From assembly GCA_025056455.1 (NCBI GenBank), contig JANWVY010000002.1, forward strand, positions 420,737 through 484,736: 64,000 nt of DNA, given 5' to 3'. The notes below the pieces were generated by a model that made no database searches, was not told where the DNA came from, and saw nothing but the letters and a program-made list of their open reading frames with translations. The stretch is from Bryobacteraceae bacterium (GTDB lineage Bacteria; Acidobacteriota; Terriglobia; Bryobacterales; Bryobacteraceae). Every line of letters starts with the position of its first letter. The first letter of the stretch is position 1. This document shows, piece after piece, positions 1 to 64,000 of this stretch. A program made the position numbers and the translations under genes.

Positions 1-524
1 AAAACGCCGGGCCAGTGGACCTCACCCGCCTGTCGCTTGAGCTGGCGGCGCGCATGATTTACTTGGGGAAAGTAACAGAGACGCTGGATGAGGCGCGCGA
101 GCTCGCTCAGCGCAAGCTTCTCGATGGATCGGGCTACCGCAAATTCAAAGAGGTGATCGCCGCGCAAGGAGGCAACCCGCAAGTGCTCGATCGCTTCGAG
201 TTGTTACCAAACGCAACCGGAATGCGCGAAATCTACACGCCTCGCGCGGGCTACGTCAGTACCGTGGACGCCGCCTTGATTGGTCAGGCCAGTAACATGA
301 TTGGCGCCGGGCGAGACACCAAGGAGGACTCGATCGATCCAGCCGTGGGGGTCATCCTGGAAGTCAAAGTGGGCCAGAAAGTAGATGCGGGCAGCGTCTT
401 GTGCCGCATCTACTATACGCGAGAGGAGCGGGTGGATGAGGCGGCTGAACTCGTGGAAGACGCCTTCCGCATTTCGCAACAGCCGCCGGATGACCGCGAG
501 TTGATTCTCGAAGTGGTGGGATAG
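1..524 (+). CDS. deoA: Thymidine/pyrimidine-nucleoside phosphorylase, C-terminal part (cut by window start)
   Basis: The open frame enters from the left edge (first full codon at base 3), so only the last 173 residues are seen. They begin NAGPVDLTRLSLELAARM, typical of the end of the phosphorylase alpha/beta domain, and continue into the C-terminal PYNP_C domain (GYVSTVDAALIG, then SIDPAVGVILEVKVGQKVDAG). The family cleaves thymidine or uridine with phosphate to base plus (deoxy)ribose-1-phosphate in the cytoplasm. It is followed on the same strand by a nucleoside transporter, a purine nucleoside phosphorylase and cytidine deaminase, which supports a salvage operon. Thymidine versus general pyrimidine specificity cannot be decided from this fragment. 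Confidence 0.93.
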   Translation, partial: NAGPVDLTRLSLELAARMIYLGKVTETLDEARELAQRKLLDGSGYRKFKEVIAAQGGNPQVLDRFELLPNATGMREIYTPRAGYVSTVDAALIGQASNMIGAGRDTKEDSIDPAVGVILEVKVGQKVDAGSVLCRIYYTREERVDEAAELVEDAFRISQQPPDDRELILEVVG

Positions 525-613
525 GAGCGGGGCTGGGGCGGCGCACTTGAAGCGGACTTTTCCAGCTTAGTAGGCCCCGGGCGAACGTCCCATAGAAAGG
601 ACACACGACTACG

Positions 614-1867
614 GTGGATCGCTTGACCGGCTTGCTCGGCCTTGCCGTGATTCTCGCCGTAGCGTGGTTGTCTTCAACCCAACGAAAAGCGATCCAGCTC
701 AAGCTCATCCTGTGGGGATTGGGACTGCAATTTGGCTTTGCTTTTCTCGTCCTGAAAACCAGTTTCGGGAAACTCTTTCAGGCCGCCAGTACAGCGGTCA
801 ATGCCTTGTTGGAATACGCGGAATCCGGCAGCCAGTTCGTCTTCGGTCCCCTTGGCGCCAAGGGGGGTTCGTTTCCCGTTGAGGGCCAGCCTGGGGCAGT
901 CGTGAAAACCGGAGTCATTTTTGCTTTTCAGGTTTTACCCATCGTGATCTTCATTGCGGCGCTGTTCTCCATTTTGTACTACTTCGGGCTGATGCAAATG
1001 GTGATTAAGGGCATGGCCTGGCTTATGCTTCGCGTCATGGGAGCGAGCGGGGCCGAGAGCACGAACGTCGCCGCAAGTATTTTTATGGGGCAGACCGAAG
1101 CGCCGCTCACGATCCGCCCGTTTCTGCCCCGGTTGACGCAATCCGAGCTGTTCACAATCATGGTGAGCGGCATGGCGCATGTCTCGGGCGCGGTCATGGC
1201 GGCGTACGTCAAAATTGCTGGGGTCGAGATTCAGCATTTGCTAACCGCGGTTATCATGACGGCTCCAGCCACCATTCTGCTTGCCAAGATGTTTGTTCCG
1301 GAGGTGGAAGAGCCGGAAACAAGAGGCTCGGTGCGCGTGGAAATCGAAAGACCCGGAGTAAACATCATTGACGCTGCGGCGCGGGGAGCGGGCGAAGGGC
1401 TCCATTTGGCGCTGAATATCGGCGCGATGCTCGTTGCCTTCCTGGCGCTGATCGCCATGGTGAATGGACTACTCGGCTGGCTTCATGCCTGGTGGTCTGT
1501 GTTTCCCGAATCGCTAGAAAAACTGTTCGGCGTCCTTTTTGCGCCCGCTGCCTGGCTCATGGGCGTCAGCTGGAAAGACGCCCAGATGGTGGGGAATTTG
1601 CTTGGTACGCGGCTCGTGTTGAATGAGTTTGTCGCTTTCCTCCAGCTGGGTCCCCTGCGCGAGCAACTGGATGCGCGAAGTTTCGTGATCTCTACCTACG
1701 CTTTGTGTGGGTTTGCCAACTTCAGCTCGATCGCCATTCAGATTGGAGGCATTGGCGCGCTAGCCCCTAACCGCAAAGCGGATTTGGCGCGTTTGGGCTT
1801 GAAGGCGGTGGCGGCGGGAACGCTAGCGAACTTCATGTCGGCCTGCATTGCGGGAATCTTGGTGTGA
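614..1867 (+). CDS. nupC: NupC-type concentrative nucleoside transporter
   Basis: A 417-residue hydrophobic protein with about ten membrane segments. The family hallmarks are visible: the N-terminal membrane region, the GQTEAPLTIRPFL segment in the middle (nucleoside/Na+ site region of CNT proteins), MVSGMAHVSGAVMAAYV, and GTRLVLNEFVAF and CGFANFSSIAIQIGGI near the C-terminus. CNT proteins import nucleosides with Na+ or H+ across the inner membrane. The start is GTG, with AGAAAGGA about 11 bases upstream; the 89-base gap after deoA holds no gene. Its last bases overlap the possible GTG start of the next gene, consistent with translational coupling. It would feed deoA, the purine phosphorylase and cdd. 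Confidence 0.93.
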   Translation: MDRLTGLLGLAVILAVAWLSSTQRKAIQLKLILWGLGLQFGFAFLVLKTSFGKLFQAASTAVNALLEYAESGSQFVFGPLGAKGGSFPVEGQPGAVVKTGVIFAFQVLPIVIFIAALFSILYYFGLMQMVIKGMAWLMLRVMGASGAESTNVAASIFMGQTEAPLTIRPFLPRLTQSELFTIMVSGMAHVSGAVMAAYVKIAGVEIQHLLTAVIMTAPATILLAKMFVPEVEEPETRGSVRVEIERPGVNIIDAAARGAGEGLHLALNIGAMLVAFLALIAMVNGLLGWLHAWWSVFPESLEKLFGVLFAPAAWLMGVSWKDAQMVGNLLGTRLVLNEFVAFLQLGPLREQLDARSFVISTYALCGFANFSSIAIQIGGIGALAPNRKADLARLGLKAVAAGTLANFMSACIAGILV

Positions 1868-1878
1868 GATGTTTGGCC

Positions 1879-2694
1879 ATGACTGATTTCGTGCAAACGG
1901 TCGCGTTCTTGGAGTCGAAGCTTCCGCGGCGAGCTTCCGTTGCCGTGGTTCTCGGAAGCGGACTTGGCGCCTTTGCGAGCTCGCTTTCCGGACGGACTGA
2001 GATTCCCTATGCGGAGATTCCGCACTGGCCCCAATCGACAGCCGTGGGCCATGCGGGCAAACTGGTTTTTGGTTCGTTATCAGGTCTTGACGTTGTGGTT
2101 CTATCGGGCCGCGCGCATCTCTATGAAGGCTACACGGCTGCTCAGGTGGCCTATCCAGTACGCGTGCTCGGGCGGCTGGGCGTCTGCAGCGTGGTTTTTA
2201 CCAACGCCGCTGGAGGAATCAATCCGAAGTACCGGCCAGGCATGCTGGTTGCGATCTCGGATCATATCAACCTTCAGGGCGCGAACCCGCTCGTAGGACC
2301 CAACGATGAGTCGCTCGGACCGCGGTTCCCTGACATGAGCGAAGCTTATTACTCGCGCTACCGTGAGCTTGCCCGGGCGGTTGCCGCCGAGCAACAGATT
2401 CCGCTGGAAGAGGGCGTTTATGCTGGCCTTCTGGGCCCGAGCTACGAAACTCCAGCCGAAATCCGGTTCTTGCGTACGATTGGTGCGGATTTAGTGGGAA
2501 TGTCAACCGTGGCGGAGGTAATTGCGGCCAATCACATGGGTCTGAAGGTGCTAGGGATTTCCTGTGTCACCAACCTCGCGGCGGGAATCTCGCTCCACAA
2601 GATTCACCACGAGGAAGTCTTGCAGATGGGAGCGCGCGTCCAAGAAATGCTCGTGCGGTTGCTGCAAGCATTGCTGCCCCGGCTAGAACCGTAA
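1879..2694 (+). CDS. punA: Purine nucleoside phosphorylase (type I, trimeric family)
   Basis: A 271-residue enzyme that phosphorolyses inosine/guanosine to base plus ribose-1-phosphate. Family motifs appear in order: VVLGSGLGAF near residue 27 (phosphate site), GRAHLYEGY, TNAAGGINPKYRPGMLV, GPSYETPAEIR, and VGMSTVAEVIAANHMGLKVLGIS (purine-site region). The Asn that reads 6-oxopurines appears as CVTNLAAGIS. An in-frame GTG at 1864 overlaps the nupC stop; ATG 1879 is chosen because the protein then begins at the usual distance from GSGLG. It lies between nupC and cdd in the salvage operon. Confidence 0.95.
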   Translation: MTDFVQTVAFLESKLPRRASVAVVLGSGLGAFASSLSGRTEIPYAEIPHWPQSTAVGHAGKLVFGSLSGLDVVVLSGRAHLYEGYTAAQVAYPVRVLGRLGVCSVVFTNAAGGINPKYRPGMLVAISDHINLQGANPLVGPNDESLGPRFPDMSEAYYSRYRELARAVAAEQQIPLEEGVYAGLLGPSYETPAEIRFLRTIGADLVGMSTVAEVIAANHMGLKVLGISCVTNLAAGISLHKIHHEEVLQMGARVQEMLVRLLQALLPRLEP

Positions 2695-2710
2695 GCGGGA
2701 GGGGTGCGTT

Positions 2711-3166
2711 GTGGACCATGCCTCGTGGCAAGACCTGATTCAAGCTGCGCTTGCGGTGCGCCAGAAGGCACAAGCGCCGTACTCCAAGTTTTTCGTTGGC
2801 GCCGCGCTTGAGGATCGAAGCGGCAAGATCCACACTGGCTGTAATGTCGAAAACGCGACCTACGGGCTGACGATCTGTGCAGAGCGTGTCGCGGTGTATA
2901 AGGCCATTAGCGAGGGCTGCCGGGCTGGCGACTTCCGGCGTTTAGCGATCGCCGCAGACTCTCCGGAGCTGACGCCACCCTGCGGCGCTTGCCGCCAGAT
3001 TTTGTGGGAATTTGGGGGAGACTTGGAAATTTTGCTCGTCAACCTTGCCGGGGAAAGCCGTTGCTACCGGCTGAGCGATCTACTGCCGCTCGCCTTTGAT
3101 GCCCGATTCCTCTCGGGCCCAGCCCCGCCCGTCTCAAGCCCCGCAACTCCTTCCCAAGCAAGCTGA
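2711..3166 (+). CDS. cdd: Cytidine deaminase
   Basis: A 151-residue homotetramer-type cytidine deaminase, converting cytidine or deoxycytidine to uridine. The zinc ligands are Cys56 in ICAERVA (with catalytic Glu58) and the Cys91/Cys94 pair in PPCGACRQ; the substrate motif CNVENATYG precedes them. The start is GTG with GGGAGGGG upstream. It is the last gene of the nucleoside operon, 16 bases after the purine phosphorylase, and faces the convergent DUF1501 gene only 11 bases away. The C-terminal tail after FDARFL is Pro/Ser-rich and probably disordered. Confidence 0.95.
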   Translation: MDHASWQDLIQAALAVRQKAQAPYSKFFVGAALEDRSGKIHTGCNVENATYGLTICAERVAVYKAISEGCRAGDFRRLAIAADSPELTPPCGACRQILWEFGGDLEILLVNLAGESRCYRLSDLLPLAFDARFLSGPAPPVSSPATPSQAS

Positions 3167-3177
3167 AAGGCTGGATC

Positions 3178-4479
3178 TTATCCAAGAAGTTCTGCCACGG
3201 GTTCCCCGGTCTGGTCGTCGAGGGAGTTCGCAATCTTGATGGGACGGCCGATGGGGGTCATATATTCTTTTTTCCAGTCGATGCCGAGCGCTTTGTAGAT
3301 CGTGGCGTACAGATCGCCCATGGTCACAACTCGATCCGCCACGTTGTAACCTTTTTCGTCGCTTGCGCCCACCACAACTCCGCCCCGGATTCCGCCGCCC
3401 GCCAGTGCCAGGGACCAGCAATTCGGCCAGTGATCGCGGCCCAGATTGGCGTTGATGGTAGGTGTCCGTCCAAACTCGCCCATGGCGATGACGAGCGTCG
3501 AATCGAGCAATCCTCGCTCCTCAAGGTCATCGAGTAACGCTGAAAATGAGCGGTCGAGGGTCGGACACAAACGGTCCCGGTGTCCCTTGTCATTGTCGCT
3601 GTGCGTGTCCCAAGAAGTGCTGTGATACCCTGCCGCCGTAACGAAGCGGCTGCCGGCTTCCACCAGCCTTCGGGCCAGCAAGCAGGACGCTCCGATGGAG
3701 TCTTTGCCGTAACGCTCGCGCGTTTTTTCGGTTTCTTTTGACAAATCAAAAGCGTCGCGGACCGCCGGACTGAGAATCATCTTCCAGGCCTGCGCCGTAT
3801 AGGCATCCATGCTGGCATGCTCAGCGCTCTCATACAGGGAACGGTACTTGCGATCGACGGCTTTGAGAAACGCCGTACGGCTTTCCACGGCCGCTGTGGA
3901 AACCGACTTGGGCAGGCTCAAATCGGTCACTTCGAAACCAGGCTTACTCGGATCAGGGATGCACATCGGATCATACTCGCCACCCAGAAAAGCCGCGCGA
4001 AAATGTTCCTCATACTGCCGCGCCTTCTCCCACTTTGGCACTAAGACGTGAGCCGGTACGGCGTTGCGCGGTCCTAGCTCTTTGGCGATGATGGCGCCGA
4101 AGCTCGGAAACTGCATGGCGGGATTGATTTCATGGCCCGTCATGGCGTAATGGGTGGCTTGCGGATGGTCGGTGCCGCGGGTATGCATGGAGCGGATGAG
4201 CGCAAATTTGTGCATCCGCGCCGCCATCTTGGGGAGCAATTCCGAGATGCGGATGCCGGGGACCGATGTAGAGATGGGCTTGAAGTTGCTATTCGGTTTC
4301 GGGTCCAAGGTGTCGATGTGGCTGGGCCCGCCTTCAAGCCAGAACAAGATGACCGAGCTGGCCTTGGGCTGAGCCTTCGCGCTCGCGGAAGCTCGGAGAA
4401 AGCTGGCTAAGGACAGGCCCAACATCCCCAAGGATCCCACCGAGAGGAAGCAACGCCGGGAAGACGGGTGGTCTTGCAT
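3178..4479 (-). CDS. DUF1501 family protein, Tat-type signal
   Basis: A 433-residue DUF1501 protein (alkaline-phosphatase/sulfatase-like fold, biochemical role unproven). The N-terminus has twin arginines, SSRRCFLSVGSLGMLGLSL, suggesting Tat export. Family signatures: VILFWLEGGPSHIDTLDPKP, MHTRGTDHPQATHYAMTG, and near the C-terminus VIAMGEFGRTPTIN followed by GRDHWPNCWS. It lies 14 bases downstream of the DUF1549/DUF1553 gene, the usual partner of DUF1501 in Planctomycetes and Acidobacteria. Function remains inferred; an extracytoplasmic hydrolase acting with its upstream partner is likely. Confidence 0.9.
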   Translation of the reverse strand: MQDHPSSRRCFLSVGSLGMLGLSLASFLRASASAKAQPKASSVILFWLEGGPSHIDTLDPKPNSNFKPISTSVPGIRISELLPKMAARMHKFALIRSMHTRGTDHPQATHYAMTGHEINPAMQFPSFGAIIAKELGPRNAVPAHVLVPKWEKARQYEEHFRAAFLGGEYDPMCIPDPSKPGFEVTDLSLPKSVSTAAVESRTAFLKAVDRKYRSLYESAEHASMDAYTAQAWKMILSPAVRDAFDLSKETEKTRERYGKDSIGASCLLARRLVEAGSRFVTAAGYHSTSWDTHSDNDKGHRDRLCPTLDRSFSALLDDLEERGLLDSTLVIAMGEFGRTPTINANLGRDHWPNCWSLALAGGGIRGGVVVGASDEKGYNVADRVVTMGDLYATIYKALGIDWKKEYMTPIGRPIKIANSLDDQTGEPVAELLG

Positions 4480-4493
4480 GAAAGTCTCCTCGC

Positions 4494-6992
4494 CTAGTGA
4501 TTTTCCGCAAATTCGCGGGAGCTTAGAAGCGCCCAGACAAACTCACCGAGCGCAGCCTGGCGGTTTCCGCGTTTGGCAATGAGCTCGAGCACCTCCCGCC
4601 TTTCTTCGGGTTCGGGATAGCGCGCAAGCGCGGCCAGATAAAATTCTTCGACGATTTTCTCATCGGATGCTCCGGCGCGCAGCAGACTCTCCAGCCGGCT
4701 GCCCGGAGCTTGAAGCCGGTCAACGTAGGTGGAGCCGGCAAGAATGTGCAAAGCCTGGCTCAAATTTGGCTTTGCGTTTCGTTCGGGCACAGCTCCCCGG
4801 CTAGCGCGGCCATATAGTTCTAAGAAGCGCGAGTAGAAGGTGTCGGGATCACGCAGCTGGACAGCGCGGGTCCCGCGCGGCGCCTCGCCTACAGAAGCGC
4901 CTTCGGAAACCGCCGTAGCAAACGTTTCTGGAATTCCCGTCACGTCCACAACAGCGTCTAGCAGCACCTCTGCGTCGAGCGCGCGGGCTAGGGCCCGGGA
5001 ATAATTCCACACGTCGCGCCGGTTCGTCTCGTTGGGCCGGTACGACAACTGATACGTTCGGGAGCGCACGATGGTGCGCATGAGGTGGCGCAACCGGTAG
5101 CCATGATCTGCAAAATCCTTCGCCAGCGCAGCCAGCAGCTCGGGATGCGTTGGGGGGTTGGTAGAGCGAAAATCATCGACAGGATCCACAATTCCGCGGC
5201 CAAAAAAGTAACCCCAAATGCGGTTGACGGCCGCTTCGGCAAAGTAAGGATGGCGCGTCATCCATTCCGCCAGAACACGCCGGGGATTGCCGTCGGCAGT
5301 AACGGCTAAGGGAGTGCGATCAAACACGACTGGCTTGACGGGCTGTTTGGTCCTGGGGTGCAGCAACTCGAGCGATCCGCCGACGTCCTTGGTGCTGAGA
5401 TCCATGTTCGTGGGATGATCAAACACCACGGCGCCCACGCGAAACAGCCGGGAAAAAAACGCAGCCATACCCCAGAACTGGTCTTGGCTCCAGTTTTCGT
5501 AAGGGTGGTTGTGACATTGTGCGCAATCGAGCCTGCGGCCCAGAAAGACTCGTACTTCTTCGGCCATTACGTCCGCTGGTGGCCCGATCTGGTTGTAAGG
5601 AAGGAAATGCCGCGAGGCTGGTTCGTAGCCTTGGGAGGCGATCCGCTCCCGCGCCACTTGATCATACGGAAGGTCTTTCTCTACCCAATCGCGAATCCAT
5701 TCCCAATAACTTTGACTCCACTTGGAAGAAAGCCCGTTGGTGAAAATCGCGACGCGAAAAACGTCCGCAAAACGCCAGGTCCAATAGTCGACAAATTCGG
5801 GAGAGCCAATCAAGGCATCGATCAGCTTTTCGCGTTTGTTGGGATCGCGGCTTGATAGAAATTCTCGAACTCGCTCTGGCGGGGGCAGCGCGCCTGTCAG
5901 GTCCAGACACACACGGCGCAGGAATTCCGAATCTGAGGATAGCTCTGAGGGCAGGATTTGGAACCGCTCGAGTTTGCTGAAGACGTGCTGGTCGATGAAA
6001 TTCGCGCGGGGCGTGTGGGGATAGCGTGGCAACCGCGGACCCGTGACACCGGCAATTACGCTGCCCACCCATCCCGCCGCCCGGACGACAATCGCCGTTT
6101 CGCCCCTCGATTGAGCGCGGATCCGGCCATCTGGGGACACCGAGACAATATCGGGGTCATTAGGGGAATAAATCACTTGATGGGTAAAATCTTCCTGCTG
6201 ACCGTTGTCGAAGTGGGCGGTGACAAGAAGCTGCCGCTCACCGCCTTCGGGAAGAACCACAAGTGGCGGCGTGAAGGTGAGCTTCATCACGGCCGGGGCC
6301 GGCCGGCTCGCATCGCCAAAGGGCGCGCCTGCTCGCACCCAGGCCAGCATCGTGCGGTAGTCTTCTGAGTCTGGCTCGAGGCGCTTGCCGCCGCCGTGCG
6401 CTACGGTAAGGGTGGGCTTGGTCAACAAGAGGCTCCGCTCAGGGTTAGCCAGGTCGACCCGGGGAATGCGCTCCCCCTTGACCTCCGGCGTGAGCACCTG
6501 ATAGCCCCCTCCTTGCAGAATCCATTCGTAGTCCTCTTCGGGATAGAGCCCGCTAGCAGATAGCTTGAAGCCGCCGCGTCCCTTGACGCCGCCGTGACAG
6601 GCACTAGTGTTGCATCCGCGTTTTGTGAGAATGCGAAGAATTTCGCGGGAAAACGTGGGGTTGGCGCCCTCTCCGCCCAGACGGATCGTAACGGGCACTT
6701 GGGCTTTCTGCCCTCGCCAAGTAGCGGTCAGCATGGTGGAGCCACTGGCCGCAGCTCCGAGCCGCGCCGGAGCAAGCCACCGGACCAAGTTAGGCTGTTG
6801 CAGCTGCCAAGAGGTTTCCGAAGTCACTTCCCGCTCCGAACCATCCGCGCTGACGAGCAAGGCCACCAGTTGCTGGCTGGCGCGCGCTCCTTGCAAGACG
6901 ATTCGCTCGGGCAGAATCCGCAGTTTTTCGCCGGCTCCAGCTTCCGCGCTCAGACTCGCTGCAATCAACCCAAGAAGCAAGCGCATCCTCAT
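4494..6992 (-). CDS. DUF1549/DUF1553 (PSD1) protein with Big-like domains and cytochrome-like Cys motifs
   Basis: An 832-residue exported protein (signal peptide at about 1-20). Order: an Ig-like/Big_2 region at about 25-105; a planctomycete cytochrome-C-like segment with Cys127 and Cys132-His133, spaced CxxxxCH rather than the canonical CxxCH; a second Big_2-like region at about 235-320; DUF1549 (RRVCLDLTGALPPPERV, then LDCAQCHNHPYENW, which does contain CxxCH); and DUF1553 (VNRIWGYFFGRGIVDPVDDFR) to the end. The stop of the upstream gene overlaps this start by four bases, and DUF1501 follows. The triad is probably translationally coupled. The substrate is unknown, though such systems are often linked to polysaccharide use. 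Confidence 0.88.
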   Translation of the reverse strand: MRMRLLLGLIAASLSAEAGAGEKLRILPERIVLQGARASQQLVALLVSADGSEREVTSETSWQLQQPNLVRWLAPARLGAAASGSTMLTATWRGQKAQVPVTIRLGGEGANPTFSREILRILTKRGCNTSACHGGVKGRGGFKLSASGLYPEEDYEWILQGGGYQVLTPEVKGERIPRVDLANPERSLLLTKPTLTVAHGGGKRLEPDSEDYRTMLAWVRAGAPFGDASRPAPAVMKLTFTPPLVVLPEGGERQLLVTAHFDNGQQEDFTHQVIYSPNDPDIVSVSPDGRIRAQSRGETAIVVRAAGWVGSVIAGVTGPRLPRYPHTPRANFIDQHVFSKLERFQILPSELSSDSEFLRRVCLDLTGALPPPERVREFLSSRDPNKREKLIDALIGSPEFVDYWTWRFADVFRVAIFTNGLSSKWSQSYWEWIRDWVEKDLPYDQVARERIASQGYEPASRHFLPYNQIGPPADVMAEEVRVFLGRRLDCAQCHNHPYENWSQDQFWGMAAFFSRLFRVGAVVFDHPTNMDLSTKDVGGSLELLHPRTKQPVKPVVFDRTPLAVTADGNPRRVLAEWMTRHPYFAEAAVNRIWGYFFGRGIVDPVDDFRSTNPPTHPELLAALAKDFADHGYRLRHLMRTIVRSRTYQLSYRPNETNRRDVWNYSRALARALDAEVLLDAVVDVTGIPETFATAVSEGASVGEAPRGTRAVQLRDPDTFYSRFLELYGRASRGAVPERNAKPNLSQALHILAGSTYVDRLQAPGSRLESLLRAGASDEKIVEEFYLAALARYPEPEERREVLELIAKRGNRQAALGEFVWALLSSREFAENH

Positions 6993-8719
6993 GGTTCTAC
7001 CACCATCAGCGGAATTTCTTTTTCCGCGATCACCGGGCCTAAGCGGCCATTTGTGAGTGGTCGCACGAGCAGCCGCAGGCGAACAGGTTCCGGCGTTAGC
7101 CGTGCATCCTGGGCCGCACTCAGGACAACCGTTGCTTGTTCCGTTTTCGGCAAAAACCGTTCGCGCTTGCCAACGGGCTCGGGAGGATCCGGCTCTTCGA
7201 TAAAATCAGAGCCCGTGTGCGCAGAGACTCCCGGAGGCAAATTCTCCACGGAAATGGCGACCCCTTCGCGGTAGTTTTCCTCGCGATCAAAAGACACGCG
7301 GATTGTTTTCGCCTCTTGCGGGGCCAGATTGAAGTGGTCGGCGTCGATGCGCACTTGCCCCACATGGGGAATCTGCGGTCGGAGTTGAATGCGATATTGA
7401 AAGTTAGAACCGGCGTGGTCTGCGGTCAGCTCCCGCACCTCCAGGGTGTACTCGCCAGGCTCGCGCAAAGGGACGATCAGTTTTGCTTGCAGCGACTTGG
7501 TGAGCGCGCCCGTACAGGCCCCTTTGCCCACCAGCAGATTAGTGGCAATTTCCTCGCCCGTAGCATTCACGAGCCGCACCAAGGGGTTGAAGAACGGCGG
7601 CGCACGAAAGGGCGTCTCCACCTCAATCGCGATGTCCCGGGGGCTCTCCAACTGAAAGCGCGCCCGGTGGGTTTGCCCAGGTTTCTCAATCACGCCTTGC
7701 ACCATGGCCGGAAGCGGAATGCGCGGCGATTGCGGGGCCCCGGTAGAAGCGGCCTGATATCGCTCCATCACCAGGCCGGGATCGGGGAGCCCACCTCGGG
7801 CAGCAAGAAGCGTCAAACGAGCGGGCGTCAGAGAGCGCGAAAAGCTTCTCTCTTGCCAGTCGGTGGGGGCTGGAGAAGGTTCCGGCGGATGTTCACCAGC
7901 TAAAACTTTGAGGTGGTAGCTGTAGTCGGGGCCTCCCTGGCCAGCAAAGGCCTCAACGCGAAGCCAGTAAACGCCGGTTCGCTCGAAGCGATGCGTCAGG
8001 TGAGCGTCGGTGAGGCGTCCAAACACGAAGGCGGGTTCATCATTGAAGGCTACGCGCCTGAGCCGCCGCGGGTCAAACCAGCTCGCGCCCGCCTCAAGGA
8101 TGGTGAGCGCTGGGTCGAAGTTGGGAACTGTAGCGGCTGAGCCGGCAGCAGCGATCTGCGGCAACCCGGAGACAACTTCGAAAGTCATCACCTCGCCGGC
8201 GCGAGCCTCGAGACGGTAGTAATCCGCTTCGCCGCGGCGTAAAAGCCGGCCCGCATACACCGCGCTTTTTTCTGCGATGGGAATCGCAGTGTCGGCTGCG
8301 TCGTGCGCTCCTTCGGGCTCACTGAGCACAGGGAGATCCGTAACCAGGAGCGGAAGGGCGTTTGTCACTCCGCTCGTCGTGACCAGCCGGAGAGGGTAGC
8401 GCCCCGGGGCTAAGCTCGCCTCTACCTCGATTTGCAGCTGCACTTCATCCACCGGTTTTTTTATCCCCGGCGGTTGAGTTGACACACCGCGCGTCCGCGC
8501 CCGCAGCCCGCTGGTTGGAAGCATCGCTGCGTACACTCCTTTCAAACCGCTTCCGCGAACTGTGATCAGGCTTCTTTTGCCTCGTTCCAGCGTGAAAGGA
8601 TAGATGGACTGAATCGACGGCTCCGCTCGCTTGGCACTCGTCGCTTGGGCCCGAGATTCGTGGGGATGGATCGCCACACCAGCGATCCCCACCACGGCCA
8701 GCCATGCTTGGATCCGCAT
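6989..8719 (-). CDS. Secreted protein with pre-peptidase C-terminal (PPC)-like domains
   Basis: A 576-residue protein with a signal peptide (MRIQAWLAVVGIAGVA, Ala-rich cleavage region). An IPT/TIG-like domain lies at about 38-130 (SIYPFTLERGKRSLITVRGSGL). A PPC-type beta domain follows at about 150-280 (YAGRLLRRGEADYYRLEARAGE, then GVYWLRVEAF). A second beta-rich region contains GEYTLEVREL. No catalytic motif is visible. It is the first gene of the operon with DUF1549/DUF1553 and DUF1501, overlapping the next start by four bases. A surface or periplasmic binding role is inferred from the domains and neighbours. Confidence 0.8.
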   Translation of the reverse strand: MRIQAWLAVVGIAGVAIHPHESRAQATSAKRAEPSIQSIYPFTLERGKRSLITVRGSGLKGVYAAMLPTSGLRARTRGVSTQPPGIKKPVDEVQLQIEVEASLAPGRYPLRLVTTSGVTNALPLLVTDLPVLSEPEGAHDAADTAIPIAEKSAVYAGRLLRRGEADYYRLEARAGEVMTFEVVSGLPQIAAAGSAATVPNFDPALTILEAGASWFDPRRLRRVAFNDEPAFVFGRLTDAHLTHRFERTGVYWLRVEAFAGQGGPDYSYHLKVLAGEHPPEPSPAPTDWQERSFSRSLTPARLTLLAARGGLPDPGLVMERYQAASTGAPQSPRIPLPAMVQGVIEKPGQTHRARFQLESPRDIAIEVETPFRAPPFFNPLVRLVNATGEEIATNLLVGKGACTGALTKSLQAKLIVPLREPGEYTLEVRELTADHAGSNFQYRIQLRPQIPHVGQVRIDADHFNLAPQEAKTIRVSFDREENYREGVAISVENLPPGVSAHTGSDFIEEPDPPEPVGKRERFLPKTEQATVVLSAAQDARLTPEPVRLRLLVRPLTNGRLGPVIAEKEIPLMVVEP

Positions 8720-8846
8720 CAGTATGTGGTTATTTGTATCACACTGAGCAGACTCCTTCAGGATGCGGTGGCGCCATGGGACCGGCGCGGGAGGCAGAGG
8801 CAGGTTTCGCCTGCCGGGGAGATGGGCTGGAAGCGCTCCGGGCGAG

Positions 8847-10172
8847 CTAGGAAAGGCCCATCCGCTCGAGTTTGCGGTATAAGGTTTTGCGCTCGATTCC
8901 TAAGACTTTTGCCGCGCGGCTTTTGTTTCCGCCGCAGGCTGCCAACACGCGGCGAATTTGTTCGGCCTCGGTCTCGGCCAGAGTTTCGCTGGCCTGGTCC
9001 CGCGAAGTAATGCTCTCAATCGCGTCGCGGACGGCCTCTTCGTCAATCCGGTGCTCTGGGGCAAGAATGGTCAAACGTTCGATGAGATGTTGCAACTGCC
9101 GGACATTCCCGGGCCATTGATACTCCATGAGGGCCCGGAGGCCGGATTCAGTCAGCTTAGCGTCCAGGTGGTAGCGCTCGTTCGACTTGCGCAGGAAGTG
9201 ATGCGCCAGGAGAGGAATGTCCGAGCGGCGCTCGCGCAGCGGGGGTAACTTGATATTCACGACGTTGAGGCGATAAAACAAATCCTCGCGGAACCGTTTC
9301 TCCTCGACCATCTTGGCCAAGTCACGATGGGTGGCGGCTACGACGCGTACGTCTACCCGTTTCGCCTTGGAGGCGCCCACCGGGCGCACCTCTTTTTCTT
9401 GCAAGAAGCGCAGCAACCGCTGTTGGAAGTTCAGGTCGATATCGCCGATTTCATCTAGAAACACGGTGCCGTTGTTGGCTGCTTCCAAAGCCCCTACACG
9501 GTCACGGTCAGCCCCAGTAAAGGCGCCGCGGATGGAGCCAAACAGCTCGCTTTCGAGCAAAGTTTCCGTTACTGAGGCGCAGTCCAAGGCCACAAACGGC
9601 ATGTGGCTGCGCGGGGAGTTGTTGTGAATCATCCGCGCGACCAATTCTTTGCCCGTGCCCGTCTCGCCCTGAATGAGCACTGTGGTGTCGGTTGGCGCGA
9701 CGCGGGCCACGATTTTGTAGACTTCCACCATGCCTGGCGAGCTGCCGATCATTTCGCTCTCCGGCAAATCGTCGATTTCGCTCTCTTCGTCCCGTGACCC
9801 TTTGAGCGCTTGCTCGGCACGCTTAATCACTTCCAGCATGCGGTCGAGCTCGAACGGTTTCGCCACATAATCAAATGCCCCTCCCCGCGTGGCGGCCATG
9901 ACCGTTTCAATGCTGCCCCGCCCGCTCATGAGAATCACCTTGCAGTTGGCGTCACTGCTGCGGGCGGCATTCAAAACGTCGAGCCCCGTGCGCTCGTCGA
10001 GGTAAACGTCGCTAATGACGATCGGGAAGCTGTCGTTGGCCAGGCGGCGCATGGCCTCCGAAGTTGAGCCAACCGCCTCAACTTGGTAGCCTTCGCACTC
10101 AAGAAACGTAACCAGCGTCTCGCGAACCGAGCTATCGTCTTCAACAACCAACAAGCGCGGCAACGATATCAC
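8847..10172 (-). CDS. Sigma-54-dependent response regulator, NtrC family
   Basis: A 441-residue regulator. The receiver domain is at 5-120 with acidic pocket Glu11/Asp12, phospho-acceptor Asp55 (VISDVYLD) and Lys105 (AKPF). The AAA+ sigma-54 domain has Walker A GETGTGKE at 169-176, the sigma-54 contact loop GAFTGA at 216-221 and Walker B GTVFLDEI at 235-242. A Fis-type helix-turn-helix sits at the end (NKSRAAKVLGIERKTLYRKL). Its start overlaps the stop of the CHASE2 histidine kinase by four bases, so the two form a two-component pair. Target promoters (-24/-12 type) were not identified in the window. Confidence 0.93.
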   Translation of the reverse strand: MISLPRLLVVEDDSSVRETLVTFLECEGYQVEAVGSTSEAMRRLANDSFPIVISDVYLDERTGLDVLNAARSSDANCKVILMSGRGSIETVMAATRGGAFDYVAKPFELDRMLEVIKRAEQALKGSRDEESEIDDLPESEMIGSSPGMVEVYKIVARVAPTDTTVLIQGETGTGKELVARMIHNNSPRSHMPFVALDCASVTETLLESELFGSIRGAFTGADRDRVGALEAANNGTVFLDEIGDIDLNFQQRLLRFLQEKEVRPVGASKAKRVDVRVVAATHRDLAKMVEEKRFREDLFYRLNVVNIKLPPLRERRSDIPLLAHHFLRKSNERYHLDAKLTESGLRALMEYQWPGNVRQLQHLIERLTILAPEHRIDEEAVRDAIESITSRDQASETLAETEAEQIRRVLAACGGNKSRAAKVLGIERKTLYRKLERMGLS

Positions 10173-12043
10173 CCTCTTTGGCCGGTAGTCTGCGCTGATC
10201 TACACACGGGCACGGCGATGGTGAAGCAGGAGCCTTGATTGAGGGCGCTAGTCACTTCCAAGCGTCCACCGTGGTGCTCGACAATCTGCCGCACGATCGA
10301 CAATCCAATGCCCGTGCCCGACTCGCCGCTTTGCTCAGCGCGCCGGGTCCGGTAGAACTTGGTTCCGATCTGTTTGAGTTCCTTTTCATCCATTCCCATG
10401 CCTTGATCACGCACGGAAACGTGTAGCTCCTCGCCGCAGCGGCGCGTGTCGACACGCACCTCCGTTTCAGCGGGAGAATATTTCACGGCATTCGTTAGCA
10501 GATTATATATAGCGTACTCCATCAGTTCGCGGTCGCCCAAGACTTCGTCGCTAGATTGCTCGCCGAGGAGAATCCGAATCTGCTTGCGGTCACCCAGAGG
10601 CCGAACGCGCTCGACACAGACGGTGACGACATCCTGGATGGCGAAGGGCTCGCGTTTCATCTCCATTTGGCCTTCACTGAGCCGTTCGACATCGAGGAAA
10701 GCCTGCATCATTTTCGCCATTCTTTTCGAGTCCGAGTGGATGGTTTGCGCCAAGTGTTTGCGCTTTTCTTCACTCAAGTTGTAACGTCCGATGAGCTCGC
10801 TCATGCCCTGAATGGCGGTTAGCGGAGACTTCATTTCATGAGCCACAAAATGGATGGCCTGCTGATAGCGCCGGCGGTCGTCCTCGGACTTACGCAGCTG
10901 CTTGCGCACGACGAAATATTCCCAAGCGGCGCAACTGAGCCCGGTGAGCCAGGCGCAAGCGGCAGGAGCCAGTAGCGGAAAGACCACGCCTTCTCGAAAT
11001 AGGAGATGGGGGAAGAGGTGGGCCAGGAGAATCTGCAAGATGGCTGTCAAATAGGCCTGCCAGCCGCCAAAGAGGGCAAACATGGCGGCCGTGGAGGCGC
11101 TGAAGATCGCACCCACTACCAGCACGGCCACGTTCGACGCCTGGCGGAGGTATTTGCCCCCTGCCAGCGTCTCAAAGATGTGCGCATGGATCTCCACGCC
11201 GGGCATGGGCAAGAGCGTGCTGACAGGAGTCATGAGTCGGTCCCGAGTTTCGGACTGCGAAGTGACGCCAGCAAAGACAACTTTGTTGCGTAGATTCTCC
11301 GCCAGGTGGGGCTGCTCGAGTATCTGCTGGACCGAGATTTTGGGAATGCCAGAAGCCCGGTAAAGAATGAGCAGCGCACGGCCCTGGGTGGGGTGGCGGG
11401 GAATGGGAATCACGGCCTGGCCCAGTTGAAGGTCCTTGGGCGATTCGATGATTTGCTCAACGCCCAGCGAAAGGCGGTAAGCCTCGAGGGCCAAAGCCCA
11501 CAAGCGCATCCGGCCGGCCACTTTTTCCAGCTGCACTTGGCGGCTGACTCCGTCATAACGGTCGGGATCGGCGTGCACATGACCGACGGCTTTGGCGAAA
11601 GTTCGGAACGGGCCATAGGGGAGCTGCCAGCGCTGGCCATCCGGCAGAATGTCGGCCGACAGCACAAGATTGGGGGCGGAGGCGAAAGCCCGGGCCAGGG
11701 CTGCATCGTCGGCCGGGTCCCAGGCCTCCCCATAGATGAGGTCAACTGCCACGACCTTTGGCTGAGCCTGTGCCACGCGCTCTAAAGCTCTCGCCAGGGT
11801 GGCGCGCAGCGAGCGCCTACCATAGCGCTGTAGCGTAGCGTCATCGATCTCAAGAATGACGGAATGTTGCGCGGGTTGCTTAGAACCATGCAAGGCGAGG
11901 AGAAAATCGTAATGGTAGTTGTCAATGCGCGCAGCAATTGAGCTCCACCCTGCAAACAAAGCAAGCACAAACGAGCCGGCCCCGAACCAGACAAAAGGAA
12001 GCTTACGCCGCGTGGCGGTTTGTCTCATCGCGCGTTCAACCAC
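10169..12043 (-). CDS. CHASE2-domain sensor histidine kinase
   Basis: A 624-residue membrane kinase. An N-terminal membrane helix at about 17-35 is followed by an extracytoplasmic CHASE2 domain at about 40-300 (HSVILEIDDATLQRYG; PKVVAVDLIYGEAWDPADDAALA; NKVVFAGVTSQSETRD). Three more membrane segments lie at about 303-378. HisKA carries phospho-acceptor His402 (HFVAHEMKSPLTAIQG). The ATPase domain has N-box NLLTNAVKYSP, DQGMGMDE and GTGIGLSIVRQIVEHHGG. A second ATG five codons in (12028) would shorten the overlap with the upstream peptidase gene. It is followed by its likely NtrC-type partner. The signal sensed is unknown. Confidence 0.93.
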   Translation of the reverse strand: MVERAMRQTATRRKLPFVWFGAGSFVLALFAGWSSIAARIDNYHYDFLLALHGSKQPAQHSVILEIDDATLQRYGRRSLRATLARALERVAQAQPKVVAVDLIYGEAWDPADDAALARAFASAPNLVLSADILPDGQRWQLPYGPFRTFAKAVGHVHADPDRYDGVSRQVQLEKVAGRMRLWALALEAYRLSLGVEQIIESPKDLQLGQAVIPIPRHPTQGRALLILYRASGIPKISVQQILEQPHLAENLRNKVVFAGVTSQSETRDRLMTPVSTLLPMPGVEIHAHIFETLAGGKYLRQASNVAVLVVGAIFSASTAAMFALFGGWQAYLTAILQILLAHLFPHLLFREGVVFPLLAPAACAWLTGLSCAAWEYFVVRKQLRKSEDDRRRYQQAIHFVAHEMKSPLTAIQGMSELIGRYNLSEEKRKHLAQTIHSDSKRMAKMMQAFLDVERLSEGQMEMKREPFAIQDVVTVCVERVRPLGDRKQIRILLGEQSSDEVLGDRELMEYAIYNLLTNAVKYSPAETEVRVDTRRCGEELHVSVRDQGMGMDEKELKQIGTKFYRTRRAEQSGESGTGIGLSIVRQIVEHHGGRLEVTSALNQGSCFTIAVPVCRSAQTTGQRG

Positions 12044-13254
12044 CTCTCGATTTCCTTTGTGCCGCGCGGCAATTTGCGGGAAAGAATCCGGCCTCCCTGG
12101 GGCGTCACCAAAACCATATCCTCGATCCGAATGCCGATTCCCTCATCGGGAATGTACAACCCGGGCTCGATGGTCACAACCATGCCTGCCTCTAGCGGGG
12201 CGTCGGAATTCCACAAATCATGCACTTCGAGACCGACATGATGACCGATGCCGTGAGTGAAATACTTTCCTAGAGGTTCACCCTGGCGGTCTTTGCCGTG
12301 CGCGTTCATGTACTCGCGAGCAAGATTCGTCAAGCTGCCTTGCGGGCCGAGCGTCGCTCCCGGTTTGGCTGCTTCGATTGCAGCATTCTGCGCTCCGAGA
12401 ACGATTTCGTAGAGTTCGCGTTGCCGGTCGGTGAAACGGCCGCTGACGGGGATGGTGCGGGTGAGATCGGAGGCATAGTTGGCGCATTCAGCCCCCACAT
12501 CGACTAAGAGCAAATCGCCTGGCTCAAGGCGGCGGCGGTTGGCCGAATAGTGAAGGATCAGGGCGTTGGGACCGGAGGCGAGAATGGGTTGGTAAGCCAT
12601 ACGCTCGCAGCCCTGCTCCTTCATGGCCGCAAACATGGTCCCCTCAAGTTGATACTCATATAGTCCGGGGCGAACGCGCCGCCAGGCCGCTAGGTGCATC
12701 TCGATCGAAACATCGATGGCACGCTGGAGCAATTCGATTTCGCGAGCGGATTTGATCATGCGCAAGCGGGCGATCTCCCGGGTGAGGTCGTGCAGCTCCG
12801 CGCCCGCAGCCGCAGTTTGAACGAGCGGCAGCTTGCGGCTTGAAAAAGAGGTGTAGATTTTGCGCCCGGCCGTAATTTGCCTTTGTAGTTCGGCCTCCCA
12901 GCTACCGGCTGGGGCCACCTTCGAGAATCCAGTATGCCCCTCAATCCCAACGTCGCCCGCGGCGGCGCGGCGCCCTTCGTAGCGTTCTTTCCGCTCATTC
13001 CGCGCGGGAAGAAAGAGAACATCTTCGCCGGGTGCGAGGATCATGACTGCCCCAGGCTCGAGCCAGCCCGTGAAGTACAAGAAATTGGCGTCCTGAAGGA
13101 AGGGGCGGCGGGGTTCAGCATCTTGGTCGGTGGATCCGATGAGCACGATGGCAGCCTCAGGGAATGCCGCCTGAAGACGCGCCCGTCGCTGCTTAAATTC
13201 TTCCTGCGAGATCAGGATCGCAGAAAGCGCAATTGCAACTTGAACCAGGAACAC
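12025..13254 (-). CDS. Xaa-Pro aminopeptidase (M24B), possibly exported
   Basis: A 409-residue metallopeptidase with the PepP layout: an N-terminal domain (RRPFLQDANFLYFTGW) and a C-terminal pita-bread domain. Metal ligands are visible in DVGAECANYASDLTRTIPV (two Asp), HGIGHHVGLEVHD (His), VTIEPGLY (Glu) and IRIEDMVLVT (Glu). It releases N-terminal residues preceding proline. The frame begins at GTG 13254, with AAGGAG directly against it, too close for an ideal ribosome site, so the real start may be slightly downstream. The first residues are hydrophobic and could be a short signal peptide. It overlaps the kinase gene by 19 bases and heads that operon. Confidence 0.9.
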   Translation of the reverse strand: MFLVQVAIALSAILISQEEFKQRRARLQAAFPEAAIVLIGSTDQDAEPRRPFLQDANFLYFTGWLEPGAVMILAPGEDVLFLPARNERKERYEGRRAAAGDVGIEGHTGFSKVAPAGSWEAELQRQITAGRKIYTSFSSRKLPLVQTAAAGAELHDLTREIARLRMIKSAREIELLQRAIDVSIEMHLAAWRRVRPGLYEYQLEGTMFAAMKEQGCERMAYQPILASGPNALILHYSANRRRLEPGDLLLVDVGAECANYASDLTRTIPVSGRFTDRQRELYEIVLGAQNAAIEAAKPGATLGPQGSLTNLAREYMNAHGKDRQGEPLGKYFTHGIGHHVGLEVHDLWNSDAPLEAGMVVTIEPGLYIPDEGIGIRIEDMVLVTPQGGRILSRKLPRGTKEIERWLNAR

Positions 13255-13473
13255 TCCTTCTCAAGTTAGCGCATGCGCCAACCTCTGGTAGGGGGTCTGG
13301 GGCGCCTCTAGCGGGCGAGCGCCTACGCGCGTGCCGAACGCTCACCGCCGTTCGCGATAAGCTCTACCCACGGAGGAAGCTTTAAAGCCCTCCGTCAGAG
13401 GGCGCCCAGCCTGTAAGCGCCAGTAAGTTGCAAGGCTGGAGCGCTGTCAACCAGAAGTGAAGGAGTGACAAAA
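13255..13473. promoter_or_regulatory. Divergent intergenic region with two inverted repeats
   Basis: This 219-base gap separates the divergent peptidase-kinase operon and the GH172-like gene. It holds two imperfectly placed inverted repeats: ACGGAGG (13370-13376) with CCTCCGT (13389-13395), and CCAGCCT (13406-13412) with AGGCTGG (13433-13439). Neither is followed by a T tract, so operator or mRNA-structure roles are as likely as termination. The ribosome site GAAGGAG at 13458-13464 belongs to the gene starting at 13474. Confidence 0.35.
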
Positions 13474-14625
13474 ATGATCCACCGACTCACATCCTTGAGC
13501 CTGCTGCTCACATTACCCTGCTGGCTCAGCGCGCAAGAAGGGGTATTTAGTGGGCTCACCTCGAGCCTAGAAAACATCTACCGCGTGGCCAAAGCGAAAA
13601 CCTTTTCGATCAGCCCGGAAAATCTGACAGGCGAGAAGGGCAAAGGCGCCATGGCCACGCCGCCCAACGGCTCAGCCGCTAGCGCTGCTTCGGAATTAGG
13701 ACAAGGCTGGAAAGTCAATCCTTACATTGTGATTCAACCAGGAACCACCTTTACCCTGGCAGACATCCAAACGCAAGGAGCAATTCAACATATCTGGATG
13801 ACGCCAACGGGTAACTGGAGGTTCTCGATTTTACGCATGTATTGGGATGGCGAGGAGCATCCCTCGGTAGAAGTGCCCGTCGGGGACTTTTTTGGCATGG
13901 GGTGGGGCAAATATGCGCACATCTCCTCCCAAGCCATCTGTGTAAACCCGGGCAGCGCTTTCAATTCCTACTGGCCCATGCCGTTTCGCAAGCGCGCTCG
14001 CATCACTCTGGAGAACTTAGACGAGCGTCCCATGACAATCTACTACCAAATTGACTACACCCAGGCGCCGGTTCCGCCCGACGCCGCATATTTTCATGCC
14101 CAGTTCCGGCGCGTCAACCCGCTGCCTTTTAAGCAGGTCTATACGATTGTGGATGGCATCCGGGGCCGCGGACACTATGTTGGCACTTACATGGCGTGGG
14201 GCGTTCACAATAATGGTTGGTGGGGCGAGGGAGAAATTAAGTTCTATATGGACGGCGACAAACAATTTCCCACGATCGCCGGGACAGGTACAGAGGATTA
14301 CTTCTGCGGCTCTTATAACTTCGAGAATAAGGAGAAAAAAGAATACGAGACATTCACCACACCTTACTCCGGTCTGATTCAGGTCATCAAACCCGACGGC
14401 CTTTATAACTCGCAGCAACGCTTTGGACTGTATCGCTGGCACCTGACGGACCCTATCCGGTTTGAAAGCGACTTAAGGGTCACCATTCAGGCCTTGGGAT
14501 GGAAGTACAACCGTAAGTACCTTCCTCTTCAGGATGACATTGCCTCGGTGGCCTACTGGTATCAAATGGAACCCCACCAACCCTTTCCCCAACTGCCGAG
14601 CCGGGATGAGCTTGCCGTGCATTGA
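13474..14625 (+). CDS. DUF2961 (GH172-like) secreted protein
   Basis: A 383-residue protein with a signal peptide (MIHRLTSLSLLLTLPCWLSAQ). The DUF2961 core is clear: GAIQHIWMTPTGNWRFSILRMYWDGEEHPSVEVPVGDFFG, then WWGEGEIKFYMDG and TIAGTGTEDYFCGSY. DUF2961 is now glycoside hydrolase family 172, acting on fructofuranosyl or arabinofuranosyl linkages. The Glu residues of GEGEIKF and GTGTEDYF are candidates for the catalytic pair by position, an inference. ATG 13474 is preferred over the in-frame GTG 13465, which abuts the ribosome site. It is followed by a beta-helix protein, suggesting a joint role in glycan breakdown. Confidence 0.88.
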   Translation: MIHRLTSLSLLLTLPCWLSAQEGVFSGLTSSLENIYRVAKAKTFSISPENLTGEKGKGAMATPPNGSAASAASELGQGWKVNPYIVIQPGTTFTLADIQTQGAIQHIWMTPTGNWRFSILRMYWDGEEHPSVEVPVGDFFGMGWGKYAHISSQAICVNPGSAFNSYWPMPFRKRARITLENLDERPMTIYYQIDYTQAPVPPDAAYFHAQFRRVNPLPFKQVYTIVDGIRGRGHYVGTYMAWGVHNNGWWGEGEIKFYMDGDKQFPTIAGTGTEDYFCGSYNFENKEKKEYETFTTPYSGLIQVIKPDGLYNSQQRFGLYRWHLTDPIRFESDLRVTIQALGWKYNRKYLPLQDDIASVAYWYQMEPHQPFPQLPSRDELAVH

Positions 14626-14684
14626 ATCCTGACAGCGGGGCTAACAGCCTGGCGGGTGAACTACCCGCCGGCTCTAACCCGTGG

Positions 14685-14690
14685 TATCAT
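14685..14690 (+). promoter_or_regulatory. -10-like element TATCAT close to start codon
   Basis: TATCAT ends ten bases before ATG 14701, so the transcript would begin at or just before the start codon. An upstream in-frame ATG at 14689 lies inside the hexamer and is therefore an unlikely start. This is one of a recurring set in the window. Confidence 0.4.
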
Positions 14691-14700
14691 GCAGCGGGTC

Positions 14701-16647
14701 ATGCGACTTTCGCCCGTTTTTGCCGCAGCAGTTTTTGTCTTTGCCGCCCAGGCGCAAAATGCTACGCAAGCTGGCCGCTTTTATGTGGAACATCCGACGC
14801 TTCTTAACTTGGGGTTCGAGTGGTCCATTCAAGGCGACGCAAACCGCAACGCGACAGTGACGACCCACTATCGCAAGGTAGGAGAAACGCGCTGGCGCGA
14901 GGGTTTACCCTTGGTGCGTGTCGGCGGTGGGGAAATTGTCTACCGGCGCCGCGAACACCTAGAGTATAAGGTCCCGGATGGTTTTGCGGGATCCATCCTC
15001 AATTTACAGCCCGGTACGGAATATGAATGCCGCTTTGAACTGCGAGATCCCGATGGTGTTCGCGGAACGGCAACACAAACGGTAAAAGTCAAAACACGTA
15101 CCGAACCAAAGCCTTACTCAGGGGGCCGGCGCCTGCATGTCTATCCTCCGGACTACCAAGGGCCAAAACAAGAGCCTAGCTTCACCAGCCTTCTCCAGGC
15201 GTACTATGGGGCAGGACTGGGCGATTGGAATATGGTGTGGGAGCGCCGAGCGCAACCGGGCGACACCATCCTCTTACACGTTGGTTTGTATAAGAACGAC
15301 CGGCTCAACTATGTCGATCCTATGATGACTCCCTTTGACGGGACCATGTTATTAACATTGAAAGGCACGCCAGAACGGCCCATCACGATTCAAGCAGCGG
15401 GGGATGGCGAGGTAATCTTAGATGGCGCGGGCAACCACCGCCTGTTTGACGTTGCAGCCTCGCGCTACCACATCTTCGAAGGTTTAACCATCCGCAACAC
15501 GGATGTTGCCTTCTTTGCGGGGCAGAAAGAAGTGGTGGGCGCCGTTGGCCTAACGGTGAAAAATTGCCGGTTTGAAAATGTGGGCTTTGGCGTTTGGACC
15601 GAAAACGCGGACTCGAGCGACTTTTACATTGCCGACAACCTGTTTCTCGGTCGCGACGACCGTTTCCGGCTGATTGGATGGACAGGCCCACTCTGGCCAA
15701 GCGCCGGTCCCTACGGCTCTCACTTACTCACAAGTTACTACGCCGTCAAAGTATACGGGCAGGGACACGTCATTGCCCATAACGCCATTGCTTATTTTCA
15801 CGATGCCATTTCAATTTCCACTTACGGAACCCCGGAACCGGATCCTGAACGGCGTGCTTCTTCCATTGACATCTATAACAATGACATGCACCTGTTTAAC
15901 GACGATTTCATTGAAACTGATGGTGGCGTGCATAACATCCGGGTGTTTCAAAACCGGGGCGTGAACGCGGCGCAAGGAGGCTACAGCTCACAACCCATCT
16001 TCGGCGGACCTGCTTACTTTATTCGAAACATCCTCTATCACGTGCCAACGGGCGTAGCCTTTAAATTCTCAGCCAAACCAGCGGGTTTGTTTGTTTATCA
16101 CAACACCATCATCAGCGAGCATCTGGTCGGCGAACCTGCGGCGAACATGCACTTTCGAAATAACTTGTTTTTGGGACGAGATACACCGGAGCGCGGAATC
16201 CTCACCTTGGCCAACGCCACTGACCGCTACAGTTCGGACTATAACGGCTACCGGCCCAATCGTGGAGTGAAGGCGCAGTACCGCTTTCTTGCGCCGAAAC
16301 CTGGGGAGATTTTGTATGAGCCGTCAAAATCCGACTGGCAAGAGTTTTCCACTTTGGCCGAGTTTCGCCGGGCTACGGGGCAGGAGATGCATGGCATCGA
16401 AGTGGACTTCGATATCTTTGAAAACCTCGCGCCGCCAGACCCTGCTCGCCGACACGCGGTGTACCACGCTATGGATCTCAATTTTCGCCTCAAGGCAGGT
16501 AGCAAGGCAGTTGATGCAGGGGTTGTAATCCCGACAGTGAACGAGGATTTTACGGGGGCCGCGCCAGATCTTGGTGCGCTGGAACTTGGCAAGCCAGAAC
16601 CTCATTACGGACCGCGCTGGCTCACCTGGAAGCCGTTTTATCGCTAG
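14701..16647 (+). CDS. Secreted right-handed parallel beta-helix protein
   Basis: A 648-residue protein with a signal peptide (MRLSPVFAAAVFVFAAQAQ). A fibronectin-like region at about 35-125 (NLQPGTEYECRFELRDPDG) precedes a pectate-lyase-like beta-helix with repeated coils: HIFEGLTIRNTDVAFF, GLTVKNCRFENVGFGVW, SSDFYIADNLFLGRD, YFIRNILYHVPTG. Such folds bind or cleave polysaccharides; no specific lyase or hydrolase triad could be assigned. The start is placed at 14701, downstream of a TATCAT element. It follows the GH172-like gene by 75 bases on the same strand. It ends 97 bases before pheS. Confidence 0.83.
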   Translation: MRLSPVFAAAVFVFAAQAQNATQAGRFYVEHPTLLNLGFEWSIQGDANRNATVTTHYRKVGETRWREGLPLVRVGGGEIVYRRREHLEYKVPDGFAGSILNLQPGTEYECRFELRDPDGVRGTATQTVKVKTRTEPKPYSGGRRLHVYPPDYQGPKQEPSFTSLLQAYYGAGLGDWNMVWERRAQPGDTILLHVGLYKNDRLNYVDPMMTPFDGTMLLTLKGTPERPITIQAAGDGEVILDGAGNHRLFDVAASRYHIFEGLTIRNTDVAFFAGQKEVVGAVGLTVKNCRFENVGFGVWTENADSSDFYIADNLFLGRDDRFRLIGWTGPLWPSAGPYGSHLLTSYYAVKVYGQGHVIAHNAIAYFHDAISISTYGTPEPDPERRASSIDIYNNDMHLFNDDFIETDGGVHNIRVFQNRGVNAAQGGYSSQPIFGGPAYFIRNILYHVPTGVAFKFSAKPAGLFVYHNTIISEHLVGEPAANMHFRNNLFLGRDTPERGILTLANATDRYSSDYNGYRPNRGVKAQYRFLAPKPGEILYEPSKSDWQEFSTLAEFRRATGQEMHGIEVDFDIFENLAPPDPARRHAVYHAMDLNFRLKAGSKAVDAGVVIPTVNEDFTGAAPDLGALELGKPEPHYGPRWLTWKPFYR

Positions 16648-16723
16648 GGCAACCGCGCCGAGCGAGCGCTCACTCGAACGGTTGTTCCCCGTCAGGGGGA
16701 CGAGGCTGTTTGCCGGGCCGCGG

Positions 16724-16729
16724 TAGAAT
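16724..16729 (+). promoter_or_regulatory. -10-like element TAGAAT upstream of pheS
   Basis: TAGAAT ends 15 bases before the pheS ATG at 16745, allowing only a very short 5' leader. No leader peptide or attenuator comparable to the one before the DAHP synthase gene was seen here. A short hairpin (CCCC-GTCA-GGGG) lies upstream at about 16687-16698. Confidence 0.4.
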
Positions 16730-16744
16730 GAGAAATTCTGTCGC

Positions 16745-17767
16745 ATGGTGGAATCCCAACTAGAATCCTTGGCTCAATCTGCGCGTGAGCGCATTGGCGC
16801 CGCCGCAACCGCCGAAGAGCTAGAAGCTGTGCGCGTGGAGGTGCTGGGGCGAAAAGGAGCACTAGCTGAAATCAGCAAAGGGCTCGGCCGGCTTTCTCCG
16901 GAAGACCGCGCGCGGATCGGCAAATTGCTCAACCTCGCAAAGAATGAACTCGAAGCTCTCTTGGAGCGCCGCAAGCAAGAGTTTGAAGAAGCCGCGCTGC
17001 GAGCAAAGTTAGAGGCCGAATGGGTCGACCTCACCTTACCCGCGCCGGGACCACGTCCGGGGGTGTTGCACCCGCTGACACAGATCCAGGAAGAGCTTGA
17101 GGATCTGTTCACCTCGATGGGCGTGGTTGTGCTCGATGGCCCGGAGGTGGAAACAGAGTACAACAATTTTGACGCTCTCAATATTCCGCCTGATCATCCG
17201 GCGCGTGACATGCAGGATACCTTTTGGTTGACCGATGGCAACTGCTTGCGCACGCATACCTCGTGCGTTCAGGTGCGCGGCATGGCGAAACTAGGCCCGC
17301 CGCTCCGGATGATCGCTCCGGGACGCGTATTTCGTAACGAAGAAGTGGACCCGTCGCACGAGCACACGTTTTATCAGCTCGAAGGCATGATGGTGGACCG
17401 CAATGTCTCGATCGCCCACATGCTGTATTTCATGAAGACGTTGCTGCGGCATATCTTCGGCCGCGAGGTAACGGTGCGGCTGCGGCCTGGCTACTTTCCC
17501 TTTGTTGAACCAGGGTTTGAGCTTGACGTGCAATGCCTGATCTGTGATGGGCAGGGCTGTCCCGTCTGCAAGCACAGCGGATGGGTTGAGCTGCTGCCCT
17601 GCGGTTTGGTGCACCCCAACGTCCTCCGCATGGGAGGGATTGATCCGGAAGAATGGAGCGGATTCGCGTTTGGTCTAGGACTCACGCGTTTGGTCATGAT
17701 GCGTTATGGGATCGACGATATCCGCTATCTGCAATCGGGCGATTTGCGTTTTCTCCGTCAATTCTAG
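16745..17767 (+). CDS. pheS: Phenylalanyl-tRNA synthetase alpha subunit
   Basis: A 340-residue class II synthetase catalytic subunit. An N-terminal coiled-coil at about 1-85 precedes the core: GPEVETEYNNFDALNIPPDHPARDMQDTF, RTHTSCVQVR, motif 2 GRVFRNEEVDPSHEHTFYQLEG, and PGYFPFVEPGFELDV. The usual Cys-rich insertion (CLICDGQGCPVCKHSGW) and motif 3 FGLGLTRLVMMRYGIDDIR close the protein. It forms a heterotetramer with the product of pheT, 15 bases downstream. The start is ATG 16745. Confidence 0.97.
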   Translation: MVESQLESLAQSARERIGAAATAEELEAVRVEVLGRKGALAEISKGLGRLSPEDRARIGKLLNLAKNELEALLERRKQEFEEAALRAKLEAEWVDLTLPAPGPRPGVLHPLTQIQEELEDLFTSMGVVVLDGPEVETEYNNFDALNIPPDHPARDMQDTFWLTDGNCLRTHTSCVQVRGMAKLGPPLRMIAPGRVFRNEEVDPSHEHTFYQLEGMMVDRNVSIAHMLYFMKTLLRHIFGREVTVRLRPGYFPFVEPGFELDVQCLICDGQGCPVCKHSGWVELLPCGLVHPNVLRMGGIDPEEWSGFAFGLGLTRLVMMRYGIDDIRYLQSGDLRFLRQF

Positions 17768-17782
17768 GAAGGAAAAATCGCG

Positions 17783-20116
17783 TTGAGGTTTTCGTATAAC
17801 TGGCTGAAGGAGATGGCGCTGGGCCTCGCTACAGAGCCGCGCGATCTCATGAACCTAATTACGCTCAAGACTGCCGAATGCGAGGGTCTGCACAAGGTGG
17901 GCCAACATTTTTCCCAGGTAGTGGCCGCAAAAGTACTTCAAGTTGAACCGCTCGGTTCTGGCCGCAACCGGAAGACGCTCATTGATGCGGGCCCGCTCGG
18001 CCAGCACACTGTGGTTTGCGGCGCTCCCAATTGTCGGCCTGGCGTCATCACGGTCTGGGTGCCGCCCGGAACTCGCTTGGAGGACCAGGTGATTGGCGTG
18101 GCATCGATTGATGGCGTTTCGAGCGCGGGGATGCTGGCTAGCGGCCGGGAGCTCGGAATCAACCGCGATCATGAGGGAATTCTGGAAATCGAAGCCGAGC
18201 CGGGGGCTTTGATACCGGGTTGCCAGCCAGATTTCGTGATTGAGGTAGACAACAAATCGCTCACCCACCGGCCGGATCTGTGGGGCCACCACGGCATGGC
18301 GCGAGAGGTTGCCGCGATCCTGGGCTTAGTTCTGCGGGATCCTGTCCATCTGACTCAGCTTCCACAAGGCGCCTCGCCGTTCCGTGTTTCGGTGGAAGAT
18401 TCCGCTTTGTGCCCGCGATACAGCGCCCTGGTGGTGGAGAACGTGCAGGTGCGCCCCTCGCCCTTGTGGCTTCAGTACCGCTTGCAAGCGATTGGCCTCA
18501 ACCCCATCAATAACGTCGTCGATGTCACCAACTATGTGATGGCGGAACTTGGCCAGCCCATGCACGCCTTTGACGCCGAGCAACTGGCCGGAGATACGAT
18601 TTTCGTGCGCCCTGCGCGCGATGGGGAGCCATTTGACGCGCTGAATGACGAAAGTTACCGTTTGACGCCCGCGGCGCTGGTAATCGCGGACAAGCAGGGC
18701 GCGATTGCGCTAGCTGGGGTGATTGGCGGAAAACATAGCGCAATCAGTCAAACCACCACGAAGCTGGTGCTGGAAAGCGCCAACTTTCAAGCAGCAAACA
18801 TCCGCCGTACTTCGGTCCGACTGAAACTTCGCACCGACGCCTCGCAGCGGTTTGAAAAGTCGCAGGATCCAGCCAACACGGTGCGGGCGCTGGCGCGCGC
18901 TGTGGAGCTGCTGGAAATCGTTTCGCCGGGCTGCCGAGTTTGTGGAGGGGTTGCCGACGCGGCGGCGGAACGGCCGCTACCTCCACCCATTGAACTTCCG
19001 GTCGACTGGTTAATCCGGAAGCTGGGGCGGGAGATTGCGCCCGAGCAGGCCCGGCAGATCCTCGAGGCCTTGCAGTTTGGTGTAGACCAGCCGAGCCCCC
19101 GTGTGCTCACGGTCCGGGTGCCGAGCTGGCGGGCCACCAAAGATATTTCCATTAAAGACGATTTGGTCGAGGAAATCGGCCGGATGATTGGATACGACAC
19201 GATCACGCCAACTGCGCCGGTTGTCCCCACTACACCTCCGTATCAAGATCCGAGAAGATCCTTTCTGCGCCGCTTGCGACACCTTGTCGCCGCGCAAGGT
19301 TTTGACGAAGTCTACAACTACTCTTTTGTCAGCGAGGAACTGGCGCGGCGCTTCGAGCTCGATCCCGAAAAACATGTCCGGGTGGCCAATCCCATCAGCG
19401 TGGAACAGGGGCTGATGCGCCAGTCGTTGATTCCCGGAATTTGGCGCAACGTGGTGGAAAACAGCAAACACTGGGATCAGTTCCGGCTGTTTGAGATCGG
19501 CTTTGCAATTCATCCCCGGGCAGGCTCGCTGCCAGAGGAGATCCCGCATCTTACGGCAGCGATCTACTCGCGCACGGGCGACACGGAATTGCTATTTGAG
19601 ATGAAGCGACTGGCTGAGTGTGTGCTGGAAGGCTGTGAATTACGTCCGTGCCCGGCGCATGGGTACGAACACCCAGCCCGCACAGCTGAAGTGCTCTGGC
19701 GCGAGCAGGTGGTGGGAAGACTCTTTGAGTTCCATCCGCGGTGGGTGGAAACTGGGCGCGCCGTCGCGCTTGATCTAAACCTGGCGACTGTCGAGTCGCT
19801 CGGCAAGAGAGAGAAACGTTACCAGCCTGTGCGCCGCTTTCCGTCGAGCGCTTTCGATCTCTCTGTGGTGGTGCCTCGCAGGACACTGGTTGGAGATCTT
19901 GAAAAGGTCATCCGCCAGCTGGCAGGCGCGGACTTGGATCGGGTCACCTTCCTGCGCCAGTACGAGGGGCCGCCGCTTGAGGAAGGTTTGAAGAGCGTCT
20001 CCTTTCGAATTACGGTCGCTGCTCCGGATCACACGTTGTCCAACGACGAGGTGAGCGCCATTCGGGAACGGATGATTCGCGGCATGCGCGCTCAAGGATA
20101 CGAGCTGAGAGTCTAG
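17783..20116 (+). CDS. pheT: Phenylalanyl-tRNA synthetase beta subunit
   Basis: A 777-residue subunit starting at TTG 17783, with AGGAAGGA at 17766-17773 as a strong ribosome site. Domains in order: N-terminal RFSYNWLKEM, tRNA-binding OB-fold at about 40-150 (VVCGAPNCRPG; GVSSAGMLASGRELG), B3/B4 editing region at about 210-380 (NPINNVVDVTNYVMAELGQPMHAFD), B5 domain (DLVEEIGRMIGYDTI), inactive synthetase-like core, and C-terminal FDX-ACB anticodon-binding domain (RRFPSSAFDLSVVVPR). It works with pheS to charge tRNA-Phe. Confidence 0.97.
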   Translation: MRFSYNWLKEMALGLATEPRDLMNLITLKTAECEGLHKVGQHFSQVVAAKVLQVEPLGSGRNRKTLIDAGPLGQHTVVCGAPNCRPGVITVWVPPGTRLEDQVIGVASIDGVSSAGMLASGRELGINRDHEGILEIEAEPGALIPGCQPDFVIEVDNKSLTHRPDLWGHHGMAREVAAILGLVLRDPVHLTQLPQGASPFRVSVEDSALCPRYSALVVENVQVRPSPLWLQYRLQAIGLNPINNVVDVTNYVMAELGQPMHAFDAEQLAGDTIFVRPARDGEPFDALNDESYRLTPAALVIADKQGAIALAGVIGGKHSAISQTTTKLVLESANFQAANIRRTSVRLKLRTDASQRFEKSQDPANTVRALARAVELLEIVSPGCRVCGGVADAAAERPLPPPIELPVDWLIRKLGREIAPEQARQILEALQFGVDQPSPRVLTVRVPSWRATKDISIKDDLVEEIGRMIGYDTITPTAPVVPTTPPYQDPRRSFLRRLRHLVAAQGFDEVYNYSFVSEELARRFELDPEKHVRVANPISVEQGLMRQSLIPGIWRNVVENSKHWDQFRLFEIGFAIHPRAGSLPEEIPHLTAAIYSRTGDTELLFEMKRLAECVLEGCELRPCPAHGYEHPARTAEVLWREQVVGRLFEFHPRWVETGRAVALDLNLATVESLGKREKRYQPVRRFPSSAFDLSVVVPRRTLVGDLEKVIRQLAGADLDRVTFLRQYEGPPLEEGLKSVSFRITVAAPDHTLSNDEVSAIRERMIRGMRAQGYELRV

Positions 20117-20139
20117 CTGGCTTTCTGCGACTGACGCGG

Positions 20140-21393
20140 TTAGTTTTTCCTTCGCTGTCCGATACAGTACAGATATTTTTGGGTGCGCAAGAACAGTTGT
20201 CCGTCGGAGATGGCGATCGAACTCAACACATAATCGTCAATCACGTTTTCGGCCAAAACCTCGAATCGATCTGCGGCGCGAAATACCGTTGTGACTCCAT
20301 CTTCGTTGGTGACGTAGATTTTCCCGTCGGCCAGCACAGGAGAGGCGCTGTAGGTGCCGGCCCGAATGCGCTCTGGTCCCCAGATTTCTTTTCCCGTTCG
20401 CAGGTCCAGACAATAGACAATGCCGCGGTCGTTCACCACCCAAAGCCTGCGGCCATCGGTCACCGGGGTCGGCACATCGGGTCCGTTGTTGTTGGACCAA
20501 ACGCGGTGAGAGATGCTTACATCCCCGCGGCCTCCGCCGCGAAAAGCCATCATGGGGCGGACGCGTGTAGGCGCTACGACCAGCTCGCCCACGGCCACGG
20601 GTGAGGCCACGATGCGGTGAAAAGGATTGCCTTCTGGATTAAAACCCGTACCCCGCCAAAGCTCTTTTCCTGTGGCTAAATCATGTCCCGTGATGACATC
20701 TCCTCCTGTGACCACCAGCTCCCAGGTCTTGCCAACCTGCACGAGTGTCGGCGTGGTATAGGAATCGGGCGATTCTCGTTGCGCATCGGTGGGTCTTTCC
20801 ACTCGCCAGACGTTTTTTCCGGTGAGTTTATCAATCCGCATCACATACGAAGGATCGTCTGTGGTCATGCCATGGAGCACTTGGATATAGAGAGAATCCT
20901 CATGCAGCAAAGGCGAGCTGGCGTATCCGTGGTTCAACCCAAAGCGGCCGTACTCCTTTTGAATATCACGCATCCATAATTCCTTGCCGTCCATATCGAA
21001 CGCTTTGAGGATGCCCGTTCCGGTGAGGGCCCAGACATGGTTGCCGTCCGTGACCGGGGAGGGTGAGGACATGTTCTGTTTGCGGGCCTTACGGTTTCCG
21101 CCACCCATGGAGCGTTTCCACAGCACCTGCCCGCGAGAGCGATCCACGCACCACAGCGCGAGTTTGTCTTCGTCCTCGGCGACGTTCAAAAAGATTTTTT
21201 CGCCCCAAACAATGGGGGTCGAGCCACTCCACATGGGCATGGGGAGCTTCCAGGCGATGTTCTCCGTTTCGCTCCATCGCGTGGGAAGGTTGGTCTCCGT
21301 GCTGGCGCCCGTGCGCTGCGGTCCTCGCCACTGCGGCCAGTTTCCCGCTTTCGCTGACCAGGCGATTAGCAGAAAGCAAAGCCCCAAACGCAT
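20140..21393 (-). CDS. Secreted PQQ-type beta-propeller protein (BamB-like)
   Basis: A 417-residue protein with signal peptide [17 protein letters not shown] and a [13 protein letters not shown] start typical of this outer-membrane-associated propeller family. Repeated blades carry the tryptophan-docking pattern AxDxxTGKxxW: [61 protein letters not shown]. The frame is open further upstream, but ATG 21393 is chosen because it gives a clean signal peptide and has TATTCT six bases ahead. It is divergent from the sulfatase and convergent with pheT. Dehydrogenase activity is not supported; a scaffold or binding role is more likely. Confidence 0.85.
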
Positions 21394-21399
21394 GCGATC

Positions 21400-21405
21400 A
21401 GAATA
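21400..21405 (-). promoter_or_regulatory. -10-like element TATTCT, leaderless arrangement
   Basis: On the minus strand TATTCT is separated by six bases from the ATG at 21393. Transcription would start at or inside the start codon region, leaving no room for a ribosome site, and none is seen. Confidence 0.45.
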
Positions 21406-21448
21406 CCAACAGCAACCGTCCCACCGCTGTGATAAGTTTTGGTGACGG

Positions 21449-22846
21449 ATGACACCTACACTCTCTCGGCGCGCATTCTGTCTTTCTCCGCTTGCAGGCT
21501 CCGTTGGTCGGGCGCTCGCCGCGCAACGCCCGATGAACGTTTTGTTCGTTGTTTCCGATGATCTCACGTCCACAGCGCTAGGCTGCTACGGACATCCTCT
21601 GGTTCAGTCGCCCCATATTGATTCGCTAGCGAGAAGTGGGACTCGCTTTGACCGCGCCTATTGCCAGTTTGCCTTGTGTGCTCCGTCTCGGGCGAGCTTT
21701 CTGACGGGGTTGCGACCCGATTTCACCGGCGTGCTCAGCAACGGGCCCGACTTCCGGGACCGGCTGCCGCATCACGTCACTTTGCCGCAGCTGTTCAAAA
21801 ATAACGGTTACCAATCGATCCGGGAAGGAAAACTGTTTCATATGGGCGTGCCCACAACCGTCGGTACCGACCGCTGGCAGGACGCGGTCAGTTGGACTCA
21901 CAACGGCAGCCCGCAGGGCAAAGAGCACAACTCGAAAGGTGAGGGAAGAAACCTGACGCCACACATCGGGCAAGGGGTCGCCATGCATTGGATCCGCACG
22001 CCGGACGCCTCTGAACAAGCAGATTTTGACGCCGCCAACCGCGCGATCGCCCATTTGGAAAAACACCGCAATGAGCCTTTTTTCCTAGGCCTTGGCTTTG
22101 TGCGGCCTCACGTACCGTTTGTCGCGCCAGGCGAATATTTCGACAAATATCCGCTGTCGAAGATCAAGACGTTTCGCAATCCCGATGACGACCTGGCGGA
22201 CATTCCGCCGATCGTCCCCAAAACTCTAGGGGTGACGGCCCATCACATGGGAATGAATCAGGATCAACAAATGGAAGCGCTGCGCGGCTACTACGCCAGC
22301 ATCACCTTTATGGATGACCAGCTGGGACGGGTCTTAAAAGCGCTTGACCGGCTTCAACTGCGCGATCGCACGGTCATTGTGTTTTTGAGTGATCATGGGT
22401 GGCACTTAGGGGAACACACCTTCTGGCAGAAGCGGAGCTTGATGGAGGAATCCGCAAAGGTACCTCTAATTATCTCCGCGCCAGGACAAAAGGCTCGGGG
22501 TCAGGTTTGCCGCTCACTCGTCGAGCTAGTTGATCTTTATCCGACCGTGGCCGAGCTGTGCGGTCTCAAGCCACCCGAGGGACTGCATGGCAAATCCCTG
22601 GTTCCGCTGCTCGACAACCCGCAACGCGAGCACAAGGCAACGGCGCATACCCAGCTCAACGCGGGAACGACCGTTGGCCGCGCGGTGCGCACCAAAAACT
22701 TTCGCTACATCCGATGGCGCACGCCCGAAGCCACAGCGGAAGAACTCTACGACCATCGGAAAGACCCCAAGGAGTTCACCAACGTAGCAGCCAGCCCCGC
22801 CTATCAAGCGGAACTGGAGCGCCATCGCCGGTTGACTCCCGCCTGA
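21449..22846 (+). CDS. Sulfatase (iduronate-2-sulfatase-like), Cys-type
   Basis: A 465-residue arylsulfatase-family enzyme. An N-terminal [19 protein letters not shown] resembles a Tat signal. The formylglycine site is Cys77-Ala-Pro-Ser-Arg81, so maturation by a formylglycine-generating enzyme is expected. Asp37-Asp38 ([15 protein letters not shown]) and [12 protein letters not shown] supply metal ligands; [17 protein letters not shown] is typical of iduronate-2-sulfatase-like members. It would remove sulfate from a sulfated glycan in the periplasm or outside. The gene is divergent from the beta-propeller gene with 55 bases between. Confidence 0.92.
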
Positions 22847-22945
22847 AGACAAGACTTGACGAATGAACCCGTCGGGGCTTGACCTAGGGCCTCCGGCGGT
22901 CGGTGCGGCGCGCTCGGCCGGCGCCAAGCGACTGGCACACCTGGT

Positions 22946-22994
22946 AAAAAAGCAACGAGGGCATCCGATCGGTAAAAGACGAAATGCCCTCGTT
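22946..22994 (-). terminator. Rho-independent terminator, minus strand
   Basis: A perfect 11-base inverted repeat, AACGAGGGCAT (22954-22964) and ATGCCCTCGTT (22984-22994), is followed on the minus strand by GC and six T (bases 22946-22951 read as A on the plus strand). It lies downstream of the first PEP-CTERM gene and, in the annotated frame, inside the last codons of that gene, which argues that the frame is shifted (see that entry). Confidence 0.75.
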
Positions 22995-23061
22995 CCACAG
23001 GCCGCCCGAGGGAAAGAGTCTGGGCCTTCTGGCACATGGTTTAGGAGGGATGGAAAAGGAA

Positions 23062-23471
23062 CTACCTCTTTTATGCCCCTGAATGCTCAAAAGGATCAGT
23101 GCCGCAAGCAGTGAAAAAAAGCTCCCCATTTCGGGAGTTTCGACCGTTGCCGGAGAGTTAGGAAGTCCAGGGGTTTGCCAATAAAGGTCGAGCCAGAAGC
23201 TTGTGTTCGGGCCGTCAAAATATTGAAGTGCGCGAAGCACCCATAGAATGCTCGTCGAGTCATTGAATTGAAGGGCTCCTTGCAGCGCGAGCCACTGCTT
23301 CGCGTTTGGAAGCTTGGCCCATTCCGGTGTGTCTGGCTCAGTAACCATATTCCAAGGGAGGCCAAAGAAAACCGTTGAGGATGTCCAGGAAATTGTCGTC
23401 AACAGTGTCGCTTGCGCCCAACCAGCCGCACACACCGTCAGCAGAACCGACCGTAAGCAAATCCGAATCAT
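23062..23471 (-). pseudogene. Small PEP-CTERM protein, probable one-base frameshift at the end
   Basis: From ATG 23471 (GGTGGAG just upstream) the frame encodes a signal peptide (MIRICLRSVLLTVCAAGWAQA), a short unknown body and a PEP-CTERM-like anchor: ETPEMGSFFSLLAALILLSI, then QGHKR. The family normally stops right after the basic cluster, but here the frame runs about 60 more residues to 22884, through a terminator. Adding one base to the four-base T tract at 23069-23072 (A tract on the coding strand) gives GHKKR and then TAG at 23062-23064. I therefore annotate the end there and call a one-base deletion or sequencing error. The body resembles nothing I recognise. Confidence 0.6.
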
Positions 23472-23491
23472 AAGCTCCACCCTCAAAGGAG

Positions 23492-23536
23492 GCTACAGCG
23501 CGTGCTGGACACAACCGACCGGCGACGCGCTGTAGC
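23492..23536. repeat. Perfect 12-base inverted repeat between two PEP-CTERM genes
   Basis: GCTACAGCGCGT (23492-23503) and ACGCGCTGTAGC (23525-23536) can form a 12-pair stem with a 21-base loop. It sits downstream of the 23568-24335 gene and just upstream of the 23471 start. No T tract follows, so it may be an mRNA-stabilising or processing hairpin, or an operator for the second gene. Confidence 0.7.
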
Positions 23537-23567
23537 AGTCTCGGAGGAATTTCGGCCTTGAAAACCT

Positions 23568-24335
23568 TCACGCACTCCGCCGCTTGCAAACGGCTCCAAA
23601 CAAGAGCGCAACTGCACCCAAGCTGACGTAGCTTAGGGTGGTAGATTCCGGAAGTTCGCTCGATCCGCCGGCGGAGGCCAAAGCACCGAAGTCGAACTGG
23701 TCCAGCGCCACCCATTGACTGGAGACGAATCGAACGAATCCAACAGGGGTGTTTGAGGTCAATCCGAAAAAGGCGGGCGTTGAGTTCGCATTCGTGGGCA
23801 AGGTGTAGGTTGCAACTGGTGTGGATCCGCCAGGAGCGAAAACTTGAACTGTGATGTTTCCTCCCGGGGAACTTGTCGTCCAGAGATGCGCTGCAAACGC
23901 AGTGGTGGCCGCTACGGGAGGAGTAGGCAGATCCACCTGCACATAGCCGCCTCCAAAACTCCCAAAAAATTTTCCGGGCACGGGCGATCCCGTTGTGATG
24001 TGGGACCGGTTTTGCCCGCTAAATACGGTCCGAAATTGTGCCGTACTGGGATTGCCGGGCGGCGGAGGAAAATTCGACACACAAGCGGAATAGCTCGTGC
24101 AGCCTACGGTTGTGTCGTACGTAAAAATTCCAAATAAAGTGCCGGTCAGCACCGACTCCTCAAACGTTACCGTGTATTGCGTGCTTAACATGCTCTCCCA
24201 CAGGGACCGGATCGCCGGGTAGGCGTCGACAAAATTCGCTCCGGTCATGGTGTTCGAATAAGTCAGCATGGCCGCATGGGCAGGCGCGACGGCGAGCGCG
24301 ACCAGGAAAAACCAAATCGATCGAAAGCGTGACAT
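23568..24335 (-). CDS. PEP-CTERM sorting domain protein
   Basis: A 255-residue exported protein with signal peptide MSRFRSIWFFLVALAVAPAHA and a C-terminal PEP-CTERM anchor: LPESTTLSYVSLGAVALLFG, then AVCKRRSA. The 200-residue body is Thr/Ser/Gly-rich and beta-like, with no recognised catalytic motif. PEP-CTERM proteins are exported and processed by exosortase, usually alongside exopolysaccharide production. ATG 24335 is chosen over an upstream in-frame ATG at 24380 because GGGGGAG lies directly ahead and the signal peptide begins there. A second, shorter PEP-CTERM gene follows on the same strand after a hairpin. Confidence 0.82.
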   Translation of the reverse strand: MSRFRSIWFFLVALAVAPAHAAMLTYSNTMTGANFVDAYPAIRSLWESMLSTQYTVTFEESVLTGTLFGIFTYDTTVGCTSYSACVSNFPPPPGNPSTAQFRTVFSGQNRSHITTGSPVPGKFFGSFGGGYVQVDLPTPPVAATTAFAAHLWTTSSPGGNITVQVFAPGGSTPVATYTLPTNANSTPAFFGLTSNTPVGFVRFVSSQWVALDQFDFGALASAGGSSELPESTTLSYVSLGAVALLFGAVCKRRSA

Positions 24336-24536
24336 GATGCTCCCCCGAACAAGCAGCTCGCTCCTGCGCCGGCGGTTCAAGAGACGATCCTTACGGCGCA
24401 GGCCGGCATGTCTGTTTCGAGCTCAGATGTCGAACTTCACTGTTCTAGTACGGAAACCCCGCAGTGGCTCTCAGCAGAAGGGGAAAACTTAATAAAAGAG
24501 ATAAGGAGCAATTCAGCTGGTTTACCGCCGCCAGGT

Positions 24537-25940
24537 TTACTCAATCGGCGAAGGGCTTAGTCCAAGGGATCGGACAATCCGGTCCCGATATTCTCGCGCC
24601 TTGGCAAAAATCTGTGCCCGGTCGAGGGTGAGTACTTTTTGCGACTGGACAACGAGCTGGCCGTTCACCATTACGTCGGTCACATCTCCGCCCTTGAGTG
24701 AGTACACAATCTGCGAAATCAGATGATAAAGGGGGACAGCGCGCGAGGACTGCAACGAGAGGATGATCAAGTCCGCGCGTTTACCGGCTTCGAGGGAGCC
24801 GGTTTCGTTCTCAAGGCCAAGGGCGCGCGCTCCGGTTCGAGTGGCCATTTCTAGAACCGTCTTGGCGGGCAAGGCCTCGGGGTCGAGCAGATGAACTTTT
24901 TGAAGCTTAGCGGCGAGATCCATTTCTTCGAACAAATTGGCGTCGTTGTTGCTGCCGGCAAACCCATCTGTGCCCAGCCCCATCGCGATGCCGGCCTTGA
25001 GGATTGCAGGCACGCGCGCCACACCGCTGGCGAGCTTGGCGTTACTGGAAGGACAGTGCGCCAAGCCGGTGGCTCGCGAACGGAGGATTTCGAGATCGGA
25101 GTCTTCGAGCCAGACCGCGTGAGCAGCGAGCGTGCGGCCGGTGAGAGCTCCGAGTGAATCGAGAAGAGCGGTGGGCGTCAGGCGGCGCTTTTGAAGCGCG
25201 TCGTCGTTTTCCCGCTTGGTCTCTGACAGATGAATCAACATCGGCGCGCCGTATTTGTTGGCCAGGGCGCGGGCAGCTTTCAAAACGTGATCTGGCGTTG
25301 TGTAGATGGCATGCGGAGCGACGGCAGGCACAATGAGCGGGTCGCCTCGATATCGCTCCAGCAACTTCTCGGCTCGCAAGAGCGCCTCTTGCGGCGTCTT
25401 GGCGTCGGGAGCGGGAAAACCGATGATAGTTTGCCCGAGCACGGCCCGCATGCCAGCTTGTTTGGTGGCGGCGGCGACAGTTTCCTCAAAGTAATACATG
25501 TCGGCGTAGGTCGTCGTGCCATGGAGCAACATCTCGTAGCAGGCAAGAAGAGTGCCCCAGCGAACAAAGTCTGGTGTAACGTTCTTTGCTTCCGCGGGAA
25601 AGATGAAGTTTTCCAGCCAGTCCTGGAGTCGGCGGTCATCAGCCAGGCCGCGGAACAAGGCCATCGGGGCATGGGTGTGGGCATCGATCAAGCCCGGCAG
25701 CAGAACAGACTCCGGACGGTCGAGCCTTCGCGAGGCTTTGTATTTGCGCTCGATCGCTGCGCGCGGGCCCACTTCGACGATCCGCTCACCGCGGATGGCT
25801 ACCGCCCCATTTTTAAACATTCTGCTTGCAGCATCCATGGTGACGACGTATTTTGCAGACCAGATCCAATCCACGGAACTGGCCGCCTGCACGAAATCAG
25901 GAGCTAGCCAGAAGGTGAGAAAAAAAGATCCAAGCCGCAT
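24537..25940 (-). CDS. Amidohydrolase, deaminase-like (MtaD/SSNA family), with signal peptide
   Basis: A 467-residue metal-dependent amidohydrolase. Metal and catalytic motifs: LPGLIDAHTHAPMALFRGLADD, VAPHAIYTTPDHV, MLIHLSETKRE, AHAVWLEDSDLEIL, HCPSSNAKLASGVA and LGTDGFAGSNN. These match S-adenosylhomocysteine/5-methylthioadenosine deaminase and related chlorohydrolases. Unusually for that cytoplasmic group, the N-terminus (MRLGSFFLTFWLAPDFVQAA) looks like a signal peptide, so the substrate may be extracytoplasmic. TAGAAT lies 13 bases ahead on the minus strand. The substrate cannot be fixed from sequence. Confidence 0.88.
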   Translation of the reverse strand: MRLGSFFLTFWLAPDFVQAASSVDWIWSAKYVVTMDAASRMFKNGAVAIRGERIVEVGPRAAIERKYKASRRLDRPESVLLPGLIDAHTHAPMALFRGLADDRRLQDWLENFIFPAEAKNVTPDFVRWGTLLACYEMLLHGTTTYADMYYFEETVAAATKQAGMRAVLGQTIIGFPAPDAKTPQEALLRAEKLLERYRGDPLIVPAVAPHAIYTTPDHVLKAARALANKYGAPMLIHLSETKRENDDALQKRRLTPTALLDSLGALTGRTLAAHAVWLEDSDLEILRSRATGLAHCPSSNAKLASGVARVPAILKAGIAMGLGTDGFAGSNNDANLFEEMDLAAKLQKVHLLDPEALPAKTVLEMATRTGARALGLENETGSLEAGKRADLIILSLQSSRAVPLYHLISQIVYSLKGGDVTDVMVNGQLVVQSQKVLTLDRAQIFAKAREYRDRIVRSLGLSPSPIE

Positions 25941-25953
25941 GCGCCGGATTTTG

Positions 25954-25959
25954 ATTCTA
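25954..25959 (-). promoter_or_regulatory. -10-like element TAGAAT upstream of amidohydrolase
   Basis: On the minus strand TAGAAT is separated from ATG 25940 by 13 bases, leaving a predicted leader of only a few bases and no ribosome site. Confidence 0.4.
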
Positions 25960-26057
25960 GCAGCGAAGCCTGCCGCCAGCCGGGATTCACAATGAAGAAA
26001 GCCAAACGCAGGGCCTTGGGCTCAATCCTAGGAGCCCGAAGCATCTGGTGACTCCTT

Positions 26058-26086
26058 TTGACGGCATTCGCCTGTCTCAATATAAT
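26058..26086 (+). promoter_or_regulatory. Sigma-70-like promoter
   Basis: TTGACG (26058-26063), a 17-base spacer and a perfect TATAAT (26081-26086) precede the TonB receptor remnant. The start codon at 26186 has GGAGG at 26174-26178, so this transcript would have a conventional leader of about 93 bases, unlike many neighbours. Confidence 0.75.
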
Positions 26087-26185
26087 GGCCGCGGGGCTAT
26101 TTGCTGCGGGTCTACACCTTGCCCCCGTTTCCGGCGGGTTTCCTCACATCCAGCAACGCCTCAGATTCCATCCGGAGGTCTGTTG

Positions 26186-28526
26186 ATGTTTCGTCCTCTC
26201 TTAGCGACGTTTTGGCTGGGATTGCTGGCGGTGGCTTGGCTACAGGCTCAGACGACGTTTGGCATTATTCGCGGCCGCGTCACCGATCCTACAGGCGCTG
26301 CGGTCCCGAAAGTGCAGGTGGTGGTGACCAACACGGCGACGGGTATTTCTCGTGCGGTCACCACGGGCGAGGACGGGGCCTATGAAGCTGGGTATCTAGC
26401 GCCAGGCCCCTATTCAGTCACCGTGGAGGCGCCGGGGTTCCGGCGTTTTGTTGCGGATCAACTCACGCTCAACGCGAATGCGATCGTGCTCGTCGATTGT
26501 CCCTTAACGGTGGGCGATGTTTCGGCCTCGGTGACCGTGCAGGCCGGTCCTCCCTTGATCTCCACGGAAAGCGCTACCCTCAGGTGCTTGCAAATACTGC
26601 TGCTGCGTTTTGATGTCGGTGTTGGTGCGCAACTACAACCCTGTGAGCGGACCGGTAGATGGTCCGACCGTGGTGCGAGAGATGGGGCTGACCAACTTGC
26701 CCGCCGACTTGCCTCAGGTGGGCGCGATTCCCATTGTCAACATCACAAATTTTCAGACGATCAGCCAGATTGACTTTTCTCGCCCGGCGGAGATGATCTA
26801 CCAATGGCAAAACAATTTGTCGTGGATTAAAGGTCGCCATACGCTGAAGTTTGGGGGTGAGATCTGGCACAACTACGGGTCGAATTTCGGCGTTTCACCC
26901 TCGCGCGCCTACGGCAGCGTCTCCTTTACTGGGGCCTACAGCGGGTTCAGTTACGCAGACTTTATCCTCGGCATTCCCCGACAAGCCTCGCGTTCTTCGG
27001 CCGGCTTTGTAAAGATCAAGAGCACAAACTGGGATCAGAATTTCTTCATTCAGGATGACTTTAAGGCCACCCGCCGCCTGACGATCAACGTTGGGCTCCG
27101 CTACGAGTACAATCCTCCCTACGTAGAGCGAGAAGATCGCAACTACAACTTCAATCCCTTCACGGGACAAATGGTGGTGCCCACGGCCGAATCCAGGGAA
27201 AAGTTGTTTCCCGGTTTTCTGGCCAACAACCTCGTTCCCATTGTGACCGCTCAGCAAGCCAATCTTCCCGCGCGGCGCCTAGCCTTTGCTGATAGGAATA
27301 ACTTCGCGCCGCGGTTTGGATTCGCCTATAAACTCACGTCGGACAACCGCACGGTGCTGCGTGGCGCCTACGGAATTTTTTACGACTCCTTCACGGCAGC
27401 CTTGTGGAGAACGCTGGTGGGTGGTCCCTACAACGGCTCAGAGAGCACTCCGATCAACGTCATTAGTGGCGGCAGAGCTCTCTGGATGTGGCCGGATATG
27501 TTTCCCCGGACGCTCAATCAGGTGGGAACGGCGGCCATGGCTGGCGTTGATCCCCGGATGCGTCTGCCTTACACGCAACAGTGGACGATGACACTCGAGC
27601 GCGAATTCTGGAATATGGGCTGGCGCGCATCCTATGTAGGGAGTAAGACACACCGGCTGTCCATCACCCGCGACTTGAATCAGTTACAACCTTCGACCCT
27701 TCCCTTCAGTGTTTCGCGTCGTCCTTACCCGCAGTTGAGTACCGTCACCTATCGTGAAAACGCTGGAAATGCTTACTACAACGCCCTGATTGCCAGCGTC
27801 GAGAGGAAATACAAGGCGGGACTGCAATACCAAGTCAATTACACGTGGGCCAAAAATTTGACCGATTCCCATAACGAAGGCGAGGGAGGGGGTAGCCTCC
27901 AGAATGCCTACGACCGGAGGGCGGAGTGGGGCAACCACCAGTTCACACGAAGACACCGAATGACGGTTAACTCCATCTGGGATCTGCCGTTTGGCCGCGG
28001 CCAGAAACTCGCTCGCAGTGGCGTTCTGAGCTACTTGTTCGGGGGATGGTCACTGTCCACTTTCGGAATTCTGCAAACTGGAGCGTACTTCACACCCACT
28101 TTCTCCACGTTTGATCCGGCCAATATTGGAGCGGGCGGCGGTCGCCCGGACCGGATCGGCAGCGGGCGGTTGAGCCAGCCGAACTATCTCAACTGGTTTG
28201 ACAGCCGGGCCTTCCGCGTACCAGGCGACTTGGACGGCGACAACCGCCCGGACGTGAATGTGGGCCGGTTTGGCAATTCTGGAGTGAATATTCTCCGCGG
28301 CCCGGGCACCAAGGTGCTCAACGCAGGATTGTTCAAGCGCTTCCAAGTACGGGAAGGCTACCGGCTACAAGCCGAAGCCACCTTCACCAATGTGTTGAAC
28401 CACACTAATTTCGGTGTGCCGATCGCCGTGATCGACAACCCGGCGGCAGGCCGCGTGACCGCGACGCAGACGCTCGAAAGCGCTGGTCCACGCACGACAC
28501 GCTTCGGTTTGCGGCTCGATTTCTAG
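26186..28526 (+). pseudogene. Oar-like TonB-dependent receptor, internally deleted and frameshifted
   Basis: From ATG 26186 a signal peptide and a carboxypeptidase-regulatory-like domain are intact (IIRGRVTDPTGAAVPKVQVV; PGPYSVTVEAPGFRRF) up to LISTESATL at about 26578. The frame then goes out of register. The rest of the barrel is read from about 26601 in another frame (GRHTLKFGGEIW, NFFIQDDFKATRRLTINVGL, RTTRFGLRLDF at the end). The plug and the first barrel strands, normally some 250-300 residues between these two parts, are absent. A deletion plus frameshift is the simplest reading. The remaining barrel frame (638 codons) is free of stops, so the damage is recent or an assembly error. Confidence 0.75.
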
Positions 28527-28593
28527 ACATCCCAGCTGTGGGGCCCTTGCAAACTTGCCTCGAGCGCCCAGCTGGCGAGGGTCGGGAAATCTG

Positions 28594-28623
28594 TTGACGG
28601 CTTCCGACCACGACGTTTATACT
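28594..28623 (+). promoter_or_regulatory. Sigma-70-like promoter of the aromatic leader
   Basis: TTGACG (28594-28599), an 18-base spacer and TATACT (28618-28623). The hexamer ends eight bases before the leader-peptide ATG at 28632, so the leader peptide itself may be translated from an almost leaderless transcript, although GAGG at 28624-28627 is also present. Confidence 0.75.
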
Positions 28624-28631
28624 GAGGCTTC

Positions 28632-28685
28632 ATGGTTCTGATGTCTGCTCGCTACTGGTTCTGGTGGTATCCGGAAGCAGTGTGA
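28632..28685 (+). CDS. Aromatic leader peptide of the DAHP synthase attenuator
   Basis: ATG to TGA encodes MVLMSARYWFWWYPEAV, 17 residues. Six consecutive codons (28653-28670) specify Tyr-Trp-Phe-Trp-Trp-Tyr, sensing all three aromatic amino acids at once. It sits between a good promoter and an antiterminator/terminator pair upstream of the first enzyme of the shikimate pathway. The peptide is too short to have another obvious function. Starvation for a charged aromatic tRNA would stall the ribosome on these codons, which is the signal in classical attenuation. Confidence 0.85.
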   Translation: MVLMSARYWFWWYPEAV

Positions 28686-28735
28686 GTGGCGTTGGATCCT
28701 GAATTTATTTTCAAAACTGAACATCCAACCCACTC
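28684..28735 (+). promoter_or_regulatory. Antiterminator hairpin of the aromatic attenuator
   Basis: Bases 28684-28697 (GAGTGGCGTTGGAT) can pair with 28723-28735 (ATCCAACCCACTC): 13 base pairs with a single bulged C at 28690. The 3' arm contains the whole 5' arm of the terminator (28727-28735), so the two structures exclude each other. The 5' arm begins at the leader stop codon: a ribosome that finishes the peptide covers it, while a ribosome stalled on the aromatic codons leaves it free. Confidence 0.8.
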
Positions 28736-28760
28736 CTCGGTGAGTGGGTTTTTTATTTTG
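28727..28760 (+). terminator. Attenuator terminator before DAHP synthase
   Basis: AACCCACTC (28727-28735) and GAGTGGGTT (28742-28750) form a nine-pair stem with a six-base loop, followed by TTTTATTTT. It is a typical intrinsic terminator, placed 26 bases before the DAHP synthase start. Confidence 0.85.
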
Positions 28761-28785
28761 GGGACTTCGTTTTTGTGGGGACCGC

Positions 28786-29847
28786 ATGCTCGTAGCAATG
28801 GATTCATCAGCGAAGGAGTCGGACCTGCTTCAGGTCGTTGAGCACCTTCGTCAGGCAGGCTATCGGATTCACGTCATCGAACGCTCCGCCCGTGGCATCC
28901 GGATCGGTGCAGCGCCGTCCAACGGTCGTCCGGGCGATCTGGACGCCATCCGTCAGCTACCCGGCGTACAGCGAGCGGCGCAAATTCAAGCGCCGTACCA
29001 ATTCGTCAGCCGGGAATTCCGGCCGGAAAAGACTGTTCTCACCCTTGGACGGCCAGGATTCCCTCAAGTTCAAATCGGCGGTGACCAGTTTGTGATGATG
29101 GCTGGCCCTTGTTCGGTGGAAAGCGAACGCCAGATTCTGCAATGCGCTTTTGCCGTCGCTGAGGCAGGAGCGAGCATCTTGCGCGGGGGTGCTTTCAAGC
29201 CTCGCACCTCGCCATACGACTTCCAAGGACTCGAAGAGGAAGGGCTCCGTTTGCTGGCCAAAGCGCGCGAAGCAACTGGACTTGCCATCGTCACTGAAGT
29301 CATTTCAGAAAAAGACGTGGAGTTAGTGGCGCACTACGCCGACGTGATGCAAGTAGGCGCGCGGAACATGCAGAATTTTGCACTGCTCAAGGCCCTCGGT
29401 CGCTGCGGCCGCCCGGTCTTGCTCAAGCGTGGTATGAGCAGTTCGATCAAGGATTTGCTGCTCTCGGCCGAATATGTGGTGGCCCACGGCAACCCGGACG
29501 TCATTCTTTGTGAGCGGGGTATCCGCACCTTTGAAACGGCGACGCGGAATACGTGCGACATTTCAGCAGTCCCGGTACTCCATGAGCTGACGCACCTGCC
29601 CGTGGTCGTGGACCCGAGCCATGCCGCTGGCAAGCGCAGCCTCGTACCACCGCTCTGTAAAGCGGCAGTGGCCATTGGAGCAGACGGCATTCTGCTCGAG
29701 GCCCATCCTTCGCCGGAAGAAGCGCTCAGCGATGGTCCACAATCGCTGAGCCTGGATCAATTCCGGCAACTGATGCGAGAACTCGAAGGGCATTTGGCGC
29801 TCTGGAAGCAGTCGCGGACTTGCGCGGCGGCTGCGGCCGTGTCCTAG
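28786..29847 (+). CDS. aroF: 3-deoxy-7-phosphoheptulonate (DAHP) synthase, type I-beta with N-terminal regulatory domain
   Basis: A 353-residue enzyme condensing phosphoenolpyruvate and erythrose-4-phosphate, the first step to aromatic amino acids. Residues 1-70 form the ferredoxin-like domain seen in Thermotoga-type DAHP synthases, where it mediates Tyr/Phe feedback. The barrel follows, with [52 protein letters not shown] and [17 protein letters not shown] 28786 has GTGGGG just upstream; the frame is open back to 28744, but that would lie in the terminator. Control is inferred at two levels: attenuation by the aromatic leader and allosteric feedback. Confidence 0.95.
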
Positions 29848-29864
29848 GCGCCTGGCTGGCGGAC

Positions 29865-30773
29865 ATGTCGAGCCGGTGGTGGATCGGCGGGTTGGCGGTG
29901 GCTGTGGTGGCCGGAGTGGCCTCCTGGCGTTCGCTTCAAAGACCGCTTTCTGAGGAGCAGCTGCTGGGGCGTTTGCCCGTGGCCGGGCGCGTGCTGGTGG
30001 GTATCGATGTCGCCGCTCTTCGAAGCTCCGGATGGCTTGCCTCTTTGGCGGGTCCTCAAAGCTTGCAGGAGGCGGATTATCAACGGTTCGTCGCCGAGAC
30101 CGGTTTTGATTACCGGCGCGACCTGGACACGGTCGTACTCTCGCATTCGCCTCTGGAAACCAGTTATCTCGTGACGGGCCGCTTTGAGTGGAAAAAACTC
30201 CGCGCCTACGCCGTTCAACAAGGTGGCCGTTGCGCTGGGGAAGTGTGCCAAGTCAGCAGTAGCACACCTGGACGAACGATTAGCTTTGCGCGCTTGAATG
30301 CCCGCACCCTGGCTCTGGCTTCCAGCATGGAGGCCGGCGCGGCGCGAACTCTTCTTGCACCTCCGGCCAAGCTCCGGACGCTTGAATATCCCCGCGCCCC
30401 GGTTTGGTTTGTTATCCCTGCCGAACGCTTGCGCGATGAGAAGTTGCTTCCCACAGGCACCCGCATGTTTGCGACCGCGCTTGGCAATCCTGAGCGCTTA
30501 ACACTTGCTCTTAGGCCGCAGGGGGAGGGATTTTTGGCAACGCTCTCAGCTCGCTATTCCAGCCTCGAAAACGCCGCGCAAACGCTCATCGAGCTCAATG
30601 CCGCCACCAAGCTCCTGCAACGCCTGTTGCGCCTGGAACACAAGGAGCCGAATCCTCGTGATCTGACAGGCGTGCTGACCAAAGGTGAATTCCGCGTAGA
30701 AGGCAACCAGCTTACCGCGAGCTGGCCCATCGAACGGGTTTTCTTTGAGAATCTTTTCGGAGGCTCGAATTGA
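29865..30773 (+). CDS. Membrane-anchored protein of unknown function
   Basis: A 302-residue protein with one N-terminal membrane helix (RWWIGGLAVAVVAGVASW) and an otherwise soluble, presumably extracytoplasmic body. The body contains LPVAGRVLVGIDVAALRSSGWLASL and later SARYSSLENAAQTLIELNAATKLL, reminiscent of DUF3352-like proteins that resemble a periplasmic scaffold. No catalytic residues are evident. The start is placed at ATG 29865, since the open frame upstream overlaps the end of DAHP synthase. It overlaps the TTG start of the PfkB kinase by four bases and probably shares the transcript. The role is unknown. Confidence 0.7.
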   Translation: MSSRWWIGGLAVAVVAGVASWRSLQRPLSEEQLLGRLPVAGRVLVGIDVAALRSSGWLASLAGPQSLQEADYQRFVAETGFDYRRDLDTVVLSHSPLETSYLVTGRFEWKKLRAYAVQQGGRCAGEVCQVSSSTPGRTISFARLNARTLALASSMEAGAARTLLAPPAKLRTLEYPRAPVWFVIPAERLRDEKLLPTGTRMFATALGNPERLTLALRPQGEGFLATLSARYSSLENAAQTLIELNAATKLLQRLLRLEHKEPNPRDLTGVLTKGEFRVEGNQLTASWPIERVFFENLFGGSN

Positions 30774-31723
30774 GCGAACCGGAAACCAGTCGCTGGCCTG
30801 GCGTGTTGTGCCTAGGCAACATCGTGATGGATTTGCTGGTCTATCCGGTAGATGAGGTCACTTGGGGCGGCACACGCTGGGTGCAGAGTATCTCACAATC
30901 GCTAGGAGGAAACGGCGCGAATACCTCCTGTGCCATTGGCAAGCTGGGTGTGAGGGCTCGGCTCTGGGGTGGCGTAGGCCAAGACGCTTTTGGCGATGCG
31001 GCTCTCCGACGACTGGAAGAATGTCATGTCGACACCCGTTACATCCAGCGTCTGCCCGACCCCACGGCAACAACGGTTGCCCTGGTCCGCTCGGATGGCT
31101 CGCGCGCTTTTCTGCATCAGCCGGGAGCGAGCCGCTCTTTGTTTCGCGACGGTCTGGAATTGACGCCTTCGCTGGTAGAGGGCTGCTCGGTATTGCATAT
31201 CGGAAATCCGTTTTCGATTCTGCCGCTGCGCGTGCATTTGAAAGAGGTTTTGCAGCAGGCACAAGCGCTCGGCCTGAAAACTTCCCTGGATACGGCCTGG
31301 GATTCGCTGGGCGAATGGATGAACTTGCTTGGTCCCTGTTTGCCGCTCGTGGATCTGCTTTTCACCAATGAAGATGAGGCGCGGATGCTCACGGCAAGCA
31401 GCGATCCGCAAACGGTCGCCACCACTTTGCACAACTACGGTGCTTCCACGATTGTCTTGAAGCGCGGCGCCCAGGGGTGCATGGTGTTTCACGGTCCTTC
31501 CGTGTGGGAAGTTCGCGGGCTCGCTGTCCAGGCCGTCGACACGACGGGTGCGGGAGATTGTTTTGCGGGCGGCTTTCTCGCTGCGCTCCAGCGAGGTTTA
31601 CCCATGCAAGAGGCAGCCCGCGTGGCCAACGCCGTTGGCGCTCTGAACGTGCAATCGATTGGGGCCACCACTGGCCTACGAGACTGGGAGCAGACGCTGG
31701 CGCTGCTCGATCCCCAGCCCTAG
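30770..31723 (+). CDS. PfkB-family carbohydrate kinase (ribokinase-like)
   Basis: A 317-residue kinase starting with TTG 30770 (TCGGAGG at 30757-30763). The N-terminal substrate motif is SQSLGGNGANTSCAIGKLG. The C-terminal PfkB signature DTTGAGDCFAGGFLAAL carries the catalytic Asp and anion hole. The middle (GVGQDAFGDAALRRLEECHVDTRYI) is typical of sugar or nucleoside kinases. The substrate cannot be decided; adenosine, ribose and KDG kinases share this fold. It is translationally coupled to the membrane-anchored gene and converges with an unknown operon on the other strand. Confidence 0.9.
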   Translation: MSEPETSRWPGVLCLGNIVMDLLVYPVDEVTWGGTRWVQSISQSLGGNGANTSCAIGKLGVRARLWGGVGQDAFGDAALRRLEECHVDTRYIQRLPDPTATTVALVRSDGSRAFLHQPGASRSLFRDGLELTPSLVEGCSVLHIGNPFSILPLRVHLKEVLQQAQALGLKTSLDTAWDSLGEWMNLLGPCLPLVDLLFTNEDEARMLTASSDPQTVATTLHNYGASTIVLKRGAQGCMVFHGPSVWEVRGLAVQAVDTTGAGDCFAGGFLAALQRGLPMQEAARVANAVGALNVQSIGATTGLRDWEQTLALLDPQP

Positions 31724-31789
31724 GTGGAAATGCGCTTTGGCGAGTGCATCCGCCCGGCGCCGAGGGAGTCCTCTCGAGGGTCGATTCGG

Positions 31790-33199
31790 TCACACCCCGC
31801 CACGTTGAGCTCGCCAAAACTGCAGGGCGCGAAACCAGCCGGCAAGTGCGCGCTGGAGGCTGCGCTGCTGTTCCGGTCCGGCGCGCTGCGGCTCGAAACC
31901 CTGAATGAGCTCCACTTCGTGGAGGCGAGAGCCGTCCGAGCGGCAGAACAAGACTCGCTCCTTGCCCTGGTGAGGCCAGGCGATGAGAAATCGGGGGGGT
32001 GATGATTTTGGTGTCCCGGCGAGCAGAATCAAGGCCTCCTGCTGTACCTCGGGATCGCACAGCGCTCGCTCCAAGTAGGCGCCGCCAAGAGTGTGGCGAA
32101 TCGCCGGCGCGGCCGAGAGCAGATGGCGCAGAAACCACTGCCTCGTCTCCCCGCTAAGGACGAACTCTGGGGATCGGAGCACGAGGTGAAAAACGCCCTG
32201 GGGCGGCTCGGCCGTGGCTTGAACTGAGGTGTGAATCCATTCGCTCGCTGCAAGCAGCGGATCTCGGCTCGACTGGCGCTTCGGGCGGCGGTAGGAAGAA
32301 TAGGAGAGGTCACACTCCAGGCGTTCGATGGCAAAGTGCGGGGCAGGCAGAGAGCTGAGTCGACTCAGCGCTTCTTCGCAGCCACGGCGCAACTGCTCCA
32401 AGAAGTGCCCAAGGCCCGCCCAGCCCCAGGCCAGTGGGGGCAAATGGTTTGAGCGCGACACGCGGGCCGAACTGTGGCGGATGGCTTGAATCACCTTGGC
32501 CAAGGCTTCGGACAAAAGACTTGGTTCCGTGCTGTCTTCCAAGCTCAGGATCCGGAGTGGCTTTGCGGCCGCGCGGCGGTAGTGAAAGACGCTGGCGGCT
32601 TCCTCCTGCCCGCTCAGACGGACGAACAAGTACTCCTCGGATTCGAGTTGGAGTCCGGCGAGTCCTTGGTTCTGGGCCCAATCCTGTGATGAGCGACGGA
32701 TGAGCTTGGCCTCTCGCCGGGCTTGCGCCGGAGTTGCGCCGCCAGGTAAGCTCCCCTGCCAGCGACTTTCTTCGAGAGCCTGCGCCACGTCCTGGGCCAG
32801 TTGTTGCTCGGCGGCTGCATCCAGCAGATAACCCGGGGCCGACACACGCCAGAGCCAGGAAGGATTTTTTCGAGGCGGACTGGGAGAGGCGCAGAGCCGA
32901 CACCAGAGACGTTGGTCCTGCCCCCACGGCTGCTTCTTGCGCCAAAACAGAATTTTGTGTTTTTGTCTTTGGAGTTGGAGGCCAAATCGTAGGTCAGCTT
33001 CTACGCTCTGTAAGGAGTAGGCTTGGGCCGAGGTGCTGCTTTCCCATGCTCGTGCCTTTTCCGCCTCCCCGAGGGCTTCCACGAGAGAAGGCAAGAAGGA
33101 ACCCGCCTCGAGGTTTTCAGCAAGGTGCTTCGCGCCGGCAGTGTTGTCCGATTCCGGGCTGCTTGCGCAAACGCATTCCTTGCTCTTGTTGGCCAGCAT
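31790..33199 (-). CDS. Unknown protein A of a three-gene operon, carries two copies of a shared module
   Basis: A 469-residue protein I do not recognise. Module copy 1 spans about 34-109: helix SFLPSLVEALGEAEKAR, strand VEADLRFGLQLQ, KILF, and an end RLCASPSPP. Copy 2 spans about 264-333: helix GHFLEQLRRGCEEALSRLSS, then PAPHFAIERLECDLSYS, and an end SVQATAEPP. Each copy is followed by a region of its own, 110-263 and 334-469; the latter includes LRHLLSAAPAIRHTLG. No signal peptide, membrane helix or catalytic motif was found. It is the last gene of the operon, 35 bases after protein B, and convergent with the PfkB kinase. The related modules suggest proteins that assemble together. Confidence 0.7.
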   Translation of the reverse strand: MLANKSKECVCASSPESDNTAGAKHLAENLEAGSFLPSLVEALGEAEKARAWESSTSAQAYSLQSVEADLRFGLQLQRQKHKILFWRKKQPWGQDQRLWCRLCASPSPPRKNPSWLWRVSAPGYLLDAAAEQQLAQDVAQALEESRWQGSLPGGATPAQARREAKLIRRSSQDWAQNQGLAGLQLESEEYLFVRLSGQEEAASVFHYRRAAAKPLRILSLEDSTEPSLLSEALAKVIQAIRHSSARVSRSNHLPPLAWGWAGLGHFLEQLRRGCEEALSRLSSLPAPHFAIERLECDLSYSSYRRPKRQSSRDPLLAASEWIHTSVQATAEPPQGVFHLVLRSPEFVLSGETRQWFLRHLLSAAPAIRHTLGGAYLERALCDPEVQQEALILLAGTPKSSPPRFLIAWPHQGKERVLFCRSDGSRLHEVELIQGFEPQRAGPEQQRSLQRALAGWFRALQFWRAQRGGV

Positions 33200-33234
33200 A
33201 CCTCTCGATCCGTGACGGGCGCCGTTCTTGTTAG

Positions 33235-34035
33235 CTACTGCTGATTCCCGCTCTGCGGGCCTGGCGTTTCTATGCGAGACATCGACCTGGGCAGAACTTC
33301 GAGAGCGCTGTAACGCCGGGCCAGCTGAAGCAACAGGTCACCGAGGGATTCAATCAGATCTACCAGCTGTTTTGGGTCCTGCGCCAGCAGCGTACTGCGC
33401 GAAGCAAGCCGCAGGAATCCTTCGTCGGGAAAGTGTTCCAGCCAGGAAGGGTCTAACGTGCCGTCTTTCCACACAAACAAGGTCATGTGGCTCCACGTGT
33501 CCGGGGTTGTGGAACCGCGCGCCGTTGCCGGCCACAGAACGAGCCATCGCTCGTCATCAAGTTGTGAGACGATGGCGGTCTCTCTTCCAGCGCGAATGGC
33601 GCGTTTGGTGCTTGGATGCAGCGCGCTCGCCTCAAGCCAGCCGTCAATCGCCTCGACAATGGCCTTGGCGTGATCCGTCTTCGGGAGCTTTGGGTGCTTT
33701 GTGCTCTTCCGCATCAGGGGAGCTGGCGGTGTTGCGACGAGCTCAAAGCGAATGCTGCTCTCGCTGTAGCTTTCCTTTTCTTCTTTGGTGGAGAACAGAA
33801 TGATATCCATGCCCCGGTGGGACAGATTTCGAAATCCGAAACGCAAGTCGGCACGCGCGGACGGAATAGCGAAACAAGAAGGCGGCACCCCAGCAGGAAG
33901 ACCTTCGTTATAGAGAGCGGATTGCCGGTTTAATTCTTGTTGCGCCTCGATGACGGCTTTTGACACCTGAGCCAGGAAGCTGGCAAGCGTCATGGGGGTA
34001 GGATTGGGCGTGTTGCTGGATGACTTTTCGCTCAT
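33235..34035 (-). CDS. Unknown protein B of the three-gene operon, one module plus a distinct C-terminal domain
   Basis: A 266-residue protein without signal peptide or membrane segment. The shared module lies at about 18-106: helix ASFLAQVSKAVIEAQQEL, then FAIPSARADLRFGFR, DIILF, and IRFELVATPPAP. This matches the modules in proteins A and C. The C-terminal part (about 112-266) has WLVLWPATARGSTTPDTWS and a helical end LVDLIESLGDLLLQLARRY. Its ATG overlaps the stop of protein C by four bases, indicating translational coupling. No family function assigned. Confidence 0.72.
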   Translation of the reverse strand: MSEKSSSNTPNPTPMTLASFLAQVSKAVIEAQQELNRQSALYNEGLPAGVPPSCFAIPSARADLRFGFRNLSHRGMDIILFSTKEEKESYSESSIRFELVATPPAPLMRKSTKHPKLPKTDHAKAIVEAIDGWLEASALHPSTKRAIRAGRETAIVSQLDDERWLVLWPATARGSTTPDTWSHMTLFVWKDGTLDPSWLEHFPDEGFLRLASRSTLLAQDPKQLVDLIESLGDLLLQLARRYSALEVLPRSMSRIETPGPQSGNQQ

Positions 34036-34619
34036 GAGTTGCCTCGCCCGGCGGGAGCAGATTCACGGCTTGGGGCTGGTTCGGGCCCCCGCCGGGACGG
34101 CAAACTGCGGAGCAGCCCGGCAAGTTCCTGGTAGCGCTGGGTCTCGGGGGAGGCGGCAGGCGCTTGCGAAGCGGCCTCGCGCGCAAGCCGTTCAAGGAAT
34201 GCGGGCCCGGGACTCAGCGCTTGGATTTCGGCGCGGATGGTGGCCGAGGCGCGCTGCTCGACGCCAAAACGCCGGGCATACGAAGCGTTCCAGGCAACGG
34301 CAAACAGCGCCGCTCGCAAGCCGAGCTGGGCGCTTCCTTCATGACCCGACAGGGAGGCTTGTTGCAGATCGGCATGCACTTCGAGAGTCGCTTGCGTGAA
34401 CTGCTGGCGGGCTGGGGCAAGCGTCGACAGCAGCGGCATGCTGGAGCGGACATCGAAGCCGGATCGTTCCAGCCCCGCCACCATGGCCAAGAACTCTCGC
34501 AGGTTTTGCACATAGTCCTCATCAAGCCTTGCCTGCGCAGCGGCAATCGCGAGCGCTAGCTCGCTGAGCAGTTGGGGAAGAGTTTGGAAGGACTGGAAAA
34601 ACGCCTCAAGCTTGGTCAT
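34032..34619 (-). CDS. Unknown protein C of the three-gene operon, module-only (DUF2589-like pattern)
   Basis: A 195-residue protein starting at ATG 34619 with GGAGGGG upstream. Its module spans about 17-140: helix LLSELALAIAAAQARL, then ATLEVHADLQQASLSG, FAVAWNASYARRFG and ASATIRAEIQALSPGP. This strand-rich layout ending in a Pro-containing stretch reminds me of DUF2589 proteins, but that is memory-based inference, not a search. The tail (about 141-195) is Ala/Pro-rich and likely disordered. It is the first gene of the operon and may represent the basic form of the module elaborated in proteins A and B. Confidence 0.7.
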   Translation of the reverse strand: MTKLEAFFQSFQTLPQLLSELALAIAAAQARLDEDYVQNLREFLAMVAGLERSGFDVRSSMPLLSTLAPARQQFTQATLEVHADLQQASLSGHEGSAQLGLRAALFAVAWNASYARRFGVEQRASATIRAEIQALSPGPAFLERLAREAASQAPAASPETQRYQELAGLLRSLPSRRGPEPAPSRESAPAGRGNS

Positions 34620-34786
34620 CAAACCCCTCCCTCTACTCTCGGAACCAGGGACTCGATGAGATCGGGGCTCGGAAAGGAACGATCAGGCACAGATTCAACA
34701 ACCCTCGCTAATTCGATTACAGGGAAGGCGTCACCAGCTCGTGAAGGCGAGTTTTGCGGAGTGTTTGACTGGCAAGGAGATGTTTG

Positions 34787-34945
34787 TTGTGTCCGGTTGT
34801 GACTTACCCGCTTTGTGGGCCAAGGCCTTGCGCCTACCCGCGGGACTTGCTAGACTACTATCTTTGCGCCACGTGTGGCGTGAGTATCTGGGAGGCTGAG
34901 CAGGAGGACGGGCGCGTGAGTCGCCTCGTTCCTCGCAGCCGTTAG
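34787..34945 (+). CDS. Possible small Cys-rich (zinc-ribbon-like) protein
   Basis: A 52-residue frame from TTG 34787, with an excellent ribosome site AAGGAG (34774-34779) seven bases upstream and a stop 13 bases before rplA. It has Cys at 2, 10, 15, 27 and 30, including the knuckle CATCG in [17 protein letters not shown], followed by an acidic stretch and a basic end. The composition is protein-like. Against it: a promoter-like pair (34828-34856) lies inside the frame, so the segment may instead be the rplA promoter and leader. Function unknown. Confidence 0.4.
34828..34856 (+). promoter_or_regulatory. Promoter-like pair upstream of rplA
   Basis: TTGCGC (34828-34833), a 17-base spacer and TAGACT (34851-34856). 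The resulting leader of about 95 bases includes a small hairpin (GCCAC/GTGGC near 34869-34880), a possible site for autoregulation by a ribosomal protein, which is inference only. Confidence 0.5.
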
Positions 34946-34958
34946 GACCAAACCAATC

Positions 34959-35663
34959 ATGGCTAAAGCAGGTAAGAAGTATCTTGCCGCCTCGAAGCTC
35001 ATCGAGCCGCGCAATTACACCCTCGAAGAGGCGATCCCTCTCGTTCAAAAAATCAAGTTTGCAAAATTCGACGAAACCGTAGAAGTGCATATGCGCCTCG
35101 GCGTGGACCCCAAGCATGCCGACCAGATGGTGCGTGGCACGGTGGTTTTGCCTAACGGTCTGGGTAAGTCTAAGAAGGTGCTGGTCATCGCCTCGGGTGA
35201 CAAAATTCGCGAGGCGCTCGAGGCGGGCGCAGATTACGCCGGCGGCGAGGAAATGGTGAACAAAATCCAGTCGGAAAACTGGATGGATTTTGATTCGGTC
35301 ATCGCCACACCGGACATGATGCGCTCGGTGGGACGCCTGGGCAAGTTGCTTGGTCCTCGGGGGCTCATGCCCAACCCAAAGACGGGCACCGTCACCACGG
35401 AGGTCGCCAAGGCCGTTCAAGAGGTGAAAGCCGGCAAGGTGGAATTCCGCGTGGACAAAACAGGCGTCATTCATGCCCCCGTCGGCAAAGTGAGTTTCTC
35501 TCCGGAAAAGCTCATTCAGAATGCCAACACCTTGATTGGCGCGGTCATCCGGGCCAAACCAGCCGCCGCGAAAGGCAAGTACGTCAAAAGTGTCACCCTT
35601 TGCTCCACAATGGGCCCAGGCGTGCCCGTGGATGTCACCAAATACAACACGAGAGTTTCGTAA
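34959..35663 (+). CDS. rplA: 50S ribosomal protein L1
   Basis: A 234-residue L1 protein. Hallmarks: [57 protein letters not shown], and [15 protein letters not shown] at the end. L1 builds the ribosomal L1 stalk and in many bacteria represses its own operon by binding the mRNA leader. Usually rplK precedes it; here the upstream neighbour is a possible small Cys-rich frame and then a divergent unknown operon. rplJ follows after 20 bases. Confidence 0.97.
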
Positions 35664-35683
35664 TCCTTCTTGAGGTCAGGTTC

Positions 35684-36211
35684 ATGAAAAAGAAAGCAGA
35701 CAAGATCAAAGATGGCGAGCTGCTGCGCGAGCAGGTCATGAAGGCGCCGAACATGTTCGTAGCGGGCTTCGACCAGCTGACCGTGGCCCAGGATTACGAA
35801 CTGAGGAAAACCATCCGGCAAGCCGGCGGCAATTATCGCGTGGTGAAGAACAAGATTGCCGAAAAGGCCTCGCAGGGGACGCCGGCCGAAAAGCTCATGC
35901 AGGGCTTGCGGGGTATGACCTCGATCGCCTACACAACCGGCGATCCAGTGGGTTTAGCCAAAGCCTTGACCACTTACGCCAAGGCGAACCCGAAGTTTGT
36001 TTTCAAGGCCGGCCTGGTGGAGGGGCGGGTCATCGATGTCAAGGAGATCCAGGATCTAGCCAACATGCCGCCGCGCGAGGAAATCATCGCCAAGTTGCTG
36101 TGGCTGATCCAGGCGCCGGCGCAACGCCTCGTTTCCGCAGTGAATGGCGTCGGGCGGAATTTGGCGGTGGTGGTTGATCAAGCCGTCAAAGAGAACAAGT
36201 TTCGTGCTTAG
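35684..36211 (+). CDS. rplJ: 50S ribosomal protein L10
   Basis: A 175-residue stalk protein that anchors L7/L12 dimers. The N-terminal rRNA-binding part has FVAGFDQLTVAQDYELRKTIRQAG and YRVVKNKIAEKA; the C-terminal helix binds L12. The frame is open upstream to 35600, but ATG 35684 with GAGGT nearby is the family start. Only 20 bases separate it from rplA, leaving no room for a large L10 leader RNA. rplL follows. Confidence 0.96.
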   Translation: MKKKADKIKDGELLREQVMKAPNMFVAGFDQLTVAQDYELRKTIRQAGGNYRVVKNKIAEKASQGTPAEKLMQGLRGMTSIAYTTGDPVGLAKALTTYAKANPKFVFKAGLVEGRVIDVKEIQDLANMPPREEIIAKLLWLIQAPAQRLVSAVNGVGRNLAVVVDQAVKENKFRA

Positions 36212-36264
36212 CAGCGTCAAGCCTGCGGCATCAAGTTTCAATTCGGAATAGGGAGTAATTGGAC

Positions 36265-36651
36265 ATGGCGGATATCAACGCGATTGCGGATCAAATTCAG
36301 GGGCTGACGTTGCTCGAAGCCTCGCAGCTTGTCAAGTTGTTGGAAGAGCGGCTGGGTGTTTCGGCGGCCGCCGCAGCAGTCGCCGTAGCGGCTCCGGCTG
36401 CTGGCGGTCAGGCAGCTGCAGCTCCGGCAGCCGAAGAGAAGACAGAATTCAGCGTGATTCTCACATCGGCTGGTCCTAACAAGATCAACGTGATTAAAGT
36501 TGTGCGTGAAATCACGAATCTCGGCTTGAAGGAAGCCAAGGATCTGGTCGAGGGCGCTCCAAAGACTATCAAGGAAGGCGTGAACAAGGAAGAGGCGGAG
36601 GCGATCAAAAAGAAGTTCACAGACGCTGGCGCTACGGTGGAAGTGAAGTAG
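36265..36651 (+). CDS. rplL: 50S ribosomal protein L7/L12
   Basis: A 128-residue stalk protein. N-terminal dimerisation domain ([20 protein letters not shown]), Ala-rich hinge at about 36-60 and C-terminal factor-binding domain ([28 protein letters not shown]). ATG 36265 is preferred to the in-frame TTG 36259. A strong terminator follows at 36690, and no rpoB is found downstream as would be usual. Confidence 0.97.
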
Positions 36652-36689
36652 CAAACACGAGCAGTCGAGTTTCCGATTTTTTTTAGGCA

Positions 36690-36731
36690 GGCGTCGTCGT
36701 CATCGCTGCTGCGACGACGCCTTTCTTTTTT
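36690..36731 (+). terminator. Rho-independent terminator after rplL
   Basis: GGCGTCGTCG (36690-36699) pairs with CGACGACGCC (36712-36721), ten perfect pairs with a 12-base loop, followed by TTTCTTTTTT. It closes the rplA-rplJ-rplL transcript. Confidence 0.9.
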
Positions 36732-36771
36732 CCCCACAAGCGAACCCGCCGCCAGCCTCGTCGCCTTGCTC

Positions 36772-38004
36772 CTAGGGATCTAGCGGATCCATCGGATCGA
36801 TGTGTAGAGACTCCACCTTGGGCCGGATTTCCAGATCCGAGGGAGAGGTTCGTTTGACAAGCTCAAACGGCAGGTAGCCTAACTCTTTGAGACAGCGCTG
36901 TGCAAAGACCTGGCTTTCGATGTACTGGCTTTGGCCCAAATCCGTGGTGAGTAACAGGGGACGGTCAAAAGGCATTCCATAGCGGTAGATCAGCCTGGCC
37001 GCATTGCGGATGTTGGTCGTGGTATGGCGCGCGTGGGGCTCAATCAAAATCGCCGATTCTGGCACCCCGTAATCTCGCATCAAGGCGCGCTTCATTTCAA
37101 GAGCTTCGCAAAACGGGGTCTGGGCAGGGTGTACATAGCCGCCAGAAACGATTAAGAAAGGGGCTTTGCCATCGTGGTAGCGCTTGGCGGCCAGGCGCAC
37201 CCGAAACTTACCCCAGGGGGAGATGGACATGCCGGGACGGTCCGGTCCTGCGCCTGGTACCAGAATCGCCGGATAGGGATATCGCTCCCACCTTGTAGTC
37301 TCGATTGCGGCGTAGGCTTTCGCGTTTTCGCCTCGATGCAACGGCTCGAAGCGTCCAGCTTCATCCCGCCAGTTTGCCTCAAGGAGGGCCAGCGCAAACT
37401 CCATAGGAACGTCAAAAAAGAGCCCCTCGCGAGGAAGGACATCTCGCAAAACGCTAACCGCCACGCGCAACAAGCCAACGAAGCGCTCCGACTTGGGATC
37501 GAAGGCCGGCGAATCGATCAAGGGGTAACGTGGCGCCACGCCAAGAGCGAAAACATCAATCACGTGGTTGATTCCCCGCGCGCACTCCATCCAAGCCCGT
37601 GCTGCAAGCTCCCCAGGGGGCAAGCCATGGTGGCGCACGTAGGCGCCGCTGGACCGCAACTGCGCGTCGAACTCTCCTTTTGCGAAGCGCGAAAGCTGCA
37701 CCGCAACTGATTCTATTTCTGGTTGAGTCCACCGCAACGCTTCGGCGTAGCATTTGGGCAGGGGAGTAGAGCATTCGCGCTCGAGGACCGTGCGTTTCGC
37801 AGCCGCCAGCTGGGCGAGCGTCGTTTCGGCCTTTAGAGCTTGGCGCAACTCAGCCGATTGCTCAAGGAGCGATAAAAGATAGAAATTTTTTGATGCCAGG
37901 GGACGCCGCCATTCGACCGGTTGGGCAGACGGCGGCCCGGGCTTCTGCCCAGCACACAGCCCCGCAGAAAGAAGGCAAACCAGGAAAAGTGAAAAGCGAG
38001 TCAT
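36772..38004 (-). CDS. Secreted YdcF-like (DUF218) protein
   Basis: A 410-residue protein with signal peptide MTRFSLFLVCLLSAGLCAG. The C-terminal half is a DUF218/YdcF domain: PAILVPGAGPDRPG, KAPFLIVSGGYVHPAQTPFCEALEMKRAL, VPESAILIEPHARHTTTNIRNAA and LLLTTDLGQSQYIES. The N-terminal 200 residues are specific and partly helical. The family binds or hydrolyses unidentified small substrates. ATG 38004 is chosen; the longer open frame to 38265 overlaps the receptor gene and lacks a signal peptide. It is 140 bases downstream of the TonB receptor on the same strand. Confidence 0.82.
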   Translation of the reverse strand: MTRFSLFLVCLLSAGLCAGQKPGPPSAQPVEWRRPLASKNFYLLSLLEQSAELRQALKAETTLAQLAAAKRTVLERECSTPLPKCYAEALRWTQPEIESVAVQLSRFAKGEFDAQLRSSGAYVRHHGLPPGELAARAWMECARGINHVIDVFALGVAPRYPLIDSPAFDPKSERFVGLLRVAVSVLRDVLPREGLFFDVPMEFALALLEANWRDEAGRFEPLHRGENAKAYAAIETTRWERYPYPAILVPGAGPDRPGMSISPWGKFRVRLAAKRYHDGKAPFLIVSGGYVHPAQTPFCEALEMKRALMRDYGVPESAILIEPHARHTTTNIRNAARLIYRYGMPFDRPLLLTTDLGQSQYIESQVFAQRCLKELGYLPFELVKRTSPSDLEIRPKVESLHIDPMDPLDP

Positions 38005-38144
38005 GGTTTGAAGGGTTTGGCGCAGGCCGCAGCAGCCGTTTGGCTCAACAGCCAAACGGCCGCTTCTCCGCCCGCGGAGTTGTTTGAGGCCAGCGCGGAA
38101 AGTAGCTGCCGTCAGGAGCAAGCCAAAACCGCGGAGATGCGACA

Positions 38145-41000
38145 TCAAAACGAATATCTCATGCCGAACTGGAAGTTTCTCCCCGGCCGGGTCGAGGTGA
38201 TCCGGCCAAAATCCGGGGCTCCGTCCCGGTTGACGACTGCGCCGGTGCAACCAGCAATGGAACAAGCGGCGTTCAGGCGGTTGGTCAGATTCTCCGCCTC
38301 GGAAATGAGCTCCAGCGAGTGCTTGTCGGCAAACCGGATCCGTCGCACGAGCCGGAAGTCAATTTGAAGGAAACTCGGACCTTGGAAAGCGTTGCGGGTG
38401 CGGAAAGGCAGCCGGTCGTTCAACACCAAATCTTGATTGAGGTCCTGGCCAGCTACTGCGTTCACCGGATAGCCAGAGTTGAAGAAGACGATGGAAGAGA
38501 ATTCAAACCCGTTCACCCATTTCAGCCCCGCAAATCGAAAGCTCGGCACCCATAAGCCTTGCAAAATCCAGTTATGACGCACGTCGGCGTTGGCGTTGCC
38601 GCGGTCATGGCGGCGATTGGCGGGATCAGAGAGTGGGCCAGCTTCTAGGTCGCCCTCGGCGATGGCGTGCGACCAGCTCCAGGTTGTCGACATCTGCAGA
38701 CCGCGGCTGAAGCGCTTGGTAATTGTAAGATCAAATCCGTTGTAATTGCTGTTGGCGCCGGACTCGATGAGGTTGATCGCGCGAAAACGCGGGTCCGGCC
38801 GGCCGGCTGTGCCCCGAAAAATGGGGCGCCCGTCGGCGAGCGTCCCGGCTGGCGCACTTAAGTTGATATCGCGGGAATAAGGGGCAAACCGGTGTCCCCA
38901 GTAGCTGTACTGGAGATTGACAGCGAGATCTCTGAGGATTTCGCGCTCAATTTGAAGACTCGCGTTATGAGCCACCATGACCTTGAAATCGGGGGTAAAA
39001 GCCGTAATGTCGGGTGGAGTCTGGAAGTTCGCATCCCCAGTTGCCAACAGGTTTGGATACCTGGGCGCTCTGGGATCAGAACCCGGCACGGTATAACTCA
39101 AAATGCGGCGTCCGTTCACAAGAGCCGCCGTGGCGCTCGTGTTCAAACTCGGGCTGTCGTAGAAAAGCCCATATCCACCTTTGAGTAACGTCTTTTGGTC
39201 TTTCCACGGCGCCCAAGAAAACCCGAATCGCGGAGCCAAATTATTCGTGTCGTTGTTGACGCGGCGGGACAGCGGGTAGGGGGCCCGGTCGTCGAGCGTC
39301 GGATTCAACATCAACTCGTAGCGTAGGCCGAAGTTGAAAGTGAGGCGGGGCAGAACTCGAAACTCATCTTGGGCAAAGAGATTGACAAAATGATAGCGGA
39401 GAGCAATCGAGTTCTCGCCCAGTTGCTGCTGCAATTGTGTATAGGTATACGGCCGGCCCGTTGCTGGGTCAATTTCTCCAGCCACCGTACGCAGGTATTG
39501 ATCCAGAGGAGTGACAGCAGGCCGCTGCGGCGTGGCTGGCAAGCCGCCAAAGATGAAAACGCGCGTGAGCGCATTAGTGATCTGATAGCCAGTGGTCTGG
39601 TAGTCAAGGCCAGCCTTCAAGGTGTGACGGCCACGGGTGAAGGTCAAGTTATCGATAATCTGAGTCGAGGTTTCTACACTCGAAGAACCAGCCAGAGGGT
39701 TTACGCCAAAGTTCGCCACACCAGTGATATTGACGTGAGCCCCGTCGGGCTGGCCAGGAACATAGGGCCGGCGAATTTCCGAACGGCGGTTGACGCCGAA
39801 GCGGAGCTCGTTCAGCAAGCTGGGCGAGACCACTGTCGCCAGCTGCGCAGCACCCCCGTTCATGCGGTCTTCAAAGGTAAGACTTCGAGTAATTGCGGTA
39901 AGTCCACCGCCTCCACCGGGCTGATCATTGGTGAAGCGGTTATAGCGAAGAAAGCCGCTGTTTTTCGAATTCAGATTGAAATTGAGTTTCCCGCTCGGAG
40001 TGTGGAAGGTTTCTCCAAACGGCGAGTCCGCAAGATCTTGCGCGGAGAGGCGCAAGGCCCGGGCAGCGTCCGGATCGATCGTGACCGGTTGGGGAAGCCG
40101 CAAGGGATTGTATTCGTCGTTGATAAAGAAGAAGAGCTTGTCCTTGACAAGGGGGCCAGAGAGATTGCCCGCCGCCATCCACCACGACTGTCGGGCGCGC
40201 CGGGCGGCCAGCGGGGCGCGGGCCGAAGTTCGGTTGGGACGGTAGAGCCCCATCAGGGAAGCATGCAGATCATTTGAGCCCGAGCGGCTGACCACGTTAA
40301 TCACTCCGCCAGCGGCGCGCCCGAACTCCGCACTGTAAGCGCCGGAAAGAACCTGCATCTCCTGAACCGCTTCGGGCGTGGAAATAACGAGCCGAATCTG
40401 CCGGTTGAACCGCCGCTGGGTATTGTCCAGTCCGTCCACGGTCCAAGTGGTGCGGTTGTGGCCACCAAAGGTAAATTGAGTCGTGCCGAAACCGGTGGAG
40501 GGAATGCCTTTGACTCCGGGGCCCAGCAGGTGCAGGTTGTATACGTTGCGCGAGGTGATGGGTAAAGAACGAACAGCGAGTTCATTCAGAACTTCTCCCT
40601 GTGCAATTTCTCCCACCTCAACCAGGGAAGCATCGGCCGTCACCGTAACACTTTCGGCCGCCGTTCCCAGCCGCAACACGAGGTCGATTCGCGCCTGCTG
40701 GCCAACAGAGAGCCGGATGCCAGTCTGCTGGTAATCACTAAAACCTGCTGCCGAGGCCCGTCACTCGTACTCTCCCGTTCGCAAAAGCGGAAAACGGTAA
40801 AAGCCGTTCTCGTCGCTCTGGGTCGTTGTTTCAACGTTCGTTTGCACATGGCGCGCAACGACCCGGGCATTGGGAATCACCGCGCCGGATTCATCGCGAA
40901 CATAACCACCCATGGCGGCGTCGCTGGCATTGGATTGTGCCGCAGCGAGACCGGGGATCAAGACGAGCGCGAAAGCAAGCCGCGCACAGACACTTTGCAT
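38145..41000 (-). pseudogene. Oar-like TonB-dependent receptor interrupted by one in-frame TGA
   Basis: A continuous 952-codon frame with a single TGA at 40761-40763. Before it: signal peptide (MQSVCARLAFALVLIPGLAAA) and carboxypeptidase-regulatory-like domain (GGYVRDESGAVIPNARVVAR; FPLLRTGEYE). After it the same frame continues RASAAGFSDYQQTGIRL, then the plug (VRSLPITSRNVYNLHLLGPGV; GAYSAEFGRAAGGVINVVSR) and a barrel ending FQFGMRYSF. The stop falls in the conserved GxYxVxAxxxGF region, where a hydrophobic residue is expected. Everything else is intact, so a recent nonsense mutation, a sequencing error or readthrough are all possible. Such receptors import oligosaccharides or other large substrates. 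Confidence 0.8.
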
Positions 41001-41085
41001 GTCTCGAACGGTAACAGGCAGGAGTGACAGGGCTATGAGAGCCAGTTGACCAAACCGTGAACGACACGCGACCTGGCGCCGCTGG

Positions 41086-41091
41086 TAGAAT
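41086..41091 (+). promoter_or_regulatory. -10-like element TAGAAT, leaderless arrangement
   Basis: TAGAAT ends eight bases before ATG 41100 and no ribosome site is present, matching a leaderless transcript of the tannase-like gene. Confidence 0.5.
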
Positions 41092-41099
41092 CATCGCTG

Positions 41100-42647
41100 A
41101 TGAAATTGCTCTGGGTACCGGTTTTGTTGCGTTTGGGAGTTTTTGGCGCCGATTGTGAGGCGCTTTCCAAGCTCTCACTTCCCTACACCGAACTCACGCT
41201 CGCCCAGACTGTCACCACTGGTTCGCTGCAACCTCCTTACGGAAGTCAGCTCACCAATTTGCCGCCCATTTGCCGTGTGGCGGGTGTGATTCGTCCCACT
41301 TCAGATTCCGAGATTCATTTTGAAGTCTGGATGCCAGTGTCCCGCTGGACGAAGAAATTTCAGGGTATCGGCAACGGGGGTTTCGCAGGGTCCATTAGTT
41401 TTTCCGCTCTTGCCGATGCAGTCAGGCAGGGATATGCCGCCGCCTCCACCGATACGGGTCATCGTGGCGGCGGTCAAGATGCACGGTGGGCACTTCATCA
41501 TCCAGAGAAGATCGTGGACTTTGGCCACCGTGCCATTCACGAAATGACGGTAAAAGCGAAGGCGATCGTGACGGCCTATTACGGAGAGCCACCCAAGCGG
41601 TCTTACTTCAGCTCGTGCTCGAATGGAGGCCGCCAGGCGCTGATGGAGGCACAACGCTACCCGGAAGATTATGACGGGATTATTGCCGGAGCACCAGCTC
41701 ACCACTGGTCGCATTTGTTGACCATGGCGGCGCGGAACGTCCAGTTGTTGTCGAACCCAGCAGCCTACATTCCTGCCAAAAAGCTGCCCGCCATTCAAGC
41801 CGCTGCGCTAGCGGCCTGTGATCTGAACGACCAAGTAAAAGATGGTGTTGTGGAAAACCCTGCAAGCTGCCGCTTTGACCCGGCCCGGCTTCGCTGCCAG
41901 GGACCGGAAAACGACCAGTGCTTGACCGAACCACAGCTGCAGGCGTTGCGCACGATTTACGACGGGCTGCGGAACAAAAAAGGGAAGCTGCTGTTTCCTG
42001 GCTTTCCCATGTCAGGCGAGGCCGATCCCGGTGGCTGGGGTCCTTGGATTACTGGTGCGTCACTTGAAAAATCGTCGATGTACGCCTTCGCCACGAACTT
42101 TTTTAAATACATGGTGTACAGCGATCCGAATTGGGACATTCAGCGCTTTCAGCTGGAACGCGACCTGCAGGCCGCTGTGAAGCTCGCGCCGGTTTTGGAC
42201 GCCACGAATCCCGACCTTACTCCCTTCTACCGCCGCGGCGGGAAGCTGATCCTTTATCACGGTTGGTGCGATGCGGCGATTCCGGCGGGAAGCGCAATCC
42301 AATACTACGAGAGCGTAAAAAGAAAAATGGGAGCTCGGCGCACCTCCGAATTCCTGCGCCTGTTTTTGCTCCCAGGCGTTCAACACTGCGCCGGTGGAGC
42401 AGGGCCCAATCTCTTCGGCCAGCTTGGACCAGCACGTGGCGACCCGTCTAACAATGTGGCAGCCGCGCTGGAGCGATGGGTAGAAGCTGGCGTTGCTCCC
42501 GAGCAGATCATCGCGACACGTCAGAACCCGGTTCGCAGCCGCCCCATTTGTGCTTATCCGAAAATCGCTCGCTACAAAGGGAGCGGATCCACAGATGAAG
42601 CCGCCAACTTTGAATGCGCTTTCGCAAAGCCCCTAAAAGTACAGTGA
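41100..42647 (+). CDS. Tannase/feruloyl esterase family protein, secreted
   Basis: A 515-residue esterase with a hydrophobic N-terminus (MKLLWVPVLLRLGVFG). The catalytic serine motif is SSCSNGGRQALM (Cys173-Ser174), then the Asp in LILYHGWCDAAIPAGS and the His-Cys of LLPGVQHCAGG. The Cys preceding Ser and the Cys following His form the disulfide typical of this family, and PENDQCLTEPQLQALRTIYDG is also conserved. It would release phenolic acids from plant polymers or hydrolyse a related aromatic ester. The start codon is eight bases after a TAGAAT element. A 211-base gap without a recognisable gene follows. Confidence 0.9.
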   Translation: MKLLWVPVLLRLGVFGADCEALSKLSLPYTELTLAQTVTTGSLQPPYGSQLTNLPPICRVAGVIRPTSDSEIHFEVWMPVSRWTKKFQGIGNGGFAGSISFSALADAVRQGYAAASTDTGHRGGGQDARWALHHPEKIVDFGHRAIHEMTVKAKAIVTAYYGEPPKRSYFSSCSNGGRQALMEAQRYPEDYDGIIAGAPAHHWSHLLTMAARNVQLLSNPAAYIPAKKLPAIQAAALAACDLNDQVKDGVVENPASCRFDPARLRCQGPENDQCLTEPQLQALRTIYDGLRNKKGKLLFPGFPMSGEADPGGWGPWITGASLEKSSMYAFATNFFKYMVYSDPNWDIQRFQLERDLQAAVKLAPVLDATNPDLTPFYRRGGKLILYHGWCDAAIPAGSAIQYYESVKRKMGARRTSEFLRLFLLPGVQHCAGGAGPNLFGQLGPARGDPSNNVAAALERWVEAGVAPEQIIATRQNPVRSRPICAYPKIARYKGSGSTDEAANFECAFAKPLKVQ

Positions 42648-42845
42648 TCACGGAGCTCTGCGAATCAACAACCGACGAGGCGACTTCCGGCGAAGAAACG
42701 CGCGCAGATTTTTGTCCAAACGCGACAGAGCCCAGGATGGGAGCTGTGGGGCTGAAAACCGTTCGGCGGAAGGCGGCGTTGAAGTCCAGGAGTTCCACGC
42801 CGAGAAGGCCCGAGCAATCTTGGCGCCTTCTCACATCCGCTGAGT

Positions 42846-42851
42846 TACAAT
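42846..42851 (+). promoter_or_regulatory. -10-like element TACAAT, leaderless arrangement
   Basis: TACAAT ends seven bases before ATG 42859. An in-frame ATG at 42850 overlaps the hexamer and is therefore discarded as start. Confidence 0.5.
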
Positions 42852-42858
42852 GACGCTG

Positions 42859-43476
42859 ATGTCTCGATGGTTGCTGGCCTTTCTCTTGCTCCCCAGCCTT
42901 GCTTCCGCACAACTGTCCAAGGAAGAACGCAAGCAAGGCTTCAAGCCGATGTTCAACGGCAAGAACCTCAAGGGCTGGGATGGTGATCCGCGCCTGTGGA
43001 GAGTAGAAAACGGCATCGTGATCGGCAACACCGACAACGTAAAGTTACAAGATAATAGCTTCCTGATTTGTAAGCAGGAGTACAGCGATTTCATCCTGCG
43101 CGCTCAAGTGAGGCTTCGAAACCATAATTCGGGTATTCAATTTCGGAGCGAAGCGCTTCCCAACTGGGTGGTAAAGGGCCTTCAAGCAGACCTTGCGGAG
43201 GGCAACTGGTGGGGCTCCATCTATGACGAGAAGGGCACCCGGGGCGTGATCTCGAACGGCTGGAAGGGGAAGGCGGAAAAGGTTGTTAAGCCGAAGGACT
43301 GGAACGACTATGAAATCCTTGCCGACGGGGAGAAAATAGAGCTGCGCGTCAACGGCTTACTGACCTCTGCCATTGAAGACAATTCCCGACGCAGCGGGGT
43401 GATCGCCCTCCAGTTGCATCGAGGTCCCGGCATGCAGGTGGAGTTTCGCAACGTTCGAATCAAAAAGCTTCGCTAG
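42859..43476 (+). CDS. DUF1080 (3-keto-disaccharide hydrolase-like) secreted protein
   Basis: A 205-residue protein with signal peptide MSRWLLAFLLLPSLASAQ and a concanavalin-like DUF1080 domain: FKPMFNGKNLKGWDGDPRLWRVENGIVIG, EYSDFILRAQVRLRNHNSGIQFRSE, and GVIALQLHRGPGMQVEFRNVRIKKL at the C-terminus. Related proteins bind or hydrolyse 3-keto-glycosides; no active site is assigned here. The start at 42859 follows TACAAT by seven bases. The adaptor gene begins eight bases after its stop. Confidence 0.9.
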   Translation: MSRWLLAFLLLPSLASAQLSKEERKQGFKPMFNGKNLKGWDGDPRLWRVENGIVIGNTDNVKLQDNSFLICKQEYSDFILRAQVRLRNHNSGIQFRSEALPNWVVKGLQADLAEGNWWGSIYDEKGTRGVISNGWKGKAEKVVKPKDWNDYEILADGEKIELRVNGLLTSAIEDNSRRSGVIALQLHRGPGMQVEFRNVRIKKLR

Positions 43477-43484
43477 AATGAAAT

Positions 43485-44810
43485 TTGGCGGCACAGTTAC
43501 CGATTCCGGCGACTCCACCTGAATCCCCAGAGAAGCGCCCGAGGCTTCCCTACGATGTGCGCGGAGCCATGGGTCTGCTCGCCGTTTTTGTGCTTTTTGT
43601 CGCTGGCGTCGAACGGTGGAGTAAGCGCCAGTCGCCCACAGCGAAACCATCAGAAACGGCCGTGCGAACGGCGAAGGTGCGGCGGGGCATCCTCGAGCGG
43701 ACGCTCCGCGTATCCGGAGTAACCGCGGCCGCCCGCACGGAATACCTCATCGCCCCGAAGCTTGAGGGCACCCGGCGCGATCGCAACGCGGCAGAACTTT
43801 CTCTCACCTTGCAGTATTTACTGCCGGGAGGAGCTCGCGTGAAGAAGGGACAGCGCGTGGCGGAGTTCGACCGCCAGTTCATGGAAACACGCTTGGACGA
43901 TCTTCGCGCCGCCATCAACCAGCAGGAGGCGCTGATGCGCCGGATGCAGGCGAATTTGGAATTGAGACGCAGCCAGTTGTGGTTGCGCATCCGCCGCGCG
44001 AAGGCCGACGCGGAGAAAGCCGAACTGGACTTGCAAACCGCACCTGTGCGCTCCGCCATCCAGGTGGAGCGCTTCCGCATGAACCTCGAAGCAGCCCGCG
44101 CTCTGCACGCTCAGTTGCTCGAAGAGCTCCCTCAAGTGGAACTCTCCGAACGGGCCTTGATCCGGCGCGAGGAGATTGATCTCGAACAAGCCAAACGGGA
44201 ACTGGCTAAAGCGGAACGAAACGCGGCCCGGATGGTGTATTTCGCGCCCATGGATGGGGTGCTGGTGCTCAAAAAGGTATCGCGGGGCGCCGAACAGACG
44301 GAAATCCAAACTGGAGAACTCGTTGGCCCGGGAACAACTTTTGCCGAAATTGTGGACCCCTCCTCAATCCTCGTCCAAGCTGTGGTCAATCAGGCGGATG
44401 TCACCGAGTTGAACTACTCCATGATGGCCCGCGTCCACTTTGACGCCTACCCGGACTTAGAGCTTCCGGCTCGGATTCAATCCATTGGGGTTCTGGCTCG
44501 CGGTGGGCAGCGTCCGCAATACGTCCGGGAGGTACCGCTGCAGTTGACGCTAGAGCGAACGGATGAGCGGGTGATCCCAAATCTCAGTGTCAGCGCCGAC
44601 ATCGTCCTGGAGCGCGTTGAAGACGCGGTTCTCCTGCCACTGGAGTGCGTTTTTCGAGATGAGGACAAGAAGCCCTATGCCATGGTAAAAACCGAGGGTG
44701 GCTGGCGACGGCAAGAGCTGGAGCTTGGAGCAAGCAACTGGATCGAGGTGTCCATAGAGGCTGGCGTTTCCGAGGGCGAGACCGTAGCAGCTGAGCCCGT
44801 CCACCCATAG
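43485..44810 (+). CDS. HlyD-type membrane-fusion (periplasmic adaptor) protein
   Basis: A 441-residue adaptor. A short cytoplasmic tail precedes one membrane helix (GAMGLLAVFVLFVAGVERW), then a lipoyl-like half (VKKGQRVAEFDRQFMETRLDDL), an alpha-helical hairpin at about 140-250, the second lipoyl half (MVYFAPMDGVLVLKKVSRGAEQT) and beta-barrel (VDPSSILVQAVVNQADVTELNY). The frame opens at TTG 43485, five bases after TAGAAT (43474-43479); a later start at GTG 43557 is possible. No inner-membrane pump or TolC partner lies next to it; rsgA follows after four bases. The exported substrate is unknown. Confidence 0.85.
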   Translation: MAAQLPIPATPPESPEKRPRLPYDVRGAMGLLAVFVLFVAGVERWSKRQSPTAKPSETAVRTAKVRRGILERTLRVSGVTAAARTEYLIAPKLEGTRRDRNAAELSLTLQYLLPGGARVKKGQRVAEFDRQFMETRLDDLRAAINQQEALMRRMQANLELRRSQLWLRIRRAKADAEKAELDLQTAPVRSAIQVERFRMNLEAARALHAQLLEELPQVELSERALIRREEIDLEQAKRELAKAERNAARMVYFAPMDGVLVLKKVSRGAEQTEIQTGELVGPGTTFAEIVDPSSILVQAVVNQADVTELNYSMMARVHFDAYPDLELPARIQSIGVLARGGQRPQYVREVPLQLTLERTDERVIPNLSVSADIVLERVEDAVLLPLECVFRDEDKKPYAMVKTEGGWRRQELELGASNWIEVSIEAGVSEGETVAAEPVHP

Positions 44811-44814
44811 TGGC

Positions 44815-45774
44815 ATGCAGCTAACCTGTCTTGGCTGGAACTCATTTTTTGAACAGGCGTGGGCTCAAAGCGCAAACGGGCTTCCCCCCGCCCGTGTCGT
44901 TACCGAAACAAGGGGTTTTTACCAAGCTTGGGCCGCCGATGGCATCCATTCGTTACAGCTGGCCGGCTCGCTCAAGGAGAACCGTCCGGTGACCGGCGAT
45001 TGGGTAGCTTTTGACCCTCAGGCTGCCCGCATTGAAGTCCTGCTACCCCGCCGCACGAAAGTTTCCCGCAAGAAAGCAGGACGCGCTTTTGAAGAACAGG
45101 TGCTAGCGGCCAACGTCGATGTGCTGCTGCTCGTCAACGGGCTTGATCAAGACTTTAGTGTCCGGCGTTTGGAGCGTTATCTGTTGTTGGCTCATGAAAG
45201 CGGGGCACGGCCCGTGATCGTACTGAATAAATCGGATCTTTGCGCCAACGTCGAAGAGAGGGTCCGCTTGGTGCGCGCCGTCGCCTTGGAGGCGCCCATT
45301 GTGGTGATGTCGGCCCGGGAGGCCACTTCGGTGGCGCAACTGCATGCCTATGTTCACGCCGGTGAGACGGCGGTGGTGCTGGGTTCTTCGGGCGTCGGCA
45401 AATCGACCATTACCAACCAATTGCTAGGATGCGCGCGCCAAGCGACAGGCCAGGTCCGGGCCCATGATCACCGCGGCCAGCACACCACGCGGACCCGCCA
45501 GATGTTTCTTCTCGAACAAGGTTGGCTGCTCATCGATACGCCGGGAATTCGCGAGCTCGAGCCCTGGGCTTCCACAGAAAGCGCCACTTACGTCTTTCGC
45601 GACATTTACGAGGCGGCTGCGAATTGTCGCTTTCGCGATTGCCGCCACCAGTCTGAACCCGGTTGCGCGGTCCGGGAGGCAGTTTCTTGCGACCGCCTGG
45701 CGGCGTTCCACAAGTTGATGGAAGAGCTCGCCGAGCTCGAGCGGCGGATGGGGAAGCTGGGCCGGCGGAGCTAA
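44815..45774 (+). CDS. rsgA: Ribosome small subunit-dependent GTPase A
   Basis: A 319-residue circularly permuted GTPase acting in 30S maturation. An N-terminal OB-fold at about 25-80 precedes the permuted G domain: NKSD (G4, 138-141) comes before the P-loop GSSGVGKST (190-198) and DTPGIREL (G3). The C-terminal zinc domain has CRFRDCRHQSEPGCAV. Length and order match the family. It is tightly spaced behind the HlyD-type gene and followed 143 bases later by the methylmalonyl-CoA genes. Confidence 0.95.
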   Translation: MQLTCLGWNSFFEQAWAQSANGLPPARVVTETRGFYQAWAADGIHSLQLAGSLKENRPVTGDWVAFDPQAARIEVLLPRRTKVSRKKAGRAFEEQVLAANVDVLLLVNGLDQDFSVRRLERYLLLAHESGARPVIVLNKSDLCANVEERVRLVRAVALEAPIVVMSAREATSVAQLHAYVHAGETAVVLGSSGVGKSTITNQLLGCARQATGQVRAHDHRGQHTTRTRQMFLLEQGWLLIDTPGIRELEPWASTESATYVFRDIYEAAANCRFRDCRHQSEPGCAVREAVSCDRLAAFHKLMEELAELERRMGKLGRRS

Positions 45775-45917
45775 GCGCGGCGAGCGCCTTTCTGCATGGA
45801 GGGCAGACTTGAGCGGTGAGCTGGGGTAGCGTTGCCCGCTCCCCTACAAGATGATGAATTCGCTACTCTGGAAACGGAGCCACGCACATCCAGAATACCG
45901 AAGAACGGCATTAGGGC

Positions 45918-46397
45918 GTGTTTCCCGAGGAGGAAGAGCCGTTGTCGTCGCCGCCGCAAATCCCTGGCATTCTTTTCGTAGACCACATCGCGATTGCTGT
46001 GCCGCCTGGCCAGCTCGAAGCGCAACTGGCTTGCTATCGCGCGCTCGGCTTCACGGAGATTCACCGCGAAGACGTTTTGGGCAAAGACCAGGTCCGGGAA
46101 GTGCTTCTGCGCATTGGTGATGGGCCGAACCTTCTCCAGCTGCTCGAACCTCTTTCGAAGGACTCCCCGGTAGCGCGGCAGCTCGAAAAGCTCGGCGGGC
46201 GCCCGGGGTTTGCGCATGTGGCCTATCGCGTCAACAGCGCGCAGCAAGCTTTCGAGGCTTTGAAAGCGGCTGGCTTTCAAATCCTCGACGAGGCTCCGCG
46301 CAAGGGCTCACGAGGAACCACGGTCTTCTTCGTGCATCCCAAATCCGGAGCCCAAGCTCCCTTGGGTTATCTCGTCGAGATCGTGGAGGCCGCATGA
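45918..46397 (+). CDS. mce: Methylmalonyl-CoA epimerase
   Basis: A 159-residue VOC-fold enzyme that interconverts (S)- and (R)-methylmalonyl-CoA. Metal ligands and core motifs: FVDHIAIAV (His), LLRIGDGPNLLQLLEPL, RPGFAHVAYRVNS (His) and LGYLVEIVE (Glu). The start is GTG 45918; the acidic N-terminal stretch MFPEEEEPLSS is not conserved, so a start slightly downstream is possible. Its stop overlaps the mutA start by four bases (ATGA), so epimerase and mutase are made together. Confidence 0.93.
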   Translation: MFPEEEEPLSSPPQIPGILFVDHIAIAVPPGQLEAQLACYRALGFTEIHREDVLGKDQVREVLLRIGDGPNLLQLLEPLSKDSPVARQLEKLGGRPGFAHVAYRVNSAQQAFEALKAAGFQILDEAPRKGSRGTTVFFVHPKSGAQAPLGYLVEIVEAA

Positions 46398-47764
46398 AGC
46401 TCGGTTTTCCAGCGGTTTCCCGAGCCCAATGGGAGGCGCAAGTCCGGGCCGATCTCAAGGAGACCGATTGGGAGCAGCGCCTGGTGTGGAAAACACCAGA
46501 AGGCCTCTGCGTCCGCCCTTACTACACGCTGGAAGACATGGCCAGCCTGACCATTCCTCTCGATTCGGTTCCCGGCGTCTTCCCCTTCCTTCGAGGTAAT
46601 GGTCAAAGCTGGCGGATCGCCCCAGCTGGCGAAGAACCCTCAGCCCAAATTGACGCCTCCCAGTTTCAAGAGCAGGGTGCGAATACGGTGGAAGAACTCG
46701 CGCTGGCTTTAGCGGCGAGCGTTGAGTGGCTGGCAAATTCTGAGCAGCCGCTGCATCAGGCCGCGCAACAACTGATCGTGCGTTACGGGGTGAGCACTTC
46801 TTTTTTTCTTGAAATCGCTAAACTGCGTGCCGCAAGGCTGCTTTTTTCTTGCGCTTTTCAGGCTTTTGAGCCGACCGATCCGGCAGCGGCTTCTCTGCAT
46901 ATCCACGCCGTTACGGCGCGTTGGAATAAATCGCTGCTGGACCGTCCAAACAATTTGCTCCGAGCGACCGTAGAGGCTTTGGCCGCGGTGCTGGGCGGAG
47001 CCAATTGGGTGACCGTTCGCGCGGATTGGATTGAACCGCGCTTTGCGCGCAACGTTTTGCTAATTCTCCGCGAGGAAAGCCATCTCGATCGGGTTTTAGA
47101 CCCAGCTGGAGGCGCGTGGTATGTCGAGGCGCTTACCGACTTGTTAGCGCGCGAATCTTGGAAACGTTTTCAGGAACTGGAGGCGCGTGGCGGTTTTTCT
47201 GCTCTGCGCGAATCTGGAGAGCTTGAAGCCATGCTTACGGCCTCACGCCAAGCCAAGCAGATGGCGTATGCCTTGCGCCGGGCGACACTGGTAGGAGTCA
47301 ACCATTATCCGGCTTCCAGTGAACCCCTTATGGAGCTACCCGGAGAAGAGGCAAGCTGGCGCGCAGCTGGCGTCTTTGAGCGGATTCGGATGCGAACGGA
47401 GCGCCATGTCGCCGCTGGCGGTCGACGTCCTAAGGTGCTCCTGCTTGAAGTGGGAGATTTGAAGATGCGCCGGGCGCGTTCCAATTTTTGCCGCAATTTT
47501 TTAGGCTGCGCTGGTTTTGAGATTTCCGCGGGGACGGCGTTAGAACCCGCGGATTTAGTTGTTCTCTGCAGCTCCGATGAGGAGTATCCCAGAGTCATCG
47601 AGCAAGTGGTTTCGCAAACGCGGGCTCCGGTGTTAATCGCAGGTTATCCCAAAGAGAGCATCGCTAGGCTAGAAGCTGGCGGCGCAGCAGGGTTTCTTTA
47701 CTTAGGTAGCAATTTGGTAGACACGCTCGAATGCTGGCAAACACAGCTCGGAGTCGCCCCATGA
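46394..47764 (+). CDS. mutA: Methylmalonyl-CoA mutase, small (beta) subunit
   Basis: A 456-residue subunit of the heterodimeric mutase. It resembles the large subunit ([68 protein letters not shown]), but the C-terminal cobalamin-like domain lacks the DxHxxG motif: the equivalent region reads [15 protein letters not shown]. The small subunit is therefore structural, as is usual. It overlaps mce and mutB by four bases each. Confidence 0.93.
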
Positions 47765-49965
47765 AGCCCGATTTCACGAAAATTCCCTTTTCGTTTTGTG
47801 GCGGCCAGCAAGCTTGCCGAGCTGCGTCAGGCGCCACGGCGTTGGGCGCGCCTCCAGAACCGGTTCTGGAAACGGCGGAGCAAATTCCCATCAAACGCTA
47901 CTACACGCTTCTGGACGTCGCTACCTGCGAGCATTTACACTACGCTGCTGGTATTCCCCCCTTTCTTCGTGGCCCTTATTCAACCATGTATGTCACCCAG
48001 CCCTGGACCATCCGGCAATACGCAGGGTTCTCGACTGCGGAGGAATCCAACGCGTTCTATCGCCGGAACCTCGCACAGGGGCAGAAAGGTTTATCCGTCG
48101 CCTTTGACTTAGCTACGCATCGGGGCTATGACTCCGACCACGAGCGAGTGGCGGGAGATGTCGGCAAGGCTGGCGTGGCCATCGACTCCGTTCTGGACAT
48201 GAAGATTCTGTTTGATCAAATCCCCTTAGACCAGATGTCGGTGTCGATGACCATGAATGGCGCCGTGCTGCCGATCATGGCCTTTTATATCGTGGCGGCC
48301 GAGGAGCAAGGCGTCCAACCGGATCAACTTACGGGCACCATTCAGAATGACATCCTCAAGGAATTCATGGTGCGCAACACCTATATTTACCCCCCGGGCC
48401 CGTCTATGCGAATCATCGGCGATATTTTTCGCTATTGCGCTCAAAAGATGCCCAAGTTTAACTGCATTTCCATTTCGGGCTACCACATGCAGGAGGCAGG
48501 CGCGAGCGCGGATCTGGAGCTCGCCTACACGCTGGCCGACGGTTTGGAATATCTGCGCACGGGCCTCGCCGCTGGACTGGACATTGATCAATTTGCGCCC
48601 CGGTTGAGCTTCTTCTGGGGCATTGGCATGAATTTCTTCATGGAAATCGCCAAGCTCCGGGCGGCCAGGCTGCTGTGGGCGAAACTCGTGCAACAGTTCC
48701 ACCCCAAAAATCCGAAATCCATGGCGCTGCGCGCGCACTGTCAAACCTCGGGCTGGAGCCTGGCCGCCCAGGATCCATTTAACAACGTCATTCGCACCAT
48801 GATTGAAGCTTTGGCTGCGGTCTTCGGTCATACTCAATCGCTGCACACCAATGCTCTAGATGAAGCGATTGCCTTACCCACCGATTTTTCCGCCCGAATC
48901 GCCCGCAACACGCAAATCTTACTTCAAGAGGAGACAGCGATTCCGCGCGTGATTGATCCGTGGGGTGGAAGCTATTACGTTGAGTCGCTCACCCGCGAGT
49001 TGATGTTGCGCGCCTGGCAACACATCGAGGAAATCGAGGCCCTGGGAGGAATGGTGAAGGCCATCGAGGCTGGGCTGCCGAAGCTGCGAATCGAGGAGGC
49101 AGCAGCCCGGAAGCAAGCACGCATCGACTCCGGGCGCGATCACATTGTCGGGGTAAACGCCTACCCTGCGGAGCAGGAAACACCGCTTGAGGTGCTTCAA
49201 GTGGACAATCGCAAAGTGCGGCAACAGCAACTGGAAAGACTCAACCAGCTCAAGCGTACGCGAGATGCGGCCGCAGTTGAGGCGGCGCTTTCCGCCCTCA
49301 CCAAGTGCGCAGAGAGCGGCGAGGGCAACCTGCTTGAACTGGCGGTCGAGGCCGCCCGAAAACGCGCAACACTTGGCGAAATCAGCACCGCGCTAGAGAA
49401 AGTGTTCGGCCGTTACCAGGCCCAAACGACGACCCTTACGGGCGTCTACGCGGCTGAAAGCCGTCAAGATGACCGTTTCCAGGCAGTGCGCAAGTTAGTG
49501 GAGAAGTTTCGCAGTTTGGAAGGGCGGCCGCCCCGCATTCTCGTGGCGAAATTAGGTCAGGACGGCCATGACCGTGGCGCGAAGGTGGTCGCTAGCGCCT
49601 TTGCGGATTTCGGTTTTGACGTGGATGTTGGTCCGTTGTTTCAAACGCCACAAGAAGTCGCCCAGCAAGCTGCGGAGAACGACGTTCACGTAATTGGTGT
49701 TTCCACGCTGGCAGGAGCGCATAATACCTTGGTGCCCCAGCTTACTGAAGAACTGGAGAAGCTCGGGCGCGAGGATATTCTCATTGTCGTGGGTGGCGTG
49801 ATCCCGCCGCAAGACTACGAGGCCCTTCACCGAGCCGGCGCTTCGGCGGTATTTGGGCCAGGAACGGTTATCCCCCAGGCGGCTCAAAGAGTTCTCGAGT
49901 TGCTCCTCGAACGTTTGGCCTCTCCGCCTCTGGTAAAGCAGGGACATCACTCCCAAATTTCTTAA
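47761..49965 (+). CDS. mutB: Methylmalonyl-CoA mutase, large (alpha) subunit
   Basis: A 734-residue catalytic subunit converting methylmalonyl-CoA to succinyl-CoA with adenosylcobalamin. Motifs: [53 protein letters not shown], and [20 protein letters not shown]. In the C-terminal cobalamin domain DGHDRG at 601-606 provides axial ligand His603, with [16 protein letters not shown] following. ATG 47761 overlaps the mutA stop. The operon handles propionyl-CoA from odd-chain or branched-chain catabolism. No cobalamin riboswitch was recognised upstream of mce. Confidence 0.97.
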
Positions 49966-50010
49966 CGAGCCAGGCCAGCTTTTGGCATTTTTGAACTGGG
50001 TCCGGCAGCG

Positions 50011-50304
50011 ATGTTTCTCACTCCCCGAACCGTACTGATCGCGATCGTAGTCTTCTGGACGTTGGTCGCCCTTCGTCTCATCCGCAGTCCCAGCAATCAC
50101 GTATCGTTCAATTATCTTTGGTTGCTACCTCTGTTCATTTTGGGTGCTGGGGTCGGGTTTTGGCGGCGCGACACCACCCCAGGGCGGGTCACGATTGTGG
50201 CCTGTTTTTTCTCGATCATCTTGCTGCTGCTGATGTTTTTCTTTAACGTGCTCGTACCCGAGGTTGTCTGGATTCGGAGGGGAATGCCGCAACGCCCTTT
50301 CTAG
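50011..50304 (+). CDS. Small membrane protein of unknown function
   Basis: A 97-residue hydrophobic protein with three predicted membrane segments: TVLIAIVVFWTLVALRLI, YLWLLPLFILGAGVGFW and VTIVACFFSIILLLLMFFFN. It has no recognised motif. It starts 45 bases after mutB on the same strand. Protein-like hydrophobicity supports a real gene, but coding is not certain. Confidence 0.55.
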   Translation: MFLTPRTVLIAIVVFWTLVALRLIRSPSNHVSFNYLWLLPLFILGAGVGFWRRDTTPGRVTIVACFFSIILLLLMFFFNVLVPEVVWIRRGMPQRPF

Positions 50305-50636
50305 GTGGCTTTTGTGATCTCACGGGTTGCGCAGCTGCCGATTCAGGTAGGGCACTGTTTGATTCTTGGCTCTGGGAATTTGATGGATTCCGAGAAAAAA
50401 TGGAGGCGGATTGAGGATCCGCCTCCTAAACCAATCGCAGGATTCAAACCGGCGGCCTGTGCGCTCATTCACTGGCCGAGCTGAATCCGTAGAGGAAACC
50501 ACTCACAGAAGCCACTCATCGCGGGGTTGGAAGGTTCACCCTCCCCCCCAAGGTGTTTTTCGGCAGGAACGAGAACAACTTTAGTGGAGCGAGGTGGTTT
50601 CTTGCAGATTTGAGCCTGGTGGGAGAAAGCAAGCGC
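50305..50636. other. Intergenic region without a gene
   Basis: A 332-base stretch between the small membrane protein and the glycine-zipper gene. It contains a minus-strand terminator (50395-50426) and, just upstream of it on the minus strand, a tRNA T-arm-like segment (GCCGG-TTTGAAT-CCTGC, about 50432-50448). I could not fold a complete tRNA around it. An open frame at 50320-50502 across this segment is judged a shadow. Confidence 0.5.
50395..50426 (-). terminator. Rho-independent terminator, minus strand
   Basis: GGAGGCGGAT (50402-50411) and ATCCGCCTCC (50417-50426) form a ten-pair stem with a five-base loop; six T follow on the minus strand after one base. It may end the transcript of the glycine-zipper gene at 50637 or a small RNA. 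Confidence 0.8.
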
Positions 50637-51194
50637 CTAGTTCAGCCTCAGGGGCTGTCCGAGCTGGAAGGTGAGGCGTGTCTCGGAGGGAATCCGGACG
50701 GCCTCTCCCCGAGTGAGAATTTGATAGGCACCACCTGCGCCTGCACCCGCAGCGGCGCCAATGGCCGCTCCCTTTCCTCCCCCAGCGATTGCTCCAATCA
50801 TCGCTCCGAGGGCAGCGCCAGCACCCACGAGCCATCCGGTTCGTTTGGTTTGGGATTTTCCCGCCAGAACAGCCTCCGAAGCAGACACTTCGTAAGTTTT
50901 CCCGTTGTGTTCAACGGAAACGAGCGCGAGAATCAATTCCGCCCGGCCCGTAAACACGCCACCTGAGCGAGACTCAACCAGCCGGGTTATGGCGTCCTTG
51001 CCTTTCTCGAGCACCACCTTGCCGTCAACGACGACCGGCTCATCCAGCGTCGCGCGAAAAGTTTGGCCCACGGAATGGGTTTTACTGTCGACCCCCTCCA
51101 CCAGACGCACGGTCAGCTTGGTTCCGGTCGGGATGACCGGCTCAGCAGACACTCCCCAGCTTGCGACAAGGAACGCCGCAGCCATCCATTTCAT
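50637..51194 (-). CDS. Secreted glycine-zipper protein
   Basis: A 185-residue exported protein: signal peptide MKWMAAAFLVASWGVSA, a beta-rich domain (IPTGTKLTVRLVEGVDSKTHSVGQTF; GRAELILALVSVEHNGKTYEV) and a glycine zipper (LVGAGAALGAMIGAIAGGGK then GAAIGAAAGAGAGGAY). ATG 51194 has GGAGG upstream; the longer frame to 51275 is not used. Glycine zippers often insert into or associate with membranes. A different glycine-zipper gene lies at 56851. Function unknown. Confidence 0.8.
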   Translation of the reverse strand: MKWMAAAFLVASWGVSAEPVIPTGTKLTVRLVEGVDSKTHSVGQTFRATLDEPVVVDGKVVLEKGKDAITRLVESRSGGVFTGRAELILALVSVEHNGKTYEVSASEAVLAGKSQTKRTGWLVGAGAALGAMIGAIAGGGKGAAIGAAAGAGAGGAYQILTRGEAVRIPSETRLTFQLGQPLRLN

Positions 51195-51278
51195 TTGAGT
51201 TACCTCCGTTACAGAGAACAAATGCTTGCTTTTGATGGATGGAAGCGGTTGTGTTTGGGTTTCGCGCCACGACAAGAA

Positions 51279-51638
51279 TTAGCGCAGCTGTGCGCGGATG
51301 GCATCGAGAGCGAGCGCCGCGGCATGTTTGGATTCTGGCGCGAGTCCCCCAACAAGCGCTTCGAGATCGGTGGTTTTTAGGGTTCGGAGCTCTTCCCGCG
51401 TTTTGCCTTCCATCCATTCCGCTACAGCACTGCCAACGCCGATTGAAGCCGAACAGCCTCGAACCTGGAAACGCACCGCCACCGCCTTGTCCTGCTCCCA
51501 CCGGACCGACAAACGAAGTAGATCCCCACAGGCGGGATTCATCACCTCGACCGTCCGCGCTGGACTTGGCAGCTCCCCGACGTTTCTCGGGTTCTGAAAA
51601 TGATCGAGCAACTTCGCGCTGGGCATGTTCAGAATCAT
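51279..51638 (-). CDS. NifU/IscU-like Fe-S scaffold lacking the third cysteine
   Basis: A 119-residue protein with the IscU fold. It begins LLDHFQNPRNVGELP, carries Cys37 and Asp39 (NPACGD) and Cys62 (RGCSASIGVGSA), but at the third cluster ligand (KxHC in IscU, position 106) reads ESKHAAALALDAI, with Ala106. The cluster-binding site is thus incomplete. It could use another ligand, work with a partner, or carry a labile cluster or a non-assembly role. It is divergent from the radical SAM gene. I leave the symbol empty because it does not fully match NifU or IscU. Confidence 0.82.
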   Translation of the reverse strand: MILNMPSAKLLDHFQNPRNVGELPSPARTVEVMNPACGDLLRLSVRWEQDKAVAVRFQVRGCSASIGVGSAVAEWMEGKTREELRTLKTTDLEALVGGLAPESKHAAALALDAIRAQLR

Positions 51639-51711
51639 CGCATACAGGCGGTGCGTTCGCTCTGGCCTGGCGCTTTCCTGCGATCCGCGGTTCGGCCCTT
51701 CGCCTGCGTAT

Positions 51712-51717
51712 TACAAT
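51712..51717 (+). promoter_or_regulatory. -10-like element TACAAT upstream of radical SAM gene
   Basis: TACAAT ends 12 bases before ATG 51730, so the mRNA leader would be only about six bases. The upstream open frame from 51625 is thus considered non-coding. Confidence 0.4.
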
Positions 51718-51729
51718 GGCGGATGCGGG

Positions 51730-52887
51730 ATGGCATCTTACTTCCAAATTGTCCGTCAGCGGGTGCGCCAGCGCCAGTTTCGTTCTCTATTCCTGTTTGT
51801 CACTTCACGCTGTAACTCGCGCTGCCGCACCTGCTTCTATTTTGACCAGTTAAACCGGCGCGACGATTTAAGCTTCGATCAAATCCGAACCATCTCGCAG
51901 ACAGCGCCTCCGTTTGAGAAACTCTGGCTTTCTGGCGGCGAGCCATTTCTCCGGCCGGAGTTAGCCGAAATCGTCATCCTCTTCGCCCGTCAGAATGGCG
52001 TCCGGAACGTCAACCTTCCCACGAATGGACTGCTGCCGGACAAAATCTTCGCCGCCCTCGACCGCATCCTCTGCGAGGCTCCTGATCTGACAATCGACCT
52101 TAATTTCTCGCTGGACGGCTTATCCGAAACCCATGACTTCATTCGTGGTGTCCCCGAGAATTTTCGGCGTACCCTCAAAACCATTTCGGAAGCCGAGCGA
52201 CGCTATCGCGGCATTTATCGTCTTCGACGAAATGTACTTACGGTAATTACGAGTCAAAACTACTACGAGTTAGTTCAACTTGCCAGGCAACTTGCTGCTG
52301 AGGCGAACCTTGACGGACATTACTTTGAGGCTCTTCGCGGCGTCACTCCGGATCAAACGCTCAAACAACTTACTACGGAACAACTCCGCGATTTACACCG
52401 TAGGCTGATGCCGATTCACCGTCACTATGCGCGCAAACTGTTTGCCCGCTATCCGCCCTGGGTTCAACATCTCGCCACAGTTTACTATTTGGGGAATCTC
52501 CGTTTACACTTTGACCTCCACGAACAGTGCTTCGACAAACCCCGTCCCTGGCCCATGCCATGCACTGCGGGCCAAACGACGCTCGTCGTCGATCACAACG
52601 GGAAGTTTCGAGCGTGTGAGTTGCGGGGTGTTGTGGGAGACTTACGGGAATATGACTATGACGTGAGGGCAGCGCTTGCCTCCCGGGCCATGAAGGCCGA
52701 GATCGCCGCCATCCGTCAAGCCAACTGCTGGTGTACCCACAGTTGCTTCATTCAGGAAAGCTCGAAATTCTCACCCCGTGTACAGCTCTTCACCATTCCC
52801 TGGGCGTGGTGGCGCCAGCGGGGAGAGCAGCTCGCCGACCTGCCAGCAGAACAACTTAAACAGTTCCGGAATCTGGAGATCACCTGA
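51730..52887 (+). CDS. Radical SAM protein with C-terminal cysteine cluster (SPASM-like)
   Basis: A 385-residue enzyme. Cys28, Cys32 and Cys35 (SRCNSRCRTC) form the CxxxCxxC site of the S-adenosylmethionine [4Fe-4S] cluster, followed by WLSGGEPFLRPEL and NVNLPTNGLL and a TIM-barrel core. The C-terminal part has MPCTAGQTTLVVDHNGKFRACELRG and ANCWCTHSCF, suggesting extra Fe-S ligands as in SPASM proteins. The substrate is unknown: peptide modification or a small-molecule step are both possible, and no precursor peptide was recognised nearby. The last base of its stop overlaps the NUDIX ATG. Confidence 0.88.
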   Translation: MASYFQIVRQRVRQRQFRSLFLFVTSRCNSRCRTCFYFDQLNRRDDLSFDQIRTISQTAPPFEKLWLSGGEPFLRPELAEIVILFARQNGVRNVNLPTNGLLPDKIFAALDRILCEAPDLTIDLNFSLDGLSETHDFIRGVPENFRRTLKTISEAERRYRGIYRLRRNVLTVITSQNYYELVQLARQLAAEANLDGHYFEALRGVTPDQTLKQLTTEQLRDLHRRLMPIHRHYARKLFARYPPWVQHLATVYYLGNLRLHFDLHEQCFDKPRPWPMPCTAGQTTLVVDHNGKFRACELRGVVGDLREYDYDVRAALASRAMKAEIAAIRQANCWCTHSCFIQESSKFSPRVQLFTIPWAWWRQRGEQLADLPAEQLKQFRNLEIT

Positions 52888-53441
52888 TGGCCAAGGTGTA
52901 CCGAATTCCCGTCGTGGCGGGCGTGCTCGAGAAAAATGGCCGCATTCTGATTGCGCAGCGCAAAGACAGCGACCGCCACGCCTTGAAATGGGAGTTTCCG
53001 GGCGGCAAAGTCGAAAAGGGCGAATCACCCCGTCAAGCTCTCACCCGGGAGCTACGCGAGGAACTTGGCATCCATGCGGTTGTGGGAAGGGAGTTGAGCC
53101 GCTACGAATTCCCTTACCCTCGAGGCGCGACAATTCTTCTCATTTTTCTTGAAGTAAAAAGTTATCGCGGAGAGTTACGAAATAGTATCTTCCAGCAAAT
53201 CCGGTGGGAAGAGAGATCTAAGTTACCCGAGTATGACTTTTTAGAAGGAGATAAAGATTTTGTGAGAAGGCTTGCGCAAGGCGAGTTTCCCCGAACCTCC
53301 CGCCCAACCGATCGGAGCAAGAAACCAGCTTCGGTCCTGCGCCGAAACTCCAGCCCGCGCAGACCGACAGCAAAGGCCGATCTGCCCCCTGCACCAGAGG
53401 ACTCTGATCAGGCACGATCCGAAAGTAGAACCCCTGAGTGA
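52887..53441 (+). CDS. NUDIX hydrolase, MutT-like, with C-terminal tail
   Basis: A 184-residue protein. The NUDIX box reads GGKVEKGESPRQALTRELRE followed by ELG, satisfying GX5EX7REUXEEXGU. The flanking GVLEKNGRILIAQRKDSDRH and LKWEFPG match 8-oxo-dGTP or (5-hydroxy/methyl-)CTP diphosphatases. The core ends near residue 130; the last 50 residues are basic and Pro/Ser-rich and likely disordered. It is joined to the radical SAM gene by a one-base overlap (TGATG). Substrate not assigned; symbol left empty. Confidence 0.9.
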   Translation: MAKVYRIPVVAGVLEKNGRILIAQRKDSDRHALKWEFPGGKVEKGESPRQALTRELREELGIHAVVGRELSRYEFPYPRGATILLIFLEVKSYRGELRNSIFQQIRWEERSKLPEYDFLEGDKDFVRRLAQGEFPRTSRPTDRSKKPASVLRRNSSPRRPTAKADLPPAPEDSDQARSESRTPE

Positions 53442-53688
53442 CCAGATCGCTAAGTCACTGGATCCCGCCGGGTTCCCTTCTTCCCTGCACCGTCAATCGA
53501 CGGTAACATCGGGTAAATACCTGAGTAACATCCCCCCATTTTTAACGGTTGACCACCCATTTTGGGGCAGGATTTTTTCCTTGGCCAATAGCTAGGACTG
53601 TTGTACCATCAAAGCGGCGCCAGCCTCTGCTCCAGTAGGTTGTGCGTACCACCCTTGGGTATAGTCAGGTGTATTTCGGAGGTAGTAC
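53442..53688. other. Intergenic region with two short hairpins
   Basis: This 247-base gap holds AGTGAC (53437-53442) paired with GTCACT (53454-53459), overlapping the NUDIX stop, and ACCGTC (53489-53494) with GACGGT (53499-53504). TATAGT (53660-53665) and GGAGG (53678-53682) serve the PEP-CTERM gene downstream. No gene seen. Confidence 0.45.
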
Positions 53689-54453
53689 TTGTCCCGAGTT
53701 GATTATTTGGCAAAGGCGAAGAAATTCATGGAGACCGCAGCTCGTCAAGCGGCGCTGGTGATCGTCCCCCTGGCGGCGGCCGTCCAAGCAGAAGCCTCAG
53801 TCATCCTACCCACAAGTAATCCCACATGCAATGCATGGGTGTCTGGCCAGGAAGATATTAGTGCTGTGGAGTGTACGGCTGCCGCAAAACAGTTACCCCC
53901 GGCAGCGAATGGAATTACGGGAGTAAAACTCTATCTTGGCGATCCAGGTAATTCGATCACATTTTTCTCCGGTAACTTGGCATCGATTGTGTTATCCACC
54001 AACGGGATGGTGTCTGGCTCCATCGCCTCTGGGATGTTGATACCGCTTGGGTACAGTTTTCGCGTTGATGGGCCGGGGCAACTCCGATTCTGGACCCTCG
54101 CATTCACCCTGTTCTCTGCGGGCGGCGGAGCTGTTGCGAATACGACGGTGGAGGATCAGAGCGGCACGATGGGCTCGATTTCGGGCGTGACCGAAATGAT
54201 CATGATGCAAGACTTCAGCGATTCGGACCTGCGTGTGGAGGCAGCGTTACAACTCAGCTGGGTTTCCGATACGGGTTCGTTGCAGTTGACCATCCCTTCA
54301 GATTCTTTCGATTTCAATGTTACCGGGGCAAGCGACATTCCGGAGCCGGCGTCGATTTCGCTGACCGTGGCAGGCCTCGCGGCGCTCGGTTGGCAACTGG
54401 TGAGGCGGCGGAAGGATTGGCGAGAGTGGTTCGAGCTGCGAAGAATTTCTTGA
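53689..54453 (+). CDS. PEP-CTERM sorting domain protein
   Basis: A 254-residue exported protein starting at TTG 53689 (GGAGG six bases upstream). The signal peptide is AALVIVPLAAAVQAEA, after a longer N-region than usual (about 24 residues). The C-terminal anchor is DIPEPASISLTVAGLAALG then WQLVRRRKDW, followed by a 12-residue extension (EWFELRRIS) beyond the basic cluster. The body is Ser/Thr/Gly-rich with three Cys and no catalytic motif. Exosortase processing is expected; no exosortase gene lies in the window. Confidence 0.82.
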   Translation: MSRVDYLAKAKKFMETAARQAALVIVPLAAAVQAEASVILPTSNPTCNAWVSGQEDISAVECTAAAKQLPPAANGITGVKLYLGDPGNSITFFSGNLASIVLSTNGMVSGSIASGMLIPLGYSFRVDGPGQLRFWTLAFTLFSAGGGAVANTTVEDQSGTMGSISGVTEMIMMQDFSDSDLRVEAALQLSWVSDTGSLQLTIPSDSFDFNVTGASDIPEPASISLTVAGLAALGWQLVRRRKDWREWFELRRIS

Positions 54454-54604
54454 TTCGAAGCAATTTGATCTGGGGCCGGGGGAACAACCTGTGTGTTGTC
54501 AGGGTTGTAAATTCGGCCTGATTTCTGCATCGTGGTTCAAACCGGCTGCCGGGGCAGGCCTAGTCTAACCGTTGTTTGCCTTCCGATCCGGCCGGCTGCC
54601 TGGG

Positions 54605-54610
54605 TAAGCT
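54605..54610 (+). promoter_or_regulatory. -10-like element TAAGCT, leaderless arrangement
   Basis: TAAGCT is separated by seven bases from ATG 54618. No ribosome site is visible ahead of the glycosyltransferase start. Confidence 0.35.
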
Positions 54611-54617
54611 ACAAACC

Positions 54618-55856
54618 ATGAAAGCCCGAATCCTGTTGAGTCTCCCCCAGCTCCCTCAGGATCCGGCCAGCGGCGCGGCAAGAACCGCGAAGACTGCGGT
54701 TGAGTTCGCCAAAGAAGCTGGTTTTGAAGTGCGGGCGCTGGGGACGACGGCGACGGAACGGGGAAACAAGACCGACACTCTGAGTTATCTCCAGTCCATG
54801 GGCTTGGAGGTGGAGGTAACCCAACCGGGCCCGCGCAATCGCCGGGAATTTCGCTTTGTCCAGCGCGGTATCCCCTACACGCTGCTCGACACCGGGCGGC
54901 TTCCGCTGCTCGGCTGGGAGAGCGCGCATGGCCGTCACTTTGACAGTTTGTTTGACCGCGAGCTGCAAACCTTTCAACCGGATATTCTCTTCACCTATGG
55001 AGCAACTCCGGCCGACGTCCGCCGGCACCGCAAAGCCAAGCTAGCCGGAGCCAAGATTGCCTTTTGCGTGTTTAACATTGGCTATCTGGTGAAGGGATTC
55101 TTCGACCAGATTGACGCGGTCACGACGCCGAGCGAGTTTATGGCGCAGCGCTACCGGGAGGCGGTTGGGTTAGAGAGCATACCGCTGCCAACGCCGCTTG
55201 AGCCAGAGGACGTGCTGGCACCGGAGCGGGATCCGATTTTTGTCACCATGGTGAATCCGTCTGTGGAAAAAGGTTTGTTTTTCTTCGCCCGTCTGGCCGA
55301 AGAGATTGGCAGGCGGCATCCTCAAATCGCGCTCCTCGCAATTGAGTCCCGGGAAACAGCCGGCATGGTGTTCAAGGCTGGTTTATTGGGCGGATTCGAC
55401 CTTCGAAGGCACGAAAACCTAATGGTGGCTGGCGCCGCTCCAAAACCCAAAGACATCTTCGCCAGTACGCGTCTGTTAGTGGTTGCTTCTTGCTGGGAAG
55501 AGCCCTCCGGGCGCGTCGTCGCCGAGGCTCTGGTGAACGGCGTGCCACCGCTGGTGAGCGACCGGGGAGGTCTGGCCGAAAGTTGCAACGGCGCGGGCTA
55601 TGTGCTTCCTCTTCCCGCCGATTACACGATCCACACGCGCCAGCCCGTTTCCGCCGCCGCCGTGGAACCCTGGATAGAAGTCATCGGCAAGCTGTGCTTC
55701 GATGAGGAGCTCTATCAGCAGCAGGTGGCCCGCTGCCGCCAAGCCGGTGAGATGGATTCGCGAGAAAAACTCAAACCTCGCTCTCTTGAGTTTTTTGAAA
55801 AAGCTCTGCAAGGCACAGCGAAGTCACGACCATGGAAGTTCCAATACACGCCATAA
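54618..55856 (+). CDS. Glycosyltransferase, GT-B fold (GT4-like)
   Basis: A 412-residue enzyme. The N-terminal Rossmann half starts MKARILLSLPQLPQDPASGA, with TAVEFAKEAGFEVRALGTT. The C-terminal donor half contains MVNPSVEKGLFFFARLAEE, ASTRLLVVASCWEEPSGRVVAEALVNG (EX7E-type region) and GVPPLVSDRGGLAESCNGAG. It would transfer a sugar from a nucleotide donor, perhaps to a glycan or protein. The start is ATG 54618; the longer open frame to 54576 is not supported. It overlaps the next glycosyltransferase by 25 bases. Confidence 0.88.
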   Translation: MKARILLSLPQLPQDPASGAARTAKTAVEFAKEAGFEVRALGTTATERGNKTDTLSYLQSMGLEVEVTQPGPRNRREFRFVQRGIPYTLLDTGRLPLLGWESAHGRHFDSLFDRELQTFQPDILFTYGATPADVRRHRKAKLAGAKIAFCVFNIGYLVKGFFDQIDAVTTPSEFMAQRYREAVGLESIPLPTPLEPEDVLAPERDPIFVTMVNPSVEKGLFFFARLAEEIGRRHPQIALLAIESRETAGMVFKAGLLGGFDLRRHENLMVAGAAPKPKDIFASTRLLVVASCWEEPSGRVVAEALVNGVPPLVSDRGGLAESCNGAGYVLPLPADYTIHTRQPVSAAAVEPWIEVIGKLCFDEELYQQQVARCRQAGEMDSREKLKPRSLEFFEKALQGTAKSRPWKFQYTP

Positions 55857-56662
55857 CGCTTGCCGGGGCGGGTTCGCCCACTCTTTATCACTGGATCCGG
55901 CACTATCAAGAACTGGGCGTTGACGAGATTCATGTGCATTTGCATATTCCCGAAGGCCAGGCCGCTGCCCGGGAGCCTCTGGAAGCGGACGCGCAGGCCG
56001 CCGGATGTCGCATCGCGGCCGTACACTCTGGCGATTGGATGGCCGCTGCGCATGCGGTCTATCACGAAAGCCGTCAAGCTTTTCCCAACCACTGGTTCGT
56101 ACTGGCTGACGTGGATGAATTCCAGGAATATCCGGGGGGTCTGCGGAAGGTCATCTCCGAATGCGATCGCGTGGGATTTGACGCCATTCGCGGTTGTTTT
56201 CTGGACCGGCTCTCGAGAGACGGAGTCTTGGCGCCGGTCGAGAAACACCGGCCTCTCAGCCAGCAATTCCCGATTGGAGCATTTTTGACAGCAACCATCC
56301 TGCTCGGGGACCCGCGCAAAGTTGTGGCTGTGAAAGGGGGCAGGCCCGTGCGTCGAGGACAGCATCATCCGATTGGAGGCAATCCTTGCCCCCCGCGCTA
56401 TTATTATTTGCCCGTGCATCACTACAAGTGGGTGGCGGGGCTTGAGGAGCGCCTTTGTGCCCGAATCGATTACCTCAAGAAGCAGGGCTATATGCGCTGG
56501 GGCGAAAGCGCACGTTTCTTACAATGGCTGAAACACAACGGCGGCCGGATCAATCTTCAGGAACCTGCGCTCATGGCGGCCGACTCCACCAACGGGTATC
56601 CGCACTGGGCGCGCTTGGTGCAAAAGGCGCTGGATCTTCCGATCCCAGCCGTTACCTCGTAA
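55832..56662 (+). CDS. Glycosyltransferase family 2-like (Glyco_tranf_2_4/GT92-like)
   Basis: A 276-residue GT-A protein. It begins IHAITLAGAGSPTLYHWIRHYQELGVDEIHV, typical of this group, and carries the metal-binding ADVDEFQEYPGG (DxD). HHYKWVAGLEERLCARIDYLKKQG is a family feature further on. The gene starts inside the end of the preceding glycosyltransferase, pointing to coupled expression and a common glycan. Donor and acceptor unknown. Confidence 0.85.
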   Translation: MEVPIHAITLAGAGSPTLYHWIRHYQELGVDEIHVHLHIPEGQAAAREPLEADAQAAGCRIAAVHSGDWMAAAHAVYHESRQAFPNHWFVLADVDEFQEYPGGLRKVISECDRVGFDAIRGCFLDRLSRDGVLAPVEKHRPLSQQFPIGAFLTATILLGDPRKVVAVKGGRPVRRGQHHPIGGNPCPPRYYYLPVHHYKWVAGLEERLCARIDYLKKQGYMRWGESARFLQWLKHNGGRINLQEPALMAADSTNGYPHWARLVQKALDLPIPAVTS

Positions 56663-56850
56663 GGCTGATTTCCCAAATTCCCAGCCAAAATCTGAGTACC
56701 CATGCGGAGCGCTAAGAGCGAACTCTCCGGTGAGAAGCAAGCGCCGCAGGCGTTTTCGGACGTGGCAGTTCAAGAATCTTTAATGATTTGGCTTGAAACC
56801 GGCAAGGCGCTTGGACGTCTCAAGCGGTGGAAAGGAGAAGCGATCCTTCA

Positions 56851-57360
56851 ATGAAATCTCTTATCGCTGCCCAGCTTGCGGTCAGTCTGGTGCTTTTTGC
56901 TGGCTCTGTCTCGGCCGAGCCAGTTTCTCAAGGACCCGCGGCAGCTACTTCCGCTAGGCCTCAGGCCTCTGCCGCTTCCGAGGTCCAATCCATGATTCAG
57001 GCCGTTTCTGGGCTGCTGGAGAGCATCGACCAGGCGGCGAGCAAACTCGATTCAGCCGAGCCCGCCACCCAAGCCGGATCGCCAAAAGAAGTTGCTGAGC
57101 CAGCGAAGTCCGCTGCGGCCGCCAGCAGCTCGCCGGTTGAGTCTGCCCAGCCGTCAGAGCCGGTGAAACGAGCAGAGGCGGCGCGGAAGCGGGGTTGGAA
57201 AAGCCGTGCCGTTCTGATCTCAGCGGGCGCCGCTTCCGGAGCGGCGATCGGCGCTACCATCACCAAGGATAAGAAAGGGGCCATCCTGGGAGCAGTTGCG
57301 GGCGGCTTCGCAGGCTTCCTCTACGACCAGATCACCTCCAAGAAATCCGGGTCGATCTAA
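56851..57360 (+). CDS. Secreted Ala-rich glycine-zipper protein
   Basis: A 169-residue protein: signal peptide MKSLIAAQLAVSLVLFAGSVSA, a low-complexity Ala/Ser/Pro/Glu linker at about 25-118, a basic segment (RAEAARKRGWKSRAV) and a glycine zipper (ISAGAASGAAIGATI; GAILGAVAGGFAGFLYDQI). It shares the zipper theme, but not clear homology, with the gene at 50637. ATG 56851 lies 13 bases after AAGGAG; a GTG at 56827 is the alternative. Function unknown. Confidence 0.72.
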   Translation: MKSLIAAQLAVSLVLFAGSVSAEPVSQGPAAATSARPQASAASEVQSMIQAVSGLLESIDQAASKLDSAEPATQAGSPKEVAEPAKSAAAASSSPVESAQPSEPVKRAEAARKRGWKSRAVLISAGAASGAAIGATITKDKKGAILGAVAGGFAGFLYDQITSKKSGSI

Positions 57361-57442
57361 GAAGAGTGCATTCCCCCGCGCAAACACGCGAGATTAACAC
57401 TCTTACCCGGCTCAGAGCCATTGCCTAGAAATCTGGAAGAAG

Positions 57443-57712
57443 TTACGAATAGTCATACCAAGAAGAGTGCGCCGACCACCCGGCACAGGAGTGGCACTGC
57501 GTCATCTTCCAGGCGTGCAGGCAGGCAGGACACACGCCGCCGGTGTCAAAAGTATGCCAGAAATGGCCGCAAACACAGGCCCAGACTTCAGATGGCCCCG
57601 GTTTCCATCCGCATCGCGGACATCGGATCCGGGGCCCGCAAACCCCGGAGCCGCCGCTCAGCAGAGTCGTTTGCTCGGGATCGAGAACGGATGGTTTCCT
57701 TGGCACGATCAT
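57443..57712 (-). CDS. Small zinc-ribbon protein with four Cys pairs
   Basis: An 89-residue protein with Cys31/34 (CPRCGWKPGP), Cys46/48 (WACVCGHFWHTFDTGG), Cys61/64 (CPACLHAW) and Cys73/76 (TQCHSCAGWSAHSSWY): a double zinc-binding arrangement. I recall similar conserved hypothetical proteins with the HFWHTFDTGGVCPAC core but know no function. ATG 57712 lies two bases after GGAGG; GTG 57706 has better spacing and may be the real start. It starts 41 bases after the glucarate-dehydratase-like gene and probably shares its transcript. Confidence 0.72.
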   Translation of the reverse strand: MIVPRKPSVLDPEQTTLLSGGSGVCGPRIRCPRCGWKPGPSEVWACVCGHFWHTFDTGGVCPACLHAWKMTQCHSCAGWSAHSSWYDYS

Positions 57713-57753
57713 TTCCTCCGAACCGAGTGGTGAGGGGCAAACATTCGTCACCC

Positions 57754-59073
57754 TCACCAACGCGGTAGCACACGCCGCCAGTTCGGATCAACTCGTTTCC
57801 GCATTTCCGCCTCGTCATCCCGTTTGCGATAGGGCAATTTTTCGTAACGTTCGCCGAGCCGGGCCAGCTGGTCGTAGTCGAGTTCGACACCGAGGCCGCC
57901 TTTCTCAGGGATGCGCACCGAGCCGTTATGAAATGGAATTCGGCCGCCGAGGACGACTTCATCCTGCTCGGTTTGCCAGGGATAATGGGTGTCGCAGGCG
58001 AAGTTGAGGTGCGGGCAGGCCGCCGCGGCATGGGCCATGGCCATTAAGCTCACACCCAGGTGATTGTTGGAGTGCATGGAAAGACCAAGGCCGAGCACGC
58101 TGCAAAAGTGATCGAGCTGCAGCTGCGCTCGGAGTCCTCCCCAGTAGTGTGGATCCGAAAGTACGATTTGCACAGCACCGAGTTTCCAGGCCTGGGGGAT
58201 GTGAGCAAAGGAAGTCACGGCCACGTTACTGGCTAGGGGTGTTGAAATGCCATCCGCCAGGAGCCGTTTTCGCACTTCGGCCATTCCCTCAAGCCCTGCG
58301 CAAGGGTCTTCCAAATACCCTCCGCCCGATAATTCTTCTGCCAGCTGCTGGCCCACTTTCACGCTGGTTTCCACACTCCAAGCGCAGTTGGGATCAATGC
58401 GCAGCGGCAGGGCTGGACCGAACTCTCGCCGCAAGGCGCGAATCGTTTCCACTTCCAGCTCTGGATCGAGAACGCCACCTTTGAGCTTGATCTCCCGGAA
58501 GCCATACTTTTGGATCATTTGGTGCGCCTGGCGGACAATCGCCTCTGGGGTGAGAGCCTCGCCGTACTCATCAGGGCGCTCATCTTCGCCAAGGCCCCCA
58601 CCTCCGCGGTGCTTGTAGAAAAGATAAGCAGAAAACGGCGCCTCGCTCCGGGCGCGTCCGCCAAGCAGATCGCAAAGAGGCTTATTCCAGGCCTTGCCAA
58701 TGGCGTCGAGACAGGCAATTTCAATGGCGGCAAAGGTGCGGCTGTGCCGGTCGAGGGGATTTTCGCCTGGAACATGCCAGGTTTGAGAACGATCGCCCTC
58801 GACTCCAGAGGTCTCCTGCTGGGCTTGCGCCTCGAATTCCATCAGCAAGCTGGTCAATTGGAATACATCTCGGCCAATTAGTTTTTCTCGCGCCGCTTGA
58901 AGCTGGGCTAGCGGTTGTTCTCCGCCGTAGGTTTCCGAGCAGCCTCGAATTCCCTCGTCGGTTTCGATCTCGACGATGGTGCGTAGGGCGTAGGGGGCAT
59001 GCAAGCCGTAGGAGCTACGCAGCGGAGGGTCGGCGATGGCCACGGGGTAGAGATGAAGGGCGGTAATTTTCAT
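57754..59073 (-). CDS. Enolase-superfamily enzyme, glucarate dehydratase-like
   Basis: A 439-residue enzyme. N-terminal capping domain MKITALHLYPVAIADPPL, then YLFYKHRGGGG, the KxK motif REIKLKGGVLDPE, metal ligands LRIDPNCAWS and GYLEDPCAGLEG, then SDPHYWGGLRAQLQ and LSMHSNNHLGVSLMAMAH (catalytic His region). This pattern fits the glucarate dehydratase subgroup, giving 5-keto-4-deoxyglucarate from D-glucarate. ATG 59073 with GGGAAG is preferred to 59088. Sugar-acid specificity is inferred. It precedes the zinc-ribbon gene and lies downstream of argR, possibly in a separate transcript. Confidence 0.88.
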   Translation of the reverse strand: MKITALHLYPVAIADPPLRSSYGLHAPYALRTIVEIETDEGIRGCSETYGGEQPLAQLQAAREKLIGRDVFQLTSLLMEFEAQAQQETSGVEGDRSQTWHVPGENPLDRHSRTFAAIEIACLDAIGKAWNKPLCDLLGGRARSEAPFSAYLFYKHRGGGGLGEDERPDEYGEALTPEAIVRQAHQMIQKYGFREIKLKGGVLDPELEVETIRALRREFGPALPLRIDPNCAWSVETSVKVGQQLAEELSGGGYLEDPCAGLEGMAEVRKRLLADGISTPLASNVAVTSFAHIPQAWKLGAVQIVLSDPHYWGGLRAQLQLDHFCSVLGLGLSMHSNNHLGVSLMAMAHAAAACPHLNFACDTHYPWQTEQDEVVLGGRIPFHNGSVRIPEKGGLGVELDYDQLARLGERYEKLPYRKRDDEAEMRKRVDPNWRRVLPRW

Positions 59074-59193
59074 GACGCTTCCCATCATGTCATGGAATTT
59101 GCAAACCCCGTTTCGGCAAAAACGAGCCGCCGAAAGTCACTGGAATTGAGCCCTGACTGCAACGTGAGGACCTTCATACGGCGCAAAGGAAGG

Positions 59194-59619
59194 CTACAAC
59201 AGCGCGAGTTTACGCTGGAGCTCGAGTGCCGTCTCATCGTCAGGGGCAACGACAAGAACCGTGTCGTCTCCTGCAACGGTGCCCACGATCTCCGGCCAGT
59301 TAGCCTGATCTAGGGCGACGGCGAGGGGACTCGCGCTGCCCGGGCGAGTTTTGACCACAACCAGATTTTTCGCCACCCGAACGTCGGTGAGAAACTCGGC
59401 GATTGCGTCCTCAAGCGGCAGTCCTGCCGGTGCGGAGGCCAGCGGCCGGTAGCCTTCGGGGGTTTTCGCAAGTTTAAGCTCACGGATATCCCGCGACAGT
59501 GTGACCTGAGTTGCCTGGATTCCCCGTTTGGCGAGTAGCTCGGCAAGCTCTTCCTGTGTCTGCACGCGCTGGCGGCGGATAATTTCAAGGATTGCTTGCT
59601 GGCGCCGGCGTTTGATCAT
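59194..59619 (-). CDS. argR: Arginine repressor
   Basis: A 141-residue regulator with an N-terminal winged helix (RQQAILEIIRRQRVQTQEELAELL; TLSRDIRELKLAK) and a C-terminal oligomerisation/arginine-binding domain with GTVAGDDTVLVVA. ArgR hexamers bind ARG boxes with arginine as co-repressor. GGGGAGG precedes the ATG. It is the third gene of argF-argH-argR, so it should be controlled by the ARG boxes ahead of argF, that is, by itself. Confidence 0.95.
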   Translation of the reverse strand: MIKRRRQQAILEIIRRQRVQTQEELAELLAKRGIQATQVTLSRDIRELKLAKTPEGYRPLASAPAGLPLEDAIAEFLTDVRVAKNLVVVKTRPGSASPLAVALDQANWPEIVGTVAGDDTVLVVAPDDETALELQRKLALL

Positions 59620-59629
59620 GTCCTCCCCT

Positions 59630-61015
59630 TCAGGACTGCATCTGGCTTAGCCGCTGCTCGGCCTCTGCCAGAGCCTCGGCCACCCGCTCTGGCGCTGTGC
59701 CGCCGAAAACCACGCGGGTCTTAATGGCCTCGCGAGGATCGAGCAGAGCAGCCATCTCTGGCTTAAATTCAGGAGCGAAAGCCGCGAGTTCGGCGCCGCT
59801 CCAGTCCTTGGCGCTGCGCCCCTGTTTGATGCTTTCCAACACCAGGCGCCCTACGATCTGATGGGCCTGGTGAAAGGGGAGGCCCTGGCGCGCGAGAGCG
59901 TCGGCAAGGTCTGTCGCTACAGCCCAGCTTTGCTCGACGGCCCGCAGGGCCAAGTCCGGTTTCAGCGTCACTGTCGGCACTACAGCGCACGCCATTTCGA
60001 GCGATTGCAAGAGCTGGGAGACGACATCGAAGAGAGGCTCTTTGTCCTCCTGCATGTCGCGGTTGTAAGTCATGGGCAGCGCCTTTAAGGTGACCAGCAG
60101 GGCAAGGTAAGCGCCGAAGACTCGGCCAGCCTTTCCACGAATGAGTTCAAGCGAATCAGGATTTCGCTTTTGCGGCATCATGCTGGAGCCGCTGGTGACG
60201 CCGTCACCCAGATCCATCCAGCCGAATTCTTCGCTCGTATAGAGAATCCAGTCCTCGGCCAGGCGGCTCAGATGGAGCATGGTGAGGTTGGCGGCGTGCT
60301 CAAAATCGAGCAGGAAATCCCGGTCGCCACTCCCATCCATACTGTTGCGCGTAATCGAATCAAAGCCCAGCTCCCGGGCAATGGCTTCCCGGTCGATCGG
60401 AAACCCGCTGCCGGCCAGGGCGCCGGAACCGAGGGGCATCACGTTCACGCTGCGGCGCGCTTGGCCCAAGCGCTCCCAGTCGCGCGCGAACATCTCGAAA
60501 TAGGCCAGCACGTAGTGGGGCCACAGGACGGGTTGGGCACGCCGGGTGTGCGTATAACCGGGAATGATCGCCTCTGGGTAACGCTGCGCCAGCGCGAGCA
60601 GTTCCCGCATCAGCTGCACCAAGCGCTGACGCGCTTGGTCGATTTGCCCGCGTAGCCACAGGCGAACGTCGAGCGACACCTGATCATTCCGGCTGCGCCC
60701 AGTGTGAATTTTATCTGCGAGATCCGCTCCCACCCGCTCCTTCAATTTGCGAATCACCACGGTGTGTACGTCTTCTTCGACACAGCCGTCAAAAAAAGCG
60801 GGATCCTTGGCCTGCTCGAGCAGGGATTCGAGCGCCTCAAGCAGTTTCTGGCATTCGTCGTCCGAAAGGACACCTGCCGACCGCAGGCCCCTGGCGTGGG
60901 CGAGGGAACCGAGAAGATCCGCCTCAATCAGTCTTTTGTCATAGTCCAGGCTGCGGCCGAAACGTTCAAAAACTTCCGACGGCCCGCTCTCAAATCTTCC
61001 ACCCCAAAGCTTCAT
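59630..61015 (-). CDS. argH: Argininosuccinate lyase
   Basis: A 461-residue enzyme of the fumarase/aspartase superfamily, splitting argininosuccinate into arginine and fumarate. MKLWGGRFESGPSEVFERF starts the family; KIHTGRSRNDQVSLDVRLWL, IIPGYTHTRRAQPVLWPHY and the signature SGSSMMPQKRNPDSLELIRG are present. It lies 28 bases after argF and ten before argR. argG is not in the window. Confidence 0.96.
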   Translation of the reverse strand: MKLWGGRFESGPSEVFERFGRSLDYDKRLIEADLLGSLAHARGLRSAGVLSDDECQKLLEALESLLEQAKDPAFFDGCVEEDVHTVVIRKLKERVGADLADKIHTGRSRNDQVSLDVRLWLRGQIDQARQRLVQLMRELLALAQRYPEAIIPGYTHTRRAQPVLWPHYVLAYFEMFARDWERLGQARRSVNVMPLGSGALAGSGFPIDREAIARELGFDSITRNSMDGSGDRDFLLDFEHAANLTMLHLSRLAEDWILYTSEEFGWMDLGDGVTSGSSMMPQKRNPDSLELIRGKAGRVFGAYLALLVTLKALPMTYNRDMQEDKEPLFDVVSQLLQSLEMACAVVPTVTLKPDLALRAVEQSWAVATDLADALARQGLPFHQAHQIVGRLVLESIKQGRSAKDWSGAELAAFAPEFKPEMAALLDPREAIKTRVVFGGTAPERVAEALAEAEQRLSQMQS

Positions 61016-61043
61016 CCCGCTTTTAATTGTGGAGGGCGCCGGC

Positions 61044-61988
61044 TTAGGGGAGCAACATCAGGAGCAGCGCTTTTTGCGCATGCAGGCGATTTTCTGCCTG
61101 GTCGAAGACCACCGAGCGCGGAAACTCCATGACGGCGTCGGTAACTTCTTGACCCCGCTTGGCAGGCAAACAGTGCATAAATATGGCGTCCTCGCGCGCC
61201 GCCGCCATTACGTTTTCGCTCACCTGATAGCCGGCAAAGTTCGCCTTGCGTTGCTCGGCCTCGGCTTCTTGTCCCATGCTGGCCCAGACGTCAGTGTACA
61301 CCGCATGCGCTCCGCGGACGGCCTCGTACGGATCCCGGCACACTTCGAACTTGGCACCTGTCTCCCAGGCGAAGCTCCGCGCCTGAGCGACGATACCCGG
61401 CTCCGGTTCGTGGCCCTGGGGCGTGGCGATCGCGAAGTCAGCACCCAAGCGGCTCAATTGCAGCATCAGCGAATGCGCCACGTTGTTCCCGTCGCCAATA
61501 AACGCCAGTTTCAGCCCGCGAAAGGCGCCAAATCTTTCTTTGAGGGTCACCATATCGGCCAGCGCCTGACAGGGATGAAAGCGATCGCTTAAGGCGTTGA
61601 TGACTGGCACGCTCGACCACTGTGCAAGCTCCTCTACCGTCTGCTGCGAGAAGGTGCGGGCCACAATGCCATGCGTCCACCGGTCCAAATTCCGGGCTAC
61701 GTCGCGCAACGGCTCCCGTTCGCCAATCGGTCCCGTGGAGAGAATGGCGTCCCCGCCGAGCTGCTTAATTGCCAGCTCGAAGGTGATCCGCGTTCGCAAG
61801 GAGGGTTTTTCAAAAAGCAAGCTCAGATAGCGGCCCTTCAGCGCAGTGGCGTAGCGCCCAGGATTACGCTTCAGCTGAATGGTGAGATCGAGCAACGCCA
61901 CAAGTTCGGGCGCCGTCAAGTCCAAGTCCGAGCGCAAGTCACCCTGCGCCAATCGCCTCGGCGCCAGGTCCGTCAACAGAGCCGCCAT
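61044..61988 (-). CDS. argF: Ornithine carbamoyltransferase
   Basis: A 314-residue enzyme forming citrulline from ornithine and carbamoyl phosphate. Carbamoyl-phosphate motif FEKPSLRTR (usual STRTR variant), VPVINALSDRFHPCQALADM (HPCQ), AFIGDGNNVAHSL, DVWASMGQEAEAEQR and MHCLPAKRGQEVTD (ornithine site HCLP). ATG 61988 has GAGGAGG upstream; the longer frame to 62051 would run into the ARG boxes. The promoter is overlapped by two ARG boxes, and argH and argR follow. Confidence 0.96.
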   Translation of the reverse strand: MAALLTDLAPRRLAQGDLRSDLDLTAPELVALLDLTIQLKRNPGRYATALKGRYLSLLFEKPSLRTRITFELAIKQLGGDAILSTGPIGEREPLRDVARNLDRWTHGIVARTFSQQTVEELAQWSSVPVINALSDRFHPCQALADMVTLKERFGAFRGLKLAFIGDGNNVAHSLMLQLSRLGADFAIATPQGHEPEPGIVAQARSFAWETGAKFEVCRDPYEAVRGAHAVYTDVWASMGQEAEAEQRKANFAGYQVSENVMAAAREDAIFMHCLPAKRGQEVTDAVMEFPRSVVFDQAENRLHAQKALLLMLLP

Positions 61989-62034
61989 GTTGATGTCCTC
62001 CTCAGAGACGAGAAAGGGCTGCTGAAAGCGCCCT

Positions 62035-62071
62035 TGTGAATGATTATTCACAATAATGAATAATTACACAA
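62035..62071 (-). promoter_or_regulatory. Tandem ARG boxes overlapping the argF promoter
   Basis: Box 1 is TGTGAATGATTATTCACA (62035-62052), a palindrome with one mismatched pair; box 2 is TAATGAATAATTACAC (62054-62069). Their centres are about two helical turns apart, as is typical for ArgR sites. On the minus strand a promoter TTGTGT (62066-62071), a 17-base spacer and AATAAT (62043-62048) lies inside the boxes, so bound ArgR would block RNA polymerase. The following leader to ATG 61988 is about 50 bases. Confidence 0.85.
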
Positions 62072-62167
62072 TCCTCGCGCTCTTGCAACCAATTCCTGCG
62101 ACCCGTCACCGAGAACCGGATTTGCTGGTTTCTGCTCGTTGACCCCCGAAAGTACTAGCTGCGTGGC

Positions 62168-63406
62168 CTACCAGTTGGTGTAGGAGCCATCGGGACGCCG
62201 CAACAGCGGCGTCAGCGTGTAGCGCTCCTGGTAATCGCCGATTAACTGGAGCTGAGACGTGTCGACCTCCACGCCAAGGCCAGGCCGGTCATTCGGCCAG
62301 AGTTTGCCGTTTTTGAAGTCGTAGCCTTGCTTTAAGTATGGCCAGCTGCGGGTGCCGCCCATGACTAGCTCCATCAAGACCGGGCCGGGAAACACAGCGG
62401 CGCAATGGACCATAGCTGCTTCGGAAATTGGTCCCGTGAAATGTGGCACCAGACCGATGTAGTGCGTTTCGCACAGGGCTGCGATTTTTTGGAAATCCGT
62501 GATGCCGCCTACGTTCGGGATGGTGACCCGGGCGTAATCGATCAGGTGTTCTTCAATCAACATGTTCCAATCCCACTTGGGGCCGAATTGCTCACCCACG
62601 GCAATGGGCACCTTTACCTGCTTGCGCAACGTCCGGTACACGCCAGGATTTTCGCTGCGGATTAAATCTTCGACGAAGTAGGGACGGAGAGGTTCGATGA
62701 GGTTGGCGAGGGTGACGGCGTCTGGCATGTCCAGCTCGGTATGGAAGTCGATGCACCAGGCTCCATCTTTGCCCACGCCTTGACGAACCTGTTTGCACAG
62801 TTCGTAGGTTCGATTCACCAGGTCGAAGCGATCGAGCACTGGGTCTCGGCCATCGGTGGAGATGCGGTAGGCGCGAAAGCCAGCCTCAATGCAAGCGCGC
62901 GCGACCTCCGCCGGACTCCCCTTAGCTGGAAAACCCGTGGAATAGCATTCAATGTAATCGCGCGAAAGACCGCCAAGCAGCTGGTAGACGGGGACGCCAA
63001 GCGCCTTGCCTTTTAAGTCCCACAGGGCGACGTCGAGAGCGCCAAGCGCATGCACTTTTTCTCTGCCTGCGGGATAAAAGTAACCGCGGTACATGATTTG
63101 CCACAGGCGGTCGGTGCGGAAAGGGTCCTCGCCAATGAGCATGCTGGCGCACTGTTCCATGGTGTCATCCGAGCCGCCTTCACCCACGCCAACCAGGCCC
63201 GCGTCGGTCTCCACCAAAACAACATTCGTACTCTGATTAAACAGCGGCTGACGGACATTCGGACGGCCGGCCGCGTCGGTCGGAGTTTTGTAGTATCGGA
63301 TGCGCGTGATCTTTGTTTTCGGGAGCCCCGCAGCGTCCGCCTGGTCGGAAAGAGCCGCCAGGCCAGCCACTCCGGGCCAAAGCTTCAGAAAGGCTCTGCG
63401 ATCCAT
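62168..63406 (-). CDS. Enolase-superfamily (mandelate racemase/galactonate dehydratase-like) protein, Tat-type signal
   Basis: A 412-residue protein. MDRRAFLKLWPGVAGLAAL is a Tat-like signal, unusual for this cytoplasmic superfamily. The capping domain (LVETDAGLVGVGEGGSDDT), the barrel with RISTDGRDP, the metal ligands CIDFHTELD, FVEDLIRSEN and VGEQFGPKWD, and VPHFTGPIS (catalytic His region) place it in the mandelate racemase group (D-galactonate dehydratase-like). ATG 63406 follows TAAGAT by seven bases; the frame is open to 63556, but the signal peptide supports 63406. It lies upstream of the argF promoter on the same strand. Substrate unknown. Confidence 0.85.
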   Translation of the reverse strand: MDRRAFLKLWPGVAGLAALSDQADAAGLPKTKITRIRYYKTPTDAAGRPNVRQPLFNQSTNVVLVETDAGLVGVGEGGSDDTMEQCASMLIGEDPFRTDRLWQIMYRGYFYPAGREKVHALGALDVALWDLKGKALGVPVYQLLGGLSRDYIECYSTGFPAKGSPAEVARACIEAGFRAYRISTDGRDPVLDRFDLVNRTYELCKQVRQGVGKDGAWCIDFHTELDMPDAVTLANLIEPLRPYFVEDLIRSENPGVYRTLRKQVKVPIAVGEQFGPKWDWNMLIEEHLIDYARVTIPNVGGITDFQKIAALCETHYIGLVPHFTGPISEAAMVHCAAVFPGPVLMELVMGGTRSWPYLKQGYDFKNGKLWPNDRPGLGVEVDTSQLQLIGDYQERYTLTPLLRRPDGSYTNW

Positions 63407-63413
63407 CCCAGCC

Positions 63414-63419
63414 ATCTTA
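63414..63419 (-). promoter_or_regulatory. -10-like element TAAGAT, leaderless arrangement
   Basis: On the minus strand TAAGAT is followed by seven bases and ATG 63406. No ribosome site is visible ahead of the start. Confidence 0.5.
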
Positions 63420-63564
63420 CAGCAACTCCAAGCGGCCCCCGTTTGCTGCCGAGATAAGATATCCGAAGAAAATCGGAACTGCATGGGACACTCGAATTTT
63501 GAGGCGAATGCGGGATTCTTTGGTGCAAATGCACGTAATGAGACAGGAAGGAGCAAATCGACAC

Positions 63565-64000
63565 ATGCCGCGATTACTTCGACTTGGGATGTCAGGCGAC
63601 GACGTAAAGACTCTGCAACAGTATCTGAACCAGCGCGTGGCGCCCACCCCGCCGCTCGTCGTAGACGGAATTTTTGGTCAGCAGACCCATGAAGCGGTCA
63701 AGTCGTTTCAGCGAAAGCTGAAAATCATGGTAGACGGCATTGTCGGGCCCCAGACCTGGAAAGCGCTCATGTCGGAACCCTGCGAGGCGCCTCCGCCGCT
63801 GCCTGAAGTCTGGCCTGTGCCAGAAGGCGCTGTACTAGTTACCTACAATGGAAGTACGGTTCCGTTTTTCACTCAATTTGACTGCGCTTGGGGAGCGCGA
63901 AACTTGGGCAACGCCAACCGGACGCTGGCCCAGGCTGGATGCGCGATTAGCAGCATCGCGATGGTGCTGAAGTTTTATGGTCGTGATATGGATCCGGGCA
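63565..64000 (+). CDS. Peptidoglycan-binding protein with C39-like peptidase start (cut by window end)
   Basis: The frame runs from ATG 63565 (GGAAGGAG upstream) to the window end without a stop, 145 codons seen. Residues 1-72 are a PG_binding_1 domain: LLRLGMSGDDVKTLQQYLN and VDGIFGQQTHEAVKSFQRKL. After a Pro-rich linker, the next segment, TVPFFTQFDCAWGARNLG then TLAQAGCAISSIAMVLKFYG, resembles the start of C39-like peptidases (Peptidase_C39_2), with Cys in the AGCAISSIAMV helix as a candidate nucleophile. No signal peptide. It may be a cell-wall hydrolase or toxin-like enzyme; the rest lies outside the window. Confidence 0.78.
   Translation, partial: MPRLLRLGMSGDDVKTLQQYLNQRVAPTPPLVVDGIFGQQTHEAVKSFQRKLKIMVDGIVGPQTWKALMSEPCEAPPPLPEVWPVPEGAVLVTYNGSTVPFFTQFDCAWGARNLGNANRTLAQAGCAISSIAMVLKFYGRDMDPG

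Follow-up and report, generated by a model that had tools for sequence, protein, structure and literature searches.

The attenuators of the trp, phe and his operons follow a four-segment logic in which each leader senses one amino acid ahead of a terminal-branch operon, and in multivalent leaders of the ilvGMEDA type, several end products of the same branched pathway are represented by their codons. With regard to DAHP synthase, the aroR leader of Corynebacterium glutamicum, located upstream of aroF, was reportedly described by Neshat in 2014. In a review, aroR is characterized as a ribosome-mediated attenuator with a Phe-Tyr-Phe sequence upstream of aroF, on which Tyr was without effect (PMC11802643). 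Another system, termed uORFC-13-1, comprises a predicted uORF and a terminator before aroF, with 24 examples from Acholeplasma and environmental sequences, and its U run encodes at least one Phe; the same extract mentions that E. coli aroF had earlier been proposed to be under attenuation (PMC8632094). Leader ORFs on leaderless transcripts have been reported in Streptomyces lividans, where the targets named in the available extract are trpE, trpS, leuA, leuS, ilv, thrS, alaS and metN (PMC8079986). As for the Acidobacteria, a survey of short leader genes covers them through counts of distances and offers a hypothesis of reinitiation (PMC4833913). In other phyla, control of DAHP synthase through attenuation at an aromatic leader is already known.

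Herein, an acidobacterial candidate of this kind is described from the window, that is, the whole stretch of 64,000 nucleotides of Bryobacteraceae DNA that was analysed. Its features are as follows.

28594-28623, forward strand: sigma-70-type promoter, TTGACG, 18 nt, TATACT (read from the sequence; promoter scan)
28630-28664, forward strand: segment 1, part of the leader ORF, predicted to pair with 28671-28702 (1:2 hairpin) when ribosome-free (minimum free energy fold)
28632-28685, forward strand: leader ORF of 17 codons, MVLMSARYWFWWYPEAV (direct reading; conservation)
28653-28670, forward strand: putative sensing run Tyr-Trp-Phe-Trp-Trp-Tyr (direct reading; the stall model switches off at its end)
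28684-28697, forward strand: segment 2, antiterminator 5' arm, GAGTGG-c-GTTGGAT, consensus GAGTGGYGTTGG (direct reading; alignment)
28723-28735, forward strand: segment 3, antiterminator 3' arm, ATCCAACCCACTC, of which 28727-28735 doubles as the terminator 5' arm (direct reading; covariation)
28742-28759, forward strand: segment 4, terminator 3' arm 28742-28750, leading into a T tract to 28759 (direct reading; covariation; scan)
28786-29847, forward strand: DAHP synthase of type I-beta, carrying a ferredoxin/ACT-like domain at its N-terminus (profile and structure matches)

The logic of this locus is that of the trp, phe and his leaders, but it sits at the first enzyme of the pathway and carries several aromatic codons; against the Rfam family Trp_leader (RF00513) it scores 19 bits versus a gathering score of 41, which places it outside that family. 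Similar to the ilvGMEDA-type leaders, it mixes the codons of end products, which are branched-chain in the latter and aromatic in the window. It shares with aroR the combination of an aromatic-codon leader and a terminator before DAHP synthase that marks the class, whereas aroR, compared here through the available part of its description, belongs to another phylum and is presented there without mention of Trp. The same gene lies behind uORFC-13-1, for which the extract, used likewise as a description, mentions no Trp or Tyr codons. The S. lividans leaders are ORFs on leaderless transcripts, as the window leader probably is, but no DAHP synthase is among the targets named in that extract. A literature search for an acidobacterial or three-aromatic leader returned nothing closer, which is weak evidence because subscription papers were poorly covered, and the putative mixed sensing of Phe, Tyr and Trp at DAHP synthase would therefore be new as far as the search reached.

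The downstream gene was assigned by the profiles NF006421 (454.7 bits; cut-off 335) and TIGR01361 (383.4; cut-off 267.75) and by the domain PF00793, with PF18152 staying below its cut-off, and its best solved-structure matches are 4grs and 1rzm. The ORF on its upstream side carries an outer-membrane beta-barrel domain (PF25183), and downstream an ORF without a Pfam match is followed by a PfkB kinase; no other aromatic-pathway gene was found among these neighbours. The genome (4.98 Mb, 29 contigs) holds another DAHP synthase-family match (L001, G000:C6:3425-4306), the N-terminus of which reads by eye like type I-alpha, as well as a further match of the family (L003) that lies, by eye, behind a pyrG-like gene and so probably encodes KDO8P synthase; no ORF with at least three aromatics in nine codons occurs in the 700 bases upstream of either. 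Trp auxotrophy, suggested by the lack of a PF04715 match, was rejected, since two sets of genes are present: a chorismate-binding ORF of 722 aa (L186, PF00425), which reads by eye like a fused TrpE-G, and trpB-trpA-tyrA-like ORFs (L185), recognized by PF00290 and for the rest by eye. No leader was seen by eye before the TrpE-G-like gene.

The initial annotation had described a promoter, a 17-codon leader with six aromatic codons in a row, a terminator followed by a T tract, and an antiterminator of 13 pairs and one bulge sharing a strand with the terminator, and direct reading located all of them at the same positions. The -35 box TTGACG (28594-28599) and the -10 box TATACT (28618-28623) agree with the consensus at 10 of 12 bases across the 18-nt spacer, and a scan of 28400-28900 returned one site versus a mean of 0.2 in shuffles, where such a promoter is thus rarer. 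The ORF extends from ATG (28632-28634) to TGA (28683-28685), and its run contains one Phe, three Trp and two Tyr; the aromatic score of 6 for this upstream region was matched by 3 of 3000 shuffles. In the antiterminator, 28684-28697 pairs with 28723-28735 and C28690 is bulged, the 5' arm starting at the second base of the leader stop codon, in line with the earlier description of an arm that begins there. The terminator joins 28727-28735 to 28742-28750, with the T-rich stretch at 28749-28759. The leader region folds at -56.1 kcal/mol versus -35.0 +/- 3.4 for shuffles (z -6.25; 0 of 200 equal or better), and the terminator pattern in 28400-28900 (one found versus a shuffle mean of 0.6) is by itself not above chance. 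The hairpin pattern CCCACTC-N3..9-GAGTGGG occurs at a single place in the window genome.

Conservation was assessed in 70 orthologue upstream regions (30 + 40, including that of the window), from which G051 and G058 were left out because contig ends truncate them. An ATG ORF of 8-35 codons with at least four aromatics in nine was found in 51 of the remaining 68 (2.4% in shuffles; 0/68 in reverse complements), and 39/68 reach at least five in nine, compared with 0.33% of shuffles. A looser leader-plus-terminator test was passed by 53 of the 70, one of which (G063) is a doubtful TTG-start ORF, and the 17 without a recognized pair include some regions cut by contig ends. The leader precedes 35 of the 39 best named loci (L105-L143), including those of Candidatus Sulfopaludibacter (L109) and Bryobacter sp. 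(L133). A covariance model extending from segment 2 to the T tract matches 100 of 150 Bryobacteraceae-family genomes at E 0.01 or better, a count for which the gene downstream of each match was not individually checked; phylum-wide, it matches 29 of 396 genomes, mostly weakly and with elements of other kinds. Inspection of 30 phylum-wide loci yielded six aromatic leaders before DAHP synthase-like ORFs (L075, which is the window, L076, L077 and L079-L081), the last three of which represent three genomes of family f27 with an NWFWW(P/S)W(H/R)F leader. Among the best matches outside the Bryobacteraceae family, 7 of 20 upstream regions have the leader and 13 have none. More distant DAHP synthase matches (about 49-55% identical) have it in 1 of 20 cases, where it precedes the best match of its genome, and it is lacking in all 16 second copies among these 20; the idea of a leader common to all DAHP synthase copies was rejected on these two counts. 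As judged from the upstream sequences compared, the leader follows the orthologue of the window DAHP synthase and not every copy.

Further comparisons were based on 79 distinct leaders from 150 regions (70 G-handle and 80 named, overlapping in genomes), with entry limited to at least four aromatics in nine codons and a CCCACTC-type terminator with at most two mismatches, so that percentages among them are conditional and terminator variation is understated. A -10 box lies 7-10 nt 5' of the AUG in 66 of 78 leaders (shuffles 6.1%; control offset 3/78), one of the 79 being left out for its short upstream sequence, and it is accompanied by a TTG-type -35 in 54; in the window, the -10 box ends 8 nt from the AUG. 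A Shine-Dalgarno-like 4-mer was detected in 3/78 leaders (shuffles 8.7%). The window is one of these three, and its GAGG (28624-28627), between the -10 box and the AUG, lies upstream of the expected transcription start and hence outside a leaderless transcript. Judging by the -10 spacing, the mRNA from which the window leader ORF is translated is probably leaderless, or nearly so. This apparently leaderless leader, the segment 1:2 pairing and an Arg between aromatics in most relatives are three features absent from the initial annotation.

Both hairpins were aligned in 45 of the 70 rows; among those left out, no terminator match was seen in 13 and no segment-2 match in 10, and the last two were an empty row and a duplicate. 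The antiterminator has 11 aligned pairs, of which six changed on both sides, with 95.8% of 495 cells paired, and none of 500 shuffles was as high on all five measures. For the terminator (nine pairs, four changed on both sides, 98.5% of 405 cells paired), the double-sided change was reached by 1/500 shuffles and the measure of further pair types by 89/500, and no shuffle came as high on the remaining three. Segment 3 takes part in both stems, so that a change in it must be matched in three places; among the 70 of the 79 leaders with a clear segment 2, coordinated changes across segments 2, 3 and 4 were observed from A-T-A to G-C-G in G061, G071 and L111 and from T-A-T to C-G-C in G047 and L137, which amount to fewer than five independent events, as L111 and G071 look related. 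In the same 70 leaders, the natural sequence pairs with segment 2 better than the mean of its synonymous recodings in 58; the effect is modest (mean 0.79 natural versus 0.70 recoded), and its Wilcoxon p of 5e-9 is no true probability, since the sequences are related. The earlier reading had been staked on conservation in relatives, and it holds up there, with the aromatic run kept in the 51/68 regions mentioned above and the alternative pairing accompanied by compensatory changes in both hairpins.

The effect of a stalled ribosome was modelled by folding the transcript cut after segment 3, with the ribosome masking the bases from 18 nt before to 12 nt after the start of its A site, and the output is the probability of 2:3 pairing, P(2:3). 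At this default footprint, the window gives a P(2:3) of 0.99-1.00 whichever of the six aromatic codons occupies the A site; the value is 0.92 for Pro14, 0.14-0.32 from Glu15 (codon 15) to the stop and 0.00 ribosome-free. All six aromatic codons are on in four of five footprint sizes and five of the six in the smallest; the two smaller 3' footprints also leave Glu15 on (0.95, 0.83). Within the folding model, the switch after the sensing codons is thus clear in the window. Across the 79 leaders, 75 reach a P(2:3) of at least 0.5 on an aromatic codon and 62 fall below 0.5 at the stop, where 17 still favour the antiterminator. The results are mixed for L144, L147, L149 and L179, and likewise in family f27, where L080 is on at the run and L079 and L081 are off over much of the run and on just after it. 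The ribosome-free state, in which only 28 of the 79 leaders have a P(2:3) below 0.2, depends on segment 1, the part of the ORF that pairs with segment 2.

An ORF with end-product codons, hairpins that share a strand and, in the folding model, a switch set by ribosome position were all found, as in ribosome-mediated attenuators. Taking the anatomy, conservation, compensatory changes and modelled switch together, we interpret 28594-28759 as a four-segment, ribosome-mediated transcription attenuator, with a probability of roughly 0.87. RNA polymerase would start at the leader AUG or no more than a few bases from it, as the -10 spacing suggests, and the ribosome would load on the leaderless 5' end. 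When Phe-, Tyr- or Trp-tRNA is short, the ribosome is expected to stall in the run 28653-28670, where it would cover segment 1 and leave segment 2 exposed, such that 28684-28697 could pair with 28723-28735, the terminator would be blocked and DAHP synthase would be made. With all three charged tRNAs present, the ribosome would proceed to the stop, where it would cover segment 2 or let 1:2 pair; with segment 2 unavailable, the terminator 28727-28750 would end transcription near 28755-28760. In the window, a ribosome-free transcript would also be terminated, through the 1:2 hairpin. The stalling mechanism put forward by the initial annotation is thereby supported, in line with the model at its default footprint, in which the antiterminator is free whichever of the six aromatic codons holds the stalled A site.

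That all three amino acids count as signals, as the proposed three-way sensor has it, is an inference which we consider somewhat more probable than its opposite. Phe occurs in 79 of 79 leaders, Tyr in 75 and Trp in 70; all three are present in 66 (Trp is lacking in 9 and Tyr in 4), and in 46 all three stand at codons that are switched on in the folding model. The same attenuator could instead sense mainly Phe, or some single aromatic, and tolerate the other aromatic codons, a variant within the main explanation that we regard as unlikely without dismissing it. The presence of Phe in every leader agrees with this variant, as do the response of C. glutamicum aroR with its Phe-Tyr-Phe to Phe and not to Tyr (PMC11802643, available part) and the enrichment of TTT, which makes up 172 of 252 leader Phe codons but 25% of the 272 Phe codons in 29 DAHP synthase genes, where it is the rarer one. 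It is at odds with the window leader, in which Trp and Tyr codons outnumber the one Phe codon and the model is on at each. The Y-W-F-W-W-Y of the window is unusual; in the 59 of the 79 leaders that can be anchored on the core Arg, a choice by which both neighbours of the Arg are necessarily aromatic, the commonest core is F-S-F-R-F-W. Trp is the residue found most often at the second place after the Arg (40/59), which also speaks against a response to Phe mainly. An Arg stands between two aromatics in 62 of the 79 leaders, the window not among them, and its codon is CGA in 38 of the 62 compared with 6% of 671 Arg codons in the 29 DAHP synthase genes; a fourth sensed amino acid, a slow codon or an RNA constraint may be the cause. 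From the start of the core Arg codon to segment 2 the median distance is 29 nt (10th-90th percentile 25.5-35, n=56), and the stop codon falls before, in or after segment 2 (10th-90th percentile -17 to 8, n=70); when quartiles are compared (27 to 34 and -2 to 6), both spacings are about equally tight. The frequent Arg and its CGA codon are what a general sensor of translation rate would exploit, in which the ribosome is delayed at the run and the CGA, and the gene is induced whenever translation is slow or any amino acid is short. The window model, on (at least 0.62) wherever the ribosome stalls up to Pro14, is compatible with it. Such a sensor has no need of leaders with 33% aromatic residues (4.9% in DAHP synthase), and the sole Arg of the window leader precedes the run, with none inside it; we consider it improbable.

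Control without translation, in which the choice between the hairpins falls to a T-box, a riboswitch or an RNA-binding protein and the ORF plays no part, would fit the observations that conservation is higher in segment 2 (GAGTGGYGTTGG) than in CCAA, its upper partner, as could be expected of a protein site, and that 28/79 leaders favour the terminator in the ribosome-free model (P(2:3) below 0.2, clearly off). Against it, the ORF, the -10 spacing and the aromatic codons are all conserved, and a scan of 28400-29000 found no Rfam family at its gathering score and no T-box covariance model among the four matches with E up to 1. A T-box, a riboswitch or a known Rfam leader was rejected on these scores, and the explanation as a whole appears very improbable. 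A chance ORF before an ordinary terminator might be imagined, given how often short ORFs occur and given a terminator pattern that does not by itself stand out from shuffles; it is contradicted by the conservation of the leader relative to shuffles and reverse complements, by the covariation in both hairpins, by the triple changes and by the link to the orthologue, and its probability is negligible. The ribosome-mediated attenuator is accordingly retained as the preferred reading.

Beyond the Acidobacteriota, aromatic leaders occur at four Verrucomicrobiota loci (L159, L167, L180 and L181), where the terminators behind them differ in sequence. The model keeps L159 and L181 on along the run and turns them off near the end, L180 behaves likewise with a borderline value at the stop (0.50), and L167 stays on, which suggests that the arrangement recurs. 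Two Bacillota loci, L182 and L183, possess leader-like ORFs with AAYYYYYFFF and YAFAYNYYYYF, whose stops lie about 200-300 nt 5' of the matched DAHP synthase start; L182 is on through most of the leader and L183 mostly off, and neither switches. Several other acidobacterial leader-like elements were encountered before different genes. On the minus strand before an anthranilate synthase I gene (PF04715, PF00425), L084 (f17, before 1-1482) has a leader-like ORF with YNYAWRWYSSTRW and a terminator, and its folding model switches inside the aromatic run. Attenuator-like hairpins precede a 3-dehydroquinase/shikimate dehydrogenase gene in L087 (f44), with the ORF MRRFQVRWHWHHG, and a PLP enzyme reading like TrpB in L083 (f15), where aromatics are few in the short ORF and the model stays off for the most part. 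In L092 (f66), on the minus strand near 1501-1583, the short ORF MTTSIRYAWWWYASLREVATD and a terminator stand before a presumed downstream frame without a Pfam match. In L091 and L096 (Acidobacteriota, f11), a nitrite/sulfite reductase gene (PF01077, PF03460) is preceded, around 1455-1607, by short ORFs rich in Cys (MACRMCCCDG..., MTMTCCACCRG...) and a CCCACTC terminator, a possible cysteine attenuator.

In E. coli, the first enzyme of the aromatic pathway is governed by isozymes and repressors. If the present reading is true, a single cis element at the first enzyme of a branched pathway senses each of the three products of that pathway. The wider proposal, for which the odds appear even, is that a leaderless trivalent attenuator, an OR gate for Phe, Tyr and Trp, is standard at the entry to the shikimate pathway in Bryobacteraceae and some other Acidobacteriota, with similar leaders in Verrucomicrobiota and perhaps in Bacillota, and that the conserved, slow CGA-Arg within the runs of most relatives may time the ribosome against RNA polymerase. 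A survey of 2010, in its available part, lists almost no predicted Acidobacteria attenuator with an associated function and states that it knew of amino-acid leader peptides from Proteobacteria and Actinobacteria and, until its own case in the Firmicutes, from no other group (PMC2965389). The window element would provide an acidobacterial attenuator that is widely conserved, has a clear target gene and works by a mechanism that can be tested, and an alignment and a covariance model now exist for an element that falls below every Rfam gathering score in the window. Meanwhile, these loci hint that leader peptides, Trp- and Cys-rich ones included, may be in wider use in a phylum with few regulatory studies.
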